DNA of 64,000 bases from Phaeovulum vinaykumarii. GTDB taxonomy: Bacteria; Pseudomonadota; Alphaproteobacteria; Rhodobacterales; Rhodobacteraceae. The notes beneath the pieces are model-generated. The model was not told the DNA's origin, ran no database searches, and saw nothing but the letters and a program-made list of their open reading frames with translations. Location of the stretch: contig NZ_FTOM01000003.1 in the NCBI RefSeq assembly GCF_900156695.1, positions 186,001-250,000 on the forward strand, in the 5' to 3' direction. Below are positions 1 to 64,000 of this stretch, in pieces; positions within the stretch are counted from its first letter, which is position 1, and each line of letters begins with the position of its first letter. Made by a program: the position numbers and the translations under genes.

Positions 1-771
1 GACGTCCGACACATCCGACAGGATGGTGGCTTCGACGCCCATCAGGCCCAGCATGCGCTTGAGTTCGCGGATGTTGCCGACCGCAAAGCCGTCAAAGCCC
101 GGAATGATGTTGATGCCTTCGCCCGGCGTGCGCTCGGCGCCTTTCCAGAAGTTCGACAGGATGCCCTTTTGCATGTTGTCGTAGCCGTCGACATGGCTGC
201 CGACGAAGGCCGGGGTGTGGGCGAAGGGCACCGGGAAGTCTTCCGGCACGCTTTCCTTTTCCTTGGCCTTGATGATGAACGAGTTGAGGTCATCCCCGAT
301 GACCTCGGCCATGCAGGTGGTCGAGACGGCGATCATCTTGGGCGAATAGAGCGCATAGGCGTTGGCCAGGCCGTCGACCAGGTTGCTCAGGCCGCCAAAC
401 ACGGCCGCGTCTTCGGTCATCGACGAGGACACCGCCGAGGACGGCTCCTTGAAGTGGCGCGCCAGGTGCGAGCGGTAATAGGCCACGCAGCCTTGCGAAC
501 CGTGCACGAAGCTCAGCGTGCCTTCATAGCCGGCCGCGGCGAAGACGGCGCCCAGCGGTTGGCAGGCCTTGGCGGGGTTCACCGTCAGGGCTTCGCGCGC
601 CAGGTTCTTCTCGCGGTATTCCCACGACTTGGTCCAATCCGCGATCTCGGTGACCATGTTCGAGGGATGGCCGCACTCGAATTTCGCGCGCTTGTTGTCG
701 AGCATTTCCTTGTACTCGGGTTCCCGGAACAGTTCCGCGTGGTCGAGCACCTTGTCAGCCGATTGAGGCAT
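1..771 (-). CDS. nifK: Nitrogenase MoFe protein beta subunit (N-terminal part, cut by window edge)
   Basis: Beta subunit of dinitrogenase, which with NifD holds the P-cluster and reduces N2. The 257 visible codons read without a stop to base 1, so the C-terminal half lies outside the window. Family landmarks are present: [11 protein letters not shown] near the N-terminus, the P-cluster Cys regions in [21 protein letters not shown] and [20 protein letters not shown], and [12 protein letters not shown] further on. The ATG at 771 opens [15 protein letters not shown], a typical NifK start, with GAAACGAAG just upstream. It follows nifD by 119 bases in the same direction, so it is the third gene of a nifHDK operon driven from the nifH promoter. 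Confidence 0.97.
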
Positions 772-842
772 CTTCGTTTCCTTTCGCTGGCCGTCCGCAT
801 TCCGAGACGCGCCGCAAGAAGTATCGTGAGGAAGGGAGGGAT

Positions 843-878
843 CGGGGGGGCGAACCCGAGGGGCAGGCCACCCCCCCG
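843..878 (-). promoter_or_regulatory. Hairpin in the nifD-nifK spacer
   Basis: An 8-bp perfect inverted repeat, CGGGGGGG at 843-850 and CCCCCCCG at 871-878, sits between the nifD stop and the nifK start with a 20-base loop. There is no T-run after it on the minus strand, so it is more likely an mRNA-stability or processing element, or a weak attenuator, than a full terminator. Confidence 0.5.
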
Positions 879-890
879 AAAAGCCGGTGA

Positions 891-2369
891 TCAGGCCGAC
901 TTTTTCCAGGGCGCGTCGAACAGACCCCAGACCGGGTTGTTGATCGCAAGATCCATGTCGCGCGCGAAGATGGCGAAGCCGTCATAGCCGTGGTAGGGGC
1001 CCGAGTAGTCCCAGCTGTGCATCTGACGGAAGGGAATACCCATTTTCTGCGTCGGGTATTTTTCCTTGATGCCCGAGCCCACCAGGTCGGGACGGATGTT
1101 CTCGATGAACTTCTCCAGCTCGTAGCCGGTCACGTCATCGTAGATCAGCGTGCCTTCCTTGATGTATTCGCCGGTGCGCTTGTAGTCGTCGCCGTGGGCG
1201 AATTCGTAGCCGGTGCCGCAGATTTCCATGCCCAGATCGTGATAGGCGGTCACGACGTGACGGGGGCGCAGGCCGCCGACGTAGAGCATGACCTTCTTGC
1301 CTTCGAGACGCGGCATGTATTTCGCCTTCACCGCATCGACGAGCGGCTGATACTTGGCGATGACCTTCTCGGCATTGTCCTGGATCGTCTGGTCGAACTT
1401 GGCGGCGATGGCGCGCAGGCTGGCGGCGATCTGGCTCGGCCCGAAGAAGTTGTATTCCATCCACGCCACGCCGTGTTTCTCTTCCATGTGGCGGCAGATG
1501 TAGTTCATCGAGCGGTAGCAGTGGATCAGGTTCAGCCGGGCTTTCGGGGCGCGTTCGATCTCCGAGAGGGTGGCATCGCCCGACCATTGCGCGATGACGT
1601 TGAGGCCGATTTCCTCAAGCAGGATGCGGCTCGACCAGGCGTCACCACCGATGTTGTAGTCGCCGATGATGTTCACGTCATAGGGGCCGGGCTCGTGGTT
1701 CTTGCCCTCGCCGCCTTCGGCCTCGAGCACCCAGTCACGGATGCAGTCGTTGGCGATGTGGTGGCCCAGCGACTGCGACACACCGCGGAAGCCCTCGCAG
1801 CGAACCGGCACGATGGTCTTGCCGATGTCGGCCTTCTTCTTCTTGGCCACGGCTTCGATGTCGTCGCCGATCAGGCCGATCGGGCATTCCGACTGGACGG
1901 TGACGCCTTTCGAGAGCGGGAACAGCTCGGCGATCTCGTCCATGATCTTCTCGAGCTTCTTGTCACCGCCGAAGACGATGTCCTTTTCCTGGAAGTCCGA
2001 GGTGAATTGCATCGTCACGAAGCTGTCCACGCCGGTGGTGCCGGTGTAGTAGTTGCGACGTTGCGACCACGAGTAATGGCCGCAGCCCACCGGACCGTGG
2101 GAGATGTGGACCATGTCCTTGACCGGGCCCCAGACCACGCCTTTCGAGCCGGCATAGGCGCAGCCGCGAATGGTCATGACGCCGGGCAGCGACTTGATGT
2201 TGGATTTCACCGTGTCGCATTTCGACACGATCTCGGTGTCCCCTTCCTCGGCGGGCTGGGCCACGTTCAGGTGGCGGGCGCGCCGCTTGGCGGCTTTCGC
2301 GGGATAGGCGGACAGGACTTCTTCGATCAGCTTGGCATTCTGATCGGCGTCATTGAGGTCTTTGGCCAT
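891..2369 (-). CDS. nifD: Nitrogenase MoFe protein alpha subunit
   Basis: Alpha subunit of dinitrogenase, binding the FeMo cofactor and sharing the P-cluster with NifK. It is 492 aa, the usual length. P-cluster Cys ligands lie in [24 protein letters not shown] and [11 protein letters not shown]; the FeMo-cofactor Cys lies in [12 protein letters not shown] and the cofactor His in [17 protein letters not shown] near the C-terminus. The ATG at 2369 gives [19 protein letters not shown] and is preceded by AAGGAG. It lies 78 bases downstream of nifH, separated by a strong hairpin, and 119 bases upstream of nifK. The Cys-containing spacing is that of molybdenum NifD rather than VnfD or AnfD, and no vnfG/anfG-type gene follows nifD within the visible order. 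Confidence 0.98.
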
Positions 2370-2410
2370 CGAGGGCTCCTTCGGGGAGAGATAGCGATCG
2401 GGGAAGCGGC

Positions 2411-2439
2411 GGCTGGCGCGCGCGATCGGCGCGCCAGCC
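2411..2439 (-). promoter_or_regulatory. Strong hairpin in the nifH-nifD spacer
   Basis: GGCTGGCGCG at 2411-2420 and CGCGCCAGCC at 2430-2439 form a perfect 10-bp stem with a 9-base loop, directly after the nifH stop. There is no T-tract. Such hairpins between nifH and nifD in other diazotrophs protect the nifH mRNA and let NifH be made in excess over NifDK; that role is inferred here. Confidence 0.7.
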
Positions 2440-2447
2440 CTCGAAAC

Positions 2448-3392
<945 letters not shown>

Positions 3393-3394
3393 TC

Positions 3395-3410
3395 AGCAAG
3401 GGGCGTGCCA
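3395..3410 (-). promoter_or_regulatory. Sigma-54 (-24/-12) promoter of nifHDK
   Basis: On the minus strand the sequence reads TGGCACGCCCCTTGCT, a full match to the RpoN consensus TGGCAC-N5-TTGCW. It lies 72 bases upstream of the nifH start, which places transcription initiation about 12 bases further on and leaves a leader of about 60 bases. Confidence 0.92.
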
Positions 3411-3489
3411 AGTCTGAATGAAGTTATAATATCGTTTTATTTCATGGCTTTAAATCCAAGCGGTCCGGAAGGCATGCCTGTGCTGGAAA

Positions 3490-3505
3490 TGTGACGAACC
3501 CGACA
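3490..3505. promoter_or_regulatory. NifA upstream activator sequence
   Basis: TGTGACGAACCCGACA matches the NifA site TGT-N10-ACA exactly. It lies about 80 bases upstream of the -24/-12 element, the usual distance for a site acting by DNA looping. The nearest nif gene is nifH; the MATE gene on the other side is transcribed toward it, so nifHDK is the target. Confidence 0.8.
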
Positions 3506-3606
3506 ATTTGCCGACAAAAGCCGCCAAAGGGCCATATGTAGGGTGTCCGACCGTCAGACGGCGGGGATCAGGAGGCACTTTCGGGGGGCGCTTTCGGACG
3601 CGAATG

Positions 3607-4998
3607 TCAGGCGGGGACAGTCAGGCGGGGGCGCCAGAAGCGCCACATCAGCAGCACCGAGGCCGCCGCCAGCCCCAGCACCAGCCCCACCCAGAGACCC
3701 ACGCCCCCCAGCCCCAGCGGAAAGGCCAGCAGATAGCTGGCGGGGATCCCCACCAGCCAATAGGAAAAGGTGGCCAGCCACATCGGGCGGTTGGTGTCCT
3801 GCACCCCGCGCAAGAGGCCCAACCCCACGACCTGCATCGCGTCAAAGACCTGAAACGCCGCCGCCACGACCAGAAGCTTGACGCCAAAGGCGACAATCGC
3901 GGGGCTTTCGGGCGCCGACAGGTCCAGAAACAGCCCCACCAGGAAGCCCGGCACCAAAAGCAGCATCCCGATCAGCACGACACAGAGCGCAAGGCTCAGC
4001 ACGATGGCGGCCAGGCTTGCGTCGATCACCCCGCGCGCGTCGCCCCGCCCGTCGGCACGCCCCACCCGCACCGTGGCCGCCGCCGACAAGCCCATGTGCA
4101 ACATGAAGCCCATCGCCGTGATCTCGAGCGCGATGCCATGCGCGGCCAGCTCGATCGTGCCGATCCAGCCCATCATCAGCGCCGCGGCCTGGAACATGAA
4201 ACCCTCGGCCAGACCGGTGATCCCGATCGGCACCCCCAGCCGGAACAGCATCGCCATGCCTTCACGGTCGGGGCGCCAGAAGCGTGAAAATAGCGCAAAG
4301 CGGCGCAGCGCCGGCAGCCAGGCGGCATAGAGCGCCAGCGCCAACGCCCCGGTTGCCTGCACCACCACCGACGAAATGGCCGCCCCCCGCAGCCCCAGTT
4401 CGGGCGCACCCCAATGGCCGAAGATCAGCGCCCAGTTCAGCGCGATGTTGACGACAACGCCCCCCAGCGTGACCCACATCACCATCTGCGTGCGCTCGTT
4501 GGCCGACAGATAGCTCTTGAGCACCATGATGAAGAGCGCAGGCACCATGCCCCAGCCGGCAATGCGCAGATAGTCCTGCGCCAGCTCGGCGATCCGCGGT
4601 TCCTGCCCCCAGGCAACCAGGATCGGGCCGGAAAACCACATCACCGGCATGGTCAGAAGGCCATAGATCGCCGACAGCCACAGCCCCATGCGCACATCGC
4701 GGCGCACCTGGGTGTCGTCTTCACGGCCCAGCGCCGCGGCCACGCGCCCCAGCACCGCCACCCCGAAGCCCGAGCCCAGCACGAAAAGCGCAAAGAGCAT
4801 GGCCGCGCCCAGAACCACCGCGGCCAGTTCCGCAACCCCGTACCAGCCCAGCATGATCGTGTCGGTGACATGCAGCGACATCTGCGCCAGCTGGCTGCCC
4901 ATCAGGGGCAGGCCCAGCACCATCGTGGCGCGCAGATGCGCCGCGAAGGACACAGGCCGGGTCCGCGGCCCGGCAAGAGGATCAGGAAGCGTGCTCAT
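3607..4998 (-). CDS. MATE family multidrug/cation antiporter (NorM type)
   Basis: Inner-membrane exporter that expels organic cations and drugs using a Na+ or H+ gradient. The 463-aa protein is almost wholly hydrophobic with about 12 predicted helices in two MatE halves; typical MATE stretches include LPLMGSQLAQMSLHVTDTIM near the first helix and ALNWALIFGHWGAPELGLRG at the end of the first half. The start ATG at 4998 opens a short polar N-terminus before helix 1. It stands alone: its 3' end faces the nifH upstream region and the next gene upstream is a methyltransferase 116 bases away. The substrate cannot be read from the sequence. Confidence 0.93.
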   Translation of the reverse strand: MSTLPDPLAGPRTRPVSFAAHLRATMVLGLPLMGSQLAQMSLHVTDTIMLGWYGVAELAAVVLGAAMLFALFVLGSGFGVAVLGRVAAALGREDDTQVRRDVRMGLWLSAIYGLLTMPVMWFSGPILVAWGQEPRIAELAQDYLRIAGWGMVPALFIMVLKSYLSANERTQMVMWVTLGGVVVNIALNWALIFGHWGAPELGLRGAAISSVVVQATGALALALYAAWLPALRRFALFSRFWRPDREGMAMLFRLGVPIGITGLAEGFMFQAAALMMGWIGTIELAAHGIALEITAMGFMLHMGLSAAATVRVGRADGRGDARGVIDASLAAIVLSLALCVVLIGMLLLVPGFLVGLFLDLSAPESPAIVAFGVKLLVVAAAFQVFDAMQVVGLGLLRGVQDTNRPMWLATFSYWLVGIPASYLLAFPLGLGGVGLWVGLVLGLAAASVLLMWRFWRPRLTVPA

Positions 4999-5114
4999 GG
5001 CCGAGCCTTAAGCCCGCCCCAGCCCCGCGGCAAGCGTTGCGAACACCCCGCAAGGGCGCCATGACGCACCATCAGGGCGCGCGCGCCCTGCCCGCGCAAA
5101 TCGGCCCGCGCGGA

Positions 5115-5708
5115 TCAGGGCTTGCGGGCCACGAAATCGATCAACGCCGCGCGGCCGTCATGGCCGCGGCCCTCGCCCAGATCGGCGTCGTAATCCTCGG
5201 CGACCTCGACCGCCCAGCCGGGAAAGGCCGCGCGCAGCAGATCCAGATCCCACAGCTTGGCGACATCGGGCGGCCCGCCGGTGCCGTAATCGACCTGCCG
5301 GCGCGCAAAACCATGCAGCAGCACCAGCCCGCCCGAACGCACCGCACGGCCCGCGCCGGCCAGGATGCGCGCGCCGTCATCGGGGGCGGAAAACTGGATG
5401 AAGATGCCCAGCACCGCGTCGAAGGCGGCCTCGGGCCAGTCATGGGCGGTCAGATCCGCATCCTCGAGGGCGATCGTCACACCGCATTCCTGTGCCAGCT
5501 TGCGCGCCTTGGCCCGCGCCACGGGCGACCGCTCGAGCGCATGCACCTCAAGGCCCAGCCCCGCCAGATGGACGGCGTTGCGCCCCTCGCCCTCGGCCAG
5601 GCTCAGCACCCGCCCGCCCGGCGCAATGCGCCCCGCGTTACGCGCGACAAAGGCCGCGGGGGCCTTGCCGTAGAAATAATCCTCTCCGGCGAAGCGCTTG
5701 TCCCACAT
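5115..5708 (-). CDS. Class I SAM-dependent methyltransferase
   Basis: Cytoplasmic methyltransferase of the small TehB/thiopurine-type group; the substrate is unknown. The 197-aa product starts MWDKRFAGEDYFYGKAP, an opening shared by this family. The SAM-binding motif I is GGRVLSLAEGEGRNAVHLA (about residues 31-49), where LAEGEGRN replaces the commoner LDLGCGTG; motif II follows as DADLTAHDW and a post-I strand as AAFDAVLGIF. The ATG at 5708 has AAGGGGA at good spacing. It lies between the MATE and ppk2 genes on the same strand with gaps of about 100 bases, so co-transcription with either is possible but not shown. Confidence 0.88.
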   Translation of the reverse strand: MWDKRFAGEDYFYGKAPAAFVARNAGRIAPGGRVLSLAEGEGRNAVHLAGLGLEVHALERSPVARAKARKLAQECGVTIALEDADLTAHDWPEAAFDAVLGIFIQFSAPDDGARILAGAGRAVRSGGLVLLHGFARRQVDYGTGGPPDVAKLWDLDLLRAAFPGWAVEVAEDYDADLGEGRGHDGRAALIDFVARKP

Positions 5709-5805
5709 GGCAATCCCCTTATCCCTGCCCGAGACAGAGCTAGGGGCCGAAGGCGCCCCCGGCAAGGGGCGCGCAGGGATCGGCCAAGGGGGCGGCGCGG
5801 CCGGC

Positions 5806-6873
5806 TCAGGATGCCGGACGGGCGCGGCGCTGGCCGGGGTGAAGGGCCGTGCCCAGGATATGCTGGGAATTGTGCACGACATGGCTTGCGTGCCCCACGA
5901 TCAGCGGGTCGGGGGCCTGGGCGATCTCGGGATCCTTGTCGGGATAGTCGATCGTCGACAGGAAATGGCGCATGCAATTGATGCGGGCGCGCTTCTTGTC
6001 GTCGGATTTCACGATCACCCAGGGCGCGTCGGCGGTGTCGGTATAGAAGAACATCGCCTCCTTGGCCTCGGTGTAATCGTCCCATTTATCCAGACTGGCC
6101 AGGTCGATGGGCGACAGTTTCCAGCGCTTGAGCGGGTCGGTCTCGCGGGCCTTGAAGCGGCGGCGCTGTTCGGCGCGTGACACCGAGAACCAGTATTTGT
6201 AGAGCCGCACGCCCGAGCGCACGAACATCCGTTCCAGCTCGGGGGTCTGGCGCATGAATTCCAGGTAATCGGTGGGCGAGCAGAAGCCCATCACCCGCTC
6301 GACGCCCGCGCGATTGTACCAGGAGCGGTCATAGAAGACCATCTCGCCGGCGGTGGGCAGGTGCTCGATGTAGCGCTGGAAGAACCATTGCCCGCGCTCG
6401 ACATCCGAGGGCTTGTTGAGCGCGACGACACGCGCGAAGCGGGGGTTGAGATGCTCCATGAAGCGCTTGATCGTGCCGCCCTTGCCGGCGGCGTCGCGCC
6501 CTTCGAACAGGATCACGAATTTCTGCCCCGTATCCTGCGCCCAGCGCTGCACCTTCAGCAGTTCCGATTGCAGGCGCGCCTTCTCGGCCTCGTAGACCAC
6601 GCGCCCCATGCGGCGGGTATAGGGATGGCGGCGCGCCTCGAAGCCGTGCTTGTCCCTGGGCACCTTGGGAAAGGCGCGCGGCCCCACGCTTTCGTCCTCC
6701 CCCGCGGGGGCGGGGGCCTCTGCGGCCGGATCGGCCAGGGGGGCGGCATCGGCCAAGGGCGTGGCCTCGAGCAGGGGCGTGGCATCGGCCACGGGCGCGG
6801 CCTCTTCCAGCGGGACAGCATCGGCAAGCGGCGCAGCAGAACCAAGCGGGGCGGCGGGGGGCAGGTCGTCCAT
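5806..6873 (-). CDS. ppk2: Polyphosphate kinase 2
   Basis: Transfers phosphate between polyphosphate and nucleoside diphosphates (ADP or GDP). The 355-aa protein has the PPK2 Walker A region FEGRDAAGKGGTIKRF (about residues 130-145), the lid motif FYDRSWYNRAGVERVMGFC and YKYWFSVSRAEQRRRF. Its N-terminal 60 residues are an Ala/Pro/Leu low-complexity segment made of degenerate six-residue repeats (PLADAV, PLEEAA, PVADAT, PLLEAT, PLADAA), which most PPK2 proteins lack. I chose the ATG at 6873 because AAGGAG lies six bases upstream; an ATG at 6891 is also in frame. The gene is divergent from a GST gene with a 117-base gap. Confidence 0.94.
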   Translation of the reverse strand: MDDLPPAAPLGSAAPLADAVPLEEAAPVADATPLLEATPLADAAPLADPAAEAPAPAGEDESVGPRAFPKVPRDKHGFEARRHPYTRRMGRVVYEAEKARLQSELLKVQRWAQDTGQKFVILFEGRDAAGKGGTIKRFMEHLNPRFARVVALNKPSDVERGQWFFQRYIEHLPTAGEMVFYDRSWYNRAGVERVMGFCSPTDYLEFMRQTPELERMFVRSGVRLYKYWFSVSRAEQRRRFKARETDPLKRWKLSPIDLASLDKWDDYTEAKEAMFFYTDTADAPWVIVKSDDKKRARINCMRHFLSTIDYPDKDPEIAQAPDPLIVGHASHVVHNSQHILGTALHPGQRRARPAS

Positions 6874-6990
6874 CGGTTTCTCCTTCAACATGCGCCCAGA
6901 ATGGGACATTCTGCCGCAAGACGCGTTGACGCGCATCAAGCCCTGTCACGCAAATGTTGCAAAACCGACAACGCCCCGAGGGAGAAGCAC

Positions 6991-7650
6991 ATGATCCGCA
7001 TCCTTGGCGTCGCCCGGTCGCGGGCCACGCGCAACATCTGGCTGCTCGAGGAACTGGGCGCCGAATGGCAGCTGGTCCCGGTGATCCAGGCCTATCGCCT
7101 GCCCGATCCCCTGGCGCCCGATGCGCCGCTGAACACCCGCAGCCCGGCGTTTCTGGACATCTCGCCCCAGGGCGCGGTCCCGGTGATGCAGGACGGGGAC
7201 TTCACGCTGACGGAATCGCTGGCGATCAATCTCTATCTTGCGCGCCGCTTCGGCGGGCCCTTGGCCCCCGAGACCCCGCAGGAAGACGCGCTGGCCGCGC
7301 AATGGAGCCTTTACGGCGCCACCGCGATCGAGGGGCCGGCGCTCGAGATCTCGTTTGCCTACCGCGACGACAGCCACGCCACCCCTGAGGGCGCAGCCCG
7401 GATCGACCGCGCGATGGCGGCGCTGGAACGGCCGCTGCGGGTGCTCGAGTCGCATCTGTCCACCCGCGACTGGCTGATGGGCGAGCGCTTCACCGTGGCC
7501 GACATCAACCTGTCGGAGATGGTGCGCTATGCCCAGGCGCACGGGCCGGCGCTGGCGCCCTATCCGGCGGTGTCGCGCTGGCTTGCAGCCTGTCACGCCC
7601 GGCCGGCCTTCGCGCGCATGTGGGAAATGCGGCTGGCCGAACCCGAGTGA
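6991..7650 (+). CDS. Glutathione S-transferase family protein
   Basis: Cytosolic GST-fold protein, 219 aa, with an N-terminal thioredoxin-like domain and a helical C-terminal domain. It opens MIRILGVARSRATRNIWLLE, where the RSRATRN stretch is the glutathione-contact loop of bacterial GSTs; SPQGAVPVMQDGDFTLTES carries the conserved cis-Pro and the ES pair that binds the glutamyl group. The C-terminal domain has the FTVADINLSEM signature. A GGGAG site precedes the ATG. It is divergent from ppk2; the substrate is unknown. Confidence 0.9.
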   Translation: MIRILGVARSRATRNIWLLEELGAEWQLVPVIQAYRLPDPLAPDAPLNTRSPAFLDISPQGAVPVMQDGDFTLTESLAINLYLARRFGGPLAPETPQEDALAAQWSLYGATAIEGPALEISFAYRDDSHATPEGAARIDRAMAALERPLRVLESHLSTRDWLMGERFTVADINLSEMVRYAQAHGPALAPYPAVSRWLAACHARPAFARMWEMRLAEPE

Positions 7651-7675
7651 CCCGCCCGCCATGAACCTGAACCGC

Positions 7676-7749
7676 GTGACCCTGCCCCCCGTGACCCTGC
7701 CCCCCGTGACCCTGCCCCCCGTGATCCATCCCCGGTGATCCGCCCCCCG
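7676..7749 (+). repeat. 15-bp tandem repeat between GST and parE genes
   Basis: Three exact copies of GTGACCCTGCCCCCC (7676-7690, 7691-7705, 7706-7720) are followed by two degenerate copies starting GTGATCC. The repeat lies just after the GST stop and about 150 bases before parE. It keeps a multiple of three, but no gene reads through it. Its role is unknown. Confidence 0.9.
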
Positions 7750-7900
7750 TGCGCCGCCCGCCCGGCGCGCGCCCGGACGGTTGCCCTGCCCCGCCAAGAT
7801 GCGGTATCTGCGGGGCAAGCCAGCACAAGACACCGGCCCTGAACGACCGCGACCCCACGAGACCGCGGCCCCAAGACCAACGCGCAGCGAAAGGCCCGCC

Positions 7901-9856
7901 ATGCCGAGTGACCTTCTGTCGGATGCCTCCACCGGCTATGACGCCTCCTCGATCGAGGTGCTCGAGGGGCTCGAGCCGGTGCGCAAGCGGCCGGGCATGT
8001 ATATCGGCGGCACCGACGAACGCGCGCTGCATCACATGGTGGCCGAGATCCTCGACAACGCCATGGACGAGGCCGTCGCGGGCCATGCCAGCCGCATCGA
8101 GGTCGAGCTGGCCGCGGATCATTCCGTCACCGTGCGCGACAACGGCCGCGGCATCCCGGTGGACCCGCACCCCAAGTTTCCCGACAAGTCCGCGCTCGAG
8201 GTGATCTTGTGCACGCTGCATGCGGGCGGCAAGTTCTCGGGCGATGCCTATGCCACCTCGGGGGGGTTGCATGGCGTCGGCGCCTCGGTGGTCAATGCGC
8301 TCTCCGACAGCATGGTGGTGCAGGTCGCGCGCAACCGCGAGCTTTACGAACAGCGCTTCTCGCGCGGGGTGCCGCAGGGCCCGGTCCAGAAGGTCGGCGC
8401 CGCCCCCAACCGCCGCGGCACCACCGTCACCTTCCATGCCGACGAACAGATCTTCGGCCATCACCGCTTCCGGCCGGCGCGGCTTCTCAAGATGGTGCGT
8501 TCCAAGGCCTATCTGTTCTCGGGCGTCGAGATCCGCTGGAAATCCGAGATCGAGGACGGCGACACCCCGCTCGAGGCCACCTTCCACTTCCCCGGCGGGC
8601 TTGCCGATTACCTGTCCGAGGTGCTCGAGGGCGCTACCACCTATGCCGAGCGCCCCTTCGCCGGCAAGGTCGGCTTCCCCGAGAAATTCGGCGTGCCGGG
8701 CTCGGTCGAATGGGCGATCAACTGGACGCCCGCGCGCGACGGCTTCATCCAGTCCTATTGCAACACCGTGCCCACCCCCGAGGGCGGCACCCACGAGGCC
8801 GGCTTCTGGGCCGCGATCCTCAAGGGCATCCGCGCCCACGGCGAGCGCATCGGCAACCGCAAGGCCGCCCAGATCACCCGCGAGGATCTGGTGGCCGGCG
8901 GCTCGGCGCTGGTGTCGTGCTTCATCCGCGAGCCCGAATTCGTCGGCCAGACCAAGGACCGGCTGGCCACGACCGATGCCGCGCGGCTGGTCGAGGGCGC
9001 GGTGCGCGACCATTTCGACACCTGGCTGGCCACCGACACCAAATCCGCCGGGGCGATCCTGGATTTCCTGGTGCTGCGCGCCGAGGAACGCCTGCGCCGC
9101 CGCGCCGAGAAGGAAACCGCGCGCAAGTCGGCCACCAAGAAGCTGCGCCTGCCGGGCAAGCTGGTCGATTGCTCGGCCTCGAACCGCGAGGGGACCGAGC
9201 TGTTCATCGTCGAGGGCGACAGCGCGGGCGGCTCGGCCAAGATGGCGCGCGAACGCGCGACGCAAGCGCTTCTGCCGCTGCGGGGCAAGATCCTGAACGT
9301 GCTGGGCGCGGCCTCCTCGAAGCTGGGCAGCAACGCCGAGATCAACGACCTGTGCCAGGCGCTGGGGGTCGGCATGGGCACGCGTTTCAACGTCGATGAT
9401 CTGCGCTATGAAAAGATCATCATCATGACCGACGCCGATGTGGACGGCGCGCATATCGCGTCCTTGCTGATGACCTTCTTCTTCACCCAGATGCGGCCGC
9501 TGATCGACCGCGGGCATCTCTATCTGGCCTGCCCGCCGCTCTATCGGCTGACGCAGGGCGCGCGCCGGCTCTATGTCTCGGATGACGCCGAGAAGACGCG
9601 CTGGATGGAAAAGGGGCTGGGCGGCAAGGGCAAGATCGAGGTGCAGCGCTTCAAGGGCTTGGGCGAGATGGACGCCAAGGATCTGCGCGAGACCACGATG
9701 AACCCGGCCACGCGCAAGCTGATCCGCGTGTCGATCGACGAGGACGAGCAGGGCGAGACCGGCGATCTGGTCGAACGGCTGATGGGCAAGAAGCCCGAAC
9801 TGCGCTTCGAATACATCCAGGCGAACGCGCGCTTCGTCGAAGACCTCGACGTCTGA
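7901..9856 (+). CDS. parE: DNA topoisomerase IV subunit B
   Basis: ATPase subunit of topoisomerase IV, which with ParC decatenates daughter chromosomes. The 651-aa length fits ParE rather than the roughly 800-aa GyrB. The GHKL ATPase starts SSIEVLEGLEPVRKRPGMYI, with EILDNAMDEA carrying the Mg-binding Asn and RDNGRGIPVD following; the TOPRIM domain has FIVEGDSAGGSAKM and IIMTDADVDGAHI; the C-terminus ends with QRFKGLGEMDAKDL and the usual tail. I chose the ATG at 7901, which gives MPSDLLSDAS after GCGAAAGG, over an in-frame ATG at 7781 that would add an unrelated Pro/Arg-rich stretch. It stands as a single gene. Confidence 0.97.
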   Translation: MPSDLLSDASTGYDASSIEVLEGLEPVRKRPGMYIGGTDERALHHMVAEILDNAMDEAVAGHASRIEVELAADHSVTVRDNGRGIPVDPHPKFPDKSALEVILCTLHAGGKFSGDAYATSGGLHGVGASVVNALSDSMVVQVARNRELYEQRFSRGVPQGPVQKVGAAPNRRGTTVTFHADEQIFGHHRFRPARLLKMVRSKAYLFSGVEIRWKSEIEDGDTPLEATFHFPGGLADYLSEVLEGATTYAERPFAGKVGFPEKFGVPGSVEWAINWTPARDGFIQSYCNTVPTPEGGTHEAGFWAAILKGIRAHGERIGNRKAAQITREDLVAGGSALVSCFIREPEFVGQTKDRLATTDAARLVEGAVRDHFDTWLATDTKSAGAILDFLVLRAEERLRRRAEKETARKSATKKLRLPGKLVDCSASNREGTELFIVEGDSAGGSAKMARERATQALLPLRGKILNVLGAASSKLGSNAEINDLCQALGVGMGTRFNVDDLRYEKIIIMTDADVDGAHIASLLMTFFFTQMRPLIDRGHLYLACPPLYRLTQGARRLYVSDDAEKTRWMEKGLGGKGKIEVQRFKGLGEMDAKDLRETTMNPATRKLIRVSIDEDEQGETGDLVERLMGKKPELRFEYIQANARFVEDLDV

Positions 9857-9996
9857 TCCGCCTGCGCTCGGGCGTCCCTTGCCCCCCCGGCGCGGGCGAC
9901 GCCCGCCGCATGCGCGCCCCCGAGACCAAGGCGCGCATGGACAGGCGCGCGCGGAACACCTATCGGGGGGGGGCAGCCCGACGACAGGAGATCCCC

Positions 9997-10512
9997 ATGA
10001 CCGAATGCGCCCTCTGCTCTGCCGCCGAGGCCCGGCCCGTCCCCGTTCACCCGCGCGAGGAGACCGTCGCGCTGTGCCCGACCTGCCTGACCGGCGTGAC
10101 CGAGGGGCCGCAATCCGACCCGCATTGGCATTGCCTGAACGACGCGATCTGGAGCCCCGACCCGGCGGTGCAGGTGCTGGCCTGGCGCATTCTCAAGGCG
10201 CTGCCCGAAGACGCCTGGGCGCGCGATCTGCTGGATATCGCCTATCTGGAACCCGAGGTGCAGGACTGGGCCGAGGCGGGCCTGACCACCGCCCCCGAGA
10301 TCGTGCACCGCGACAGCAACGGCGCGGTGCTGGCGGCGGGCGATACGGTGACGCTGATCAAGGATCTGCCGGTCAAGGGCGCGGGCTTCACCGCCAAGCG
10401 CGGCACGGCGGTGCGCAACATCTCGCTGGTGCCCGACAACGAGGGCCAGATCGAGGGCCGGGTCGAGGGCCAGCGCATCATCATCCTGACGCAATTCGTC
10501 AAGAAGGCCTGA
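9997..10512 (+). CDS. yjdM: YjdM/PhnA family zinc-ribbon protein
   Basis: Member of the PhnA/YjdM family, often annotated as an alkylphosphonate-utilisation protein, though it is not a phosphonate-cleaving enzyme in general and its true role is unclear. The 171-aa protein has an N-terminal zinc ribbon with CALC and CPTC pairs (residues about 4-7 and 29-32). The C-terminal SH3-like PhnA domain contains DSNGAVLAAGDTVTLIKDL and ends ILTQFVKKA. ACAGGAG precedes the ATG. It is not next to a phn cluster; the next gene is convergent, with a shared terminator between them. Confidence 0.9.
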   Translation: MTECALCSAAEARPVPVHPREETVALCPTCLTGVTEGPQSDPHWHCLNDAIWSPDPAVQVLAWRILKALPEDAWARDLLDIAYLEPEVQDWAEAGLTTAPEIVHRDSNGAVLAAGDTVTLIKDLPVKGAGFTAKRGTAVRNISLVPDNEGQIEGRVEGQRIIILTQFVKKA

Positions 10513-10623
10513 GCAGGACGGCCCGCGACCGGCGCACCGAAGGCCCGCCCCCGCCCCAACGCCCGTAGCGGCGCGGTGTTGGGGCGGTGCGTTGGGGCGA
10601 AGCGCGCTCTGACCAAAGGAAAA

Positions 10624-10650
10624 GGCGGGCACCCGTCACCGGGGCCCGCC
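10624..10650. terminator. Bidirectional terminator between yjdM and the cold-shock gene
   Basis: GGCGGGC at 10624-10630 pairs with GCCCGCC at 10644-10650. On the plus strand it is followed by TTCTTGTT, on the minus strand by TTTTCCTTT. It sits between two convergent genes and can end both. Confidence 0.75.
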
Positions 10651-10688
10651 TTCTTGTTCGTCATCCGTCTGCGCGGGATCCCCGCGTC

Positions 10689-10895
10689 TTACGCAAGGGC
10701 GAGGTTCGTCGCCGATTCACGCCCGTCGCGCCCACGCTCGACGTCAAAGGTCACGGCCTGACCGTCGGCGATCTGATGCAGACCGGCGCGTTCGACCGCC
10801 GAGATGTGCACGAACACGTCGCGCGAGCCATGCTCGGGGGCGATGAAGCCGAAACCTTTGGTGGAATTGAACCATTTCACGGTGCCATTGGCCAT
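10689..10895 (-). CDS. Cold-shock domain protein (CspA family)
   Basis: Small single-strand RNA/DNA binding protein that acts as an RNA chaperone. The 68-aa product holds both RNP motifs: KGFGFIAPE (RNP1) and DVFVHISAV (RNP2), after the family opening MANGTVKWFN. The ATG at 10895 is preceded by CAGGAGA; a longer in-frame start at 10925 would add a non-conserved tail. About 225 bases without a gene lie upstream, enough for the long 5' leader typical of csp mRNAs. It is convergent with yjdM. Confidence 0.96.
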   Translation of the reverse strand: MANGTVKWFNSTKGFGFIAPEHGSRDVFVHISAVERAGLHQIADGQAVTFDVERGRDGRESATNLALA

Positions 10896-11120
10896 CGTGA
10901 TGTCTCCTGTCTGGGTGCCGCCCACAAGACGCAGCGGCCTGGCTCAGTGTCGTCATAAGATCAACTGAAGCCGGAAGGAGACAGAAGGTCGAAGGAAGAA
11001 GCTTTGCCCAACCTTCATACCCGCAAGGCGCGAAATTCGCAACCTCTAATGACCGAAATGGCGAAACAGGGCCCGCCGCCCCGGCGCGGCCCTAGCTGCG
11101 CCCGCCGCCCCGGCGCAGCC

Positions 11121-11642
11121 CTAGCTGCGCAGGCCGGTTTCGCGCAGCAATCCCAGGCGCTTGGCCTCGTAGTAATAGCCGCGCTGATACCAGCGGTCGG
11201 CGGCGTCATGATCGCCCCCCGCCACCAGCCAGGCACCGCGCAGATATTTAACGCCATAGCGCAGGTTGGTGTCGGCATCGAACAGCCCCTCGACCGGACC
11301 GCGATAGCCCATCGTGCGCGCCGTCTGCGGATCGAGCTGCATCAGCCCCACATACCGGCCGTTGCGCGCCGCGGGGTTATAGCCGCTCTCGCGCTTGACC
11401 ACGCGATGCACCAGGCTTTCGGGAACGCCATAGTGCCGCGCGTGGCGGGAAATCAGCGCGTCGATCTCGGGCCGGCCGGAACGGCCGCCGGACACGGGCG
11501 CGGATCTGCGCCGCCCGCCGCCGCATCCCGCCAGCGCCAGAAGCGCCGCCGCGCCGCACAAAAGCCCGCGGCGCGACGCGCCGCCCGACGGCGCCTGCGA
11601 TACGCCCATCTGCACGCCCTCCATCCGCGTCGGCGCGCTCAT
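11121..11642 (-). CDS. Lytic transglycosylase lipoprotein (SLT domain)
   Basis: Predicted outer-membrane or periplasmic lipoprotein that cleaves peptidoglycan glycan strands. The 173-aa protein begins with a lipoprotein signal: RRGLLCGAAALLALAGC, whose LAGC is a lipobox near residue 38. The SLT domain follows, with the catalytic Glu in VVKRESGYNPAARNG, then VGLMQLDPQTARTMG and LRYGVKYLRG. The start overlaps the stop of the upstream lectin gene (ATGA at 11639-11642), so the two are translationally coupled. The domain is compact, with no added LysM or PBP module. Confidence 0.9.
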   Translation of the reverse strand: MSAPTRMEGVQMGVSQAPSGGASRRGLLCGAAALLALAGCGGGRRRSAPVSGGRSGRPEIDALISRHARHYGVPESLVHRVVKRESGYNPAARNGRYVGLMQLDPQTARTMGYRGPVEGLFDADTNLRYGVKYLRGAWLVAGGDHDAADRWYQRGYYYEAKRLGLLRETGLRS

Positions 11643-11989
11643 TCGATCACCCAATCGTCTTCGTGACGGATCGCGCCGATGGCCAGCCAATCGGCCCGCA
11701 CCCGCGCCACGCGCGTATCGCCCCAGGTCTTGAAGACGATCACGAATCCCTCGCGGGTGACCATCTCGGACGAGATATCCATGCGGCCGTTGTGTTTCTG
11801 GTCGATGTCCCACATCGAAAGCGACACCTGCACCACCGGCGGGTCGATGAAGGCCTCGTCGAATTCCACGACCCGGCGCAGCTCGCGCGGGCCCTCGCCC
11901 GTCCACATCGCCCCGCCGTCCTGATAGTCGGAAAAGAGCATCAGCGACCCCCGCCCCACTCCGATCGCATGCGAGTCCAGACGTAGCAT
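11639..11989 (-). CDS. H-type lectin domain protein
   Basis: A 116-aa protein consisting almost entirely of one H-type lectin domain, the carbohydrate-binding beta-sandwich known from snail agglutinin and discoidin-like proteins. Recognisable parts are SDYQDGGAMWTGEGPRELRR near the N-terminus, IDPPVVQVSLSMWDID in the middle and EGFVIVFKTWGDTRVARVRA at the end. No signal peptide is visible, so how it would reach a glycan is unclear. Its stop codon overlaps the start of a lytic transglycosylase lipoprotein, which implies the two are made together. Confidence 0.82.
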   Translation of the reverse strand: MLRLDSHAIGVGRGSLMLFSDYQDGGAMWTGEGPRELRRVVEFDEAFIDPPVVQVSLSMWDIDQKHNGRMDISSEMVTREGFVIVFKTWGDTRVARVRADWLAIGAIRHEDDWVIE

Positions 11990-12135
11990 TCCTGACCTTT
12001 CCTGTTCCCGTCACGTCCTTCGCCAGCGCGCCATACCCCCGCCGGGAAAGGGGGCCGAAATCGGGGCCGGTCTCTCTTCCTAGCCCGCGGCTGCCGTCAA
12101 GGAAAGCCTGCGCCGGGTGGAAACAGGTGCCCGAC

Positions 12136-12609
12136 TCACGATCCGCCGGGATCGCGCAGAAGGTGCAGCCGTTGCGCGGCGGTGCGGGCAAAATTCAGGC
12201 TCAGCGCGCGGCGACGCGCCGGGGCCAGCGGATCGCGCGGCCCCTCGGACAGAAGCTCGGCGCCATGGGCATCGGTCAGCATCAGCCCGGCCCCCTCGGG
12301 CAGGATCTCGCGCGGGAAATCGGGCGGCACCGCCCACAGGAAGCGGTCGCACCAGGCCAGATATCCGCGCCATTTGTGATCGGCGGTGAAATCCGCGCGC
12401 GAGGATTTGCATTCGACGATCCAGATCTCGCCCCTGGGCCCCAGCGCCATGACATCGACCCGCAGCCCCGGCGCGGGCACCATTTCGGTCAGGCAGGCCA
12501 GACCGCGCGCGGCCAGTTCCCGGCAGACGCCGCGGGCAATGCGCTGGCCGGGGCTCATGCGGGCGGGATCAAGGGGGACGGCGGCGGCGGGGCCGGAGGC
12601 GGGCAACAT
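12136..12609 (-). CDS. mmcB: MmcB family DNA repair-associated protein
   Basis: MmcB-type protein of the PD-(D/E)XK nuclease fold, linked in Caulobacter to the DNA-damage and mitomycin C response. The 157-aa protein contains RVDVMALGPRGEIWIVECKSS, where Asp and the ExK pair match the nuclease active-site pattern, then DFTADHKWRGYLAWCDRFLW and FPREILPEGAGLMLTDAHG, all typical of the family. The ATG at 12609 gives the usual length; longer in-frame starts run into low-complexity sequence. It is convergent with nothing nearby: the lectin/transglycosylase pair on the same strand begins 146 bases further on. Confidence 0.86.
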   Translation of the reverse strand: MLPASGPAAAVPLDPARMSPGQRIARGVCRELAARGLACLTEMVPAPGLRVDVMALGPRGEIWIVECKSSRADFTADHKWRGYLAWCDRFLWAVPPDFPREILPEGAGLMLTDAHGAELLSEGPRDPLAPARRRALSLNFARTAAQRLHLLRDPGGS

Positions 12610-12796
12610 CGGCCCAGATTGCCCCGGCCCGCGCCCGCCCGCAAGATGCGCGCCCCCCCTCTGGGCCGCGGACCCGAACCCGTGCCTCCCGCACGACCGG
12701 AGGTCGGAACCTGCCCCCCGGCCGGAGGTCGGAACCTTCCCCCACACGACCGGGGGGGGGCTGCCCCCCCTGGGCGCAGGTCGGCATCCGCCCCCC

Positions 12797-12825
12797 TTGC
12801 CGACGGTCCGGACGCGCACTATCTG
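12797..12825 (+). promoter_or_regulatory. Candidate sigma-70 promoter for the 12831 RNA
   Basis: TTGCCG at 12797-12802 and TATCTG at 12820-12825 are 17 bases apart, the optimal spacing. The -10 is weak in its last three bases. The expected start point falls at 12831-12833, exactly at the first base of the closing stem of the fold described next. Confidence 0.4.
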
Positions 12826-12830
12826 ATCTC

Positions 12831-12995
12831 GTGGCAGGTTTCTGCTCTTCTCGTGCGCGGCCCTATTCCGGTGGCCGATAAGCTTTCCGAGGGGGCTGGC
12901 TCTGGCGGGATCCTGGTCTCGTTATCTGGCGCCCACCTGATATGTTCAGGCTCTCGGGAATTTCACGCCGACACGGATGCTGCGGTTCCTGCCAC
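12831..12995 (+). ncRNA. Candidate structured RNA with 6S-like rod fold
   Basis: The 165 bases fold into one long rod. GTGGCAGG (12831-12838) pairs with CCTGCCAC (12988-12995). A near-symmetric internal loop of about 14 and 13 bases follows. Then come GTG/CAC (12853/12972), CGGC/GCCG (12858/12967), ATTCC/GGAAT (12865/12957), GGTGG/CCACC (12870/12933), GATAA/TTATC (12877/12922) and CGAG/CTCG (12888/12918). A promoter-like sequence sits at the right place upstream. Length, end-to-end closing stem and internal bubble match 6S RNA, the RNA polymerase holoenzyme regulator, but I did not find a decisive 6S sequence signature. It could instead be another regulatory RNA or a sufT leader element. Confidence 0.42.
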
Positions 12996-13181
12996 ACTTG
13001 GCCCCTGGCGGGGCGGTTCCCGCGGTGCTTCGGGGAGGCGCGCCCTTGCCGGGGCAGGGCGCAGCCTGCCCCACACCCTGCCCTTCCCCCTTGCTCTGCC
13101 CTGCCCCCACGCTCCGCGTTGTGACTTTACCCGGCGGCCACATTCCCTATATATTCAGTCAGCAATTGACGCGAGGGTCCG

Positions 13182-13562
13182 ATGACCGCACAGACTTCTT
13201 CCGCCGCCGAAACCGACAGCTTTCCCGGTGCCCCCATGATCCGCCCGTCCTCGACCGACCATCCGCTCTACGAGCAGGTGGTCGAGGCCTGCAAGACCGT
13301 CTTCGACCCCGAGATCCCGGTCAATGTCTACGACCTGGGCCTGATCTACACGATCGAGATCTCGGACGCGGGCAAGGTCGCCATCGTCATGACGCTGACC
13401 GCGCCGGGCTGCCCCGTCGCCGGCGAGATGCCCGGCTGGGTGCAGGATGCCGTGGCCGGTGTCGCGGGCGTGAGCGCGGTCGACGTGGACCTGACCTTCG
13501 AACCCGAATGGGGCATGGAGATGATGTCCGACGAGGCCCGCCTCGAACTGGGCTTCATGTAA
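13182..13562 (+). CDS. sufT: SufT / MIP18-type Fe-S assembly protein (DUF59)
   Basis: Fe-S cluster maturation factor of the MIP18/DUF59 family, thought to help load clusters onto target proteins. The 126-aa product has VVEACKTVFDPEIPVNVYDL, a full DUF59 signature, and TLTAPGCPVAGEMPGWVQDA with the conserved Cys. It ends LELGFM. An ATG follows a GAGGG site. The next gene, an A-type carrier, begins 11 bases after the stop, so the two form an operon; no other suf genes are in this window. Confidence 0.93.
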   Translation: MTAQTSSAAETDSFPGAPMIRPSSTDHPLYEQVVEACKTVFDPEIPVNVYDLGLIYTIEISDAGKVAIVMTLTAPGCPVAGEMPGWVQDAVAGVAGVSAVDVDLTFEPEWGMEMMSDEARLELGFM

Positions 13563-13573
13563 GGGCCGATCCG

Positions 13574-13918
13574 ATGAGCCAGCCCGTCACCCTGACCCCC
13601 GCCGCCGCCGCGGAGATCCGCCGCCTGATGGAGCGCGAGAACGCCCATGCCCTGCGCCTGGGCCTCAAGAAGGGCGGCTGCGCGGGCATGGAATACACCC
13701 TCGAGGTGGTCACCGAGGCCGAGGTCGACCCGATGGATGCCGCGGTCGAACAGGACGGCGCGCGGGTGCTGATCGCGCCCATGGCGCAGATGTTCCTGTT
13801 CGGCACGCGCATTGATTACGCGATCGGCGTGGTCGAATCGGGCTTCCGTTTCGACAACCCCAACGTGGTCGAAGCCTGCGGCTGCGGCGAATCGATCAAG
13901 TTCTCGGACCCGGCCTGA
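13574..13918 (+). CDS. sufA: A-type Fe-S carrier (SufA/IscA/HesB family)
   Basis: Fe-S cluster carrier that accepts clusters from the scaffold and passes them to apo-enzymes. The 114-aa protein has the three cluster-ligand cysteines of the family: one in KKGGCAGMEYTLEV and two in EACGCGESIKF at the C-terminus. FRFDNPNV precedes the last pair as usual. It is the second gene after sufT with an 11-base gap. Whether it is orthologous to SufA, IscA or ErpA cannot be settled; the sufT neighbour favours the SUF system. Confidence 0.92.
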   Translation: MSQPVTLTPAAAAEIRRLMERENAHALRLGLKKGGCAGMEYTLEVVTEAEVDPMDAAVEQDGARVLIAPMAQMFLFGTRIDYAIGVVESGFRFDNPNVVEACGCGESIKFSDPA

Positions 13919-14039
13919 TCCGTTCGCCCGGCGCATGAAAGTCGGGCAGCGCGCCCGATTGCGCGGCCATTTGCGCTTGGCGCAGAGGCCGGGTTGCGCA
14001 TAGAAGAACCCCCGAACCAGAAAAAGGGGAGGTCATTTC

Positions 14040-14786
14040 ATGCGCCGCAAGCTTGCTGCCGGAAACTGGAAGATGAATGGCGCGCGCGCCGCGCTGGCCG
14101 AGGTCACGGCCCTGGCCGGGGCGCATCCCGCGCCGGGCTGCGAGGTTCTGCTGTGCCCGCCGGCGACGCTGATCGCGCCGATGGCCGAGGTGGCCGCCGG
14201 AACGCCGGTGCAGGTGGGCGGGCAGGATTGCCACGCCAAGACCTCGGGCGCGCATACGGGCGACATCGCCGCGGCCATGCTGGTCGAAGCGGGCGCCAGC
14301 CACGTCATCCTGGGCCATTCCGAGCGCCGCGCCGATCACGGCGAGACCGACGCCCAGGTCGCGGCCAAGACCCAGGCCGCCTGGGATGCGGGTCTGATCG
14401 CCATCGTCTGCGTCGGCGAGACCGAGGCCCAGCGCGACGCAGGAGAGACGCTGGCGGTGATCGGCGCGCAGCTCGACGGCTCGCTGCCCGAGGGCGCCAC
14501 GGCCGCCACCACCGTCATCGCCTATGAACCCGTCTGGGCCATCGGCACCGGGCGCACGCCCACGCTCGAGCAGATCGCCGAGGTGCACGATTTCATGCGC
14601 GCCCGCCTCGAGGCGCGCTTCGGCGCCGAAGGCACGGGGATGCGGCTGCTCTATGGCGGGTCGGTCAAGCCCTCGAACGCGACCGAGATCTTTGCCGTGT
14701 CGAACGTGGACGGGGCGCTGGTCGGCGGCGCCAGCCTCAAGGCCGCCGATTTCGGCGCCATCGTCGCGGCGCTCGACGCCGCCTGA
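14040..14786 (+). CDS. tpiA: Triosephosphate isomerase
   Basis: Interconverts dihydroxyacetone phosphate and glyceraldehyde 3-phosphate in glycolysis, gluconeogenesis and the Calvin cycle. The 248-aa TIM barrel shows AAGNWKMNG with the substrate Lys, ILGHSERR with the catalytic His, [13 protein letters not shown] with the catalytic Glu, and the phosphate-binding loop [20 protein letters not shown] lies at good distance before the ATG. A stem of CGCCCCCGCC and GGCGGGGGCG follows at about 14800-14834 and may act as a transcript end, although it lacks a T-run. Confidence 0.98.
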
Positions 14787-14939
14787 ACGCGCACGCCTTC
14801 CGCCCCCGCCCAAAACGACCGCGGCGGGGGCGTCACGGCCCCTTTCCCGGCGCGCGTTTCCCGGCGCGCATTTCCTGGCTCGCGCCGGTGCGCCCTCTGT
14901 GCCATCATCGTGTCAGAACCTGTCACGGATGGGGCCTCC

Positions 14940-15938
14940 ATGTCCTTTGCCAAGGCCACTGACCTGCTGCGCCTGGCCGAAATGGCCAGCGCGACCTATG
15001 AGGGTGTCTCGCTCAGCGACATCGAGACCAGCTTCGGCGTCGACCGGCGCACTGCGCAGCGCATGACCCGCGCGCTGGAGACCGCCTTTCCCCATTGCCG
15101 CACCCGCACCGACGACAGCCGCCGCAAATATTGGAAGATCGACGCGCGCGACGCCCGGCTGATGCTGGCGCAGGGCGTGCGCGACAGCGAGCTGTCCGCG
15201 CTCGAGATCGCCATCCGGCGGGCCGCACGCGAAGGCGCCGCGGTCGAGCAGCGCGCGCTGGAAGCCTTGCGCGACCGGCTTCTGGCGGCGATGCCGGGGG
15301 CCATGGCGCGCCGGGTCGAGGCCGACGCCGAGGCGGTGCTCGAAGCCCATGGTTTTGCCTCGCGGCCCGGCCCCCGCCTGCGCCCGCGCCCCGATCTGCT
15401 GCGCGTGATCGCCCAGGCGCTGAAGGGCCCGCATCAGCTGTCGATCGGCTATCAGGGGGCGCAGGACGACGCGCCGCGGCCGCGGCTGATCGAGCCGCAC
15501 GGCCTGCTTCTGGGCACCCGGCGCTATCTGATCGCGCGCGAGGTCGGCGGAAGCGGGCGGATGCAGAGCTTTCGGCTCGACCGGATCGTGGAGGCGCAAT
15601 TGCGCGCCTCCTCCTTCCAGCGCGACCCCGACTTTGACCTGAGCGCGCATGCCGCGCGCGCCTTCGGTTCCTATTTCGACGAGGCCGAGTTCGGCCCGGT
15701 GGTCTGGCGGTTCGCGCCCGAGGCCGCGGCGGTGGCCCGCGAATTCATCTTTCACCCGGCGCAGGAAATGACCGATCAGGCCGACGGATCGCTGGTCGTG
15801 CGCTTCTGCGCCGCCGGGCATCTGGAGATGGCCTGGCATCTCTATCAATGGGGCGATGCGGTCGAGGTGCTTGCGCCGCCCGCGCTGCGCGCGCTGACCC
15901 AGGCCCACCGGCGCGCGGATTTCCCCGCCCTGCCCTGA
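14940..15938 (+). CDS. HTH-WYL domain transcriptional regulator
   Basis: Probable ligand-responsive DNA-binding protein of 332 aa. The N-terminal winged helix reads VSLSDIETSFGVDRRTAQRM (about residues 21-40). The WYL domain follows: HQLSIGYQG, then RLIEPHGLLLGTRRYLIA and the C-terminal WCX-like extension ending WGDAVEVLAPPALRAL. WYL proteins often sense nucleic acids or nucleotides and control DNA-damage or phage-defence genes, but no target is adjacent here. The ATG at 14940 has GGATGGGG upstream; a GTG at 14910 is in frame but lacks a ribosome site. It is a single gene followed by 200 bases and a tRNA. Confidence 0.87.
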   Translation: MSFAKATDLLRLAEMASATYEGVSLSDIETSFGVDRRTAQRMTRALETAFPHCRTRTDDSRRKYWKIDARDARLMLAQGVRDSELSALEIAIRRAAREGAAVEQRALEALRDRLLAAMPGAMARRVEADAEAVLEAHGFASRPGPRLRPRPDLLRVIAQALKGPHQLSIGYQGAQDDAPRPRLIEPHGLLLGTRRYLIAREVGGSGRMQSFRLDRIVEAQLRASSFQRDPDFDLSAHAARAFGSYFDEAEFGPVVWRFAPEAAAVAREFIFHPAQEMTDQADGSLVVRFCAAGHLEMAWHLYQWGDAVEVLAPPALRALTQAHRRADFPALP

Positions 15939-16139
15939 GCCGGCCCCTCTCCTCCTGCCTGTCCCGCGACCCTGTCCCGCGAGCCCCCGCCCCGAACGCA
16001 TCCGCCCCGACGCCCAGCCCCCGAACGACCCCGCCCCCGAAGGGCCCTGAAACCGCAGCACCCTGAAACCGCGGCCCGCGCGCCTGGCCCCGGATTGACG
16101 GGCCGCCAGCGGAGCGCTATGGCCATGCCACCGCGCCGG

Positions 16140-16216
16140 GGGTGATTAGCTCAGCTGGTCAGAGCGCCTCGTTTACACCGAGGATGTCGGGAGTTCGAAT
16201 CTCTCATCACCCACCA
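16140..16216 (+). tRNA. tRNA-Val (UAC anticodon)
   Basis: A full cloverleaf: acceptor GGGTGAT pairs with ATCACCC (16206-16212), the D arm has GCTCAGCTGGTCAGAGC, the anticodon stem CCTCG/CGAGG encloses TTTACAC so that the anticodon is TAC, and the T loop is TTCGAAT. The CCA end is encoded at 16214-16216. No integrase or flanking duplication is seen, so it does not appear to be used as an attachment site here. Confidence 0.97.
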
Positions 16217-16347
16217 CACACCAGCCTCTCCCTCCAACATCTTGCATCTGACGCCTCCGCCCCTGGGCGGCTTGTGGTGCCGTTTCTCCTGAGCGCCGCG
16301 GCCGTGCGCAATCGCTTTGACCTTCCGGTGCGGGCCGGATAGGGTCG

Positions 16348-16420
16348 GTCTCGCCAGGGGCGCCGAAAGGCTGAGAAGCACCCTTTGAACCTGAACCGGA
16401 TAATGCCGGCGGAGGGAGAG
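16348..16420 (+). promoter_or_regulatory. TPP riboswitch (THI element)
   Basis: Thiamine pyrophosphate riboswitch. The conserved pyrimidine-sensing half GGCTGAGAAGCACCC and the second half CCCTTTGAACCTGAACCGG followed by ATAATGCCGGCGGAGGGA are present in order. It precedes a thiYZX-type transporter, which it should switch off when TPP is plentiful. The distance to the first start codon is unusually long, nearly 290 bases. Confidence 0.95.
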
Positions 16421-16583
16421 CACGGTCAGTCTGCGTTCGGTCGTTCGATCTGCGCGCACCGTCTTTCCCGCGCGGCGCGAGAGCACGATGACCGAAGACC
16501 TTCTGACAGACTTGCCCGCGCACCCCCCATCATCGGCACTGGCGGTGCGATCCGCATCGCCGCCGATCTGGTGCGGGCCGCGG

Positions 16584-16600
16584 CCCCCCCCCCCCCCCCC
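16584..16600 (+). repeat. 17-C homopolymer in the thi leader
   Basis: A run of 17 cytosines lies between the TPP riboswitch and the first gene of the transporter. Such tracts are prone to slippage in replication and sequencing. An open frame from an ATG at 16488 runs through it and into thiY in frame, but the signal peptide start at 16713 is the likelier one. Confidence 0.85.
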
Positions 16601-16712
16601 GCCTGCCATCGCCCCGGCATGCCTTCTGCGCGTCGGGACAGGACATCCCCCGACACGTGACCTGCCCGCCCGCCACACCGCAACCAGAGCCATTCTCCCA
16701 AGGAGCACGCCC

Positions 16713-17651
16713 ATGAAACCCCTTCTCACCGCAACCTTGCTGATCTGGACCGCACTGCCCGCCATGGCACAGGACAAGCTGACGCTGGTGCTTGACTGGT
16801 TCGTCAATCCCGACCACGGCCCGGTCATCATCGCGCAGCAAAAGGGCTATTTCACCGAGGCCGGGCTGACGGTCGAGGTGATCGCCCCGGCCGACCCTGC
16901 CGACCCGCCCAAGATGGTGGCCGCCGGAAAGGCCGATCTGGCGATCTCCTACCAGCCGCAACTGCACCTTCAGCGTCACGAGGGCCTGCCGCTGCGCCGC
17001 GTCGGCACGCTGATTGCCACGCCCCTGAATTGCCTGCTGGTGCGGCAGGACGGCCCGGTCCACACGCCCGCCGATCTTCGGGGCCGCAAGGTCGGCTTTT
17101 CGGTCGGCGGCATCGAAGAGGCGGTGGTGGCGCAGATCCTTGCCACCCATGGCCTTGCGCCCGATGCAGTCGAGATGGTCAACGTCAACTGGTCTTTGTC
17201 ACCTGCGCTGATGGCGGGTCAGGTCGATGCGGTGATCGGCGCCTTTCGCAATTTCGAGCTGACCCAGATGGCAATCGAAGGCGTGCCGGGCCGGTGTTTC
17301 AACGTCGAGGAAGAAGGCCTGCCGCCCTATGACGAGCTGATCTATGTTGCCAATCCCGACCGCATGGACCGTGACAGCATCCGCCGCTTTCTGGGCGCGA
17401 CCGAAAAGGCCACGCAGTTCATCGTCAACCACCCCGAGGAAAGCTGGGCGCTGTTCGCCGCCGCCGCGCCCGAACTGGACGACACGCTGAACCGCCGCGC
17501 ATGGGCCGACACGCTGCCGCGCTTTGCCCTGCGGCCCGCGGCGCTGGATGCCGGGCGCTATGACGCCTATGAACGGTTCTTGCACGAAGCCGGGCTGATC
17601 CCCGCCACGACCCCGGCCTCCGAGATCGCCATCGACGTGACCGCGCCATGA
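16713..17651 (+). CDS. thiY: ABC transporter periplasmic protein for thiamine pyrimidine precursor (ThiY type)
   Basis: Periplasmic binding protein of the NMT1/THI5-like family, which binds a hydroxymethylpyrimidine-type precursor of thiamine. The 312-aa product starts with a signal peptide MKPLLTATLLIWTALPAMA and continues QDKLTLVLDWFVNPDHGPV, a classic opening of this family (LDW..NPDH). Later features are GRKVGFSVGGIEEAVVAQIL and NVNWSLSPALMAGQVDAVIG. AAGGAG lies close before the ATG at 16713. It follows a TPP riboswitch, and its stop overlaps the ATPase gene (ATGA). Confidence 0.93.
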   Translation: MKPLLTATLLIWTALPAMAQDKLTLVLDWFVNPDHGPVIIAQQKGYFTEAGLTVEVIAPADPADPPKMVAAGKADLAISYQPQLHLQRHEGLPLRRVGTLIATPLNCLLVRQDGPVHTPADLRGRKVGFSVGGIEEAVVAQILATHGLAPDAVEMVNVNWSLSPALMAGQVDAVIGAFRNFELTQMAIEGVPGRCFNVEEEGLPPYDELIYVANPDRMDRDSIRRFLGATEKATQFIVNHPEESWALFAAAAPELDDTLNRRAWADTLPRFALRPAALDAGRYDAYERFLHEAGLIPATTPASEIAIDVTAP

Positions 17652-18373
17652 GCACGGCCCCCGCGATCACGATTTGCGGCCATCACGCGGTGGCGGGGCG
17701 CGCGCTCTTCGCCCCGGTCGCGCTGCGGATCGGCGCCGGGGAATGGACCTGCCTTCTGGGCCCCTCGGGCATCGGCAAGACCACGCTGATGCGGCTGGTG
17801 GCGGGGCTCGCATGCGCGGGCCGCTTTGTGGGCGAGATCGCCACCTCGGACGGCAAGCCGGTCTCCGGGCGCGCCAGTTTCATGGCGCAGACCGACCTGT
17901 TGCTGCCCTGGCTTTCGGTGCTGGAAAACGCGGTGCTGGGCGCGCGGCTGCGCGGCGAGGCCCCCGATCTGCCGCGGGCGCGCGCGCTGCTGTGCCGCAT
18001 CGGCCTTGGCGCGCATCTGCAGGCGCGGCCGCGCGCGCTGTCGGGCGGGATGCGCCAGCGCGTGGCCCTGGCGCGCACCTTGCTCGAAGATCGCCCGATC
18101 GCCTTTCTGGACGAGCCCTTCTCGGCGCTTGATGCGCAAACGCGCGCGGCCATGCAGGAGCTTGCCGCCGAAAGCCTTGCGGGCAAGACGGTGCTTCTGG
18201 TGACGCATGATCCGGCCGAGGCGGTCCGGCTGGGGCATCAGATCGTGGTTCTGACCGCCGCGGGCGCGCATCTTTACCCAGTGCCCCCGGCCAGAACGCC
18301 GCGCGACGCCTTTGCGCCCGACTGCGTCGCGGCACAGGCGGGGCTGATGGCGATCCTGCGGGGGCAGCGATGA
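17648..18373 (+). CDS. thiZ: ABC transporter ATPase, thiamine precursor uptake (ThiZ type)
   Basis: Cytoplasmic ATPase of the thiYZX importer. The 241-aa protein has Walker A GPSGIGKTTLMR (about residue 38), a Q-loop QTDLLLPWLSV, the ABC signature LSGGMRQRVALART and Walker B IAFLDEPFSALD, then the switch His in LLVTHDPAEAVRL. It is a NitT/TauT-type ATPase. The start overlaps the thiY stop, and its own stop overlaps the permease start, so the three genes are translated as a coupled unit. Confidence 0.93.
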   Translation: MSTAPAITICGHHAVAGRALFAPVALRIGAGEWTCLLGPSGIGKTTLMRLVAGLACAGRFVGEIATSDGKPVSGRASFMAQTDLLLPWLSVLENAVLGARLRGEAPDLPRARALLCRIGLGAHLQARPRALSGGMRQRVALARTLLEDRPIAFLDEPFSALDAQTRAAMQELAAESLAGKTVLLVTHDPAEAVRLGHQIVVLTAAGAHLYPVPPARTPRDAFAPDCVAAQAGLMAILRGQR

Positions 18374-19107
18374 TCCGGGTTCCCCCTGCCCTGATCGCGG
18401 CGGCGCTGGGTCTCGGGCTCTGGCAAGGCGTGGTCTGGCTGGCCGCGCCGCCGCCTTTCATCCTGCCGTCTCCGGCGCGCGTGGCGCATGTCGGATGGGA
18501 GAACCGCTCGCTTCTGATCGAACACGCAGGCGTCACGCTGAGCGAAGTGCTTCTGGGGCTGAGCCTCGGCATCGTGATCGGTGCGCTGGCCGCCATCATG
18601 CTGGCGCGCTCGGAACGGCTCGGTTCCGTGATCATGCCAATGCTGGTGCTGACGCAGGCCGTGCCGGTCTTTGCCCTCGCGCCGATCCTGACGCTGTGGG
18701 CCGGCTATGGGATGGTCTCCAAGGTGCTGATGGCGGCGCTGATCATCTTCTTTCCGGTGCTCAGCGCCTTTCACGACGGGCTGACCCGCATGCCGCCGGG
18801 GCTGAGCGACCTGAGCACGGTGATGAATGCCCGCCCCGCGCAGGCGCTGCTGCGGCTGCGCATCCCGCATGCGCTGCCTTCCCTGGCGGTGGGGGTGAAA
18901 ATGGCCTTTGTCTACGCCCCCATAGGCGCGGTGATCGGCGAATGGGTCGGGGCCTCGCGCGGCCTGGGCTATCTGATGCTTCTGGCAAATGGTCGTGCCA
19001 AGACCGACCTGATGTTTGCCTGCCTGGCGGTGTTGGCGATTTCGACCGTCGCTCTCTATCGCCTGGCCAGCTGGTGCCTCGACCGGCTTGTCTGGGAAGA
19101 CGGATGA
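18370..19107 (+). CDS. thiX: ABC transporter permease, thiamine precursor uptake (ThiX type)
   Basis: Inner-membrane permease of the importer, 245 aa, with about six hydrophobic segments. It shows the PSPARVAH stretch after the first helix seen in NitT/TauT permeases and the EAA-type ATPase-contact loop VMNARPAQALLRLRIPHALP (about residues 156-175). GAVIGEWVGASRGLGYLM is also family-typical. It is the last gene of the operon; its stop is followed at once by an 18-C run and a convergent hydrolase gene, without a clear terminator. Confidence 0.92.
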   Translation: MIRVPPALIAAALGLGLWQGVVWLAAPPPFILPSPARVAHVGWENRSLLIEHAGVTLSEVLLGLSLGIVIGALAAIMLARSERLGSVIMPMLVLTQAVPVFALAPILTLWAGYGMVSKVLMAALIIFFPVLSAFHDGLTRMPPGLSDLSTVMNARPAQALLRLRIPHALPSLAVGVKMAFVYAPIGAVIGEWVGASRGLGYLMLLANGRAKTDLMFACLAVLAISTVALYRLASWCLDRLVWEDG

Positions 19108-19110
19108 CCA

Positions 19111-19170
19111 CCCCCCCCCCCCCCCCCCACCCCGGCCCCCACCCCGGCCCCCACCCCGGCCGCCGCGGCG
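19111..19170 (+). repeat. 18-C homopolymer and CCCCGGCCCCCA repeats after thiX
   Basis: Eighteen cytosines (19111-19128) start three bases after the thiX stop and are followed by three copies of a 12-base CCCCGGCCCCCA-like unit. The stretch fills the 72-base gap between the convergent permease and hydrolase genes. It is low-complexity DNA; assembly errors in run length are possible. Confidence 0.85.
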
Positions 19171-19179
19171 CTCGGCGCG

Positions 19180-20097
19180 TCAGCCCTGCGGTCGACGGCG
19201 CGCCACGCGAGGGAGGGGCAGAAACGCAAGGCAGTGCTGGCAGGTGCGGGCATCCATCCAATGCCCCAGCCCCGCAAGGCCCTGGAACCGCGCGCGCGGC
19301 ATGCGCGCGGCCAGAAGCTGGGCGGACCGCGGGCTGATGCAGGGATCGCTGTCGCCATGCACGAACAGCGCCGGCGTCGCCCGGGCCGCCAGCGCCTCCC
19401 CCCACGGCGGCGCGGTGGTGAAGGCCAGCGCCTGGCGCAGATAGCCGCCCTCATCCGCCCCGCGGCGGACCAGCGCCGCGGCCAGCGCGTGGTTCTCCGC
19501 ACCCCCCTTCGGGATCAGCCCCAGCGAGAAATGTGCATTGCTGTCCAGAACGGCCGCAATCGCCGCGGTCTCGGATGGAAACGGCAGGAAGAACCGCTCC
19601 ATCAGCCGCAAGGATCGGTCATCGGCGGTGAGCGCGCCCGCGCCCCCGGTGCTCGACAGCGACACGAACCGCGTCACCCGCGCGGGCGCCAGAACCGCAA
19701 GCCACTGCGCGATCATCCCCCCCATCGAGAAACCGACGCAGGCAAAGCGCCCGATAGCCAGATGATCGGCCAGGGCCAGAATGTCCCGCGCCATCTGCGT
19801 CAGGTCATAGGCGGCCAGCCCGCGCGCACTGCCCGCCCAGGAAAAGCCCGGCGGGATCCGGGCGAACGGGCCGCCCAGGCGCCCCGAAAGCCCCGCATCC
19901 CGATTGTCCGGGCGGATCACCCGGAAGCGCGCGGCAAGCCCTGCGACCAGCGCCGGGGGCCATTCGATCAGCTGCATCCCCAGCCCCGCGATCAGAAACA
20001 CCGCGGGCGCGTCGGACGGCCCGTCCGCGCGGTAGCAGATCCGGACCCCGTCCAGATCCGCGAACCGGTCCGCCGCCGGGCTGCGGGCGGGGCTCAA
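19180..20097 (-). CDS. Alpha/beta hydrolase
   Basis: A 305-aa alpha/beta hydrolase. The oxyanion region is AVFLIAGLGMQLIEWPPAL, the nucleophile elbow is CVGFSMGGMIAQWLAV (Ser of GFSMGG), the acid is in FVHGDSDPCISP and the His in GLGHWMD near the C-terminus. Its substrate is unknown; the overall layout resembles lipase/esterase-like members. The most economical start is a TTG at 20097 that overlaps the stop of the binding-protein gene upstream, with GAAGG about 12 bases earlier; longer in-frame starts would run through that gene. Coupling to a choline/betaine-type binding protein suggests a linked substrate, perhaps a choline ester or related amine, but this is inference. Confidence 0.8.
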   Translation of the reverse strand: MSPARSPAADRFADLDGVRICYRADGPSDAPAVFLIAGLGMQLIEWPPALVAGLAARFRVIRPDNRDAGLSGRLGGPFARIPPGFSWAGSARGLAAYDLTQMARDILALADHLAIGRFACVGFSMGGMIAQWLAVLAPARVTRFVSLSSTGGAGALTADDRSLRLMERFFLPFPSETAAIAAVLDSNAHFSLGLIPKGGAENHALAAALVRRGADEGGYLRQALAFTTAPPWGEALAARATPALFVHGDSDPCISPRSAQLLAARMPRARFQGLAGLGHWMDARTCQHCLAFLPLPRVARRRPQG

Positions 20098-21014
20098 AGA
20101 CCCAGATCCGCCTTCACCGCCGGCAGCGTATCGCCACCGTCGGTCGTGCGCCCCCCCGAAAGCCAGCCCTCCAGACGCTCGGGGTGGCGCGCGATCAGAC
20201 GGCGCGCGGCGTCCCTTGGGCTCGGATCCTCGTCGAGGATATAGCCCATGCCCTCGCTCGCGAGCGCGACATCGAATGTCAACTGGTTCAGCAACTTGCC
20301 CACCTGGGGACATTCCTCGACATAACCCTTGCGCACCTGGGTCGAGACCGTCGCCCCGCCGAAATCGGGGCCGTAATAATCATCGCCACCTTCCAGATAG
20401 CGGATCTCGAAATGGGTGTTCATCGGATGCGGCGCCCAGGCCAGGAACACCATCCAGTTGCCGCGCCGTTCCTCGCGGGCAAGCTGGGCCAGCATCCCCT
20501 GTTCCGAGCTTTCCCGCACCTCCCAATCGCCCAGCCCGAAGGCATTGCGGGCGACGATATCCAGCATGATCTCGTTCGAGCCCGGCTCGATGCCGTAAAG
20601 CGTGCGCTCGAACCGGTCGGCATGCGCGGCCAGATCGGCAAAGGACGTCACCCCGGCCTCATGGACATAGGCGGGAACAGCCCAGGTGAACTTGGCCCCT
20701 TCCAGATTGACATGGATGGTCTCGATCGCGCCGCTGTCGCGGTAGGCGTTGAAATAGGTCTCCATCGCCGGATCCCAATACCCCATGAAGGCATCGAGAT
20801 CGCCCCGCTTCATCGATTCGTAGATCACCGGGATCCCCAGGATATCGACCCGCGTCTGATGGCCCATCCCCTCGAGAAGACCCTGCGTGACCGCCGAGGT
20901 CAGCGCCAGATCGGTCCAGCCCGGTTCGGCCATGCGGACCATGGAGCAATCAGCCCAGGCCGGAAGGGCTGCACAAAGGGCGATCGCGTCGGCCGTGGCA
21001 AGACGCGGTTCCAT
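20094..21014 (-). CDS. Choline/glycine betaine-type ABC substrate-binding protein
   Basis: Periplasmic OpuAC-family binding protein, 306 aa, likely for choline, betaine or a similar quaternary amine. The N-terminus has a weak signal segment (AIALCAALPAWADC). Family stretches include RMAEPGWTDLALTSAVTQGL, DAFMGYWDPAMETYF, GIEPGSNEIMLDIV and WAPHPMNTHFEI, where aromatic residues form the usual amine cage. No permease or ATPase lies beside it, so it either works with an importer elsewhere or is an orphan sensor. It is divergent from a BetI-like regulator and overlaps the hydrolase gene downstream. Confidence 0.88.
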   Translation of the reverse strand: MEPRLATADAIALCAALPAWADCSMVRMAEPGWTDLALTSAVTQGLLEGMGHQTRVDILGIPVIYESMKRGDLDAFMGYWDPAMETYFNAYRDSGAIETIHVNLEGAKFTWAVPAYVHEAGVTSFADLAAHADRFERTLYGIEPGSNEIMLDIVARNAFGLGDWEVRESSEQGMLAQLAREERRGNWMVFLAWAPHPMNTHFEIRYLEGGDDYYGPDFGGATVSTQVRKGYVEECPQVGKLLNQLTFDVALASEGMGYILDEDPSPRDAARRLIARHPERLEGWLSGGRTTDGGDTLPAVKADLGL

Positions 21015-21050
21015 GGCGAATATGATCCTTTCGGTCAATTTATGAACCGA

Positions 21051-21099
21051 TAGATTGATCAATTGGATCCCTGAATGGATTGATCGTGCAGTCAATCTA
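21051..21099. promoter_or_regulatory. Candidate BetI-type operator
   Basis: TAGATTG at 21051-21057 and CAATCTA at 21093-21099 form an inverted repeat. Inside it, GATTGATC occurs twice (21053-21060 and 21078-21085), and the first copy extends to the palindrome ATTGATCAAT. The site lies between the divergent binding-protein and TetR/BetI genes and is AT-rich compared with its surroundings. Confidence 0.6.
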
Positions 21100-21156
21100 A
21101 TTTGCGAAAGGGCCGCCGGGCCAAGGGGCAGGCGCGCGCAACAGGGGGGCATCGGC

Positions 21157-21825
21157 ATGGGGCGCAGGGACATTTCCGAGATCCGACGCGCGGAATATGC
21201 GGCCGCGGCCTATCGTGCGCTGATGCGGCACGGAAACCAGGGCACGTCGCTGGCCCGCGTCGCCGAGGAAGCCGGCGCCTCGAAGGCGAATGTGCTGCAT
21301 TACTTCAAGACCAAGGAGGCCCTTCTGGCCGCCGCGCTGCGCCATGCCAATGCCGAATTGCTGCGCGAGGCGGTGCTTCTGCTGGGCGAGGCCCGCAGCC
21401 CGCTTGAACGGATCTATGCGGTGATCGAGACCAATCTCTCGCCGACCTCGTTCCGCCCCGAGGTCGCCCATGCCTGGATCGCGCTCTGTGCGGGCGTGCC
21501 GCATGTGCCGGCCTATCAGCGCATCCAGACGGTGATCTATGCGCGCATGCGGTCGAACCTGATGGGCCCCTTGCGCCGGCTTCTCCCCCGCGAGGATGCC
21601 GCGCTGATGTCGGATCTGATGACCACGGCCATCGACGGGATCTGGCTGCGCTGCGGGCTGAGCCTTGACGGCGTAAGCCAGGACGAAGCCCGCGTGCAAC
21701 TGGAGGCGGTTCTGGACGCGCGCCTGCCCGACAGCGCGGCGCGGCGCGCAGCACGCCTGCGCATGCGCGAGGTGGCCCGCATCCTGATCAAGGCGCGCGG
21801 ACGCAGCGACCGCGCGCCCGCCTGA
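21157..21825 (+). CDS. TetR family regulator, BetI-like
   Basis: A 222-aa TetR repressor whose DNA-binding helix region reads GTSLARVAEEAGASKANVLH followed by YFKTKEALL. The ligand domain resembles BetI, the choline-responsive repressor: AWIALCAGVPHVPAYQRIQT and the C-terminal AIDGIWLRCGLS. The ATG at 21157 follows AGGGGGGC. It is divergent from a choline/betaine-type binding protein, and an inverted repeat lies in the shared gap, so it probably controls that gene, the hydrolase and itself. The bet genes themselves are not here. Confidence 0.86.
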   Translation: MGRRDISEIRRAEYAAAAYRALMRHGNQGTSLARVAEEAGASKANVLHYFKTKEALLAAALRHANAELLREAVLLLGEARSPLERIYAVIETNLSPTSFRPEVAHAWIALCAGVPHVPAYQRIQTVIYARMRSNLMGPLRRLLPREDAALMSDLMTTAIDGIWLRCGLSLDGVSQDEARVQLEAVLDARLPDSAARRAARLRMREVARILIKARGRSDRAPA

Positions 21826-21918
21826 CATTCCCGCGCCGCACCGCGCCCGACCCGCACGCGCGCCCCCGCAGACGCACGCGACCCTTGCATCCGAAGGGGC
21901 GCGGGCCTATGGGAGCGC

Positions 21919-23478
21919 ATGACCCAGCATCAGCGCCTTCTCATCATCGACTTCGGCTCGCAGGTGACCCAGCTCATCGCCCGGCGCCTGCGCGAACTGA
22001 AGGTCTATTGCGAAATCCACCCCTACCAGAAGGTCACCGACGCCTTCCTGGCCGATTTCGCCCCCCAAGCCATCATCTTCTCGGGCGGCCCGGATTCGGT
22101 CACCCGCGAAGGCTCGCCCCGCCCGCCGAAATCCGCCTACACGCTGGGCGTGCCGATCCTGGGCATCTGCTACGGACAGCAGGTGATGATGCAGGATCTC
22201 GGCGGCCTGATCGAGGCCGGCCAGAGCCACACCGCCGAATTCGGCCGCGCCTTCGTCACCCCCACCGACACGCGCCTGCCGCTTCTGGAGGGCTGGTTTG
22301 CAGAGGGCCGTGAACAGGTCTGGATGAGCCACGGCGACCACGTCAGCCGCATCGCGCCGGGCTTCGAGGTCTATGGCACCTCGCCCGGTGCGCCCTTTGC
22401 CATCACCGCCGATGTCTCGCGCAACTTCTATGCCGTGCAGTTCCACCCCGAGGTGCACCACACCCCGCGCGGCGCGAAACTCTACGAGAATTTCGTGCGT
22501 CTGGCGGGCTTCACCGGCGACTGGACGATGGCCTCCTACAAGGACGACGCGATTGCCAAGATCCGCGCCCAGGTCGGCGACAAGCAGGTGATCTGCGGGC
22601 TGTCGGGCGGCGTCGACAGTTCGGTCGCGGCGGTGCTGATCCACGAGGCCATCGGCGACCAGCTCACCTGCGTCTTCGTCGATCACGGGCTGATGCGGCT
22701 CAACGAGGCCGACGAGGTGGTCTCGATGTTCCGCGACCATTACAACATCCCGCTGATCCACGCCGAGGAGGCCGACCTCTTCATCGGCGCGCTCGAGGGG
22801 GTCTCGGACCCCGAGGTCAAGCGCAAGACCATCGGCAAATTGTTCATCGACGTCTTCCAGCGCGAGGCCAACAAGATCGAGGGCGCCGAATTCCTGGCCC
22901 AGGGCACGCTCTATCCCGACGTGATCGAAAGCGTGTCGTTCTCGGGCGGGCCGTCGGTCACGATCAAGAGCCACCACAACGTGGGCGGGCTGCCCGAGAA
23001 GATGGGGCTGAAGCTGGTCGAACCGCTGCGCGAGCTGTTCAAGGACGAGGTGCGCGCGCTGGGCCGCGAACTGGGCCTGCCCGAAAGCTTCATCGGCCGC
23101 CACCCCTTCCCCGGTCCGGGTCTGGCGATCCGCTGCCCCGGCGAGATCACCCGCGAGAAGCTCGAGATCCTGCGCAAGGCCGATGCGGTCTATATCGACC
23201 AGATCCGCAAGCACGGCCTTTACGATGAGATCTGGCAGGCCTTCGTGGCCATCTTGCCGGTGCGCACCGTGGGCGTGATGGGCGACGGGCGCACCTATGA
23301 TTACGCCTGCGCCCTGCGCGCGGTGACCAGCGTCGACGGGATGACGGCGGATTACTACCCCTTCAGCCACGATTTCCTGGGCGAGACCGCGACGCGGATC
23401 ATCAACGAAGTCAAGGGCATCAACCGGGTGACCTATGACATCACCTCGAAGCCGCCGGGCACGATCGAATGGGAATGA
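21919..23478 (+). CDS. guaA: GMP synthase (glutamine-hydrolysing)
   Basis: Converts XMP to GMP using glutamine and ATP. The 519-aa protein has an N-terminal glutamine amidotransferase with the nucleophile in [16 protein letters not shown] and the triad His/Glu in [11 protein letters not shown], then the ATP-pyrophosphatase with the PP-loop [18 protein letters not shown], and the C-terminal dimerisation domain ending PPGTIEWE. The ATG at 21919 is the standard start. It is followed by a clear intrinsic terminator and is convergent with nifA. Confidence 0.98.
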
Positions 23479-23522
23479 CCCCTTCGGCGGCGCGGTCGCG
23501 CGGCAGGGGCAAGACGGACAAG

Positions 23523-23547
23523 GGGGCGGGATTTCCCGCCCCTTTTT
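23523..23547 (+). terminator. Intrinsic terminator of guaA
   Basis: GGGGCGGG at 23523-23530 pairs with CCCGCCCC at 23535-23542 around an ATTT loop and is followed by TTTTT. It is placed 45 bases after the guaA stop. Confidence 0.93.
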
Positions 23548-23736
23548 ACATGGCCTCTGCGGGGCGGGCGGGATGTGCCGCCCGCGTTGCATGGCCCTGC
23601 CCGGACGCATGCTGCGGCCCCACGGCGCAACCCCACGGCGCGCTCCCCCCGCGCGCTCGCACGGCGCAACCGCGCGCGGGGTTATTCCGCGCGCGGGTCT
23701 GGAACCAGGCGCGGGTCTGGAATCGCGCGCGCGGGC

Positions 23737-25887
<2,151 letters not shown>

Positions 25888-26592
25888 CGGTCTCTCTGTC
25901 TTCTCCGCGGCTGGGGCACCGGGGTCCGGGGCGGCGGCGGCCTTGCGCAGGGGACCACGGCCGGCAGGACGCGCCCCCGACGCCGCCGGCCCCGATGCAG
26001 GGGGGGGCGAAGGTGCGGGCCCCGAAGGGGCGGACCCCGAAACTGGGGACGCCGAAACTGGGGGAGCTGTCTCAGAGGGGTCGCGTGTCATCTCGTCTGG
26101 AACTCGGGTCGGCGCACCGGATCGGGTTGCGTCGGCGATGGGATTTGGGGCCGCCCCGTCCGACCCGGCTTGCGCTGCGCCCCCGGTGCCGGGACCGCCG
26201 GGGACCGCTGCACGCAGCCCCGCGTCGAACGCTTGGTATCGTGACGGGAGACCCTCTCGAGACCTGAGCGTAATCCCAACCGGGCGCGAGTCCACAAGCC
26301 CCGCACTCACCGTTGCGTGTATCGGTCGCGGCGCGGGACCGGAGCACAGGAGACAGGCGCCCCGCCCGTGCAGGCGCCGCATTTTTCCGCAGCGCAGAGA
26401 CCCGGCCGCACGAACCCGGAGCGGCGCGCCCTGCCCCAACACGCCGGGCCGCGGGCATGACGCGGGAAGACATGATGCGGGGCACGGCCGACTCGCCCGG
26501 CCCTTCGGCGCCGGGGCCCCCGCGGCCTGCTTCGGCCCTGGGCCGGCACCGGGCAGCGCGCGGCAGTGTGGGATCACGGCCACACCCCGAAG

Positions 26593-26623
26593 TTACCCAC
26601 AAGATTTTGCGCCATGTGGATCA
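26593..26623. promoter_or_regulatory. Pair of DnaA-box-like sites upstream of nrdJ
   Basis: TTACCCACA at 26593-26601 and, inverted, TGTGGATCA at 26615-26623 each differ by one base from the DnaA box TTATCCACA. Ribonucleotide reductase genes are DnaA-controlled in some bacteria, so the pair may tie nrdJ to replication. An inverted repeat TCACC-N5-GGTGA follows at 26626-26640. Too few sites are present for an origin. Confidence 0.4.
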
Positions 26624-26838
26624 CTTCACCCAAGCGGTGACCTTCTCGGGCCAATCCCGTGCGGGAGTTGGAAAAATCGCGCTGCCCCGCGCGGCGGGCG
26701 GCGCATGCCCTGCCTGTGGAGGAATCGAGGCGCCTACCAGATGTGGGCCGTCAACCCAAAATCGTCTCCAAAATCGCTTAAAGTTCTGTTGACCCGAGGC
26801 CAGATTTCGCGCCAATTTGTGCAAGCTTGCTAGGGCGA

Positions 26839-26854
26839 CCACTAGATGTAGTAA
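26839..26854 (+). promoter_or_regulatory. Candidate NrdR box of nrdJ
   Basis: CCACTAGATGTAGTAA resembles the NrdR consensus acaCwAtATaTwGtgt with its CTA/TAG arms. It lies downstream of a possible promoter (TTGACC at 26789-26794) and next to a perfect palindrome GCAAGCTTGC at 26821-26830. It is about 215 bases before the nrdJ start. Only one box is clear; NrdR sites usually come in pairs. Confidence 0.45.
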
Positions 26855-27066
26855 CCTTTCGGGTTCCACGGCGGAGCAGCGCCAGACCCGCGGGGAAGAC
26901 GATCTGGGACGGGGTCCGCAGGTTTTCACCGCCTTCAGGCGACAAGGCTCCGGGTGTGCAGGAGCGGTCTGCGGACAGATGCCCGCCGGGTCGGTGCGAA
27001 TTTGCGGCAAGCCGGGCGGAACGCCCGATCGCGGGGCCAACGAACACCACAGAACGGGGCAGAGTC

Positions 27067-30000
27067 ATGAAGATCGAACGCAAGTTCACGCAGGCAGAGA
27101 CCGGCGCATACGGCGGGATGGAATTCTCGGTCACGACCTCCGAGATCCGCAATCCCGACGGCAAGGTGGTGTTCCGCAACGACGCGGTCGAGGTGCCCGC
27201 GGGCTGGAGCCAGGTCGCCGCCGACGTGCTGGCGCAGAAATATTTCCGCAAGGCCGGCGTGCCGGCGCGCCTCAAGCGCGTGCGCGAAAAGGACGTGCCC
27301 GAATTCCTGTGGCGTTCGGTCCCCGACGAGGCCGCGCTGGCCGCGCTGCCCGAGGCCGATCGCTATGGCTCGGAAACCTCGGCGCGGCAGGTCTTCGACC
27401 GCATGGTCGGCGCCTGGACCTATTGGGGCTGGAAGGGGGGCTATTTCACCGCCGAAGCCGACGCCCGCGCCTATTACGACGAGATGCGGCACATGATGGC
27501 GCGCCAGATGGCGGCGCCGAACAGCCCGCAATGGTTCAACACCGGCCTGCATTGGGCCTATGGCATCGACGGGCCCAGCCAGGGCCATCATTACGTCGAT
27601 TACCGCACCGGCAAGCTGGTCAAGTCCGACAGCGCCTATGAACATCCCCAGCCGCATGCCTGCTTCATCCAGTCGGTCTCGGACGATCTGGTCAACGACG
27701 GCGGCATCATGGACCTGTGGGTGCGCGAGGCGCGGCTGTTCAAGTATGGCTCGGGCACCGGCACCAATTTCTCGGACCTGCGCGGCGAGGGCGAGCGCCT
27801 GTCGGGCGGCGGGCGGTCTTCGGGGCTGATGGGCTTTCTCAAGATCGGCGACCGCGCGGCCGGCGCCATCAAGTCGGGCGGCACCACGCGCCGCGCCGCC
27901 AAGATGGTGATCTGCGATCTCGACCACCCCGATATCGAACAATTCATCAACTGGAAGGTCATCGAGGAACAGAAGGTCGCCTCGCTGGTGGCGGGCTCGA
28001 AGATGCACGAGCGCCAGCTCAACGAGATCTTCGCCGCCATCCGCGGCTGGGACGGCGCCGTCGAGGATGCCACTGATCCGGCCCGCAACGCCGCGCTGAA
28101 GACCGCGATCCGCGCCGCCAAGAAGGCGATGATCCCCGAAACCTATGTCAACCGCGTGCTGCAATACGCCCGCCAGGGCTATTCCGCGATCGAATTCCCG
28201 ACCTATGACACCGACTGGGACAGCGAGGCCTATGTCTCGGTCTCGGGGCAGAATTCGAACAACTCGGTGCGCATCACCGATGCCTTCCTGCAAGCCGTGC
28301 GCGATGACGCCGACTGGGCGCTGATCCGCCGCACCGACGGCAGCGTGGCCAAGACCATCAAGGCGCGCGATCTGTGGGAACAGATCGGCCATGCCGCCTG
28401 GGCCTGCGCCGATCCGGGCGTGCAGTTCCACGACACGATCAACGCCTGGCACACCTGCCCCGAGGATGGCCAGATCCGCGGCTCGAACCCGTGTTCGGAA
28501 TACATGTTCCTCGACGACACGGCCTGCAACCTGGCGTCGATGAACCTGCTGACCTTCCTGCGCGACGGCGAATTCGACGCCGACGGCTATGTCCACGCCA
28601 CCCGGCTGTGGACGCTGACGCTGGAAATCAGCGTGATGATGGCGCAGTTCCCGTCCAGGGAAATCGCGCAGCGGTCCTATGATTTCCGCACGCTGGGCCT
28701 GGGCTATGCCAATATCGGCGGCCTGCTGATGACCATGGGCATGGGCTATGACAGCACCGAGGGCCGGGCGCTGTGTGGTGCGCTGAGCGCGATCATGACC
28801 GGCATCGCCTATGCCACCTCGGCCGAGATCGCCAAGGAGCTGGGCCCGTTTGCCGGCTATGAACGCAACGCCCAGCACATGCTGCGCGTGATCCGCAACC
28901 ACCGCGCCGCGGCCCATGACAGCGACACCTACGAAGGCGTGAATGTCACCCCGGTCCCGCTCGATGCCGCGCATTGCCCCGACGACCGTCTGGTGGCGCT
29001 GGCGCGCTCGGCCTGGGACGAGGCGCTGACCCTGGGCGAGGCGCATGGTTTCCGCAACGCGCAGGTCTCGGTGATCGCGCCCACCGGCACGATCGGTCTG
29101 GTGATGGATTGCGACACCACCGGCATCGAGCCCGATTTCGCGCTGGTCAAGTTCAAGAAGCTGGCCGGCGGCGGCTATTTCAAGATCATCAACCGTTCGG
29201 TGCCCGCGGCGCTGGCCACGCTGGGCTATCGCCCCGCCCAGATCGAGGAAATCGTGGCTTATGCGGTGGGTCACGGCACGCTGGGCAATTGCCCCGGCCT
29301 CAACCATTCGACGCTGGGCGCACAGGGCTTCGGCCCGGCCGAGATCGCCAGGATCGAAGCCGCGCTGCCCTCGGCCTTCGATATCCGCTTCGTCTTCAAC
29401 CAATGGACGCTGGGCGAGGACTTCTGCACGGGCACGCTGGGCATCCCGGCCGAGAAGCTGGCCGATCCCACCTTCGACCTGCTGCGTCACCTGGGCTATT
29501 CGCGCGCCCAGATCGACGCGGCCAATGACCATGTCTGCGGGACGATGACGCTGGAGGGTGCGCCCTTCCTCAAGCCCGAACATTACCCGGTCTTCGACTG
29601 CGCCAATGCCTGCGGCAAGACCGGCAAGCGCTATCTGTCGGTCGAGGCGCATATCCGCATGATGGCCGCGGCGCAGAGCTTCATCTCGGGCGCCATCTCC
29701 AAGACCATCAACATGGCCAATTCCGCCTCGATCGAGGATGTCAAATCGGCCTATGAGCTGAGCTGGAGCCTGGGCATCAAGGCCAACGCGCTTTACCGCG
29801 ACGGCTCGAAGCTGAGCCAGCCTCTGGCCGCGGCGCTGGTCGAGGACGACGAGGAGGCCGAGGAGATCCTGGCCACCGGCACCGCGCCCCAGAAGGCCGC
29901 CGTGCTGGCCGAGAAGATCGTCGAGAAGGTCATCGTCAAGGAAATCGTGCGCAGCCACCGCGAGAAGCTGCCCGAGCGCCGCAAGGGCTATACCCAGAAG

Positions 30001-30741
30001 GCGATCATCGGCGGCCACAAGGTCTATCTGCGCACCGGCGAATATGCCGATGGCAGCCTGGGCGAGATCTTCATCGACATGCACAAGGAAGGCGCGGGCT
30101 TCCGGGCGATGATGAACAACTTTGCCATCGCGGTGTCGGTGGGCCTGCAATATGGCGTGCCGCTCGAGGAATTCGTCGATGCCTTCACCTTCACCAAGTT
30201 CGAGCCCTCGGGCGTGGTGCAGGGCAATGACTCGATCAAGAACGCGACCTCGATCCTTGATTATGTGTTCCGCGAACTGGCGGTCAGCTATCTCGACCGC
30301 ACCGACCTGGCGCATGTGACGCCCAAGGGCGCGCGCTTCGACGAGCTGGGCGGCGGCGAGGGCGAAGGCCGGCCGAACGTGGCCGAAGTGTCCGACCGCA
30401 CGGCGTCGAAATCGCTTGAGGTGCTGCGCCAGATCTCGTCCTCGGGCTATCTGCGCAAGCGCCTGCCCAAGGAACTGGTGGTGCTTCAGGGCGGCCAGGG
30501 CAGCCAGGGCGACCCGGTCAGCGCGCTGAACATGCTGGTGCCGGAAACCGCCGGCAGCGCCGTTGCCGTGGCCGGGGCCACCGCGCTCAGCTCGGGGGTC
30601 GTGACGATGGATGCGCGCGCCAAGGCCAAGATGCAGGGCTACGAGGGCGAGGCCTGCGGCGAATGCGGCAACTACACGCTGGTGCGCAACGGCACCTGCA
30701 TGAAGTGCAACACCTGCGGCGCCACCTCGGGCTGCAGCTGA
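27067..30741 (+). CDS. nrdJ: Vitamin B12-dependent ribonucleotide reductase (class II)
   Basis: Adenosylcobalamin-dependent reductase that makes deoxynucleotides with or without oxygen. The 1224-aa length is that of the long proteobacterial form. Active-site landmarks are [42 protein letters not shown], the [20 protein letters not shown] block and [20 protein letters not shown]. The C-terminus is a zinc-like Cys tail ending [14 protein letters not shown] after [13 protein letters not shown], used for re-reduction. The ATG at 27067 ([17 protein letters not shown]) is the family start; the frame is open further upstream but not conserved. It depends on B12, and the next genes to the right concern cobalamin. 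Confidence 0.98.
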
Positions 30742-30782
30742 GCCCGCCGCCCGCGGCCCCTGCCATGCCGCCCCATCCCCTG

Positions 30783-30815
30783 CCCCCGCCGCGCCGGCCG
30801 CGCGGCGGGGGTTTT
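30783..30815 (+). terminator. Intrinsic terminator of nrdJ
   Basis: CCCCCGCCGCGC (30783-30794) pairs perfectly with GCGCGGCGGGGG (30800-30811) around a 5-base loop and is followed by TTTT. The tail GGGGGTTTTGCGTTCCGG is repeated exactly at 30828-30845, without a second upstream stem. Confidence 0.85.
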
Positions 30816-30901
30816 GCGTTCCGGATCGGGGGTTTTGCGTTCCGGGCCGGGCCGATCCGGCGCCGCCGAAATGCCGCCATCGCCGCCGGGGGCGTGCGTG
30901 A

Positions 30902-30915
30902 TTGATGAATGTCAA
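30902..30915. promoter_or_regulatory. FnrL/FNR-type box upstream of the aldo-keto reductase
   Basis: TTGATGAATGTCAA matches the FNR-family pattern TTGAY-N4-RTCAA with both half-sites intact. It lies 128 bases upstream of the aldo-keto reductase ATG. A centre at about 30908 would suit a start point near 30950, with TTATCC at 30943 as a -10. Regulation by oxygen is inferred. Confidence 0.55.
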
Positions 30916-31042
30916 TCATGAGTTCCAGCGATTACAGCCCGGTTATCCCATCGCGCCCGGTGCTCTATATCCTTTCCTGTCGGGCGCCCTTCGCCCTATC
31001 GAAACCGGCCTGCCAAAGCCGCAGGAACAGGAGACCGAAGAC

Positions 31043-31900
31043 ATGCTCAAGGAAACCATGACGCTGCCCAATGGTGTTGCGATCCCCAAGCTCGCGCTGG
31101 GCACCTGGATGATCGACGATGACAAGGCCGCTGAGGCCGTGAAAGCCGCCGTCGAGATCGGCTATCGCCATATCGACACCGCGCAGGCCTATGGCAACGA
31201 ACGCGGCGTGGGCGAAGGCGTGCGCACCTGCGGGATCCCGCGCGAAGAGATCTTCGTGCAGACCAAGCTGGCCGCCGAGGTGAAGGATTACGAAGGCGCC
31301 AAGGCCGCGATCGAGGGCTCGCTGGAGACGATGGGGCTCGACTATATCGACCTGATGATCATCCACAGCCCGCAGCCCTGGGGCCAATGGGCCGTCGAGG
31401 ACCGCTTCTTCGAGGGCAATCTGGCGGCGTGGAAGGCGCTGGAAGAGGCGCTGGCGGCGGGCAAGCTGCGCGCCATCGGCGTGTCGAACTTCCAGGTGCC
31501 GGACCTCGACAACCTGCTTGAGAACGCCGCCGTCAAGCCGATGATCAACCAGGTGCTGGCCCATATCGGCAACACCCCCTTCGAACTGATCGACTACACC
31601 CAGTCCAAGGGCCTGCTGGTCGAGGCCTATTCGCCCATCGCGCATGGCAAGATCCTCGATAATGCCGAAATCGGCGCGATGGCGGCCAGATACGGGGTGT
31701 CGATCCCGCAGCTGTGCATCCGCTACATCCTGCAACTGGACTGCCTGGCGCTGCCCAAGACCGGCAATCCGGCGCATATGCAGGCGAATGCCGAGGTGGA
31801 TTTCGAGATCTCGGCCGCCGATATGGACGTGCTCAAGGCGATCACCGCGCGCGATTACGGCGATGCGAGCGTGTTCCCGGTCTTCAGCGGCAAGGCCTGA
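31043..31900 (+). CDS. Aldo/keto reductase
   Basis: NADPH-dependent carbonyl reductase of the 2,5-diketo-D-gluconate reductase type, 285 aa. Signature regions are YRHIDTAQAYGNERGVGEGV with the catalytic Asp and Tyr, FVQTKLAAEVKDYEGAKAA carrying the Lys, a strand with IIHSPQPWGQW including the His, and GVSNFQVPDLDNLL. The C-terminal cofactor segment has ALPKTGNPAHMQANAEV. AACAGGAGACC precedes the ATG at 31043; the frame is open upstream but not conserved. An FNR-type box lies in the promoter region. The physiological substrate is unknown. Confidence 0.93.
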   Translation: MLKETMTLPNGVAIPKLALGTWMIDDDKAAEAVKAAVEIGYRHIDTAQAYGNERGVGEGVRTCGIPREEIFVQTKLAAEVKDYEGAKAAIEGSLETMGLDYIDLMIIHSPQPWGQWAVEDRFFEGNLAAWKALEEALAAGKLRAIGVSNFQVPDLDNLLENAAVKPMINQVLAHIGNTPFELIDYTQSKGLLVEAYSPIAHGKILDNAEIGAMAARYGVSIPQLCIRYILQLDCLALPKTGNPAHMQANAEVDFEISAADMDVLKAITARDYGDASVFPVFSGKA

Positions 31901-32029
31901 GCCCCGTCAGCGGAAAGGGGGACCGCTGAGAGCGGCCCCCGCGGATCAGGGCCTCGTGGATCAGGGCCCCCACAGATCAGGCCCAGTGAGCACGCCGATG
32001 CGCGATCGCGTGCACCAGGCGAAAGGAAC

Positions 32030-32061
32030 GGCGCGTCCCGCAAGCTCGGGGCGCGCCGTTT
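32030..32061 (+). terminator. Hairpin downstream of the aldo-keto reductase gene
   Basis: GGCGCGTCCC at 32030-32039 pairs with GGGGCGCGCC at 32048-32057 with one T-G pair, followed by GTTT. It lies 130 bases after the stop and ahead of the cobalamin riboswitch. A weaker stem CAGCGG/CCGCTG stands closer to the gene at about 31908-31928. Confidence 0.55.
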
Positions 32062-32177
32062 GGCATGTCCGCAGCCCCCCCCGCCACCGGACAGCCCCGA
32101 CCGCGGCAGCGTGTGTGGGGAGGGAATTTCGGGCCGCCGGGCTTGACCTTCGGGGGCTTTGCACGACATTGGGGGAG

Positions 32178-32337
32178 CTTTGGTGCCCCCGGTTCGCGGG
32201 GGTGAAAAGGGAAGCCGGTGCAGATCCGGCGCTGCCCCCGCAACTGTGAGCGGCGAGGCCCCCTCCGATTGCCACTGGCCGCGAAAGGGCCGGGAAGGCG
32301 GAGCGGGCCCCTGACCCGCAAGCCAGGAGACCTGCCA
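32178..32337 (+). promoter_or_regulatory. Cobalamin (AdoCbl) riboswitch
   Basis: All main parts of the B12 element are visible in order: GCTTTGGTGCC, GTGAAAAGGGAAGCCGGTG with AGATCCGGC, the B12-binding block GCTGCCCCCGCAACTGT, then GCCACTGGCC, GGGAAGGCGG, and the closing CAAGCCAGGAGACCTGCC. About 108 bases later the Cys-rich gene begins. A GC-only hairpin GGGGCGCG/CGCGCCCC near 32381-32400 lies between and may be part of the switch. Confidence 0.96.
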
Positions 32338-32445
32338 GGGCATGACGGTCACCCCCGGACGACGGGTCCGAAGACCGGGTCGGGGCGCGCGGCGCGCCCC
32401 CTGCCCGCCTTCGCCGCCCTTCGGCCAGCGGCGCGGAGGAAGCCC

Positions 32446-32781
32446 ATGGAGCCCAAGGATCTGACGAAGAACGAAGCTTTCAAGGGCTTCACCAATGCCG
32501 AATGCCCCTTTCACCCCTGCCACGAGGGGGTGAAGCGCGAATTCAACTGCCTGTTCTGCTATTGCCCGCTGATCGCCTATGAATGCCCCGGCCCCTATCA
32601 GGTGTTCACCGGCTCGAACGGCGTGGTGCGCAAGGATTGCTCGGCCTGCACGCTGCCGCATGACGGCTATCAGCAATCTTGGAACTTCATCCAGAAATGG
32701 CTGGATTATCCCGTGGTCTGGAAGGGCCAGCCGCAGACCGATCCGCCGCGCGCCCGTCCCCGCCCCGAAGGCGCCGCCTGA
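32446..32781 (+). CDS. Cysteine-rich small domain protein under B12 riboswitch control
   Basis: A 111-aa protein whose core carries eight cysteines: C20, C25, C35, C38, C40, C47, C65 and C68, in segments such as AECPFHPCHEG, NCLFCYCPLIAYECPG and KDCSACTLPHDGY. This is the Cys-rich small domain family (PF04071-like), often found near cobalamin genes, with no established function; metal or Fe-S binding is likely from the Cys spacing. GCGGAGGAAG precedes the ATG. The cobalamin riboswitch directly upstream shows that its expression follows B12 status. It is convergent with cobQ, so it does not share a transcript with it. Confidence 0.85.
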   Translation: MEPKDLTKNEAFKGFTNAECPFHPCHEGVKREFNCLFCYCPLIAYECPGPYQVFTGSNGVVRKDCSACTLPHDGYQQSWNFIQKWLDYPVVWKGQPQTDPPRARPRPEGAA

Positions 32782-32990
32782 CACCGGCGCCCGCCCCCCC
32801 TTATCCGAAGACCGCGGGGCGCGCGCGCGCGCGCGTCCGTGCCCCCGCCACCCGCCGCGCATTCCCCCACTTTGGCGGGCGCGTCCGTGCCGGAACGGGG
32901 CGGCGCCGGCGACCGCGGCTGCAAGGGGGCAGCGGTGAGGGGGGTGGCGGCAAGGGGGGGGGGCCGCGGCAAGGCGCCCCCGGCGCGCCT

Positions 32991-34514
32991 TCAGCTCCGG
33001 GGCGGGCGGGCCAGCGCCCAGAGCCGGTCCAGATCCAGATCGGCGGCGATGTCATCGGCCAGCCGGTCGAGCGCGGTCTCGATCCGCGTCTCGAAGGCCG
33101 TTTGCGCCCCCACGCCCAGGGGCGCAAGCCAGGCCGCGCGGAAGGCGTCCGACGCGAAAAGCCCGTGCAGATAGCACCCCGCGACCCGCCCGTCGGCCGA
33201 GACCGCGCCCGCATCGCGCCCATCCAGCCGCAGGAAGGGGCGCGCGCGGTCGGGGCCCGTTGTGCGGCCCATGTGCATCTCATAGCCCGCGAGCGCGGCG
33301 CCGCTCAGCCCGTCGCGCGCCGCGATCCGTTCGAGACGCTTCTCGCCCGTCAACACGGTCTCGACCCTCAGAAGACCCAGCCCCGCATCCTGCCCCGGCG
33401 CGCCCTCGATCCCCTGCGGGTCGGCGATGACCTGCCCCAGCATCTGATAGCCGCCGCAGATGCCCAGCACCCGCCCGCCCTGCCGGTGATGGGCCAGGAT
33501 GTCGATATCCCAGCCTTCGGCGCGCAGCGTGGCCAGATCGGCGCGCGTGGCCTTGGAGCCCGCCAGCACGATCACATCGGCGCGCGGCAGCGGCGCGCCG
33601 CGGCGGGCAAAGATCACCTCAAGCCCCGGTTCGGCGGCCAGCGGGTCCAGATCGTCGAAATTGGCAATCCGCGGCAGTTCGGGGACCACGATGCGCAGCC
33701 GCGCGCCCGTGCGCCGCCCGGCGCGGGCCAGGCCAAGGCTGTCTTCCTCGGGCAGGGCGCGCGCGGCCTCGGACCAGCGCAGAAGCCCCAGCAAAGGCCA
33801 GCCGGTTGCCGCCTCGATCTCCTGCGCGGCGGGGGCAAAGATCGCCGGATCGCCGCGGAACTTGTTGACCAGAACGCCCACGACACGGGCGCGTTCGGAG
33901 GCGCTCCAGAGCAGGTGATGGCCCAGCACCGCCGCCGTGACGCCCCCGCGGGACTCGTCGCCCAGCAGCACGACCGGCAGATCGGCGCTTTCGGCCAGCC
34001 CCATGTTCGAGATGTCCTGCGCGCGCAGATAGCGTTCGCCCCCCGAGCCCGCGCCCTCGATCAGCACCAGGTCGCGCCCCGTCCCCAGCCGGTTCAGCGC
34101 CGCCCGCACCGCCGGACGCAGGCCGGGCTTGAGCGCCTGATATTCCGCCGCCGAATGCCGCCCCAGCACCTTGCCCGACAGCACCACCTGCGCATCGACA
34201 TCGGTCTCGGGCTTCAGCAGCACCGGGTTCATGTCCACCAGCGGCGCCAGCCCGCAGGCCCGCGCCTGAAGCGCCTGCGCCCGCCCGATCTCGCCGCCGT
34301 CCTGGGTGACGGCGGCATTGTTGGACATGTTCTGCGCCTTGAAGGGCGCGACCTTCAGCCCGCGGCGCGCAAAGGCCCGGCAGAGCCCGGCCACGATCAG
34401 GCTCTTGCCGACATCCGAGCCCGTGCCCATCACCATCAGGCGCCGGGCGGGCCCCGCGCCTGAGCGGCCCAGATCCGAGCGGCCCGGATCCGAGCGTCCC
34501 GCGTCCGAGGTCAT
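32991..34514 (-). CDS. cobQ: Cobyric acid synthase, paralogue 1
   Basis: Glutamine-dependent amidase that converts cobyrinic acid a,c-diamide (adenosylated) to cobyric acid. The 507-aa protein has the N-terminal dethiobiotin-synthase-like domain with P-loop [17 protein letters not shown] (about residues 30-46) and [20 protein letters not shown], and a C-terminal glutaminase with the nucleophile in [10 protein letters not shown] and the His in GCYLHGLF. The usual DRGG after strand 4 reads [10 protein letters not shown], with Ser in place of Asp. Its start overlaps the stop of a second cobQ (ATGA at 34511-34514). A repetitive N-terminus ([16 protein letters not shown]) precedes the P-loop domain. 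Confidence 0.93.
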
Positions 34515-36085
34515 TGCGCCAGCGCCAGCAGCGCGTCGAGATCGAGCGAGGCCTCGACATGATCGGCAAGTGCGTCGAGCGTGGCCTCGACCTGGGCCTC
34601 GTAATCCAGCCCCGAGACCGCCGCGCCCAGCCCCGACAGCCAGTGCCGGCGGAAGCTGTCCGAGCCGAAGAGCCCGTGCACATAGCAGCCCGACACATGC
34701 CCGTCGGCCGAGATCGCGCCCTCGGGGCGGCCGTCCAGCATCAGCCAGGGCCGGGTCAACCCCGCGCCGCTGCTGCGGCCCATGTGGATCTCGTAGCCGC
34801 GCACCTCGGTCCCCGACAGGCTGTCCTGCGCGCAGATCTCGGTCAGGCGTTTCTCGGGCGTGATCGTGGTCTCGATGTCCAGAAGGCCGAGGCCCGGCGT
34901 CACCCCCGGCTCGCCCTCGATGCCCTCGGGGTCGCGGACCAGACGGCCCAGCATCTGGAAACCGGCGCAGATCCCCACGACGCGGCCGCCGCGGCGCAGA
35001 TGGGTGCGGATGTCGCCATCCCAGCCTTCGGCGCGCAGCGACTCCAGATCGGCGCGCGTGGTCTTCGAGCCGGGCAGAAGCACCACGTCGGCCTCGGGGA
35101 TCGGGGTGCCGGGGCGCACCAGGATCAGCTCGACCCCCGGTTCGGCGCGCAACGGATCGAGATCGTCGAAATTGGCGATCCGGCCCAGTTGCGGGACCGC
35201 AACGCGCAGCCCCTGCCCGCCCTCCGAAAGGTTGCGCGCCAGAGCCAGCGAATCCTCGGCCGGCAGCAGGGCCGCGGCATCGAACCACGGCACCACCCCC
35301 AGAAGCGGCCAGCCGGTGTGTTCCGTCATCACCTTGCAGCCGGGTTCATAGAGCGAGAAATGCCCGCGGAACTTGTTGACGATATAGCCCTTGACGCGGG
35401 CGCGCTCGGCCTCGTCGTGCAGAAGCCAGCTGCCCACCACCGCCGCCAGCGCGCCGCCGCGGTCGTTGTCGGTCAGAAGGACGACCGGAAGATCGGCCTC
35501 CAGCGCCAGCTTCATGTTGGTGATGTCGCAATGGCGCAGATGGACCTCGGTCGCAGCGCCCGCCCCCTCGACCAGCACCAGATCGGCGTCACGCGCCACG
35601 CGGGCGAAGCTGTCCAGCACCGCGGGCATCAGATGCGGCTTGAGGTGGTGATATTCGCGCGCCGGCCAATTGCCCAGCGGCCGGCCGCGCAGCACCACCT
35701 GCGAGCCCACGCCCGATTGCGGCTTGAGCAGGACCGGATTCATGTGGATCGAGGCCGGCAGCCCGCAGGCCCGCGCCTGAAGCGCCTGGGCGCGCCCGAT
35801 CTCGCCGCGCGGGGGGGGCGGCGCATCGGGGCCGGGCGCGGGCGGCAGGTCGCTGTCGGCCGAGACGGCGGCATTGTTGGACATGTTCTGCGCCTTGAAG
35901 GGCGCGACCTTCAGCCCGCGGCGCGCATAGGCCCGGCAGAGCCCCGCCACCAGCAGCGACTTGCCCACATCCGAGCTGGTGCCCTGGATCATCAGCGCGC
36001 GCGCCTTGCGCGGCCGGGCCTCGTGGAACGCGCTCAGGTCAAGATCATCGAGCGAGGGGATCGGGCGGGTCGTTTCAGACGTCAT
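34511..36085 (-). CDS. cobQ: Cobyric acid synthase, paralogue 2
   Basis: A second complete CobQ, 524 aa, directly upstream of the first and translationally coupled to it. It shares the P-loop ([17 protein letters not shown]), [32 protein letters not shown], the glutaminase nucleophile in [10 protein letters not shown] and the His in GCYVHGLF. It keeps the canonical [11 protein letters not shown] where paralogue 1 has a Ser. It carries a Pro-rich insert ([15 protein letters not shown]) after the SNNAA segment and differs strongly elsewhere, so the pair is not a recent duplication. The ATG at 36085 was chosen ([10 protein letters not shown]); 36094 is also possible. Confidence 0.93.
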
Positions 36086-36906
36086 CGGAGCCATCTTCGG
36101 GGCGCGCCGGGGCGGCAAGGCCGGGCGCGGCGGTTATGGGAACAGTGGGCGGGGGCTTTGCGGGCGGTGTGTGCCGCGGGCGGGGGCCCGTTCCGGGGCG
36201 CGCAGGCCGGCGTCATCCCCGCGCGCGGACGGACAGGCGCGCAGGCGCCGCCATGCGCAGCGGCACCGCAGGACACGGCGGCAGGGCAGGAACGGATCTG
36301 GTCATGTGGTCTTCACCCGAGACAAGTGACGGAACGGGCACGGCCGGCACCGGAAGCGGCCCGGCCCGCGGGCCCCCCGCCCGTGGACATTGCTGCCGAA
36401 GTCCGCGCCGCCGGGAAACCCGGCCCGTGCCATGTCGGGCGCGGCCCGACCCACAGGACCGGGGCGGGCCCGTGTCATCTGCCGCCCTGCGCACGGGCAG
36501 CGGATCGGCCGTCCTGGCCGCGGCCATGCGTCGGGCCCTTGCAGGACAGGGCGCCCTTCGAGCGCGCCCGTTCTATCAAAGCGGCCCGGCCTGTCCATCC
36601 CAAAAGAAGGGCGGTCCCGCAGGCGTGATCCGCGCCGCCCCGTCGCGCCCCCCGTCGCGCCCCCCCGTCGCGCCCCCCGTCGCGCGCCCCGTCCTTCGCG
36701 GGCGCCCCGTCCTTCGCGCGAGCCCGGCCTTCGCCCGCACACCGCGTTCCGGGGCCCCGCACCGCCCGCCGCCGCGGGACTTTGCAAGACCCTGCGCATT
36801 TGCTAGATTTATCCACAAGGTGCCACCAAGGCGCCACCGGCCGGGCAACGTCCCGCCCGACCCGAGCAGATCGGGCCCCCGCGGCCCCGAAGACAGGACA
36901 GGCGAA
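36086..36906. other. 821-base intergenic region between divergent cobQ and Hint genes
   Basis: No protein gene is supported on either strand; the open frames are arginine/proline-rich and lack ribosome sites. No cobalamin riboswitch could be found ahead of cobQ on the minus strand. The region contains a GC-only tandem repeat (36638-36720) and a perfect DnaA-type 9-mer TTATCCACA at 36809-36817, about 90 bases before the Hint gene. The stretch TTTGCTAGATTTATCCACAA is the most AT-rich part and may hold the promoter of the Hint gene. Confidence 0.65.
36638..36720 (+). repeat. Degenerate GC tandem repeat (CCCCGTCGCGCC family)
   Basis: About four copies of CCCCGTCGCGCC with 12-13 bp period are followed by two copies of CGCCCCGTCCTTCGCG. 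The array lies in the middle of the gap between cobQ and the Hint gene, outside any gene. Confidence 0.8.
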
Positions 36907-37983
36907 ATGACCGGGCTGACAGGCACGTTCGTGGTGGCGTGGACGCATACCGAAACCGACGGTCTGCGCGGCGCCCCGCCCGCAGCGCTGGAGATCGGCG
37001 CTGAATGGCGCTGGCGTGGCGAAGCCCTGCGCATCGACGGCCCCGCCGATGTGCTGCGCCTGCCCCGGCCCGAAAGCGAGCGCGCCCGCCGGGCCCGCGC
37101 CGCCCGCGCGGTGCATCGGCTGTTGTCGCTGGCGGGGGGCGGCCAGGGCGCGCCCGAGCTGCCCGCTCCCGACCCCGCCGACACGCCCTTTGCCGAAACG
37201 GACACCAGCTTCACCGTGACCGACGGGCGCATGGCCTTTGTCGTGACCGTGATCGAGGCGCCCGAACACGGCACCCGCCTGGCGATGTTCTCGGGCCCGG
37301 TGCCGCCGCGCGACCGCGCGCTCTGGGTCGTCGAGCGCGCGGCGGGGCTGGATCTGCCCGCGCGCCCCGGCCCGACGCCCGGTGTCATCTGCTTTGCCCG
37401 CGGCACGCTGATCGACACGCCCCGCGGCCGCCGCCCCGTCGAGACCCTGGCCCCGGGCGATCTGGTCGAGACCTGCGACGACGGCCCGCAGCCGGTGCTG
37501 TGGCGCGGCAGCCGGCGGCTGTCGGGGGCGCGGCTGCGGGCGCTGCCGCATCTGCGTCCGGTGCGGCTGAGGGCGGCCGCGCTCGATCCCGCCCGCCCCG
37601 ACGCCGATCTGATCGTGTCGCCGCGCCACCGGATCGTGCTGCGCGGAAAGGCGGCGCGCGCGCTCTTCAACGCGCCCGAAGTGCTGGTCGCGGCCGCCGA
37701 TCTGGTCAACGACCGCACGATCCAGGTGTTCCATGGCCTGCGCGAGGTCGATTATGTCCACCTGATGTTCGCCCGCCACCAGATCCTGCGCGCCAACGGG
37801 ATCGAAAGCGAAAGCTTCCACCCCGACGCCACCGCGCTCGAGATGATCGCCCCGCAGGATCGCAGCGCCCTGGTGGCCACCCTTCGGGATCAAGATCCTG
37901 GCGGGCGTGGCTATGGCCCGACCGCACGGCGCGCGCTCACCCGCTCCGAAGCGGCGATCCTGCGCCACGACATGGCCGCCTGA
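36907..37983 (+). CDS. Hint domain protein
   Basis: A 358-aa protein with a C-terminal Hedgehog/intein (Hint_2-type) domain, a family expanded in Rhodobacteraceae and without a settled role. The domain begins at Cys162 in GVICFARGTLIDTPRG, followed by VETLAPGDLVET, a His in IVSPRHRIVL, and VHLMFARHQILRANG; it ends with the usual ARRALTRSEAAILRHDM. The N-terminal 160 residues are unrelated to known domains and contain no signal peptide; in this group the Hint module is thought to self-cleave at the Cys and release or modify the N-part. The ATG at 36907 is preceded by GACAGGCGAA. It stands alone, convergent with an SGNH hydrolase gene. Confidence 0.88.
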   Translation: MTGLTGTFVVAWTHTETDGLRGAPPAALEIGAEWRWRGEALRIDGPADVLRLPRPESERARRARAARAVHRLLSLAGGGQGAPELPAPDPADTPFAETDTSFTVTDGRMAFVVTVIEAPEHGTRLAMFSGPVPPRDRALWVVERAAGLDLPARPGPTPGVICFARGTLIDTPRGRRPVETLAPGDLVETCDDGPQPVLWRGSRRLSGARLRALPHLRPVRLRAAALDPARPDADLIVSPRHRIVLRGKAARALFNAPEVLVAAADLVNDRTIQVFHGLREVDYVHLMFARHQILRANGIESESFHPDATALEMIAPQDRSALVATLRDQDPGGRGYGPTARRALTRSEAAILRHDMAA

Positions 37984-38238
37984 GCCGCGCGCCGCGCCCC
38001 TGCCCACCCAAACCCGCCTGAGCCCCGCCCACCAGAGCCCGCCCCCCGCAGGCGGGGGCCCTTCACCTGCCCCAACCGCACCAGGCGCGCCCCGCGCCGT
38101 CCCGAAGGGCGGCGCGGCCCGGCCGCGGGCCTCGATGGCGCGCGGACGGGCTCCCCCCCCACAGGCGGCCCCGTCCTCAGCCGCGCCCACAGGCGCCAAA
38201 TGCCCCCCGCGCGCGCCGCGCCCGAAGGACCGTCCCGC

Positions 38239-39114
38239 TCAGGGCTGAGCGCCGCGCGGCAGGGCCGCCGCAATGGCCCGGGCCAGAAGCGCCGTGCCCT
38301 CCGGTGTGGGGTGGATCGGATCACGATAGAGCGCCGCCCGCCAGCCGGGGATCTGGCCCACTCGGTAGAGCGCGATCCTGTCGCCCAGAGCCTCGGCAAA
38401 GGGCGCAAACCCGGCCTCCAGCGCAGTGAACGCCGCATCGGGGTCGGCCAATTCCGCGCGTGTCGGATAAAGCCAGACCTGCACGTCGCAATCGCAGCCC
38501 GCCACCACATCGGCCAATGCGGCCACCGGATCGCGCCTCGGCACCTGTAGATCGGCGGGCGTCGGGGCCGCCTCGGGCCGGATCAGACGCTTCTGCGCCA
38601 GATAGAGAACCGCCGACAAGGGATGCGCGCGCGGATGGGTCAGCGGGCTTTGCCACGACGAGGGCGCGTCGAAATCGGCGCTGTTGAAGACGAAGACCAG
38701 CGTCTCGGCCGCCTCAAGGACATCGCGGTTCGCCTCAAGCCAATTGGCCTCGTTCACCACGGCCCAGCTGCCGGCGCTGATCGGCCAGACCGTCTTGCCT
38801 TCCCCCTCCAGCGCCTCCTGCACCCGCGGCCCCAGACGGTCCCGAAGCGCGTAGGAATTGCCGCACCAGACGATGCTGTCGCCCACCAGAAGCACATCGT
38901 CGGGCCCATCCTGCCAGGGCTGCGCAACCCCCATGCCGCGATCATTCACCACCCAGTCGTTGCGGTTGAGAAACGATCCCGACTGATTGGGGGCGGGCAC
39001 ATAGCCCACGACATTATCTGCGTCGTAGATCGGGAAATCGACGGCGCCCAGCAGACGCGCCCCCACCTCCAGCGCGATCACCGCCAGGACGGAAAGACCC
39101 AGAAAATACCGCAT
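38239..39114 (-). CDS. SGNH/GDSL hydrolase, membrane-anchored
   Basis: A 291-aa SGNH-fold esterase or acyltransferase-like protein. An N-terminal hydrophobic segment (FLGLSVLAVIALEVGARLL) anchors or exports it. Block I is VLLVGDSIVWCGNSY with the nucleophile Ser; block V is YRDPIHPTPEGTALLA with the Asp-His pair. The family includes cell-wall or polysaccharide deacetylases and lipases, and the substrate here is unknown. Several starts are near; the ATG at 39114 gives a complete signal segment. It is separated from the AlkD-like gene upstream by 218 bases without visible features. Confidence 0.85.
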   Translation of the reverse strand: MRYFLGLSVLAVIALEVGARLLGAVDFPIYDADNVVGYVPAPNQSGSFLNRNDWVVNDRGMGVAQPWQDGPDDVLLVGDSIVWCGNSYALRDRLGPRVQEALEGEGKTVWPISAGSWAVVNEANWLEANRDVLEAAETLVFVFNSADFDAPSSWQSPLTHPRAHPLSAVLYLAQKRLIRPEAAPTPADLQVPRRDPVAALADVVAGCDCDVQVWLYPTRAELADPDAAFTALEAGFAPFAEALGDRIALYRVGQIPGWRAALYRDPIHPTPEGTALLARAIAAALPRGAQP

Positions 39115-39332
39115 CGCGGACCCCCCGTGCGCGCCACCGGAACACGACTATCGAACATCTGAAACCCACACCTTGTTTCAAACCTCCCTGAATGCGGGCG
39201 GCAAGACAACCGGAATTCACGCAAGGATTGTGGCGCGCGGCCATGCGACGCAGAACGGCTCAGCGCAGAACGGGCGGCACAGCCGCGGCGGATCACGAAT
39301 TGCGCGCGGGGCGGACGCCCTGGCCGACGGGC

Positions 39333-40025
39333 TCAGCCGCCCGAGGGCGACAGATGCCGCGTCGCCTCGCGCCGGGCAAAGGGCCGGAGCCGGTCCCCAT
39401 GTTCGACCAGCCAGGCCGTGACCCGATCCGGATCGTGGCGCGAGAGATCGCGCAGCCACCAGGCGACCGCCCGCTGAAGCAGCGGGTCGCGCGCCTCGGC
39501 CAGACGCGCAGCCCAGCCCAGAACGCGGTCGCGGATCTCCAGATCCCGGGGCTTGGGAAAGTTCTGCCGCGTCCAGGGCAGCGTCGCCACCAGCGCCGCG
39601 CGCTGCGCCCAGGGGTTGGCGCTGTCGAGCCAGGTCTCAACGACCTCGATCCGGCCGGGGTCGGCCTGAAGACGCCGGTCAATGGCCTTGGCGGCGTGAT
39701 CGGCAATCGCCCAGGCGTCGAAATCATCCACCCAGCCCGCGACGCAATCCCACACCGCCGTATCGGGCCGGAGGCGCGCCTGGGTCAAGAGCTTGGCCGC
39801 CGCGATCCGGGCCTCGTGGATGTCGCTCTGCCACAGCGCCTGCGCCAGCGCCACGCGCCCGTCGATGTCGTGCGCGGCGCGCCATTCGGCCACCAGCGCG
39901 TCGATCTCGGGGACGGGCACGCCCAGATAGAGGCGTGCCACCTTGTGCTGGGCCGCCGCCGCTTCGGCGCGCGCCTGCGTGCCTTGCCCGCGCAGGGCTT
40001 CCAGACATGCCTCGACCTCGGTCAT
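39333..40025 (-). CDS. DNA alkylation repair protein (AlkD-like HEAT repeats)
   Basis: A 230-aa all-helical protein of the DNA alkylation repair family (AlkC/AlkD type), which removes N3- and N7-alkylpurines by a flexible base-flipping-free mechanism in AlkD. Family parts are HKVARLYLGVPVPEIDALV near the N-terminus, WQSDIHEARIAAAKLL, FDAWAIADHAAKAI, SANPWAQRAALVATLPW and QRAVAWWLRDLSRHDPDRV. The ATG at 40025 is preceded by AGAGGGG; a GTG just before it is also in frame. The gene is followed on the same strand by the broken demethylase gene, with no clear link. Confidence 0.85.
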   Translation of the reverse strand: MTEVEACLEALRGQGTQARAEAAAAQHKVARLYLGVPVPEIDALVAEWRAAHDIDGRVALAQALWQSDIHEARIAAAKLLTQARLRPDTAVWDCVAGWVDDFDAWAIADHAAKAIDRRLQADPGRIEVVETWLDSANPWAQRAALVATLPWTRQNFPKPRDLEIRDRVLGWAARLAEARDPLLQRAVAWWLRDLSRHDPDRVTAWLVEHGDRLRPFARREATRHLSPSGG

Positions 40026-40093
40026 CACAGCCCCTCTTGTTGCGATCCTTCCCCCCGCTATAAGCCGGCCGAGCCCCGGGGGCCAGAGCCCCC

Positions 40094-41703
40094 TCAGACC
40101 GCCTTCATCAGCCGCAGCGCATCATAGATCGCGGCATGGGTGTTGCGCGCGGCCACCGCATCGCCGATCCGGTAGAGCGCGAAACGCCCCTCGGGGTTGG
40201 GCGCCAGATCCTGTTCCAGATCCTGCGGCAGGCCCGCGACAAGGCTCTCGTGATCGACGGCGCCCAGGTTGCGCGACAGAGGCTTGGGCGCGAAATAGAG
40301 ATTGTCGAGCGGTTCGGTCCCGTGATTGACCACCACCTGATCGACCGTCCGCGCGATCACCGCGGGGCCGTAATCGCTGACCAGCCGCGCGCACAGATCA
40401 TTGCCCGCGCGCCGGATCGCGCCCAGCCGCCAGGTGACGGTGAAGACCGCCCCCCGCGCCTGGAGCGATTGCACGTAAGGCACGAGGTTCATCGCCATCA
40501 CCTCGGGGGCAAAGCTGCGGTCGGGGGTGACGATCTCGACCTGCGCCCCGGCCTCGGCCAGCAGATCGGCGGCCTGAAGGCCCGCGTGATCGCCCGCATC
40601 GCCGCAGACCAGAACCCGCGTGCCGGGGCGCACGTCGCCCGACAGGATGTCCCAGGCGGTGACGGCCAGATCCGCCCCTTCGGCCAGCGGCAGGCCCTGC
40701 GCCATCCCGCCCGTGGCCACGACCACGACATCGGGCGCGGTGGCCAGCACATCCGCGGCCTCGGCCCAGATGTTGAAGCGGACATCGACGCCCGCGCGGG
40801 TGCATTCGGCCATCCGCCAGTCGATGATCGACAGCATCTCGCGCCGGCGCGGCTGGCGCGCGGCCAGACGCAGCTGCCCGCCGGGCTGGCCGGCGGCCTC
40901 GAGCACGGTGACGGCATGACCGCGCGCGGCGGCCACCCGCGCGGCCTCAAGGCCCCCCCCGGCCTCAAGGCCCCCCCCGGCCCGGCCCCGATCACCGTCA
41001 CCCGGCGCGCGCGGGGGGGCGGGCGCGATCTCGTGCGGTTCGGTCAGCTCCGCCCCGTGGCGGGGTTGTGGATGCAATAGGCCGCGCCCCCCTGATAGAT
41101 CCGGTCAAGGCAATAATTGGCGCCGACGCAAGGCCTTATCCGGTCTTCCTCGCCCGCGATCAGCCGCGCGACCAGATGCGGATCGGCCAGATGCGCGCGC
41201 GTCATCCCCACCAGATCCAGCGCCCCCGACCGGATCGCATGGCGCGCGGTCGCCAGATCGGGGATGCGCGCGGCGTGAAGCGTGGGCAACCCGGTCTCGG
41301 CCCGGATCGCACCGGCAAAGTCGAGATGCGGCGCGCTGGGCATGCCCTGGATCGGGATCACCTCGGTCAGGCCGGGATCCGTGTCGATATGCCCGCGCAC
41401 GACATTGAGGAAATCGACCATCCCCGAGGCCGCCAGCCGCCGCGCGATCTCGCGGCCCGTGTCGGGGTCCAGCCCGCCGGGCAGGGCCTCGTCCAGCGTC
41501 GGGCGCACGCCCACGATGAAGTCGGGCCCGCAGCGCTGCCGGATCTCGCGCAGGATCTCGAAGGTGAAGCGCAGCCGGTTGTCCAGATCGCCGCCCCAGG
41601 GCGCCTCGAGATCGTTGGCGGGTTCGTGGCTGGCGATGACGATGCGGTTGCGCAGTTCGAGATGTTTCAGCCGGAAGGGCTGAAGCAGCGGATCGCGGGA
41701 CAT
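40094..41703 (-). pseudogene. Broken flavin oxidoreductase of the dimethylglycine/N-methylproline demethylase (DgcA-like) family
   Basis: The intact family is about 680 aa: an FMN TIM barrel, a 4Fe-4S motif and two NAD(P)/FAD Rossmann parts, oxidatively demethylating dimethylglycine or N-methylproline. Here the first fragment (41703-41044) opens MSRDPLLQPFRLKHLELRNR, then jumps from SHEPA straight to NDLEAPWGG, losing about 130-140 residues in frame near 41617. It ends in CIHNPATGRS and a stop. The rest (to 40094) needs three frame changes: after the GGGGCGG at 41050, at a C7/G7 run (41013-41019) and at a G8 run inside an 18-bp duplication (40943-40978). The remainder, EAARVAAARGHAVTVLEAAG onward to the C-terminus YDALRLMKAV, is well conserved, so decay looks recent. 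Confidence 0.85.
40943..40978 (-). repeat. 18-bp tandem duplication in the pseudogene
   Basis: Two exact copies of GGCCTCAAGGCCCCCCCC (plus-strand reading) at 40943-40960 and 40961-40978 fall in the nucleotide-binding Gly-rich loop of the second half of the broken flavoenzyme. Each has a run of eight C; six or nine would keep the frame. It is one of the lesions that disrupts the gene. Confidence 0.9.
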
Positions 41704-41752
41704 GGGGCAGACCTTTGCGGGCGTGTTCCGGGGGGAATCGCGCCTTCCCTCG

Positions 41753-41808
41753 CAAAATGGTCACACCTGTCCATTTCATGTTCAACCCCGGACATTTTGC
41801 TTGTGACC
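41753..41808. promoter_or_regulatory. Nested inverted repeats between the broken demethylase and tetR
   Basis: CAAAATG (41753-41759) with CATTTTG (41793-41799), GGTCAC (41759-41764) with GTGACC (41803-41808) and TGTCC (41768-41772) with GGACA (41790-41794) form overlapping inverted repeats. They lie in the 133-base divergent gap and are the probable operator of the adjacent TetR protein. Confidence 0.6.
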
Positions 41809-41836
41809 GGCCCGGCCGCGGCTATCTTTCCGGCCC

Positions 41837-42472
41837 ATGGATGGCACCGAAGACAGCACGGCAACCGGATGGCGCGGCTCGCGCGAGGCCTGGCTCGACG
41901 CGGCCTATGCGGCGCTGGTCGAGGAGGGGATCGACGCGGTCAAGGTGCAGGCGCTGGCGCGGCGGCTCAAGCTGTCGCGGTCGAGCTTCTACTGGTTCTT
42001 CGAAACGCGCGAGGCGCTGCTGGCGGCGCTGGCCGACCGCTGGGAGGCGCGCTCGACCACGCCCCTGATCGCGGCCACCCGCGCCTATGCCGCAACCGAG
42101 ACCGAGGCGATGCTGAACGTCATCGGCTGTTTCCTGCGCCCCGAGACCTTCGATGCGCGGCTTGAACATGCGGTGCGCGGCTGGGCGCTGGGCGATGCAA
42201 CGATGCGCGCGCGGCTGGCGGCGGCGGATGCGGCGCGGCTTGGGGCGCTGCGGGTGATGCTGACGGGCTGGGGCCACGCCCCCGCCGAAGCCGACGTGCG
42301 CGCCCGCACGGTCTATCTGGTGCAGATCGGCTATATCGCCATGCAGGCCGACGAGGCGCTGGCCACGCGGCTGATGCGCATCCCGCATTACGTTGAAATC
42401 TATACCGGGCGCGCGCCCTCGGCCGCCGAGGTGGCCCGCTTCCGCGCCCGTTTCGAAGGGGATCTGTCATGA
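41837..42472 (+). CDS. TetR family regulator
   Basis: A 211-aa TetR protein. The DNA-binding region is GIDAVKVQALARRLKLSRSS followed by FYWFFETREALLAAL, typical of the family; the ligand domain is not diagnostic. It is divergent from the broken demethylase-type gene, with inverted repeats in the gap, and overlaps proC downstream (ATGA). This arrangement suggests it once controlled the demethylase and still controls itself and proC. The start at 41837 follows a poor ribosome site (CCGGCCC). Confidence 0.88.
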   Translation: MDGTEDSTATGWRGSREAWLDAAYAALVEEGIDAVKVQALARRLKLSRSSFYWFFETREALLAALADRWEARSTTPLIAATRAYAATETEAMLNVIGCFLRPETFDARLEHAVRGWALGDATMRARLAAADAARLGALRVMLTGWGHAPAEADVRARTVYLVQIGYIAMQADEALATRLMRIPHYVEIYTGRAPSAAEVARFRARFEGDLS

Positions 42473-43269
42473 AGATCGGGATCGTGGGCGGCATGGGCTG
42501 GATGGGGGGCGCCTTCGGGCGCGCGCTTCTGGCCGAAGGGATCGTGGCGCCCGAAGATCTGATGGTGCTGACCCGCTCCGCGCCCCCCGAGACGGGCTAT
42601 TTCGGCCATGCGTCGGTGCATTGGGCGCGCGATGCCGCCGAGATGGCCGCGGCCTGCGCGGTGATCGTGCTGGCGGTGCGGCCGGCCGACTGGCCTGCGG
42701 TTGCACTGCGCGCGCCGGGGCGGCTGGTGCTGTCCTTCATGGCAGGCGTTTCGGCCGACACGCTGGAGGCCGCGACCGGCGCGCGGGTGATCCGCGCCAT
42801 CCCCAATGCCGCCGCGGGGATCGGCGCCTCCTACACGCCCTATGTCGCGGGACCGACCGCAAGGCCCGAGGATTGCGCGCTGGTCGGCCGCCTTCTGGAA
42901 GCGATCGGCACCACCGATCTTCTGCCCGCCGAGGACCAGCTTGACCTGATGACCGCGCTCTCGGGGGCGGGGCCGGCCTTTCCGGCGCTGATGGCTTCGG
43001 TCATGCTGGATGTGGCGCGCGCGGCCGGCGTGCCCGAGACGGCGGCGCGGCAGGCGGTCGAGGCGGTGGTCTGCGCGGCGCCGCGACTGCTGGAAGGGCA
43101 GATCGAGGCGGCCTCGGCGCTGGTGGCGGAATATGTCGATTATGCCGGCACCACTGCGGCGGGCCTGCGCGCGGCCTGCGATCAGGGGTTCGAAGACGCC
43201 CTGCGCGCAGGCCTCGATGCCGCCACCCGCACGGCGCGCGAGATGACCGCAAGCGCCACCCGAACCTGA
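42469..43269 (+). CDS. proC: Pyrroline-5-carboxylate reductase family protein
   Basis: NADPH-dependent reductase of the ProC family, 266 aa, normally making proline from pyrroline-5-carboxylate. The Rossmann fold opens KIGIVGGMGWMGGAFGRALL, with IVLAVRPADWPAV and the substrate loop IRAIPNAAAGIGASYTPYV; TALSGAGPAFPALMASVMLD is the dimer/active-site stretch. It is the second gene after tetR and stands beside a broken N-methylproline/dimethylglycine demethylase-type gene. It may therefore be a specialised copy for a catabolic route, not the housekeeping ProC; this is inference. Confidence 0.9.
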   Translation: MKIGIVGGMGWMGGAFGRALLAEGIVAPEDLMVLTRSAPPETGYFGHASVHWARDAAEMAAACAVIVLAVRPADWPAVALRAPGRLVLSFMAGVSADTLEAATGARVIRAIPNAAAGIGASYTPYVAGPTARPEDCALVGRLLEAIGTTDLLPAEDQLDLMTALSGAGPAFPALMASVMLDVARAAGVPETAARQAVEAVVCAAPRLLEGQIEAASALVAEYVDYAGTTAAGLRAACDQGFEDALRAGLDAATRTAREMTASATRT

Positions 43270-43282
43270 GACCCGCCGCCCG

Positions 43283-45097
43283 TTATTCGACCGTCACCGA
43301 CTTGGCCAGGTTGCGCGGCTGATCGACATCAGTGCCCTTGGCGATGGCGGTATAATAGGCCAGCAATTGCACCGGGATCGCATGGACGATGGGGGCAAAG
43401 GGCTCGGCCACCTCGGGCAGGCGCAAACTGGCCCAGGTGCCCGCACCGGCCGCACGCAGGCCCGGCCCGTCCGACACCAGCAACACCTTGCCCTGCCGCG
43501 CCATCACCTCCTGCATGTTCGACACGGTCTTGTCGAACAGCCGGTCATGCGGCGCCAGAACCACCACCGGCACGTCGCGATCGATCAGCGCGATCGGCCC
43601 GTGCTTGAGTTCACCCGATGCATAACCTTCGGCATGGATATAGCTGATTTCCTTAAGCTTCAACGCCCCCTCAAGCGCAAGGGGATAGAGCGGCCCGCGC
43701 CCCAGGAACAGCACGTCCTGCGCCCGCGCGACCTCGGCGGCCAGCGCCTCGATCTCGGGGGCCAGCGCCAGCGCCTGATTGACCAGCCCCGGCAGCGCCT
43801 GAAGCGTCTCCAGATGCGCCGCATAGGCCGCGTCATCCAGCCGCCCGCGGTCGCGCCCGGCCTTGAGCGCCAGAGCCGCCAGAACCAGAAGCTGGCAGGT
43901 AAAGGCCTTGGTCGAGGCCACGCCGACCTCGACACCGGCCAGGATCGGCAGCGCCAGATCGGCCTCGCGCGCGATCGAGGAGGTGGGCACGTTGACCACC
44001 GCCAGCGTCCGCGCCACCTGCCCCTTCACATGGCGCAGCGCGGCCAGCGTGTCGGCGGTTTCGCCCGATTGCGAAACGAAGACCGCCCAGCCCCGCTCCG
44101 ACAGCGGCGGCGCGCGGTAGCGGAATTCCGAAGCCACGTCGATCTCGCAGGGCAGGCCCGCCAGCGCCTCGAACCAGTATTTGGCCACCGCGCAGGCGTA
44201 ATGCGCGGTGCCGCAGGCCACCAGCGTCAGCCGCTCGACCCCGGTGAAGTCCAGATCCGCAGGCAGGTTCAGCCCGTCCTCGGGCAGGTAATGGGCCAGC
44301 GCATCGCCCAGAACCGAAGGCTGCTGGGCGATTTCCTTGGCCATGAAATGCTTGTAGCCGGCCTTGTCCACCTGGGTCTGCGACAGCTCGATGCGCAGCG
44401 TCTCGCGGGTGACGGGCCGGCCCGCGGCGTCGAAGATCTGCGCGCCCGCGCGGGTGACGAAGGCATGGTCGCCTTCCTCGAGATAGGTGATGCGGTCGGT
44501 CAGCGGCGCCAGCGCGATCGCGTCCGAGCCCACGAACATCTCGCCCTCGCCATGGCCCAGCGCCAGCGGCGAGCCGCGCCGCGCCGCGATCATCAGATCG
44601 TCCTCGCCCTCGAACAGGAACAGAAGCGCAAACGCCCCCTCGAGCCGCGCCAGCGTCGCCTGGGCGGCCGCGCGCGCGTCCAGGCCGCGCTGCATGTGCA
44701 GCCGCGTCAGCAGCGCCACGGTCTCGGTATCGGTCTGGGTCTGCGGCGGCAGGCCCGCGGCCTCGAGCTCGGCGCGCAATTCGCGGAAATTCTCGATGAT
44801 GCCGTTATGGACCACCGCCACCGGCCCGGCCTGATGGGGATGGGCATTGGTGCAGGTGGCCGCGCCATGGGTGGCCCAGCGGGTGTGCCCGATCCCGGCC
44901 TTGCCCGCCAGGGGCTCGTGGACCAGCAGGTCGGACAGGTTGACCAGCTTGCCCACCGCCCGGCGCCGGTCCAGCCGGCCGGCATTCACCGTGGCGATGC
45001 CGGCGCTGTCATAACCGCGATATTCCAGCCGCTTGAGCGCCTCGACCAGCAGCGGCGCGACCTCGTGATGGCCCAGAACCCCGACAATCCCGCACAT
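43283..45097 (-). CDS. glmS: Glutamine-fructose-6-phosphate aminotransferase
   Basis: Makes glucosamine 6-phosphate, the first step to UDP-GlcNAc for peptidoglycan and LPS. The 604-aa protein starts MCGIVGVLGHHEV with the N-terminal nucleophile Cys; the glutaminase part has HTRWATHGAATCTNAHPHQA and HNGIIENF. Two SIS sugar-phosphate isomerase domains follow, with SQSGETADTLAAL and FLGRGPLYPLALEGALKLKE, and the C-terminus ends DVDQPRNLAKSVTVE as usual. Its ATG shares one base with the glmU stop, so glmU and glmS are translated together. Confidence 0.98.
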   Translation of the reverse strand: MCGIVGVLGHHEVAPLLVEALKRLEYRGYDSAGIATVNAGRLDRRRAVGKLVNLSDLLVHEPLAGKAGIGHTRWATHGAATCTNAHPHQAGPVAVVHNGIIENFRELRAELEAAGLPPQTQTDTETVALLTRLHMQRGLDARAAAQATLARLEGAFALLFLFEGEDDLMIAARRGSPLALGHGEGEMFVGSDAIALAPLTDRITYLEEGDHAFVTRAGAQIFDAAGRPVTRETLRIELSQTQVDKAGYKHFMAKEIAQQPSVLGDALAHYLPEDGLNLPADLDFTGVERLTLVACGTAHYACAVAKYWFEALAGLPCEIDVASEFRYRAPPLSERGWAVFVSQSGETADTLAALRHVKGQVARTLAVVNVPTSSIAREADLALPILAGVEVGVASTKAFTCQLLVLAALALKAGRDRGRLDDAAYAAHLETLQALPGLVNQALALAPEIEALAAEVARAQDVLFLGRGPLYPLALEGALKLKEISYIHAEGYASGELKHGPIALIDRDVPVVVLAPHDRLFDKTVSNMQEVMARQGKVLLVSDGPGLRAAGAGTWASLRLPEVAEPFAPIVHAIPVQLLAYYTAIAKGTDVDQPRNLAKSVTVE

Positions 45098-46458
45098 TAC
45101 GCGTCCCCCCGATCCCTGGCCGCCTGACGGCGGGCCTTTTCGGCGCGCAGCATGGCAAAGAGCTTGGGCGCAAGGCCCGCCTTGACCACCTGGCGCGCGC
45201 GCGCCAGCGCCACGGCGCCGGCGGGCACCTCTTCGGTGATGACCGAGCCCGAGGCGGTCAGCGCCCCGTCCCCCACCCGCACCGGCGCCACCAGCATCGT
45301 GTCCGAGCCGATGAAGGCGTCGGCGCCGATCTCGGTGCGGTGCTTCATCACCCCGTCGTAATTGCAGGTCACGGTCCCGGCGCCGATATTGGTGCGCGCG
45401 CCCACCTGCGCGTCGCCCAGATAGGTCAGATGGCCGACCTTGACGCCTTCGTCGAGAAGCGCGTTCTTGATCTCGACGAAATTGCCGACATGGACATCCT
45501 CGGCCAGTTCCGCCCCCGGCCGCAGCCGCGCAAAGGGGCCCACCGTCGCCCCGCGCGAGACATGGCAGCCCGTCAGATGGCAGAAGGCCGCGATCTCGGC
45601 GCCGGATTCGATGGTGACGCCAGGGCCGAAGACCACGTTCGGCCCGATCACCGCGTCGCGCCCGATCACCGTGTCGAGCGCGAAGAACACCGTCTCGGGG
45701 GCGGTCAGCGTCACGCCATCCTCAAGCGCGGCCGCGCGCGCGCGGGCCTGGAACAGCGCCTCGGCACGGGCCAGTTCGGCGCGGGTGTTGATGCCCAGCG
45801 TCTCGGCCTCGGGGCAGCGCACGACCGCCGCGCGGGCGCCCTCGGCGCGGGCCAGGCCCACGATGTCGGTCAGGTAGTATTCCCCGGCGGCATTGTCGCA
45901 GCCCAAGGCCCCCACCAGCCGGCGCAACAGGTCGGCCTCGGCCGCGATCACGCCGGAATTGCACAGCGTCACGGCGCGCTCGGCCTCGGTCGCGTCCTTC
46001 CATTCGACGATGCGTGCAAGGCCCTCGGGGCCCTCGATCAGCCGGCCATAGCGGCCCGGATCCTCGGCCTCGAAGCCCAGCACCACCACATCGGCGGGCG
46101 CGGCCAGCATGTCTTCAAGCGTCTCGGGCCGGATGAAGGGCGTGTCGCCATAAAGGACGATCACCCGCCCCTCGAAGCCCTCCAGAAGCGGCAGCGCCTG
46201 GGCGACGGCATGGCCCGTGCCCTTCTGCTCGGCCTGGAGCGCACAGCGCGCCTCGGGCGCCCAGTCACGGACCGCGCGTTCCACCGCCTCGGCGCCGTGG
46301 CCGGTGACCACCACCACCGCCTCGGGGTCGAGCATCGCGCCGGTGCGCAGGGCATGGGCCACCAGCGGCGCCGCACCCAGGGGGTGAAGGACCTTGGGCA
46401 GGTCCGAGTTCATCCGCGTGCCCTGGCCGGCGGCCAGGACGATGAGGGCTGTGGCCAT
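45097..46458 (-). CDS. glmU: Bifunctional GlcNAc-1-P uridyltransferase/GlcN-1-P acetyltransferase
   Basis: Converts glucosamine 1-phosphate to UDP-GlcNAc. The 453-aa protein has the nucleotidyltransferase domain LIVLAAGQGTRMNSDLPKVL with QKGTGHAVAQALPLL and VLYGDTPFI, then a left-handed beta-helix of hexapeptide repeats (VIGRDAVIGPNVVFGPGVT), with the acetyltransferase catalytic region HVGNFVEIKNALLDEGVKVG. The ATG at 46458 is the family start; an in-frame ATG further up adds a non-conserved Arg-rich tail. It is divergent from gph and precedes glmS, completing the last steps of the pathway except GlmM. Confidence 0.97.
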   Translation of the reverse strand: MATALIVLAAGQGTRMNSDLPKVLHPLGAAPLVAHALRTGAMLDPEAVVVVTGHGAEAVERAVRDWAPEARCALQAEQKGTGHAVAQALPLLEGFEGRVIVLYGDTPFIRPETLEDMLAAPADVVVLGFEAEDPGRYGRLIEGPEGLARIVEWKDATEAERAVTLCNSGVIAAEADLLRRLVGALGCDNAAGEYYLTDIVGLARAEGARAAVVRCPEAETLGINTRAELARAEALFQARARAAALEDGVTLTAPETVFFALDTVIGRDAVIGPNVVFGPGVTIESGAEIAAFCHLTGCHVSRGATVGPFARLRPGAELAEDVHVGNFVEIKNALLDEGVKVGHLTYLGDAQVGARTNIGAGTVTCNYDGVMKHRTEIGADAFIGSDTMLVAPVRVGDGALTASGSVITEEVPAGAVALARARQVVKAGLAPKLFAMLRAEKARRQAARDRGDA

Positions 46459-46570
46459 GATCGCACCTTTTATTCTGCTCGCACCCGTTTTACCCATGAG
46501 CCGTGGCCGCGCAAGGGTGGCCCGTTCACGCAACCTTGCCACAGGTTACAAACGGAAAGGGCGGCGCGCC

Positions 46571-47251
46571 ATGCGCACGATCATCTACGACCTCGACGGC
46601 ACGCTGGCCGATACCTCGGGCGATCTGCTGGCGGCGGCCAATGCCTGTCTGGCGGCGCGCGGGCTGGCGGTGCGGCTGGACGAAGGCGATACGCTGGTGG
46701 CCTTTCATGGCGGGCGGGCGATGCTGCGCACGGCCTTCGCGCGCGCCGGGCTGTCCGAGGCCGAGGCCGCGCCCCTGATCGAGCAGGACTACCCCCGCCT
46801 TCTGGAGCATTACGGCGCCAACATCGACCGCCATTCCCGGCTCTATCCAGGCGCGGAAGCGGCCCTTCAGGCGATGGCCGCGGCCGGCTGGGTGCAGGCG
46901 GTGTGCACCAACAAGCCCGAGGGGCTGGCCCGCGTGCTGCTGGACAAGCTGGGCGTGGCGCATCATTTCCGCGCGCTGATCGGGGCCGACACGCTGGCCG
47001 TGCGCAAGCCCGACCCACTGGCCTATACCGAATGCGTGGCGCGTGCGGGCGGCGAGCTGGGGCGCAGCTTCCTTCTGGGCGACACCGAAACCGACCGCCG
47101 AACGGCGCAGGCCGCGGGCGTTCCCTGCGCGCTGGTGGCCTTTGGCCCCGAGGGCGCGGGCATCGCCCGGCTGGCGCCCGAGGCCATGCTCGATCATTAC
47201 GACGGGCTGGCGGAATTGGCCGAGACGCTGGTTCCGGACACCCGGCCATGA
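46571..47251 (+). CDS. gph: Phosphoglycolate phosphatase (HAD family)
   Basis: HAD-type phosphatase, 226 aa, likely removing 2-phosphoglycolate formed by Rubisco oxygenation or DNA repair. It has IIYDLDGTLADTSGDLLAAA (nucleophile DxD), a Ser/Thr motif AVCTNKPEGLARVLL, and the C-terminal motif FLLGDTETDRRTAQAAGV. The ATG at 46571 follows GGAAAGG. Its stop overlaps the start of a DegT-type aminotransferase gene by ATGA. HAD proteins of this size can have other phosphate-ester substrates, so the name is a best match. Confidence 0.85.
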   Translation: MRTIIYDLDGTLADTSGDLLAAANACLAARGLAVRLDEGDTLVAFHGGRAMLRTAFARAGLSEAEAAPLIEQDYPRLLEHYGANIDRHSRLYPGAEAALQAMAAAGWVQAVCTNKPEGLARVLLDKLGVAHHFRALIGADTLAVRKPDPLAYTECVARAGGELGRSFLLGDTETDRRTAQAAGVPCALVAFGPEGAGIARLAPEAMLDHYDGLAELAETLVPDTRP

Positions 47252-48453
47252 CCGCCCCCGCAGCACCTGCCCCCCGTTTCACCGGCAGCTTCACCCAGCA
47301 GGAGCCCCTGCCCGACGACGCGATCGCCGCCGCCCTCGAGGTCATGCGCCACGGCCGGCTGCATCGCTACAACCTGGCCCCCGGCGAGGCCGGCGAGACC
47401 GCCCTTCTGGAAGAGGACTTCGCCGCCTTCACCGGGGCGCGGTATTGCCTGGCGGTGGCCTCGGGGGGCTATGCGCTGGCCTGTGCGTTGCGCGCGCTGG
47501 GGGTCGCGCCGGGCGCGCCGGTCCTGACCAATGCCTTCACCCTGGCGCCGGTGCCGGGCGCGATCGTGTCGGTGGGGGCGCACCCCATCCTGGTCGAGAT
47601 CACCGAGGATCTGGTGATCGACCTTCACGATCTGGCGCAGAAGGCGCGCGCCAGCGGGGCCCGGGTGCTGATGCTGTCGCACATGCGCGGCCATATCGCC
47701 GACATGGGCGCGCTGATGGCCTGTGCGCAGGCGCTGGGGCTTCAGGTGATCGAGGATTGCGCCCATACGATGGGGGCCAGCTTCGCGGGCGTGGCCTCGG
47801 GGCGGCATGGGGTGCTGGGCTGCTATTCCACCCAGACCTACAAGCACATGAATTCCGGTGAAGGCGGGCTGATCGTGGGCGACGATCCGCAGATCATGGC
47901 GCGCGCGGTGCTGCTGTCGGGCAGCTACATGCTGTATCCGCGCCACCGCGCCGCCCCCCCGCCCGAGGCCTTTGCCGATCTGCGGCTTGAAACGCCCAAT
48001 GTCTCGGGGCGGATGGACAACCTGCGCGCGGCGCTCCTGCGCCCGCAACTGGCGCGCCTGCCCGCGCGCGCGGCCCGCTGGAACGCGCTGCATGACCGGC
48101 TGGCGGCGGGGCTGCGCGATGTGGCGGGCGTGGCGCTGGCCCGCAGCGCGGCACGGGCGGCGCCGGTGCGGTCGTCCTTCCAGTTCCGCCTGCCGGGCTG
48201 GAGCGGGGACCGGATCGCCGCGCTGGTCGCGCGCGCCGCCGAACGGGGGGTGGAACTCAAGTGGTTCGGCGCCCCCGTGCCGCAGGGCTTCACCTCGACC
48301 CATGCCTCGTGGCGCTATCTGCCGCCGCAGGCGCTGCCGCGCACCGATGCGGTGCTGGCCACGCTTCTGGACCTGCGCCTGCCGCTGACCTTTTCGGAAG
48401 GGGACGTGGATCTGATCGCGCGCATCCTGGCCGAGGAGATCGCCCGCGGCTGA
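47248..48453 (+). CDS. DegT/DnrJ/EryC1/StrS family aminotransferase
   Basis: PLP-dependent sugar aminotransferase family member, 401 aa. The PLP region has SGGYALACALRALGVAPGAP, VIEDCAHTMGASFAG with the Asp, and the Schiff-base Lys in STQTYKHMNSGEGGLIVGDD. The opening TGSFTQQEPLPDDAIAAALE is shared with homologues. It is translationally coupled to gph, an unexpected partner, and there are no sugar-nucleotide or surface-polysaccharide genes beside it, so its substrate is unknown. Confidence 0.88.
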   Translation: MTAPAAPAPRFTGSFTQQEPLPDDAIAAALEVMRHGRLHRYNLAPGEAGETALLEEDFAAFTGARYCLAVASGGYALACALRALGVAPGAPVLTNAFTLAPVPGAIVSVGAHPILVEITEDLVIDLHDLAQKARASGARVLMLSHMRGHIADMGALMACAQALGLQVIEDCAHTMGASFAGVASGRHGVLGCYSTQTYKHMNSGEGGLIVGDDPQIMARAVLLSGSYMLYPRHRAAPPPEAFADLRLETPNVSGRMDNLRAALLRPQLARLPARAARWNALHDRLAAGLRDVAGVALARSAARAAPVRSSFQFRLPGWSGDRIAALVARAAERGVELKWFGAPVPQGFTSTHASWRYLPPQALPRTDAVLATLLDLRLPLTFSEGDVDLIARILAEEIARG

Positions 48454-48543
48454 ACGCCCAGCCCGACCGCGGGGCGATCCTCTGGCCCTTGGCCCGGCTT
48501 TGCGCTATGGGGGCGCCGAGAGCCACGCCCCGGGGGGAAACCG

Positions 48544-49422
48544 ATGTTCGTCGCCACGCTTCTGGCCGCGCCCGCGCGCGCCGATCTGGAACGCCACCAT
48601 GTCGAGACGCTGCGCAACGCCTGGGGCGGCGGCGACGCGCGCTGGCTGGCCCCCGGCATCGCCGCCGAATTTGACCTGGGCACCCGGCCCGACACGTTCG
48701 AGGATGCCTGGGCGGGCATGCAGGCGCTGGGCTTTGACCTGGTGATCCAGCCCGCAGCAGACCGGCGCCGCAAGATGCTGCTGGCCGACATGGACAGCAC
48801 CATGATCGGGCAGGAATGCATCGACGAGCTGGCCGCGATGGCCGGGATCGGGGAGAAGGTCGCGGCCATCACCGCCCGCGCCATGAATGGCGAGCTGGAT
48901 TTCGAGGCCGCGCTGATCGAACGCGTGGGCCTTCTGCGCGACCTGCCCGAAACCGTGATCGCCGAAGTGCTGGCCACCCGCATCACCTATACGCCGGGCG
49001 GGCGCGCGCTGATCGCCACGATGAAGGCGGCGGGCGCCTATGCAGCGCTGGTCTCGGGCGGCTTCACGGCGTTTTCGGCGGCGGTGGCGGCGCATCTGGG
49101 CTTTGACGAGCACCGCGCCAATGTCCTTCTGGCCGAGAACGGCCGGCTGACGGGCGATGTGGCCCGCCCGATCCTGGGCCGCGAGGCCAAGGTCCGCGCG
49201 CTCGAGGAGATCACCGCGCGGCTGGGCCTTTCGGAGGCCGAGGTGATGGCCGTGGGCGATGGCGCCAACGACCTGGGCATGCTGGGCCGGGCCGGCGCGG
49301 GGGTGGCGCTGCACGCCAAGCCTTCGGTCGCGGCGCAATGCGACATCCGCATCAACCACGGCGATCTGAGCGCGCTGCTCTATATCCAGGGCTACAGCCG
49401 CGACGAGATCGTGACCGGCTGA
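48544..49422 (+). CDS. serB: Phosphoserine phosphatase
   Basis: Last step of serine synthesis. The 292-aa protein has an N-terminal ACT-like part (residues about 1-75) and the HAD domain: MLLADMDSTMIGQECIDEL with the nucleophile Asp, ALVSGGFTAFSAAVAAHLGF, and VMAVGDGANDLGMLGRAGAG. It begins 90 bases after the DegT-type gene on the same strand. The ATG at 48544 is preceded by CGGGGGGAAA. Confidence 0.96.
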   Translation: MFVATLLAAPARADLERHHVETLRNAWGGGDARWLAPGIAAEFDLGTRPDTFEDAWAGMQALGFDLVIQPAADRRRKMLLADMDSTMIGQECIDELAAMAGIGEKVAAITARAMNGELDFEAALIERVGLLRDLPETVIAEVLATRITYTPGGRALIATMKAAGAYAALVSGGFTAFSAAVAAHLGFDEHRANVLLAENGRLTGDVARPILGREAKVRALEEITARLGLSEAEVMAVGDGANDLGMLGRAGAGVALHAKPSVAAQCDIRINHGDLSALLYIQGYSRDEIVTG

Positions 49423-49613
49423 CGCCGGGGCGGGCGGCGGCCACGGCAGCTGGGGCCACGACAGGCGGCGCGTGGGGGGCCAGGCCGCGGCGCGCCTCGG
49501 CCCGCAAGCCGGCCATCCCGCGCCGGGGCTTTACTTTGCGGCGGACACGGCGGATGAAGGCGGGTCCACCGCCCGAAAACCTGCCCGAAAACCCGCCCGA
49601 AAGCCCCCACCGC

Positions 49614-50366
49614 ATGTTCGAAGTCGCCCCCGATCTTGCCGCCCTGCTGATTGCCGCCGCCTTCGGGGCGGGCTTTGTCGATGCCATCGCCGGGGGCGGC
49701 GGGCTGATCACGCTGCCGGTGCTGATGCTGGCCGGGGCCAGCCCGCTCGAGGCGCTGTCGACCAACAAGGTGCAGGGTGCCTTCGGCGCGGCGACGGCGG
49801 CGGCCAGCTATGCGCGCCGCGGCCATGTCGATCTGCGCCGCCAGATCGGCACCGCGCTTCTGACCGGGGCGGCGGGGTTTCTGGGCGCGCTTCTGGTCAG
49901 CTTCATCCCGACCGATGCGCTGCGCGGCGCCCTGCCCTTCGTGCTGATCGCCATCGCCGCCTTCTTCGCGCTCAAGCCCGGCCTTGACGACACCGACCGC
50001 GCCGAGCGCATCCCCGCGCGCAGCTTCGCGCTGTTCGTGGCGCCCTTCGTGGGCTTTTACGACGGGTTGATCGGCCCCGGCGCGGGCGCCTTCTACATGA
50101 TCGGCTTCGTGCTGCTGGCCGGTTACGGCGTGTTGCGCGCAACCGCCCACACCAAGCTCTTGAACTTTGCCTCGAACATCGGCGGGCTTGCGGCCTTTGC
50201 CGCGGTGGGCGCGCCCTGGTGGATCACGGGGCTGGCGATGGGGCTGGCGCAGGTGGCGGGCGCCTGGGTGGGCTCGCATCTGGCGATGAAGGTGGGCGCG
50301 CGCCTCATCAAGCCGCTTCTGGTCGTGACCTCGGGGGCGCTGGCGATCCGGCTGCTGATGGGCTGA
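49614..50366 (+). CDS. TauE/SafE family permease
   Basis: Integral membrane protein of about 250 aa from the TauE/SafE (TSUP) family, thought to move sulfonates, sulfite or other organic acids. About eight hydrophobic helices are seen. Family signatures are FVDAIAGGGGLITLPVLML (first half) and FYDGLIGPGAGAFYMIGFVL (second half), the repeated motif of the two pseudo-symmetric parts. The start at 49614 has no clear ribosome site; an ATG at 49554 is an alternative and would add about 20 Pro-rich residues. The substrate is not evident. Confidence 0.88.
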   Translation: MFEVAPDLAALLIAAAFGAGFVDAIAGGGGLITLPVLMLAGASPLEALSTNKVQGAFGAATAAASYARRGHVDLRRQIGTALLTGAAGFLGALLVSFIPTDALRGALPFVLIAIAAFFALKPGLDDTDRAERIPARSFALFVAPFVGFYDGLIGPGAGAFYMIGFVLLAGYGVLRATAHTKLLNFASNIGGLAAFAAVGAPWWITGLAMGLAQVAGAWVGSHLAMKVGARLIKPLLVVTSGALAIRLLMG

Positions 50367-50383
50367 GCCGCACGCCACGAAAA

Positions 50384-50411
50384 GGGGGGCGCCCCGGCCG
50401 GAACGCCCCCC
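50384..50411. terminator. Terminator between the convergent permease and aminotransferase genes
   Basis: GGGGGGCG at 50384-50391 pairs with CGCCCCCC at 50404-50411. On the minus strand it is followed by TTTTCG, so it is a good terminator for the aminotransferase gene; on the plus strand the run of T is missing. Confidence 0.75.
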
Positions 50412-50434
50412 GATAGCCTTGCGCAGGATCGCCC

Positions 50435-51760
50435 TCAGTCGAGGCTTTCCAGAACCTCGCGCACCGTGCCGATCAGCTGGTCGATCTGGTCCTTCTCGAT
50501 GATCAGCGGCGGGCTCATGGCGATGATGTCGCCGGTGGTGCGGATCAGCACGCCCTTCTCATAGGCCGCAAGGAAGGCCGAGAAGGCGCGCTTGGTCGGC
50601 GCCTCCGCGATCGGCTCCAGCTCGATCGCGCCGATCAGCCCCTCGTTGCGGATGTCGATCACATGGCGCGTGCCCTTGAGGCTGTGCAGCGCATCGGCCC
50701 AATAGGGCGCGATCTCGGCGCAGCGCTCGAAGAGGCCCTCTTCCTTGTAGGTGTCGAGCGTGGCGATCCCGGCCGCCGAGGCGATGGGGTTGCCCGAATA
50801 GGTGTAGCCGTGGAACAGCTCGATCATGTGCTCGGGGCCGTCCATGAAGGCGTCGTGCACCTCGGCCGTGGTCAGCACCGCGCCCATCGGGATGACGCCG
50901 TTGGTCAGGCCCTTGGCGGTGGTCATCATGTCGGGCGTGACCCCGTAGAACTGCGAGGCAAAGGCCGCCCCCGTGCGCCCGAAGCCGGTGATGACCTCGT
51001 CGAAGATCAGCAAGATGCCATGCTTGCGGGTGATCGCGCGCAGCTTCTCGAGATAGCCCTTGGGCGGCATGATGACCCCGGTCGAGCCGGCGATGGGCTC
51101 GACGATGACGGCGGCAATCGTGTCCGCGCCATGCAGCGCCACCAGGCGTTCCAGATCGTCGGCCAGGTTGGCGCCATGCTCGGGCTGGCCGCGCGTCCAG
51201 CGGTTCTCGTCGGGCAGATGGGTGTGGGGCAGATGGTCGACGCCCGCCAGCAGCGTGCCGAAATTCTTGCGGTTGGTGACGATGCCGCCGACTGAGATGC
51301 CGCCGAAGTTGACCCCGTGATAGCCGCGCTCGCGCCCGATCAGGCGGGTGCGCGATCCCTCGCCGCGGGCCCGGTGATAGGCCAGCGCGATCTTGAGCGC
51401 GGTCTCGACCGATTCCGACCCCGAGTTGGTGAAGAAGACATGCTCCATGCCGTCGGGGGCGATGTCGATCACGCGGTTGGCCAGCTCGAAGGCGGCCGGG
51501 TGGCCCATCTGGAAGGCGGGCGCGTAATCCAGTTCGGCCGCCTGCTTCTGGATCGCCTCGGTGATCTTGGGCCGGCAATGGCCGGCGTTGCAGCACCACA
51601 GACCCGCGGTGCCGTCCAGAACCTGGCGGCCGTCATGGGTGGTGTAATGCATGTCCTTCGCGCCCACGAAGAGGCGCGGCGCGGCCTTGAACTGCCGGTT
51701 CGCGGTGAACGGCATCCAGAAGGCGGCGAGGTCGTTGGGTGTCTTGCGGTCAAGCGCCAT
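50435..51760 (-). CDS. Class III omega-aminotransferase (beta-alanine:pyruvate type)
   Basis: PLP-dependent transaminase, 441 aa, that likely converts beta-alanine and pyruvate to malonate semialdehyde and alanine. It opens NDLAAFWMPFTANRQFKAAP, the mark of this subgroup. Active-site parts are VFFTNSGSESVETALKIA, GRERGYHGVNFGG, LIFDEVITGFGRTG with the PLP-binding Asp, and TTAKGLTNGVIPMGAV with the Lys. It is divergent from rutR and near preA/preT, so it is well placed to deal with beta-alanine from reductive uracil breakdown. A RutR-like operator lies 63 bases before its start. Confidence 0.93.
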   Translation of the reverse strand: MALDRKTPNDLAAFWMPFTANRQFKAAPRLFVGAKDMHYTTHDGRQVLDGTAGLWCCNAGHCRPKITEAIQKQAAELDYAPAFQMGHPAAFELANRVIDIAPDGMEHVFFTNSGSESVETALKIALAYHRARGEGSRTRLIGRERGYHGVNFGGISVGGIVTNRKNFGTLLAGVDHLPHTHLPDENRWTRGQPEHGANLADDLERLVALHGADTIAAVIVEPIAGSTGVIMPPKGYLEKLRAITRKHGILLIFDEVITGFGRTGAAFASQFYGVTPDMMTTAKGLTNGVIPMGAVLTTAEVHDAFMDGPEHMIELFHGYTYSGNPIASAAGIATLDTYKEEGLFERCAEIAPYWADALHSLKGTRHVIDIRNEGLIGAIELEPIAEAPTKRAFSAFLAAYEKGVLIRTTGDIIAMSPPLIIEKDQIDQLIGTVREVLESLD

Positions 51761-51822
51761 TGGGGTCTCCCTGTGCCCCGGCCGGGGCGTGTGATCCATG
51801 CCTCTTGCGGGCAAGATTTTCG

Positions 51823-51834
51823 GACCATGCGGTC
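51823..51834. promoter_or_regulatory. RutR-like operator
   Basis: GACCATGCGGTC differs by one base from the core of the RutR site TTGACCANNTGGTCAA. The flanks TTTTCG and CGGAAA extend the dyad. It lies between the divergent aminotransferase and rutR genes, 63 bases from the former. Confidence 0.65.
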
Positions 51835-51918
51835 GGAAATGACGCTATCAGAGCGGCAAGACCAGTCAAGCGCCGAGCCCTTCGCCGGGTGCGCGGCGGG
51901 ATTGCACCGCGCGGGGGG

Positions 51919-51960
51919 CTCGACTATGCCCGAAGGAAACTCGACTATGCCCGAAGGAAA
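51919..51960 (+). repeat. 21-bp tandem duplication upstream of rutR
   Basis: CTCGACTATGCCCGAAGGAA plus a final A occurs twice without gap (51919-51939 and 51940-51960), 24 bases before the rutR ATG. Each copy contains an ATG and a GAAGGAAA that resembles a ribosome site. The frame from those ATGs runs into rutR out of register. Confidence 0.9.
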
Positions 51961-51983
51961 GACGCCGCGAAAGGGAGCCCGCG

Positions 51984-52676
51984 ATGAGCCCGCCCGACGA
52001 CGACCAGCCCCGTTCCGCCGCCGCCGAGCCGGCGCCCTCCGGCCCGCTTTCGGGTCAGATCTCGGGGCTGGCCGCCCAGCCGCGCACCCGCATCCAGGCG
52101 CGCAACCGCGCCACCATCCTCGAGGCGGCGCTCGATGTCTTTGCCGCCCATGGCTTCCGCGGCGCCACGCTCGATCAGATCGCCGAGGCCGCGCGGCTCT
52201 CGAAGCCCAACCTGCTGTATTACTTCGCCTCGAAGGAGGCGATCTATCTGGCGGTGCTGGACGATCTGCTGGCCACCTGGCTGGACCCGCTGCGCGCGCT
52301 GGACCCGCAGGGCGAGCCGGTGGCCGAGATCCTGGCCTACATGCACCGCAAATTGGACATGGCGCGCGATTTTCCCCGTGAAAGCCGGCTTTTCGCCAAC
52401 GAGATCTTGCAAGGCGCGCCGCGCATCCTGCCCGTGCTCGAGGGCGATCTGAAGGCGCTGGTCGATGAAAAGGCGGCGGTGATCGCGGGCTGGATGGCCG
52501 CGGGGCGGCTGGCGCCGGGCGATCCGCATCACCTGATCTTCTCGATCTGGGCGCTGACCCAGCATTACGCCGATTTCGACGTGCAGGTGCGCGCAGTTCT
52601 GGGCCCGGCGCGCGACCCGCTGCCCGAGGCCGCCGGGCATCTGGACCGGCTGTTCACGCGGTTGCTGACCCCCTGA
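51984..52676 (+). CDS. rutR: TetR family regulator, RutR-like
   Basis: A 230-aa TetR protein closely resembling RutR, the uracil-responsive regulator of pyrimidine use. The DNA-binding part has GFRGATLDQIAEAARLSKPN followed by LLYYFASKEAIYLAVL; the ligand domain shows DFPRESRLFANEILQGAPRI and FSIWALTQHYADFDVQVRAV, both typical of RutR. The N-terminus has about 30 extra residues. AAGGGAG precedes the ATG at 51984. It is divergent from the beta-alanine-type transaminase and convergent with preA-preT. Confidence 0.92.
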   Translation: MSPPDDDQPRSAAAEPAPSGPLSGQISGLAAQPRTRIQARNRATILEAALDVFAAHGFRGATLDQIAEAARLSKPNLLYYFASKEAIYLAVLDDLLATWLDPLRALDPQGEPVAEILAYMHRKLDMARDFPRESRLFANEILQGAPRILPVLEGDLKALVDEKAAVIAGWMAAGRLAPGDPHHLIFSIWALTQHYADFDVQVRAVLGPARDPLPEAAGHLDRLFTRLLTP

Positions 52677-52790
52677 GCCGGGGCGCGCGACAAACGCTGC
52701 GGGGAAAGGGCCGCTTTGCCCCATTGCCCAAGACGCAGGCAGGATGCACAGGCGACAGGCAAAACCGCCGGCTGCGTCCCCAGGGCGCAG

Positions 52791-52814
52791 GCGCCCGCCG
52801 GGAACGGCGGGCGC
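52791..52814 (+). terminator. Hairpin downstream of rutR
   Basis: GCGCCCGCC (52791-52799) pairs perfectly with GGCGGGCGC (52806-52814) around a 6-base loop; GCGGTCTTTC follows. It is in the gap between convergent rutR and preA. Confidence 0.65.
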
Positions 52815-52829
52815 GCGGTCTTTCGGGGG

Positions 52830-54134
52830 TCACTCGGCCGGTTCGGCGGCCATCGGGTTGTTGGGATGCGTGGTCCAGTTGCCATAGGGCCCGACCACCT
52901 TGCCGGTGCGCGGATCGACCGACCCTTCGGGCAGTTCCTTCATGGTGATGCAGCCCTCGACCGGGCAGACATCGACGCACAGGTTACAGGCCACGCAATC
53001 CTCGTCCTTGACGACGAAGGTGCGGTCGGGGCCGATGGCGATCGCCTGGTGCGAGGTGTCCTCGCAGGCGATATGGCAGCGCCCGCACTTGATGCAGCTG
53101 TCCTGGTCGATCACCGCCTTGGTGGTGTAGTTGAGGTTCAGATACTGCCAGTCGGTGACGTTGGGCACGGCGCGCCCGACGATCTGCGCCGGGCTCTCGA
53201 GGCCCTTGGCGTCAAGGTAATCCGACAGCCCCGAGATCATCTCCTCGACGATCTTGAAGCCATAGGTCATCACCGCCGTGCAGACCTGCACGTTCGAGGC
53301 CCCGAGCGCCATGAACTCGGCCGCGTCGCGCCAGGTCGACACCCCCCCGATCCCCGAGATCGGCAGGCCGCGCGTCTCGGGGTTGCGGGCGATCTCGGCC
53401 ACCATGTTCAGCGCGATGGGCTTGACCGCGGGGCCGCAATAGCCGCCATGCGTGCCCTTGCCGTCGATGGTGGGTTCGGGCGCGAACAGGTCCAGATCGA
53501 CCGAGGTGATCGAGTTGATGGTGTTGATCAGGCTGACGGCATCGGCGCCGCCGCGCCGGGCGGCCTCGGCCGGGCGGCGGATGTCGGTGATGTTGGGGGT
53601 CAGCTTCACGATGCAGGGCATGCGCGAATTCTGCTTCACCCAGCGGGTCACCATCTCGATGTATTCGGGCACCTGCCCCACCGCCGAGCCCATGCCGCGT
53701 TCGGCCATCCCGTGCGGGCAGCCGAAATTCAGCTCGACCCCGTCGGCGCCGGTCTCCTCGACCTGGCGCAGGATGAACTTCCAGCTGTCCTCGTCGCACG
53801 GCACCATCAGGCTGACCACCAGCGCGCGGTCGGGATAGTCGCGCTTGACCGCCTTGATCTCGCGCAGGTTCACGTCCAGCGGGCGGTCGGTGATGAGTTC
53901 GATGTTATTGAGCCCGATCAGCCGCCGGTCGGGGCCATAGATCGCGCCATAGCGCGGCCCCGAGACATTGACCACCGGCGCGCCGTCAAGGCCCAGCGTC
54001 TTCCAGACGACACCGCCCCAGCCGGCCTCGAAGGCGCGGCGGACGTTGTATTCCTTGTCAGTGGGCGGCGCCGAGGCCAGCCAGAACGGGTTGGGGGAGC
54101 GGATCCCCAGGAATTCGGATGCGAGATTGGCCAT
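52830..54134 (-). CDS. preA: NAD-dependent dihydropyrimidine dehydrogenase, subunit PreA
   Basis: Catalytic subunit that reduces uracil or thymine to the dihydro form in reductive pyrimidine breakdown. The 434-aa protein has a dihydroorotate-dehydrogenase-like FMN barrel (ASAPPTDKEYNVRRAFEAGW, ELNFGCPHGMAERGMGSAVG with the active-site region, LPISGIGGVSTW) and two C-terminal 4Fe-4S clusters: CIKCGRCHIACEDTSH and CVACNLCVDVCPVEGC. It is the second gene after preT, 19 bases downstream of it. RutR encoded next door probably controls the pathway; the dihydropyrimidinase and ureidopropionase genes are not in this window. Confidence 0.96.
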   Translation of the reverse strand: MANLASEFLGIRSPNPFWLASAPPTDKEYNVRRAFEAGWGGVVWKTLGLDGAPVVNVSGPRYGAIYGPDRRLIGLNNIELITDRPLDVNLREIKAVKRDYPDRALVVSLMVPCDEDSWKFILRQVEETGADGVELNFGCPHGMAERGMGSAVGQVPEYIEMVTRWVKQNSRMPCIVKLTPNITDIRRPAEAARRGGADAVSLINTINSITSVDLDLFAPEPTIDGKGTHGGYCGPAVKPIALNMVAEIARNPETRGLPISGIGGVSTWRDAAEFMALGASNVQVCTAVMTYGFKIVEEMISGLSDYLDAKGLESPAQIVGRAVPNVTDWQYLNLNYTTKAVIDQDSCIKCGRCHIACEDTSHQAIAIGPDRTFVVKDEDCVACNLCVDVCPVEGCITMKELPEGSVDPRTGKVVGPYGNWTTHPNNPMAAEPAE

Positions 54135-54153
54135 TGTGCTTGTCTCCCCTCGC

Positions 54154-55476
54154 TCAGCCCTGGAGGCTGGCGTGAATGTCGAGCGCGGCATCGCGCCCCT
54201 GTGCGACGGCGGTCACGGTCAGCTCCTCGCCGCCCTGCGCGCAATCGCCCCCCGCCCAGACGCCCGGCACCGAGGTCCGGCCCGCAGGCCCGATGGCGAT
54301 GCGCCCGCGTTGGGTCTCGAAACCCTCGGGCGGCAGCAGCGTCTGGCCGATGGCGGTGAAGACCTGATCGGCCGTCAGGGTGAAGGTCTCGTCGGTCACC
54401 ACCAGCCCGTCGGGACCGGCCTCGGTATAGGCGAACGCGACCGCAATGCCCGCGTCGGTGCGGGCAAGCGCCTTCGGGGCGGCGCATTCGACGATACGCA
54501 CCCCGGCCGAGGTCGCGTGGTCCTGCTCATGCTCCGAGGCCGGCATCGCGTCGCGGTCGCGACGATAGACGATGGCCACATCCTCGGCGCCCAGAAGGCG
54601 GGCCTGCACGGCGGCGTCGATCGCGGTCATGCCGCCGCCGATCACCACCACGCGCCGGCCCACCGGAACCTCGGACAGATCGTCGGCCTGACGCAGGCGG
54701 GCAATGAAGTCGGTCGCGGGTTCGGCCAGATCGGCACCGGGGCAGTCCAGCGCATTGGTCCCGCCCAGACCCAGCCCCAGGAAGACCGCGTCGAACCCGT
54801 CGCGCAGATCGGCCAGGTTCAGATCGGCGCCCAGAACGCGCCCGTGCTCGATCGTGATGCCGCCGATCCCCATCAGCCAGTCGATCTCGCGCGCGGCGAA
54901 ATCGTCCACCATCTTGTAGGCGGCCAGCCCGTATTCATTCAGACCGCCGGGACGCGGGCGGGCCTCGTGGATCGTGACCTCGTGGCCCAGCATGGCCAGA
55001 CGATGCGCGCAGGCCAGACCCGCGGGCCCCGCCCCCACCACGGCGATGCGCCGCCCCGTTGCCGCGGCGCGGGTGAAGGGCTGGGGCGCGGCCATCGCGC
55101 GGTCGGTGGCAAACCGTTGCAGAAGGCCGATCTCGACCGGGGCCTCGCCGGCGGCAACGCGCACGCAATTGCCCTCGCACAGAACCTCGGTCGGGCAGAC
55201 GCGGGCGCAGGTGCCGCCCAGGATATTGGCCGACAGGATGGTGCGCGCGGCGGCCTCGGGGGTGCCGGTGGCGATCTGGCGAATGAACAGCGGGATGTCG
55301 ATGCCGGTGGGGCACGCCGCGGTGCAGGGCGCGTCATGGCAGAAATAGCACCGGTCCGCGGCCACACGGGCGCGATGCGGATCGAGCGGCGGTGCGCAAT
55401 CGGCAAAGGCCGCGGCATAGTCGGCCGGATCGAGACGGCCGGGCACGACACCCGGACGACGCTGGCTTGAGGACAT
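54154..55476 (-). CDS. preT: NAD-dependent dihydropyrimidine dehydrogenase, subunit PreT
   Basis: Electron-input flavoprotein of the PreAT enzyme, 440 aa. An N-terminal Fe-S domain carries CYFCHDAPCTAACPTGIDIP and CARVCPTEVLCEGNC; then come an FAD-binding motif VVGAGPAGLACAHRLA and an NAD(P) motif VVVIGGGMTAIDAAVQARLL, ending near VWAGGDCAQGGEELTVTAVA. It is the first gene of preT-preA and divergent from accB with a gap of 294 bases. That gap has an AT-rich TTTTTTATCAAACGGTAAAA stretch near 55531-55550, a likely promoter region; no RutR box was seen in it. Confidence 0.95.
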   Translation of the reverse strand: MSSSQRRPGVVPGRLDPADYAAAFADCAPPLDPHRARVAADRCYFCHDAPCTAACPTGIDIPLFIRQIATGTPEAAARTILSANILGGTCARVCPTEVLCEGNCVRVAAGEAPVEIGLLQRFATDRAMAAPQPFTRAAATGRRIAVVGAGPAGLACAHRLAMLGHEVTIHEARPRPGGLNEYGLAAYKMVDDFAAREIDWLMGIGGITIEHGRVLGADLNLADLRDGFDAVFLGLGLGGTNALDCPGADLAEPATDFIARLRQADDLSEVPVGRRVVVIGGGMTAIDAAVQARLLGAEDVAIVYRRDRDAMPASEHEQDHATSAGVRIVECAAPKALARTDAGIAVAFAYTEAGPDGLVVTDETFTLTADQVFTAIGQTLLPPEGFETQRGRIAIGPAGRTSVPGVWAGGDCAQGGEELTVTAVAQGRDAALDIHASLQG

Positions 55477-55770
55477 GGTGAAGGGCCTCCCTGCTGGCTC
55501 TGGTTTTGGGAAACGCTGGCACGGGGTCGATTTTTTATCAAACGGTAAAATACGCACAGGCGCGATAATGCCCCTCCGGCGCCGAATCCGCAGGCAGCAA
55601 CGGCGCCGCGTGCCGCAAATTGCGTCACTTTGACCAGAGCAAAGCCCCGCCACCTTGGCAGACCCGCAGAAAACAGCGCCTTTTCCTGTCCGCTCGCCTC
55701 GCGTATAACGCAAGCCGATCCGTCCGGACCAAGGCACGTCCGGGCGCCCGAGACCCTTTCCGAGGACGGC

Positions 55771-56265
55771 ATGACCAAACAACCCCACGAAAGCGACGTT
55801 GCCTTCATCCAGGCGCTGGCCGAGCTCCTGAACAAGAACGACCTGACCGAGCTGGAGGTCAAGCGCGACTACGGCGAGGATGACAGCCTCGAGGTGCGGG
55901 TCGTGCGCCAGACCGCAATGATGGCCGCCCCCGTGACCTATGCCGCGCCCGCAGCCCCCGTTCCGACCGCCGCCGCCCCCGCGGCCCCGGCCGCCGCGGC
56001 CGCCGCCCCTGCCGAAGACCCGGCCGCGCATCCCGGTGCCGTGCCCTCGCCCATGGTCGGCACCGCCTATCTGGCGCCCGAACCCGGCGCCGATCCCTTT
56101 GTCAGCGTGGGCGCGCAGGTGCGCGAGGGCCAGACCCTTCTCATCATCGAGGCCATGAAGACCATGAACCACATCCCGGCGCCCAAGTCGGGCACGGTGA
56201 AACGCATCCTGGTCGATGACGCCACGCCGGTGGAATACGGCACCCCCCTGATGATCATCGAGTGA
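55771..56265 (+). CDS. accB: Biotin carboxyl carrier protein of acetyl-CoA carboxylase
   Basis: Carries biotin between the carboxylase and transferase of acetyl-CoA carboxylase. The 164-aa protein has a flexible Ala/Pro linker (about residues 53-85) and a C-terminal biotinyl domain with the lysine in [17 protein letters not shown]. It ends [10 protein letters not shown]. accC starts eight bases after the stop, so accB-accC form an operon. The first part, [20 protein letters not shown], is family-typical. Confidence 0.97.
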
Positions 56266-56273
56266 GGTCGGGG

Positions 56274-57620
56274 ATGTTCGACAAGATCCTGATCGCCAAC
56301 CGCGGCGAGATCGCGCTGCGCGTCATCCGGGCCTGCCGCGAGATGGGGATCGCGTCGGTCGCCGTCCATTCGACTGCGGACGCCGACGCGATGCATGTCC
56401 GCATGGCCGATGAATCGGTCTGCATCGGGCCGAAATCCTCGACCGAAAGCTATCTGTCGATCCCCGCGATCGTCTCGGCCTGCGAGATCACCGGCGCCCA
56501 GGCGATCCATCCGGGCTATGGGTTCCTGTCGGAAAACGCCAATTTCGTGCAGGTGCTGGAAGATCACGGGCTGGCCTTCATCGGGCCGTCGTCCGAGCAC
56601 ATCCGCATCATGGGCGACAAGATCACCGCCAAGGACACGATGAAACGCCTGGGCGTGCCCTGCGTGCCCGGCTCGGATGGCGGGGTCGCCGATCTGGACA
56701 GCGCGCGCCGCGTGGCCGCCGAGATCGGCTATCCGGTCATCATCAAGGCCACCGCCGGCGGCGGCGGGCGCGGCATGAAGGTCGCCCAGAACGCCGAGGA
56801 ACTGGAGGTCGCCTTCCGCACCGCGCGGTCCGAGGCCAAGGCCGCCTTCGGCAATGACGAGGTCTATCTCGAGAAATACCTCCAGCGCCCGCGCCACATC
56901 GAGATCCAGGTGTTCGGCGACGGCAAGGGCCGCGCGGTCCATCTGGGCGAGCGCGACTGCTCGCTCCAGCGCCGCCATCAGAAGGTGTTCGAGGAAGCCC
57001 CCGGCCCCTGCATCACGCCCGAGCTGCGCGAGCGGATCGGCAAGGTCTGCGCCGATGCCGTGGCCGCGATCAATTACATCGGCGCGGGCACGATCGAATT
57101 CCTCTATGAGGACGGCGAATTCTACTTCATCGAGATGAACACCCGCCTTCAGGTCGAACATCCGGTGACCGAGTCGATCTTCGGCGTCGATCTGGTGCGC
57201 GAACAGATCCGCGTCGCCGCCGGCCTGCCGATGGACTTCCGCCAGGAGGATCTGACGATCCGCGGCCATGCCATCGAGGTGCGCATCAACGCCGAGAAGC
57301 TGCCCAATTTCACCCCCTGCCCCGGCAAGATCACCCAATATCACGCGCCGGGCGGTCTGGGCGTGCGCATCGACAGCGCGCTTTACGACGGCTATGTGAT
57401 CCCGCCCTATTACGACAGCCTGATCGGCAAGCTGATCGTCCATGGCCGCGACCGCAACGAAGCGCTGGCGCGGCTCTATCGGGCGCTGGGCGAATTGATC
57501 GTGGACGGGGTCGATACCACGGTGCCGCTGTTCAACGCGCTCCTGGCCGAGCCCGACATCCAGAACGGGGATTATTCGATCCACTGGCTGGAAAAGTGGC
57601 TGGCGCGCACCTTCGGCTAA
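56274..57620 (+). CDS. accC: Acetyl-CoA carboxylase, biotin carboxylase
   Basis: ATP-dependent carboxylation of biotin on AccB. The 448-aa protein starts [19 protein letters not shown] and shows [40 protein letters not shown] (ATP loop), [20 protein letters not shown] and [16 protein letters not shown] with the catalytic Arg and Glu residues. It follows accB by eight bases. The stop at 57618-57620 is followed by about 96 bases before aat. Confidence 0.98.
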
Positions 57621-57716
57621 GCCGCATGCGCGCCCCGGCCGGACGCGCCCCCGCCGCCGCAGCCGCTACCGCCGTGCTCTGGCAGGGGCCCGGCCGCGCG
57701 CGGGGGGGCTAGGCCG

Positions 57717-58370
57717 ATGCGGGCGGCCGATCTGACCCCGGAAATGATGCTGGGCGCCTATGCGCGCGGCATCTTCCCCATGGCGCTGACGCGCGAGGAC
57801 GATCAGCTGCACTGGTTCTCGCCCGAAGACCGCGGGATCATCCCGCTCGACGGGTTCCATGTCTCGCGCTCGCTTTCCCGCCAGATCCGCCGCGGGACAT
57901 ATAGCGCGCAGGTGAACGGCGCCTTTGCCGAAGTGGTGCGCGCCTGCGCCGACCGCGACGAAACCTGGATCTCGGACGGGCTCGAACGGCTCTATGCGCG
58001 GCTGCATGCGGCGGGCTTTGCCCATTCGGTCGAGATCCGCGATGCGCAGGGCGCGCTGGTCGGGGGCGTCTTCGGGCTGTCGCTGGGGGCGGCCTTCTTC
58101 GGCGAAAGCATGGTCTCGCGGCAGACGGGCGGGTCCAAGATGGCGCTGCTGGCGCTGGTCGAGCGGCTGCGCCGGCAGGGGTTCACGCTTCTGGACACGC
58201 AATACCTGACGCCGCATCTGGCCAGCCTGGGCGGTGTCGAGATCCCGCGCGCGGATTATCTGCGCCGGCTTGATCGCGCGCTCAACCGGGTGGCGCGGCT
58301 TTCGGGGCCGGTGCCGCCCCCGCCCGAGCCGCTTCAGTCAATCCTGCAACGGATGACCCAGACGTCATAG
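57717..58370 (+). CDS. aat: Leucyl/phenylalanyl-tRNA-protein transferase
   Basis: Adds Leu or Phe to N-terminal Arg/Lys of proteins, making N-degrons for ClpS/ClpAP. The 217-aa protein has PEMMLGAYARGIFPMALTRE, the substrate-pocket region WFSPEDRGIIPLDGFHVSRS, WISDGLERLYARLHAAGFAH and GLSLGAAFFGESMVSRQTGG followed by SKMAL and LLDTQYLTPHLASLG, all conserved. Its 3' end overlaps the 3' end of the convergent DUF2155 gene by 37 bases, an uncommon layout that is tolerable because both are stop-distal. Confidence 0.96.
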   Translation: MRAADLTPEMMLGAYARGIFPMALTREDDQLHWFSPEDRGIIPLDGFHVSRSLSRQIRRGTYSAQVNGAFAEVVRACADRDETWISDGLERLYARLHAAGFAHSVEIRDAQGALVGGVFGLSLGAAFFGESMVSRQTGGSKMALLALVERLRRQGFTLLDTQYLTPHLASLGGVEIPRADYLRRLDRALNRVARLSGPVPPPPEPLQSILQRMTQTS

Positions 58371-58825
58371 CGCGGATGATCCAGCGCCGAGAGCGCCGGG
58401 CTGTCGGACAGCATCCAGCCGCGGAACACCTCCTGATTGGCCCGCAAATCGAAGATCGACAGATGCGCCACCGCCTTGGCGCCGGGGTCGTCGGCGGGAT
58501 AGCGGCATTCGAACAGCGTGATCTCAAGGCCGCCGTAGCTTTCGGTCTGGCCCACATCCATGCGCAGATCGGTGCTGGTGGCGGCGATCTTGTCGAGCCC
58601 GCGCAAGAGCGCGCCGGGCGCCTCGGCCATGGATTGCGGCGTGGTGGTCGAGGTCTCGTCCTCGAGCACGCCGCCGAGGAACCCGCCCATGTCTGCGCCC
58701 ATACCGCTGCCCATGTCAGCGCCCATGTCACCGGACATCGGGTCGTCCTGCTGGGCCTGGGCCGCGCCGGCCGCCAGCACGGCCGAAAGACCAAGGGCCA
58801 GGCGGGCCGCGCGCAAGGGCTTCAT
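58334..58825 (-). CDS. DUF2155 domain protein
   Basis: A 163-aa exported protein of the alphaproteobacterial DUF2155 family, of unknown function. A signal peptide (MKPLRAARLALGLSAVLAAG up to AQA) is followed by a Met/Gly/Asp-rich repeat (MSGDMGADMGSGMGADMGG). The conserved domain has TESYGGLEITLFECRYPADD, FRGWMLSDSPALSALDHPRY and DVWVIRCRI, with Cys in ECRYP and RCR. It overlaps mlaD by ATGA and aat by 37 bases at its 3' end. The mlaD link suggests a role in the envelope. Confidence 0.88.
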   Translation of the reverse strand: MKPLRAARLALGLSAVLAAGAAQAQQDDPMSGDMGADMGSGMGADMGGFLGGVLEDETSTTTPQSMAEAPGALLRGLDKIAATSTDLRMDVGQTESYGGLEITLFECRYPADDPGAKAVAHLSIFDLRANQEVFRGWMLSDSPALSALDHPRYDVWVIRCRID

Positions 58826-59325
58826 TGCGCCCCCCCGAGCGGGTCGTCGCCCGTCGCGGGCGCGGCGGCGGGTGCGGGCGGCGCGCTGCCGCCATCGACG
58901 AATTTCATCATCAGCGACACCATCGAGACCGCGCCCTGCGTGTCCTCGATCTCGTCGCCGGGGGACAGGTTGTCGAAGCTGCCGCCGGGCTGGATCTCGA
59001 CATAGGCGCCGCCCAGAAGGCCCTCGGACTGGATCAGGATGGCGCTGTCGGCGGGCAGCTGGACATCCTCGCGGATGGCCAGTTTCGCATCGGCGAAGAA
59101 GGTCTGGGGGTTCAGATCCAGATCGGTGATCGTGCCGACCTTGACGCCGGCAATGCGGATATCCGAGCCGATGGTGATCCCCTCGACCGACCGGAACGAG
59201 GCCCGCAGGTCATAGCTGCCCGCCTGCGGCCCGAACCCCTGCCCCTGCATCGCCCAGGCGCCAAAGCCGATGGCCACTGCCAGAACGGCCGCCCCGGTCG
59301 CAATCTCTGCCTTGTTCTCGCTCAT
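58822..59325 (-). CDS. mlaD: MlaD family lipid-transport protein
   Basis: Periplasmic MCE-domain protein of the Mla phospholipid trafficking system, 167 aa, anchored by one N-terminal helix (EIATGAAVLAVAIGFGAWAM). The MCE domain shows YDLRASFRSVEGITIGSDIR, IAGVKVGTITDLDLNPQTFF and LLGGAYVEIQPGG, with the usual D and G positions. The mlaE/F/C genes are not adjacent; the next gene, DUF2155, is coupled through an ATGA overlap, and the C-terminus ends in an Ala/Pro tail. Confidence 0.9.
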   Translation of the reverse strand: MSENKAEIATGAAVLAVAIGFGAWAMQGQGFGPQAGSYDLRASFRSVEGITIGSDIRIAGVKVGTITDLDLNPQTFFADAKLAIREDVQLPADSAILIQSEGLLGGAYVEIQPGGSFDNLSPGDEIEDTQGAVSMVSLMMKFVDGGSAPPAPAAAPATGDDPLGGAQ

Positions 59326-59593
59326 CTCGTGTTTTCCGCGCCCCTGATTGGCCCCCGCCCGGATGCGGGGACGCCGTCCGCCGCGACGGGCAGATGCACG
59401 CCCCGCGGCGGTTTCGGTTCATGGTCAAGCATCCTGCGCCCGCGGGGTCAAGCCCCACCCCGGCCGCACACCAGCCACACAGCGGGCAAACACCGACACG
59501 CGCGCGGGAAGCCGCCCGCGCGCCCCGCCAGAGCCGCCGCGCGACACGGGATCACGCGCGGGCGATCATCCGGCTGCGGTCATGCGGCTGTTG

Positions 59594-59968
59594 TCACTCG
59601 GGCGACCAGGCTTCGTAATCGCGGCGCACCACCGGGTCGGGGCGGCGCAGCGAGCCCTTGGGCACATAGGCTTCGGGCGTGCCGGTCATGTTGGGGCGAT
59701 GCGGCTTTTCCCAGGGCTTGTGGGCCAGCGGCTTGTCCAGCGGCGGCTCGTCCCAGGTGTGATGCAGCCAGCCATGCCACCCCGGCGCCACGCGGCTGGC
59801 CTGGCATTCGCCGTTGTAGATCACCCAGCGGCGCTTGCCGTCGCGGGTCTGGTAATAGGTGTTGCCTTCGGTGTCACTGCCCACCTTGACCCCATGGCGG
59901 CGGGTGTAAAGCTCGGTGTTCCAGGTCTGATCGTTCCACCAGGTGACCAGACGCAGCAGCAGACTCAT
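59594..59968 (-). CDS. NADH:ubiquinone oxidoreductase NDUFA12-like subunit
   Basis: Accessory complex I protein found in alphaproteobacteria and mitochondria, 124 aa. The family stretch is [23 protein letters not shown] up to [19 protein letters not shown], followed by [13 protein letters not shown] and a basic C-terminus rich in Pro ([17 protein letters not shown]). GGGGAG precedes the ATG. It lies upstream of mlaD by 268 bases, on the same strand. The order complex I subunit, mlaD, DUF2155, aat is common in this group. Confidence 0.93.
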
Positions 59969-60114
59969 GGCTCTCCCCTTCCATCGTGCTGGGAAAAGAT
60001 ATGGCGCAGTTCCGCGCCCAGGTCCAGTCGCGCGTAGCCTTCGGCATGCCATTGTGTGCAATTTGGCGCGCGCCCGCGCCCCGAACCGCCAGAGCGCCCC
60101 CAAAGGGCCGCAGG

Positions 60115-60546
60115 TCAGGGCGAAACCGGCACCCCGCGGGCGCGAAACTCGCGCGCCAGACGGTCGGGCCGCGGCAGCGCGCCGGGCGGCAGTTCCAGCA
60201 CCGTGCCGTCGGACAATTCCAGCCGCCAGACCGTGCCCGGCCAGCGCCGCACCCGCGTCGCGCGGCGAATGCGCGCCAACGGAATGCGCTGAAGGTCGGG
60301 GCCGCTGAAGACCTCGAACCAGCCGTCGCGGATGCGCAGCCCCGCGGCCGGGTTGAGCGCCAGGATCGCCAGCGCAAAGAGCGCCAGCCCCAACGCCATG
60401 ACCGCCTGAAGCGTCCCCTCGAGCGACCCGCCCACGCCCGCCGGCGCGCGCGTCACCAGATGGCAGATGGCCAGCCCCAGCCCGAAGGCCAGATAGGTGC
60501 CGGGGTGCCGCCCCTGATTGCGATATTCGTAGACGTCAAAGCGCAT
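60115..60546 (-). CDS. Hypothetical membrane protein with PH-like C-terminus
   Basis: A 143-aa protein not recognised by name. Two hydrophobic segments lie near the N-terminus: [17 protein letters not shown] and [17 protein letters not shown]. The remainder is a soluble part with [20 protein letters not shown] and [20 protein letters not shown], a pattern like bacterial PH (YdbT/DUF304) domains. It is preceded by the ATG at 60546 ([16 protein letters not shown]) and lies between pepN and the NDUFA12-like gene on the same strand. The function is unknown. Confidence 0.7.
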
Positions 60547-60719
60547 GGGACCACTTCGTGCCACCACCCGCATGAAATCAAGGTTAATGACGCGGGGAAA
60601 ACCGCCGCGCGGCGCCGGGCGCGAAACAACGCCCGACCAGACGCGCGACTGTCTCCGGGGCGCGGGAAATCGCCCCCCGCGCCCCCCGTTGCCCCGCCGA
60701 AGAGAGGGGCCGCGCGGGC

Positions 60720-63311
60720 TCAGCCGCCGGCGGCCAGAAGACGCGCGACCATCTCGCCGGTGTCGCGGCTCAGCCCCTCGGTGGCGGCGATGCGCTGCAA
60801 CTCGGCCCGCGCCAGCGCCTGGCGTCCCGCATCATAGCGCGGCCAGGTCTCGAAGGCGGTGGACATGCGCGCGGTGATCTGCGGGTTCATCGCATCCATG
60901 CGGATCAGCCAGTCGGCATAGAAGCGATAGCCCGCCCCCGAGGCATGGTGGAAGCCCGCGTGATTGGCCGACAGCCCCCCCATCAGCGACCGGAAGCGGT
61001 TGGGGTTCTTCCAGTCGAATTCCGGCAGCGCGGCCAGATGCGCGGCCTCCTGCGCGGCGCGGTCGGGCGCGGCATGGAGCATCTGCACCAGGAACCACTT
61101 GTCCATCACCAGCCGCTCGCCCGCCCAGCGGTCGCGGAACTCGGCCAGGGCACCGGCGGCCTTGTTGGTCTCGATCAGGCAGGCCAGCGCCGAAAGGCTT
61201 TCGGTCATGTTGCCGGCCTCGGCAAAGAGCGCCTGCGCCCGCGCGCCATTGTCGAGCCGGTTGAGAAGGCCAAGGCAGGCCAGCCGCAGCGCCCGCCGCC
61301 CGGCGGGGCCGGCATCGGGCGAATAGGGCCCGTCGTCCTTCATGCGGATGTAAAGCGCGGCCAGAGCCTCTTCATGGGCCTGGGCGATGGCACGGGCCAG
61401 CCGCGCGCGGGCGGCGTGGATCTCGGCCGGATCGGGGGTATGCCCGGCCCCATGCAGCGCCGCGGCGATCTCGTCCTCGCCGGGCAGACGCAGACACAGC
61501 GCGGCAAAGGCCGGGTCGGTCTCGGCGTCGCGCAGCAGGGGACCATAGGCCGCGATCAGTTCCGGGTCGGGGGCGGTGGCCGCCCCGCGCGCCAGCGCCA
61601 TCAGCGCCGTGCGCGCCAGGTTCCGCCCCGCCTCCCAACGGTTGAACGGGTCGGTGTCATGAGCAAAGAGGAAGGCGCGCGCGGCCTGCGTGGTCTCGCG
61701 CTCGAGGATAACCGGCGCCGAGAAACCGCGCAGGATCGAGGGCACGGGCCGCGCCGACAGCCCCTCGAAGACCGCGCTCTGGCGGGGCTCGGTGATCTCG
61801 ATCAGGGTCGAGGGCTGCACCTCGTCGCCGTTCGGCCCCAGAAGGCCCAGCTCGACCGGGATCACCCGCGCGCCCTTGACCGGCTGGCCGGGCGTCGCGG
61901 CCGTCTCCTGCGTGAACTCCAGCGTGAAGCGGCCCGCCTCCGCGTCCCAATCCTCGGTCACGTGCAGCCGCGGGGTACCGGCTTCGGTATACCAGCGCTT
62001 GAACTGGGTCAGGTCGCGGTCGCAGGCATCCTCGAAGACCTTGAGCCAATCCTCGATCGTGGCGGCCTGGCCGTCGTGGCGGTCAAAATAGAGATCGAGC
62101 GCGCGGCGATAGCCCTCGGGGCCGACCAGGCGGCGCAACATGCCGATGACCTCGGCGCCCTTCTCGTAGACGGTCGCGGTGTAGAAGTTGTTGATCTCGA
62201 CATAGCTTTCGGGCCGCACCGGATGGGCCAGGGGGCCCGCATCCTCGCGGAACTGGCGCGCGCGCAGGGCCAGCACGTCCTCGATCCGGCGCACCGCGGC
62301 CGAGCGTTCGTCGGCCGAGAATTGCTGGTCGCGGAAGACGGTCAGCCCCTCCTTGAGGCAGAGCTGGAACCAGTCGCGGCAGGTGATGCGGTTGCCGGTC
62401 CAGTTGTGGAAATATTCATGCGCGATCACGCTTTCGATGCGCTCATAATCGGTGTCGGTGGCGGTTTCGGGGCTGGCCAGCACCAGCTTGGCGTTGAAGA
62501 TGTTGAGGCCCTTGTTCTCCATCGCGCCCATGTTGAAATCGTCCACCGCGACGATGTTGAACACGTCCAGGTCATATTCGCGGCCATAGGTGCTTTCGTC
62601 CCAGGCCATCGAGCGCTTGAGCGCGTCCATCGCATAGGCGCAGCGGTCCTCGTCGCCGGGGCGGACCCAGATCGCCAGATCGACCGTGCGCCCCGAGGCG
62701 GTGATGAAGTCGTCGCGCAGCGCCACCAGATTGCCGGCCACCAGCGCAAACAGATAGGCAGGCTTGGGCCAGGGATCGCGCCATTCGGCCCAGCCGGCGC
62801 CCTGCGCCACCGGGTTGCCGTTCGACAAAAGCACCGGCATGTCGCTTTCGATGCGCACGTCGAACCGCGCCATCACGTCGGGGCGGTCGGGGTAATAGGT
62901 GATGTGGCGGAAGCCCTCGGCCTCGCATTGGGTGCAGAACATCCCCCCCGAGAGATAGAGCCCCTCAAGCGCGGTATTGGCCTCGGGGTCGATCTCGACC
63001 TCGGTCTCCAGCGTGAAGGGCCCGGCGGGCAGAGCCGCCGCGGGCAGGGTCAGCTGCCGGTCGGTCAGGGTCAGGGTGGCGGGATCGAGCGCGGTCCCGT
63101 CAAGCGCGATCGAGATCAGGCGCAGGTCCTCGCCGTCCAGCACCAGATCGGCGGGGCCGTCCTTGGGCGCCAGCGACAGCTTGGCGCACACGCGCGTGCC
63201 CTTCGGCGCAAGGCGGAAGGTCAGCGACACGTGATCGAGCGTGAACGGATAGGGGCGGTAATCGGCCAGAAGCGTCGGCTGAGGCACGTCGGAATGGGGG
63301 GCGTCGGACAT
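60720..63311 (-). CDS. pepN: Aminopeptidase N (M1 family)
   Basis: Zinc metalloaminopeptidase, 863 aa, close in length to E. coli PepN. The exopeptidase motif is VDDFNMGAMENKGLNIFNAK and the zinc site IAHEYFHNWTGNRITCRDWF with the second Glu in LKEGLTVFRDQQF. The C-terminal domain of helical repeats ends in LARAELQRIAATEGLSRDTG, again as in PepN. It is a single gene with about 170 bases on each side; the DNA outside has no clear features. Confidence 0.97.
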   Translation of the reverse strand: MSDAPHSDVPQPTLLADYRPYPFTLDHVSLTFRLAPKGTRVCAKLSLAPKDGPADLVLDGEDLRLISIALDGTALDPATLTLTDRQLTLPAAALPAGPFTLETEVEIDPEANTALEGLYLSGGMFCTQCEAEGFRHITYYPDRPDVMARFDVRIESDMPVLLSNGNPVAQGAGWAEWRDPWPKPAYLFALVAGNLVALRDDFITASGRTVDLAIWVRPGDEDRCAYAMDALKRSMAWDESTYGREYDLDVFNIVAVDDFNMGAMENKGLNIFNAKLVLASPETATDTDYERIESVIAHEYFHNWTGNRITCRDWFQLCLKEGLTVFRDQQFSADERSAAVRRIEDVLALRARQFREDAGPLAHPVRPESYVEINNFYTATVYEKGAEVIGMLRRLVGPEGYRRALDLYFDRHDGQAATIEDWLKVFEDACDRDLTQFKRWYTEAGTPRLHVTEDWDAEAGRFTLEFTQETAATPGQPVKGARVIPVELGLLGPNGDEVQPSTLIEITEPRQSAVFEGLSARPVPSILRGFSAPVILERETTQAARAFLFAHDTDPFNRWEAGRNLARTALMALARGAATAPDPELIAAYGPLLRDAETDPAFAALCLRLPGEDEIAAALHGAGHTPDPAEIHAARARLARAIAQAHEEALAALYIRMKDDGPYSPDAGPAGRRALRLACLGLLNRLDNGARAQALFAEAGNMTESLSALACLIETNKAAGALAEFRDRWAGERLVMDKWFLVQMLHAAPDRAAQEAAHLAALPEFDWKNPNRFRSLMGGLSANHAGFHHASGAGYRFYADWLIRMDAMNPQITARMSTAFETWPRYDAGRQALARAELQRIAATEGLSRDTGEMVARLLAAGG

Positions 63312-63479
63312 GACGGGCTCCGATATGTGGGTTTGACCCGAACCTAGTCACCGCCCCCGCCCCCCGCAAGCGGCTGCGGCATCCCCGCCGGTGCGGGACC
63401 GGGGGGCCTGGCGGGGATCGGCCGCCCGCGCGGGCCCCTGCACCCTCTGCCTGTCGCCCCTTGCCCCGGCGTCCCCGGC

Positions 63480-64000
63480 TCAGCCCGCCTCGGCCTTCAC
63501 CGCGGCGCGGTGGGCGTGCAGAAGCGGTTCGGTATAGCCCGAGGGCTGGGCACGGCCCATGAACACCAGCGCCTCGGCCGCGGCAAAGGCATGCCCGTCG
63601 AAACGCGGCCCCATCGGGCGATAGGCCGGATCATTGGCGTTCTGGCGGTCGACCACGGCGGCCATGCGGCGCAGCGCGGCGCGCAGATCCTCGGGCGCGA
63701 TCAGCCCGTGATGCAGCCAGTTGGCCAGCATCTGCGCCGAGATCCGACAGGTCGCGCGGTCCTCCATCAGGCCGATGTCGTCGAGATCGGGCACCTTGGA
63801 ACAGCCGATCCCCTGATCGACCCAGCGCACGACATAGCCCAGGATGCCTTGCGCATTGGTCTCCAGCTCGCGGGTGATCTCTGCGGGGCTGTATTGGTCC
63901 TTCGCGGCCAGCGGCAGGGTCAGAAGATCCCCCAGCCGGCGCGGGCGCGCCTGGGCGGCGATCTCGCGCTGGCGGGCGGCCACGTCGATGCGGTGGTAAT
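63480..64000 (-). CDS. glcB: Malate synthase G (C-terminal part, cut by window edge)
   Basis: Condenses glyoxylate and acetyl-CoA in the glyoxylate pathway. Only the last 173 codons are visible; the frame continues past base 64000 without a start. Family C-terminal parts are present: YHRIDVAARQREIAAQARPR, TLPLAAKDQYSPAEITRELE, NAQGILGYVVRWVDQGIGCS with the KVPD segment that carries the catalytic Asp region, and GLMEDRATCRISAQMLANWL. It ends AAVKAEAG. Confidence 0.93.
   Translation of the reverse strand, partial: YHRIDVAARQREIAAQARPRRLGDLLTLPLAAKDQYSPAEITRELETNAQGILGYVVRWVDQGIGCSKVPDLDDIGLMEDRATCRISAQMLANWLHHGLIAPEDLRAALRRMAAVVDRQNANDPAYRPMGPRFDGHAFAAAEALVFMGRAQPSGYTEPLLHAHRAAVKAEAG

Follow-up and report, generated by a model that had tools for sequence, protein, structure and literature searches.

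An old and conserved pair of cobQ genes, overlapping in Phaeovulum vinaykumarii and shared with distant purple bacteria

The window analysed here, a stretch of 64,000 nucleotides from contig NZ_FTOM01000003.1 of Phaeovulum vinaykumarii, contains two overlapping genes for cobyric acid synthase, which we term cobQ type A (upstream) and cobQ type B (downstream). The A/B pair is a variant of the known CobQ family that is real, old and conserved. A special role of the pair is likely. In purple bacteria its CobQ lineage often lies beside bchE, the gene for the B12-dependent anaerobic cyclase of bacteriochlorophyll synthesis, a gene order that hints at a module specialised in making B12 for anaerobic photosynthesis. 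The reading we prefer, with a probability of roughly 55%, is that CobQ-A and CobQ-B form a coupled module for phototrophic, B12-limited growth, in which A is competent alone and B is a specialised partner.

Two complete and overlapping cobQ genes

The original prediction of two intact cobQ genes with a four-base overlap was confirmed: both lie on the same strand, share an ATGA, and encode products, P0001 (type A) and P0002 (type B), that match CobQ models and have the same domains (Table 1). Both products exceed the cut-off of 273 bits of the first NCBIfam CobQ model, which they match over nearly its full length, and reach 420.7 and 403.5 bits with the second (cut-off 309.9). A CbiA-type ATP domain is followed by a GATase_3 domain in P0001 and P0002 alike, and residue alignment bore out that the P-loop Lys and the glutaminase Cys and His are retained in both. 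Within the window, A and B are approximately 60% identical. The pair thus resembles CobQ/CbiP (TIGR00313, NF001989) in that it matches over the full length, has its domains in the same order and retains the P-loop and the Cys and His of the glutaminase. It differs in forming a lineage of its own, in the changes Asn140 to Tyr/His and Pro38 to Ala, in an altered Gly150 (A) or Asp166 (B), and in being present as tandem copies.

Two other identities were rejected. With the CobB model NF002204 the proteins score 52.8 and 56.2 bits, under the cut-off of 254, and P0002 reaches 19.6 bits with the GatD model (cut-off 400), for which P0001 has no listed match. A PDB sequence search with P0002 gave no match at 0.001, and a PDB profile search returned ten partial matches up to E 1, of which the best four are of GatD type. 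The AlphaFold models of both proteins are poor (mean pLDDT 54.0 and 52.9; shallow alignments of 4 and 6 rows). A promoter/terminator scan of positions 32700-36700 gave no match.

Table 1. Features of the cobQ locus, in positions of the window.
Feature	Position	Strand	Basis or remark
Cobalamin riboswitch ahead of PF04071 gene	32164-32353	plus	RF00174, 137.8 bits, gathering score 31.5
Cys-rich small domain gene (PF04071), convergent with the pair	32446-32781	plus	49.6 bits, cut-off 27; recurs near the pair's CobQ lineage
cobQ type B (downstream copy, P0002, 507 aa)	32991-34514	minus	ORF and translation, NCBIfam CobQ 591.6 bits, tree
Ser188 of B, for second Asp of DxDRGG (Asp166)	33951-33953	minus	Ala/Ser in 19/19 B
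Tyr162 of B, for Asn140	34029-34031	minus	Tyr in 19/19 B, Asn in 113/113 ordinary
ATGA, stop of A and start of B	34511-34514	minus	sequence; overlap recurs in 7/7 Rhodobacterales pairs
cobQ type A (upstream copy, P0001, 524 aa)	34511-36085	minus	ORF and translation, NCBIfam CobQ 607.9 bits, tree
Lys192 of A, for Gly150	35510-35512	minus	Lys/Arg/His/Leu/Tyr in 29/29 A-like
His182 of A, site equivalent to Tyr162 of B	35540-35542	minus	Tyr 24, His 5 of 29 A-like

The pair comes on top of an ordinary cobQ

That CobQ is normally single-copy holds in our sample: at E 1e-40, 36 of 60 other genomes have exactly one match and 24 have none. Here, however, the pair is found in addition to a third, ordinary and full-length CobQ (G000:C23:859802-861241, corresponding to L006 9802-11241, minus strand), which is one of five places in the genome that match PF07685. 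This protein is 55-57% identical to the A/B pair and clusters in the trees with the ordinary CobQ of Rhodobacterales; a cobN gene lies approximately 2.5 kb from it. In one Rhodobacterales genome, G091, only the A/B pair and no ordinary copy was found at E 1e-60.

As a separate observation, the ordinary CobQ of the window genome is changed at 14 of 274 otherwise invariant columns and may be under relaxed constraint; in the five further pair genomes with an ordinary copy, 0 to 6 of these columns are changed.

Types A and B trace back to one old duplication

In a first survey, a scan of named genomes (best 80 of at least 581 loci; quick tree of 114 rows), both window proteins fall in a clade of 17 rows. 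Among the matches listed, this clade comprises Ectothiorhodospira, Halorhodospira, Rubrivivax, Chromatiaceae, a Chromatiales MAG, Rhodoblastus, Rhodopseudomonas and one Chloroflexaceae MAG. The genera named are anoxygenic phototrophs. In a more careful tree of 67 rows, which left out L196 (no suitable open frame) and the ordinary copy of G284, types A and B together form 48 rows with a support of 100/99, and ordinary CobQ falls outside. Type B is a clade of 19 rows (100/99), and type A with the single copies groups 29 rows at 94/84, which is under the starred level; G062 and G862 contribute identical type A rows. According to this tree, the pair derives from one old duplication into A and B. 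A recent local duplication was ruled out, as A and B each cluster with counterparts from other orders.

We then surveyed 390 Rhodobacterales genomes with a profile built from four B-type proteins (E 1e-195). Seven contain both A and B, always with the -4 overlap (the window counted); since the same overlap is seen in all seven, it exceeds chance. Five more genomes gave one weaker match each, in every case to a single CobQ that is 63-71% identical to the ordinary copy. Both types are moreover found in 10/47 genomes of the order of Ectothiorhodospira and in 1/399 genomes of the order of Rubrivivax, namely Rubrivivax itself. Because Rubrivivax groups with the Rhodobacterales in both halves of the tree (8 rows each; 100/99 for A, 100/98 for B), the pair has probably moved as a unit. 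The types also occur singly: five Chromatiales genomes have a single type A gene as their sole CobQ and no type B, and in Halorhodospira (G061) it is type A that is missing and type B that is present.

Of the 149 plasmid records that gave a match, three fall at 60-80% identity, all of them from Cereibacter and with two places each. The pair on pORIO2 of Cereibacter azotoformans (NZ_CP089968.1) shares with the window the A-B order, the 4-base overlap and the convergent Cys-rich gene, and is 77% (A) and 70% (B) identical to the window pair. Unlike the window, pORIO2 is a plasmid typed as conjugative and has a riboswitch and cobB upstream of the pair, which is annotated merely as two cobyric acid synthases. 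On the Cereibacter plasmid p.B, a cobB that seems to be shortened lies ahead of the pair; its match is split into two pieces that overlap. pORIO2 also carries six cobalamin riboswitches in approximately 12 kb, arranged as three divergent pairs (L244 2200-2965, 8470-9015 and 14009-14474). Our literature searches on cobQ paralogues, bchE-cobQ and metal-free corrins, at the level of titles and abstract starts among the matches listed, found no description of the A/B tandem pair.

Residue changes that mark the two types

Residues were counted over 29 A-like, 19 B and 113 ordinary rows (among the last, one gene of G076 is doubled, as L113 and L143) and are numbered by the window genome's own ordinary CobQ. 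The P-loop Lys and Lys59, Glu153, Asp167, Cys353 and His450 (B numbering) are retained in 48/48 rows of the pair's lineage. Two changes mark the lineage as a whole: Asn140 is replaced by Tyr or His in 48/48 rows, and Pro38 by Ala in 48/48 rows (ordinary rows: P 110, A 3). Two others set the types apart. Gly150, altered throughout the A-like rows (Table 1), is Gly in 19/19 B and 111/113 ordinary rows. Asp166, in turn, is Asp in 29/29 A-like rows and in 102 of the 113 ordinary ones (E 7, H 3, N 1), and the change of Asp to Ser in the DRGG loop that had been predicted proved to be real (S188 of P0002) and, as Ala or Ser, a fixed trait of type B. This second Asp of the DxDRGG loop is common in CobQ/CbiP but does not strictly define the family. 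Paralogue 1 of that prediction, with DESRGG for DxDRGG, is type B; its paralogue 2, with the Pro-rich insert, is type A. Asp145, which lies between Asn140 and Gly150, is invariant in all rows. We take it to be the equivalent of Asp146 of Salmonella CbiP, whose change to Asn reportedly disturbs the sequence of the four amidations; if so, the CobQ-A/B lineage would have altered the surroundings of the residue that controls amidation order.

In nine pairs of genomes, dN/dS is 0.03-0.22 for A and 0.09-0.27 for B, with B above A in 8/9; four of the pairs also have an ordinary copy, for which the ratio is 0.11-0.33. These ratios indicate purifying selection on both types in the relatives. No decay of a window copy was seen, and neither A nor B shows an excess of changes at conserved columns: window A is changed at 5/243 columns that are invariant in the other 17 A rows (other Rhodobacterales A: 1 to 7), and window B at 5/195 columns invariant in the other 17 B rows (other Rhodobacterales B: 0 to 6).

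The separate roles proposed in the original prediction would sit badly with a copy that is not conserved in relatives. This outcome was not seen, both types being retained in distant orders, and separate roles thus gain indirect support from the old duplication, the joint retention, the type-specific fixed changes and dN/dS values well below 1. The Pro-rich insert, on the other hand, is no sign of specialisation. It is real in P0001 and missing from the window's B copy, but a similar insert belongs to the consensus of six A-type proteins and occurs in 2/4 B-type proteins, so that it is common to relatives.

The scores far above the CobQ cut-offs and the retained catalytic residues would fit plain redundancy, with A and B both ordinary CobQ enzymes of equal activity that are kept for flux or dosage. 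We consider this unlikely in view of the fixed type-specific changes, the divergence of A and B to about 60% identity, and their joint retention in distant orders. The loss of Asp166 in 19/19 B rows, together with the coupling by overlap in 7/7 Rhodobacterales pairs, could also point to a heteromer, in which B, with weak activity or none, would serve to stabilise or tune its partner A. This is highly improbable: the other catalytic residues are retained in 19/19 B, Asp166 varies in some ordinary CobQ too, Halorhodospira has B in the absence of A, and A and B are kilobases apart in 3/10 genomes of the Ectothiorhodospira order.

Gene neighbourhood and the link to BchE

In the order of Ectothiorhodospira, bchE lies directly upstream of A in 10/10 pair genomes; A and B are spaced by no more than 0.1 kb in seven of these and by 2.1 to 5.9 kb in three, and a gene for a Cys-rich PF04071 protein is found within the fetched stretch in seven. 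The single type A gene of the Chromatiales is at most 1.6 kb from bchE in 5/5 genomes, some of which are drafts. Among the Rhodobacterales pairs, only that of G091 is near bchE, which lies approximately 1.1 kb upstream with an opposite-strand frame in between. Anywhere in the genome, bchE is present in 7/7 Rhodobacterales pair genomes vs 90/390 overall (Fisher 2.9e-5; 0.003 by genus, with five pair genera), a comparison in which G091 is not independent, its only bchE match being the one near the pair. BchE scores over the cut-off in 14/15 tested genomes with the pair's CobQ lineage, the window genome included, the exception among the matches listed being the MAG G072; G064 and G066, which have ordinary CobQ only, show no BchE over the cut-off. 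What counts against the link is that no bchE lies within the 64-kb window, the bchE of this genome being on another contig.

Cobalamin riboswitches recur around the pair. In G422, G371 and pORIO2, a cobalamin riboswitch is followed by cobB, A and B (with an extra frame between riboswitch and cobB in G371), and in three genomes of genus g163 a riboswitch and cbiM are divergent from the pair; for one of these genomes cbiQ was confirmed as well. No riboswitch was found ahead of the cobQ pair of the window, where, as in G371 and pORIO2, one precedes the convergent PF04071 gene. The PF04071 protein may be part of the same pathway as the pair. Among 14 control genomes, its gene was seen in only two, both methanogens.

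A few kilobases from the riboswitch and the pair, the window encodes a B12 user, the B12-dependent ribonucleotide reductase (27067-30738, plus strand; NF005736, 2227.6 bits). Other RNA elements in the window are a TPP riboswitch (16346-16435, plus strand, 59.1 bits) and a 6S RNA (12836-12992, plus strand) whose 46.6 bits are barely above the cut-off of 46.4. In Halorhodospira abdelmalekii, a HEARO RNA (L180 10684-10911, plus strand) lies approximately 1.7 kb from the type B cobQ. Rhodoblastus sphagnicola has a cobalamin riboswitch (L184 2075-2269, plus strand) upstream of its second, cobQ-linked bchE (2548-4155, plus strand). Cobalamin riboswitches commonly repress when B12 is present, and this arrangement is odd because BchE itself needs B12.

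Metal-free corrins as possible substrates

CobN is the late cobalt chelatase. At E 1e-150 it was found in 6/7 Rhodobacterales pair genomes (missing from G091) and in 7/10 pair genomes of the Ectothiorhodospira order, vs 0/37 other genomes of that order. Late cobalt insertion was considered as an explanation of the pair, with a mixed result: besides these counts, CobN was found in 0/5 Chromatiales, and Rubrivivax has a part match only, below this cut-off.

A further reading is that the pair's lineage is adapted to cobalt-free or non-adenosylated corrins, with A and B amidating hydrogenobyrinic acid a,c-diamide, or a corrin close to it, ahead of cobalt insertion or in the absence of cobalt. The altered Asn140 in 48/48 lineage rows and the cobB and cobalt uptake genes beside several pairs are in line with it. 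Moreover, according to excerpts of the respective papers, a cobQ from a purple sulfur bacterium yields hydrogenobyric acid in E. coli (PMC6771967), and hydrogenobalamin was isolated from Chromatium (PMC7693184, PMC5103170). Since the CobQ proteins examined from Chromatiales (5/5 genomes) all belong to the pair's lineage, this lineage may accept metal-free corrins. The excerpt of PMC6771967 gives the source as a purple sulfur bacterium, without a species name; the gene is probably a single-copy type A gene of the pair's lineage and would differ from the pair in that the five Chromatiales genomes lack a type B partner. CobN is, however, absent at E 1e-150 from 5/5 Chromatiales and from 4 of the 17 pair genomes of Rhodobacterales and the Ectothiorhodospira order, and we hold an adaptation of this kind to be quite unlikely. 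A stronger version appears very doubtful, namely that in phototrophs the two enzymes CobQ-A and CobQ-B together form an amidation unit for corrins that lack cobalt or are non-standard in another way, with a shifted regiochemistry of B. If it were true, the unit would explain where the metal-free corrinoids described in purple bacteria come from, and B12 synthesis would have a branch that is independent of cobalt and tied to BchE.

A proposed module of CobQ-A and CobQ-B

In the translationally coupled module that we favour, A and B would both be amidoligases that use ATP and glutamine to complete the side chains of the corrin. This is what CobQ is known to do, by amidation of side chains b, d, e and g. 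A would be a complete enzyme for this reaction, because it is the sole CobQ in five Chromatiales genomes and because in G091 the pair is all there is. B, made in step with A through the gene overlap, would be a specialised partner that either carries out some of the four amidations or acts on a variant corrin. At B12 shortage the module would raise the supply of cobyric acid, chiefly to the benefit of BchE and other B12 enzymes in cells that grow anaerobically in the light, and the ordinary cobQ would remain with the main pathway. The link to BchE fits because this enzyme needs cobalamin, a requirement stated in excerpts of PMC7242693 and PMC3150298. The genomes with A alone count against the module, as B would appear to be dispensable there for the full CobQ reaction. 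Further points against it are the negative search for a riboswitch ahead of the window pair, the presence of bchE near just one of the seven Rhodobacterales pairs, the support of 94/84 for type A as one clade, and the solitary type B of Halorhodospira.

CobQ is treated as one enzyme for four amidations. The diverged pair is natural material for asking how one active site deals with four side chains, and also from which enzyme the metal-free corrinoids described in purple bacteria originate.
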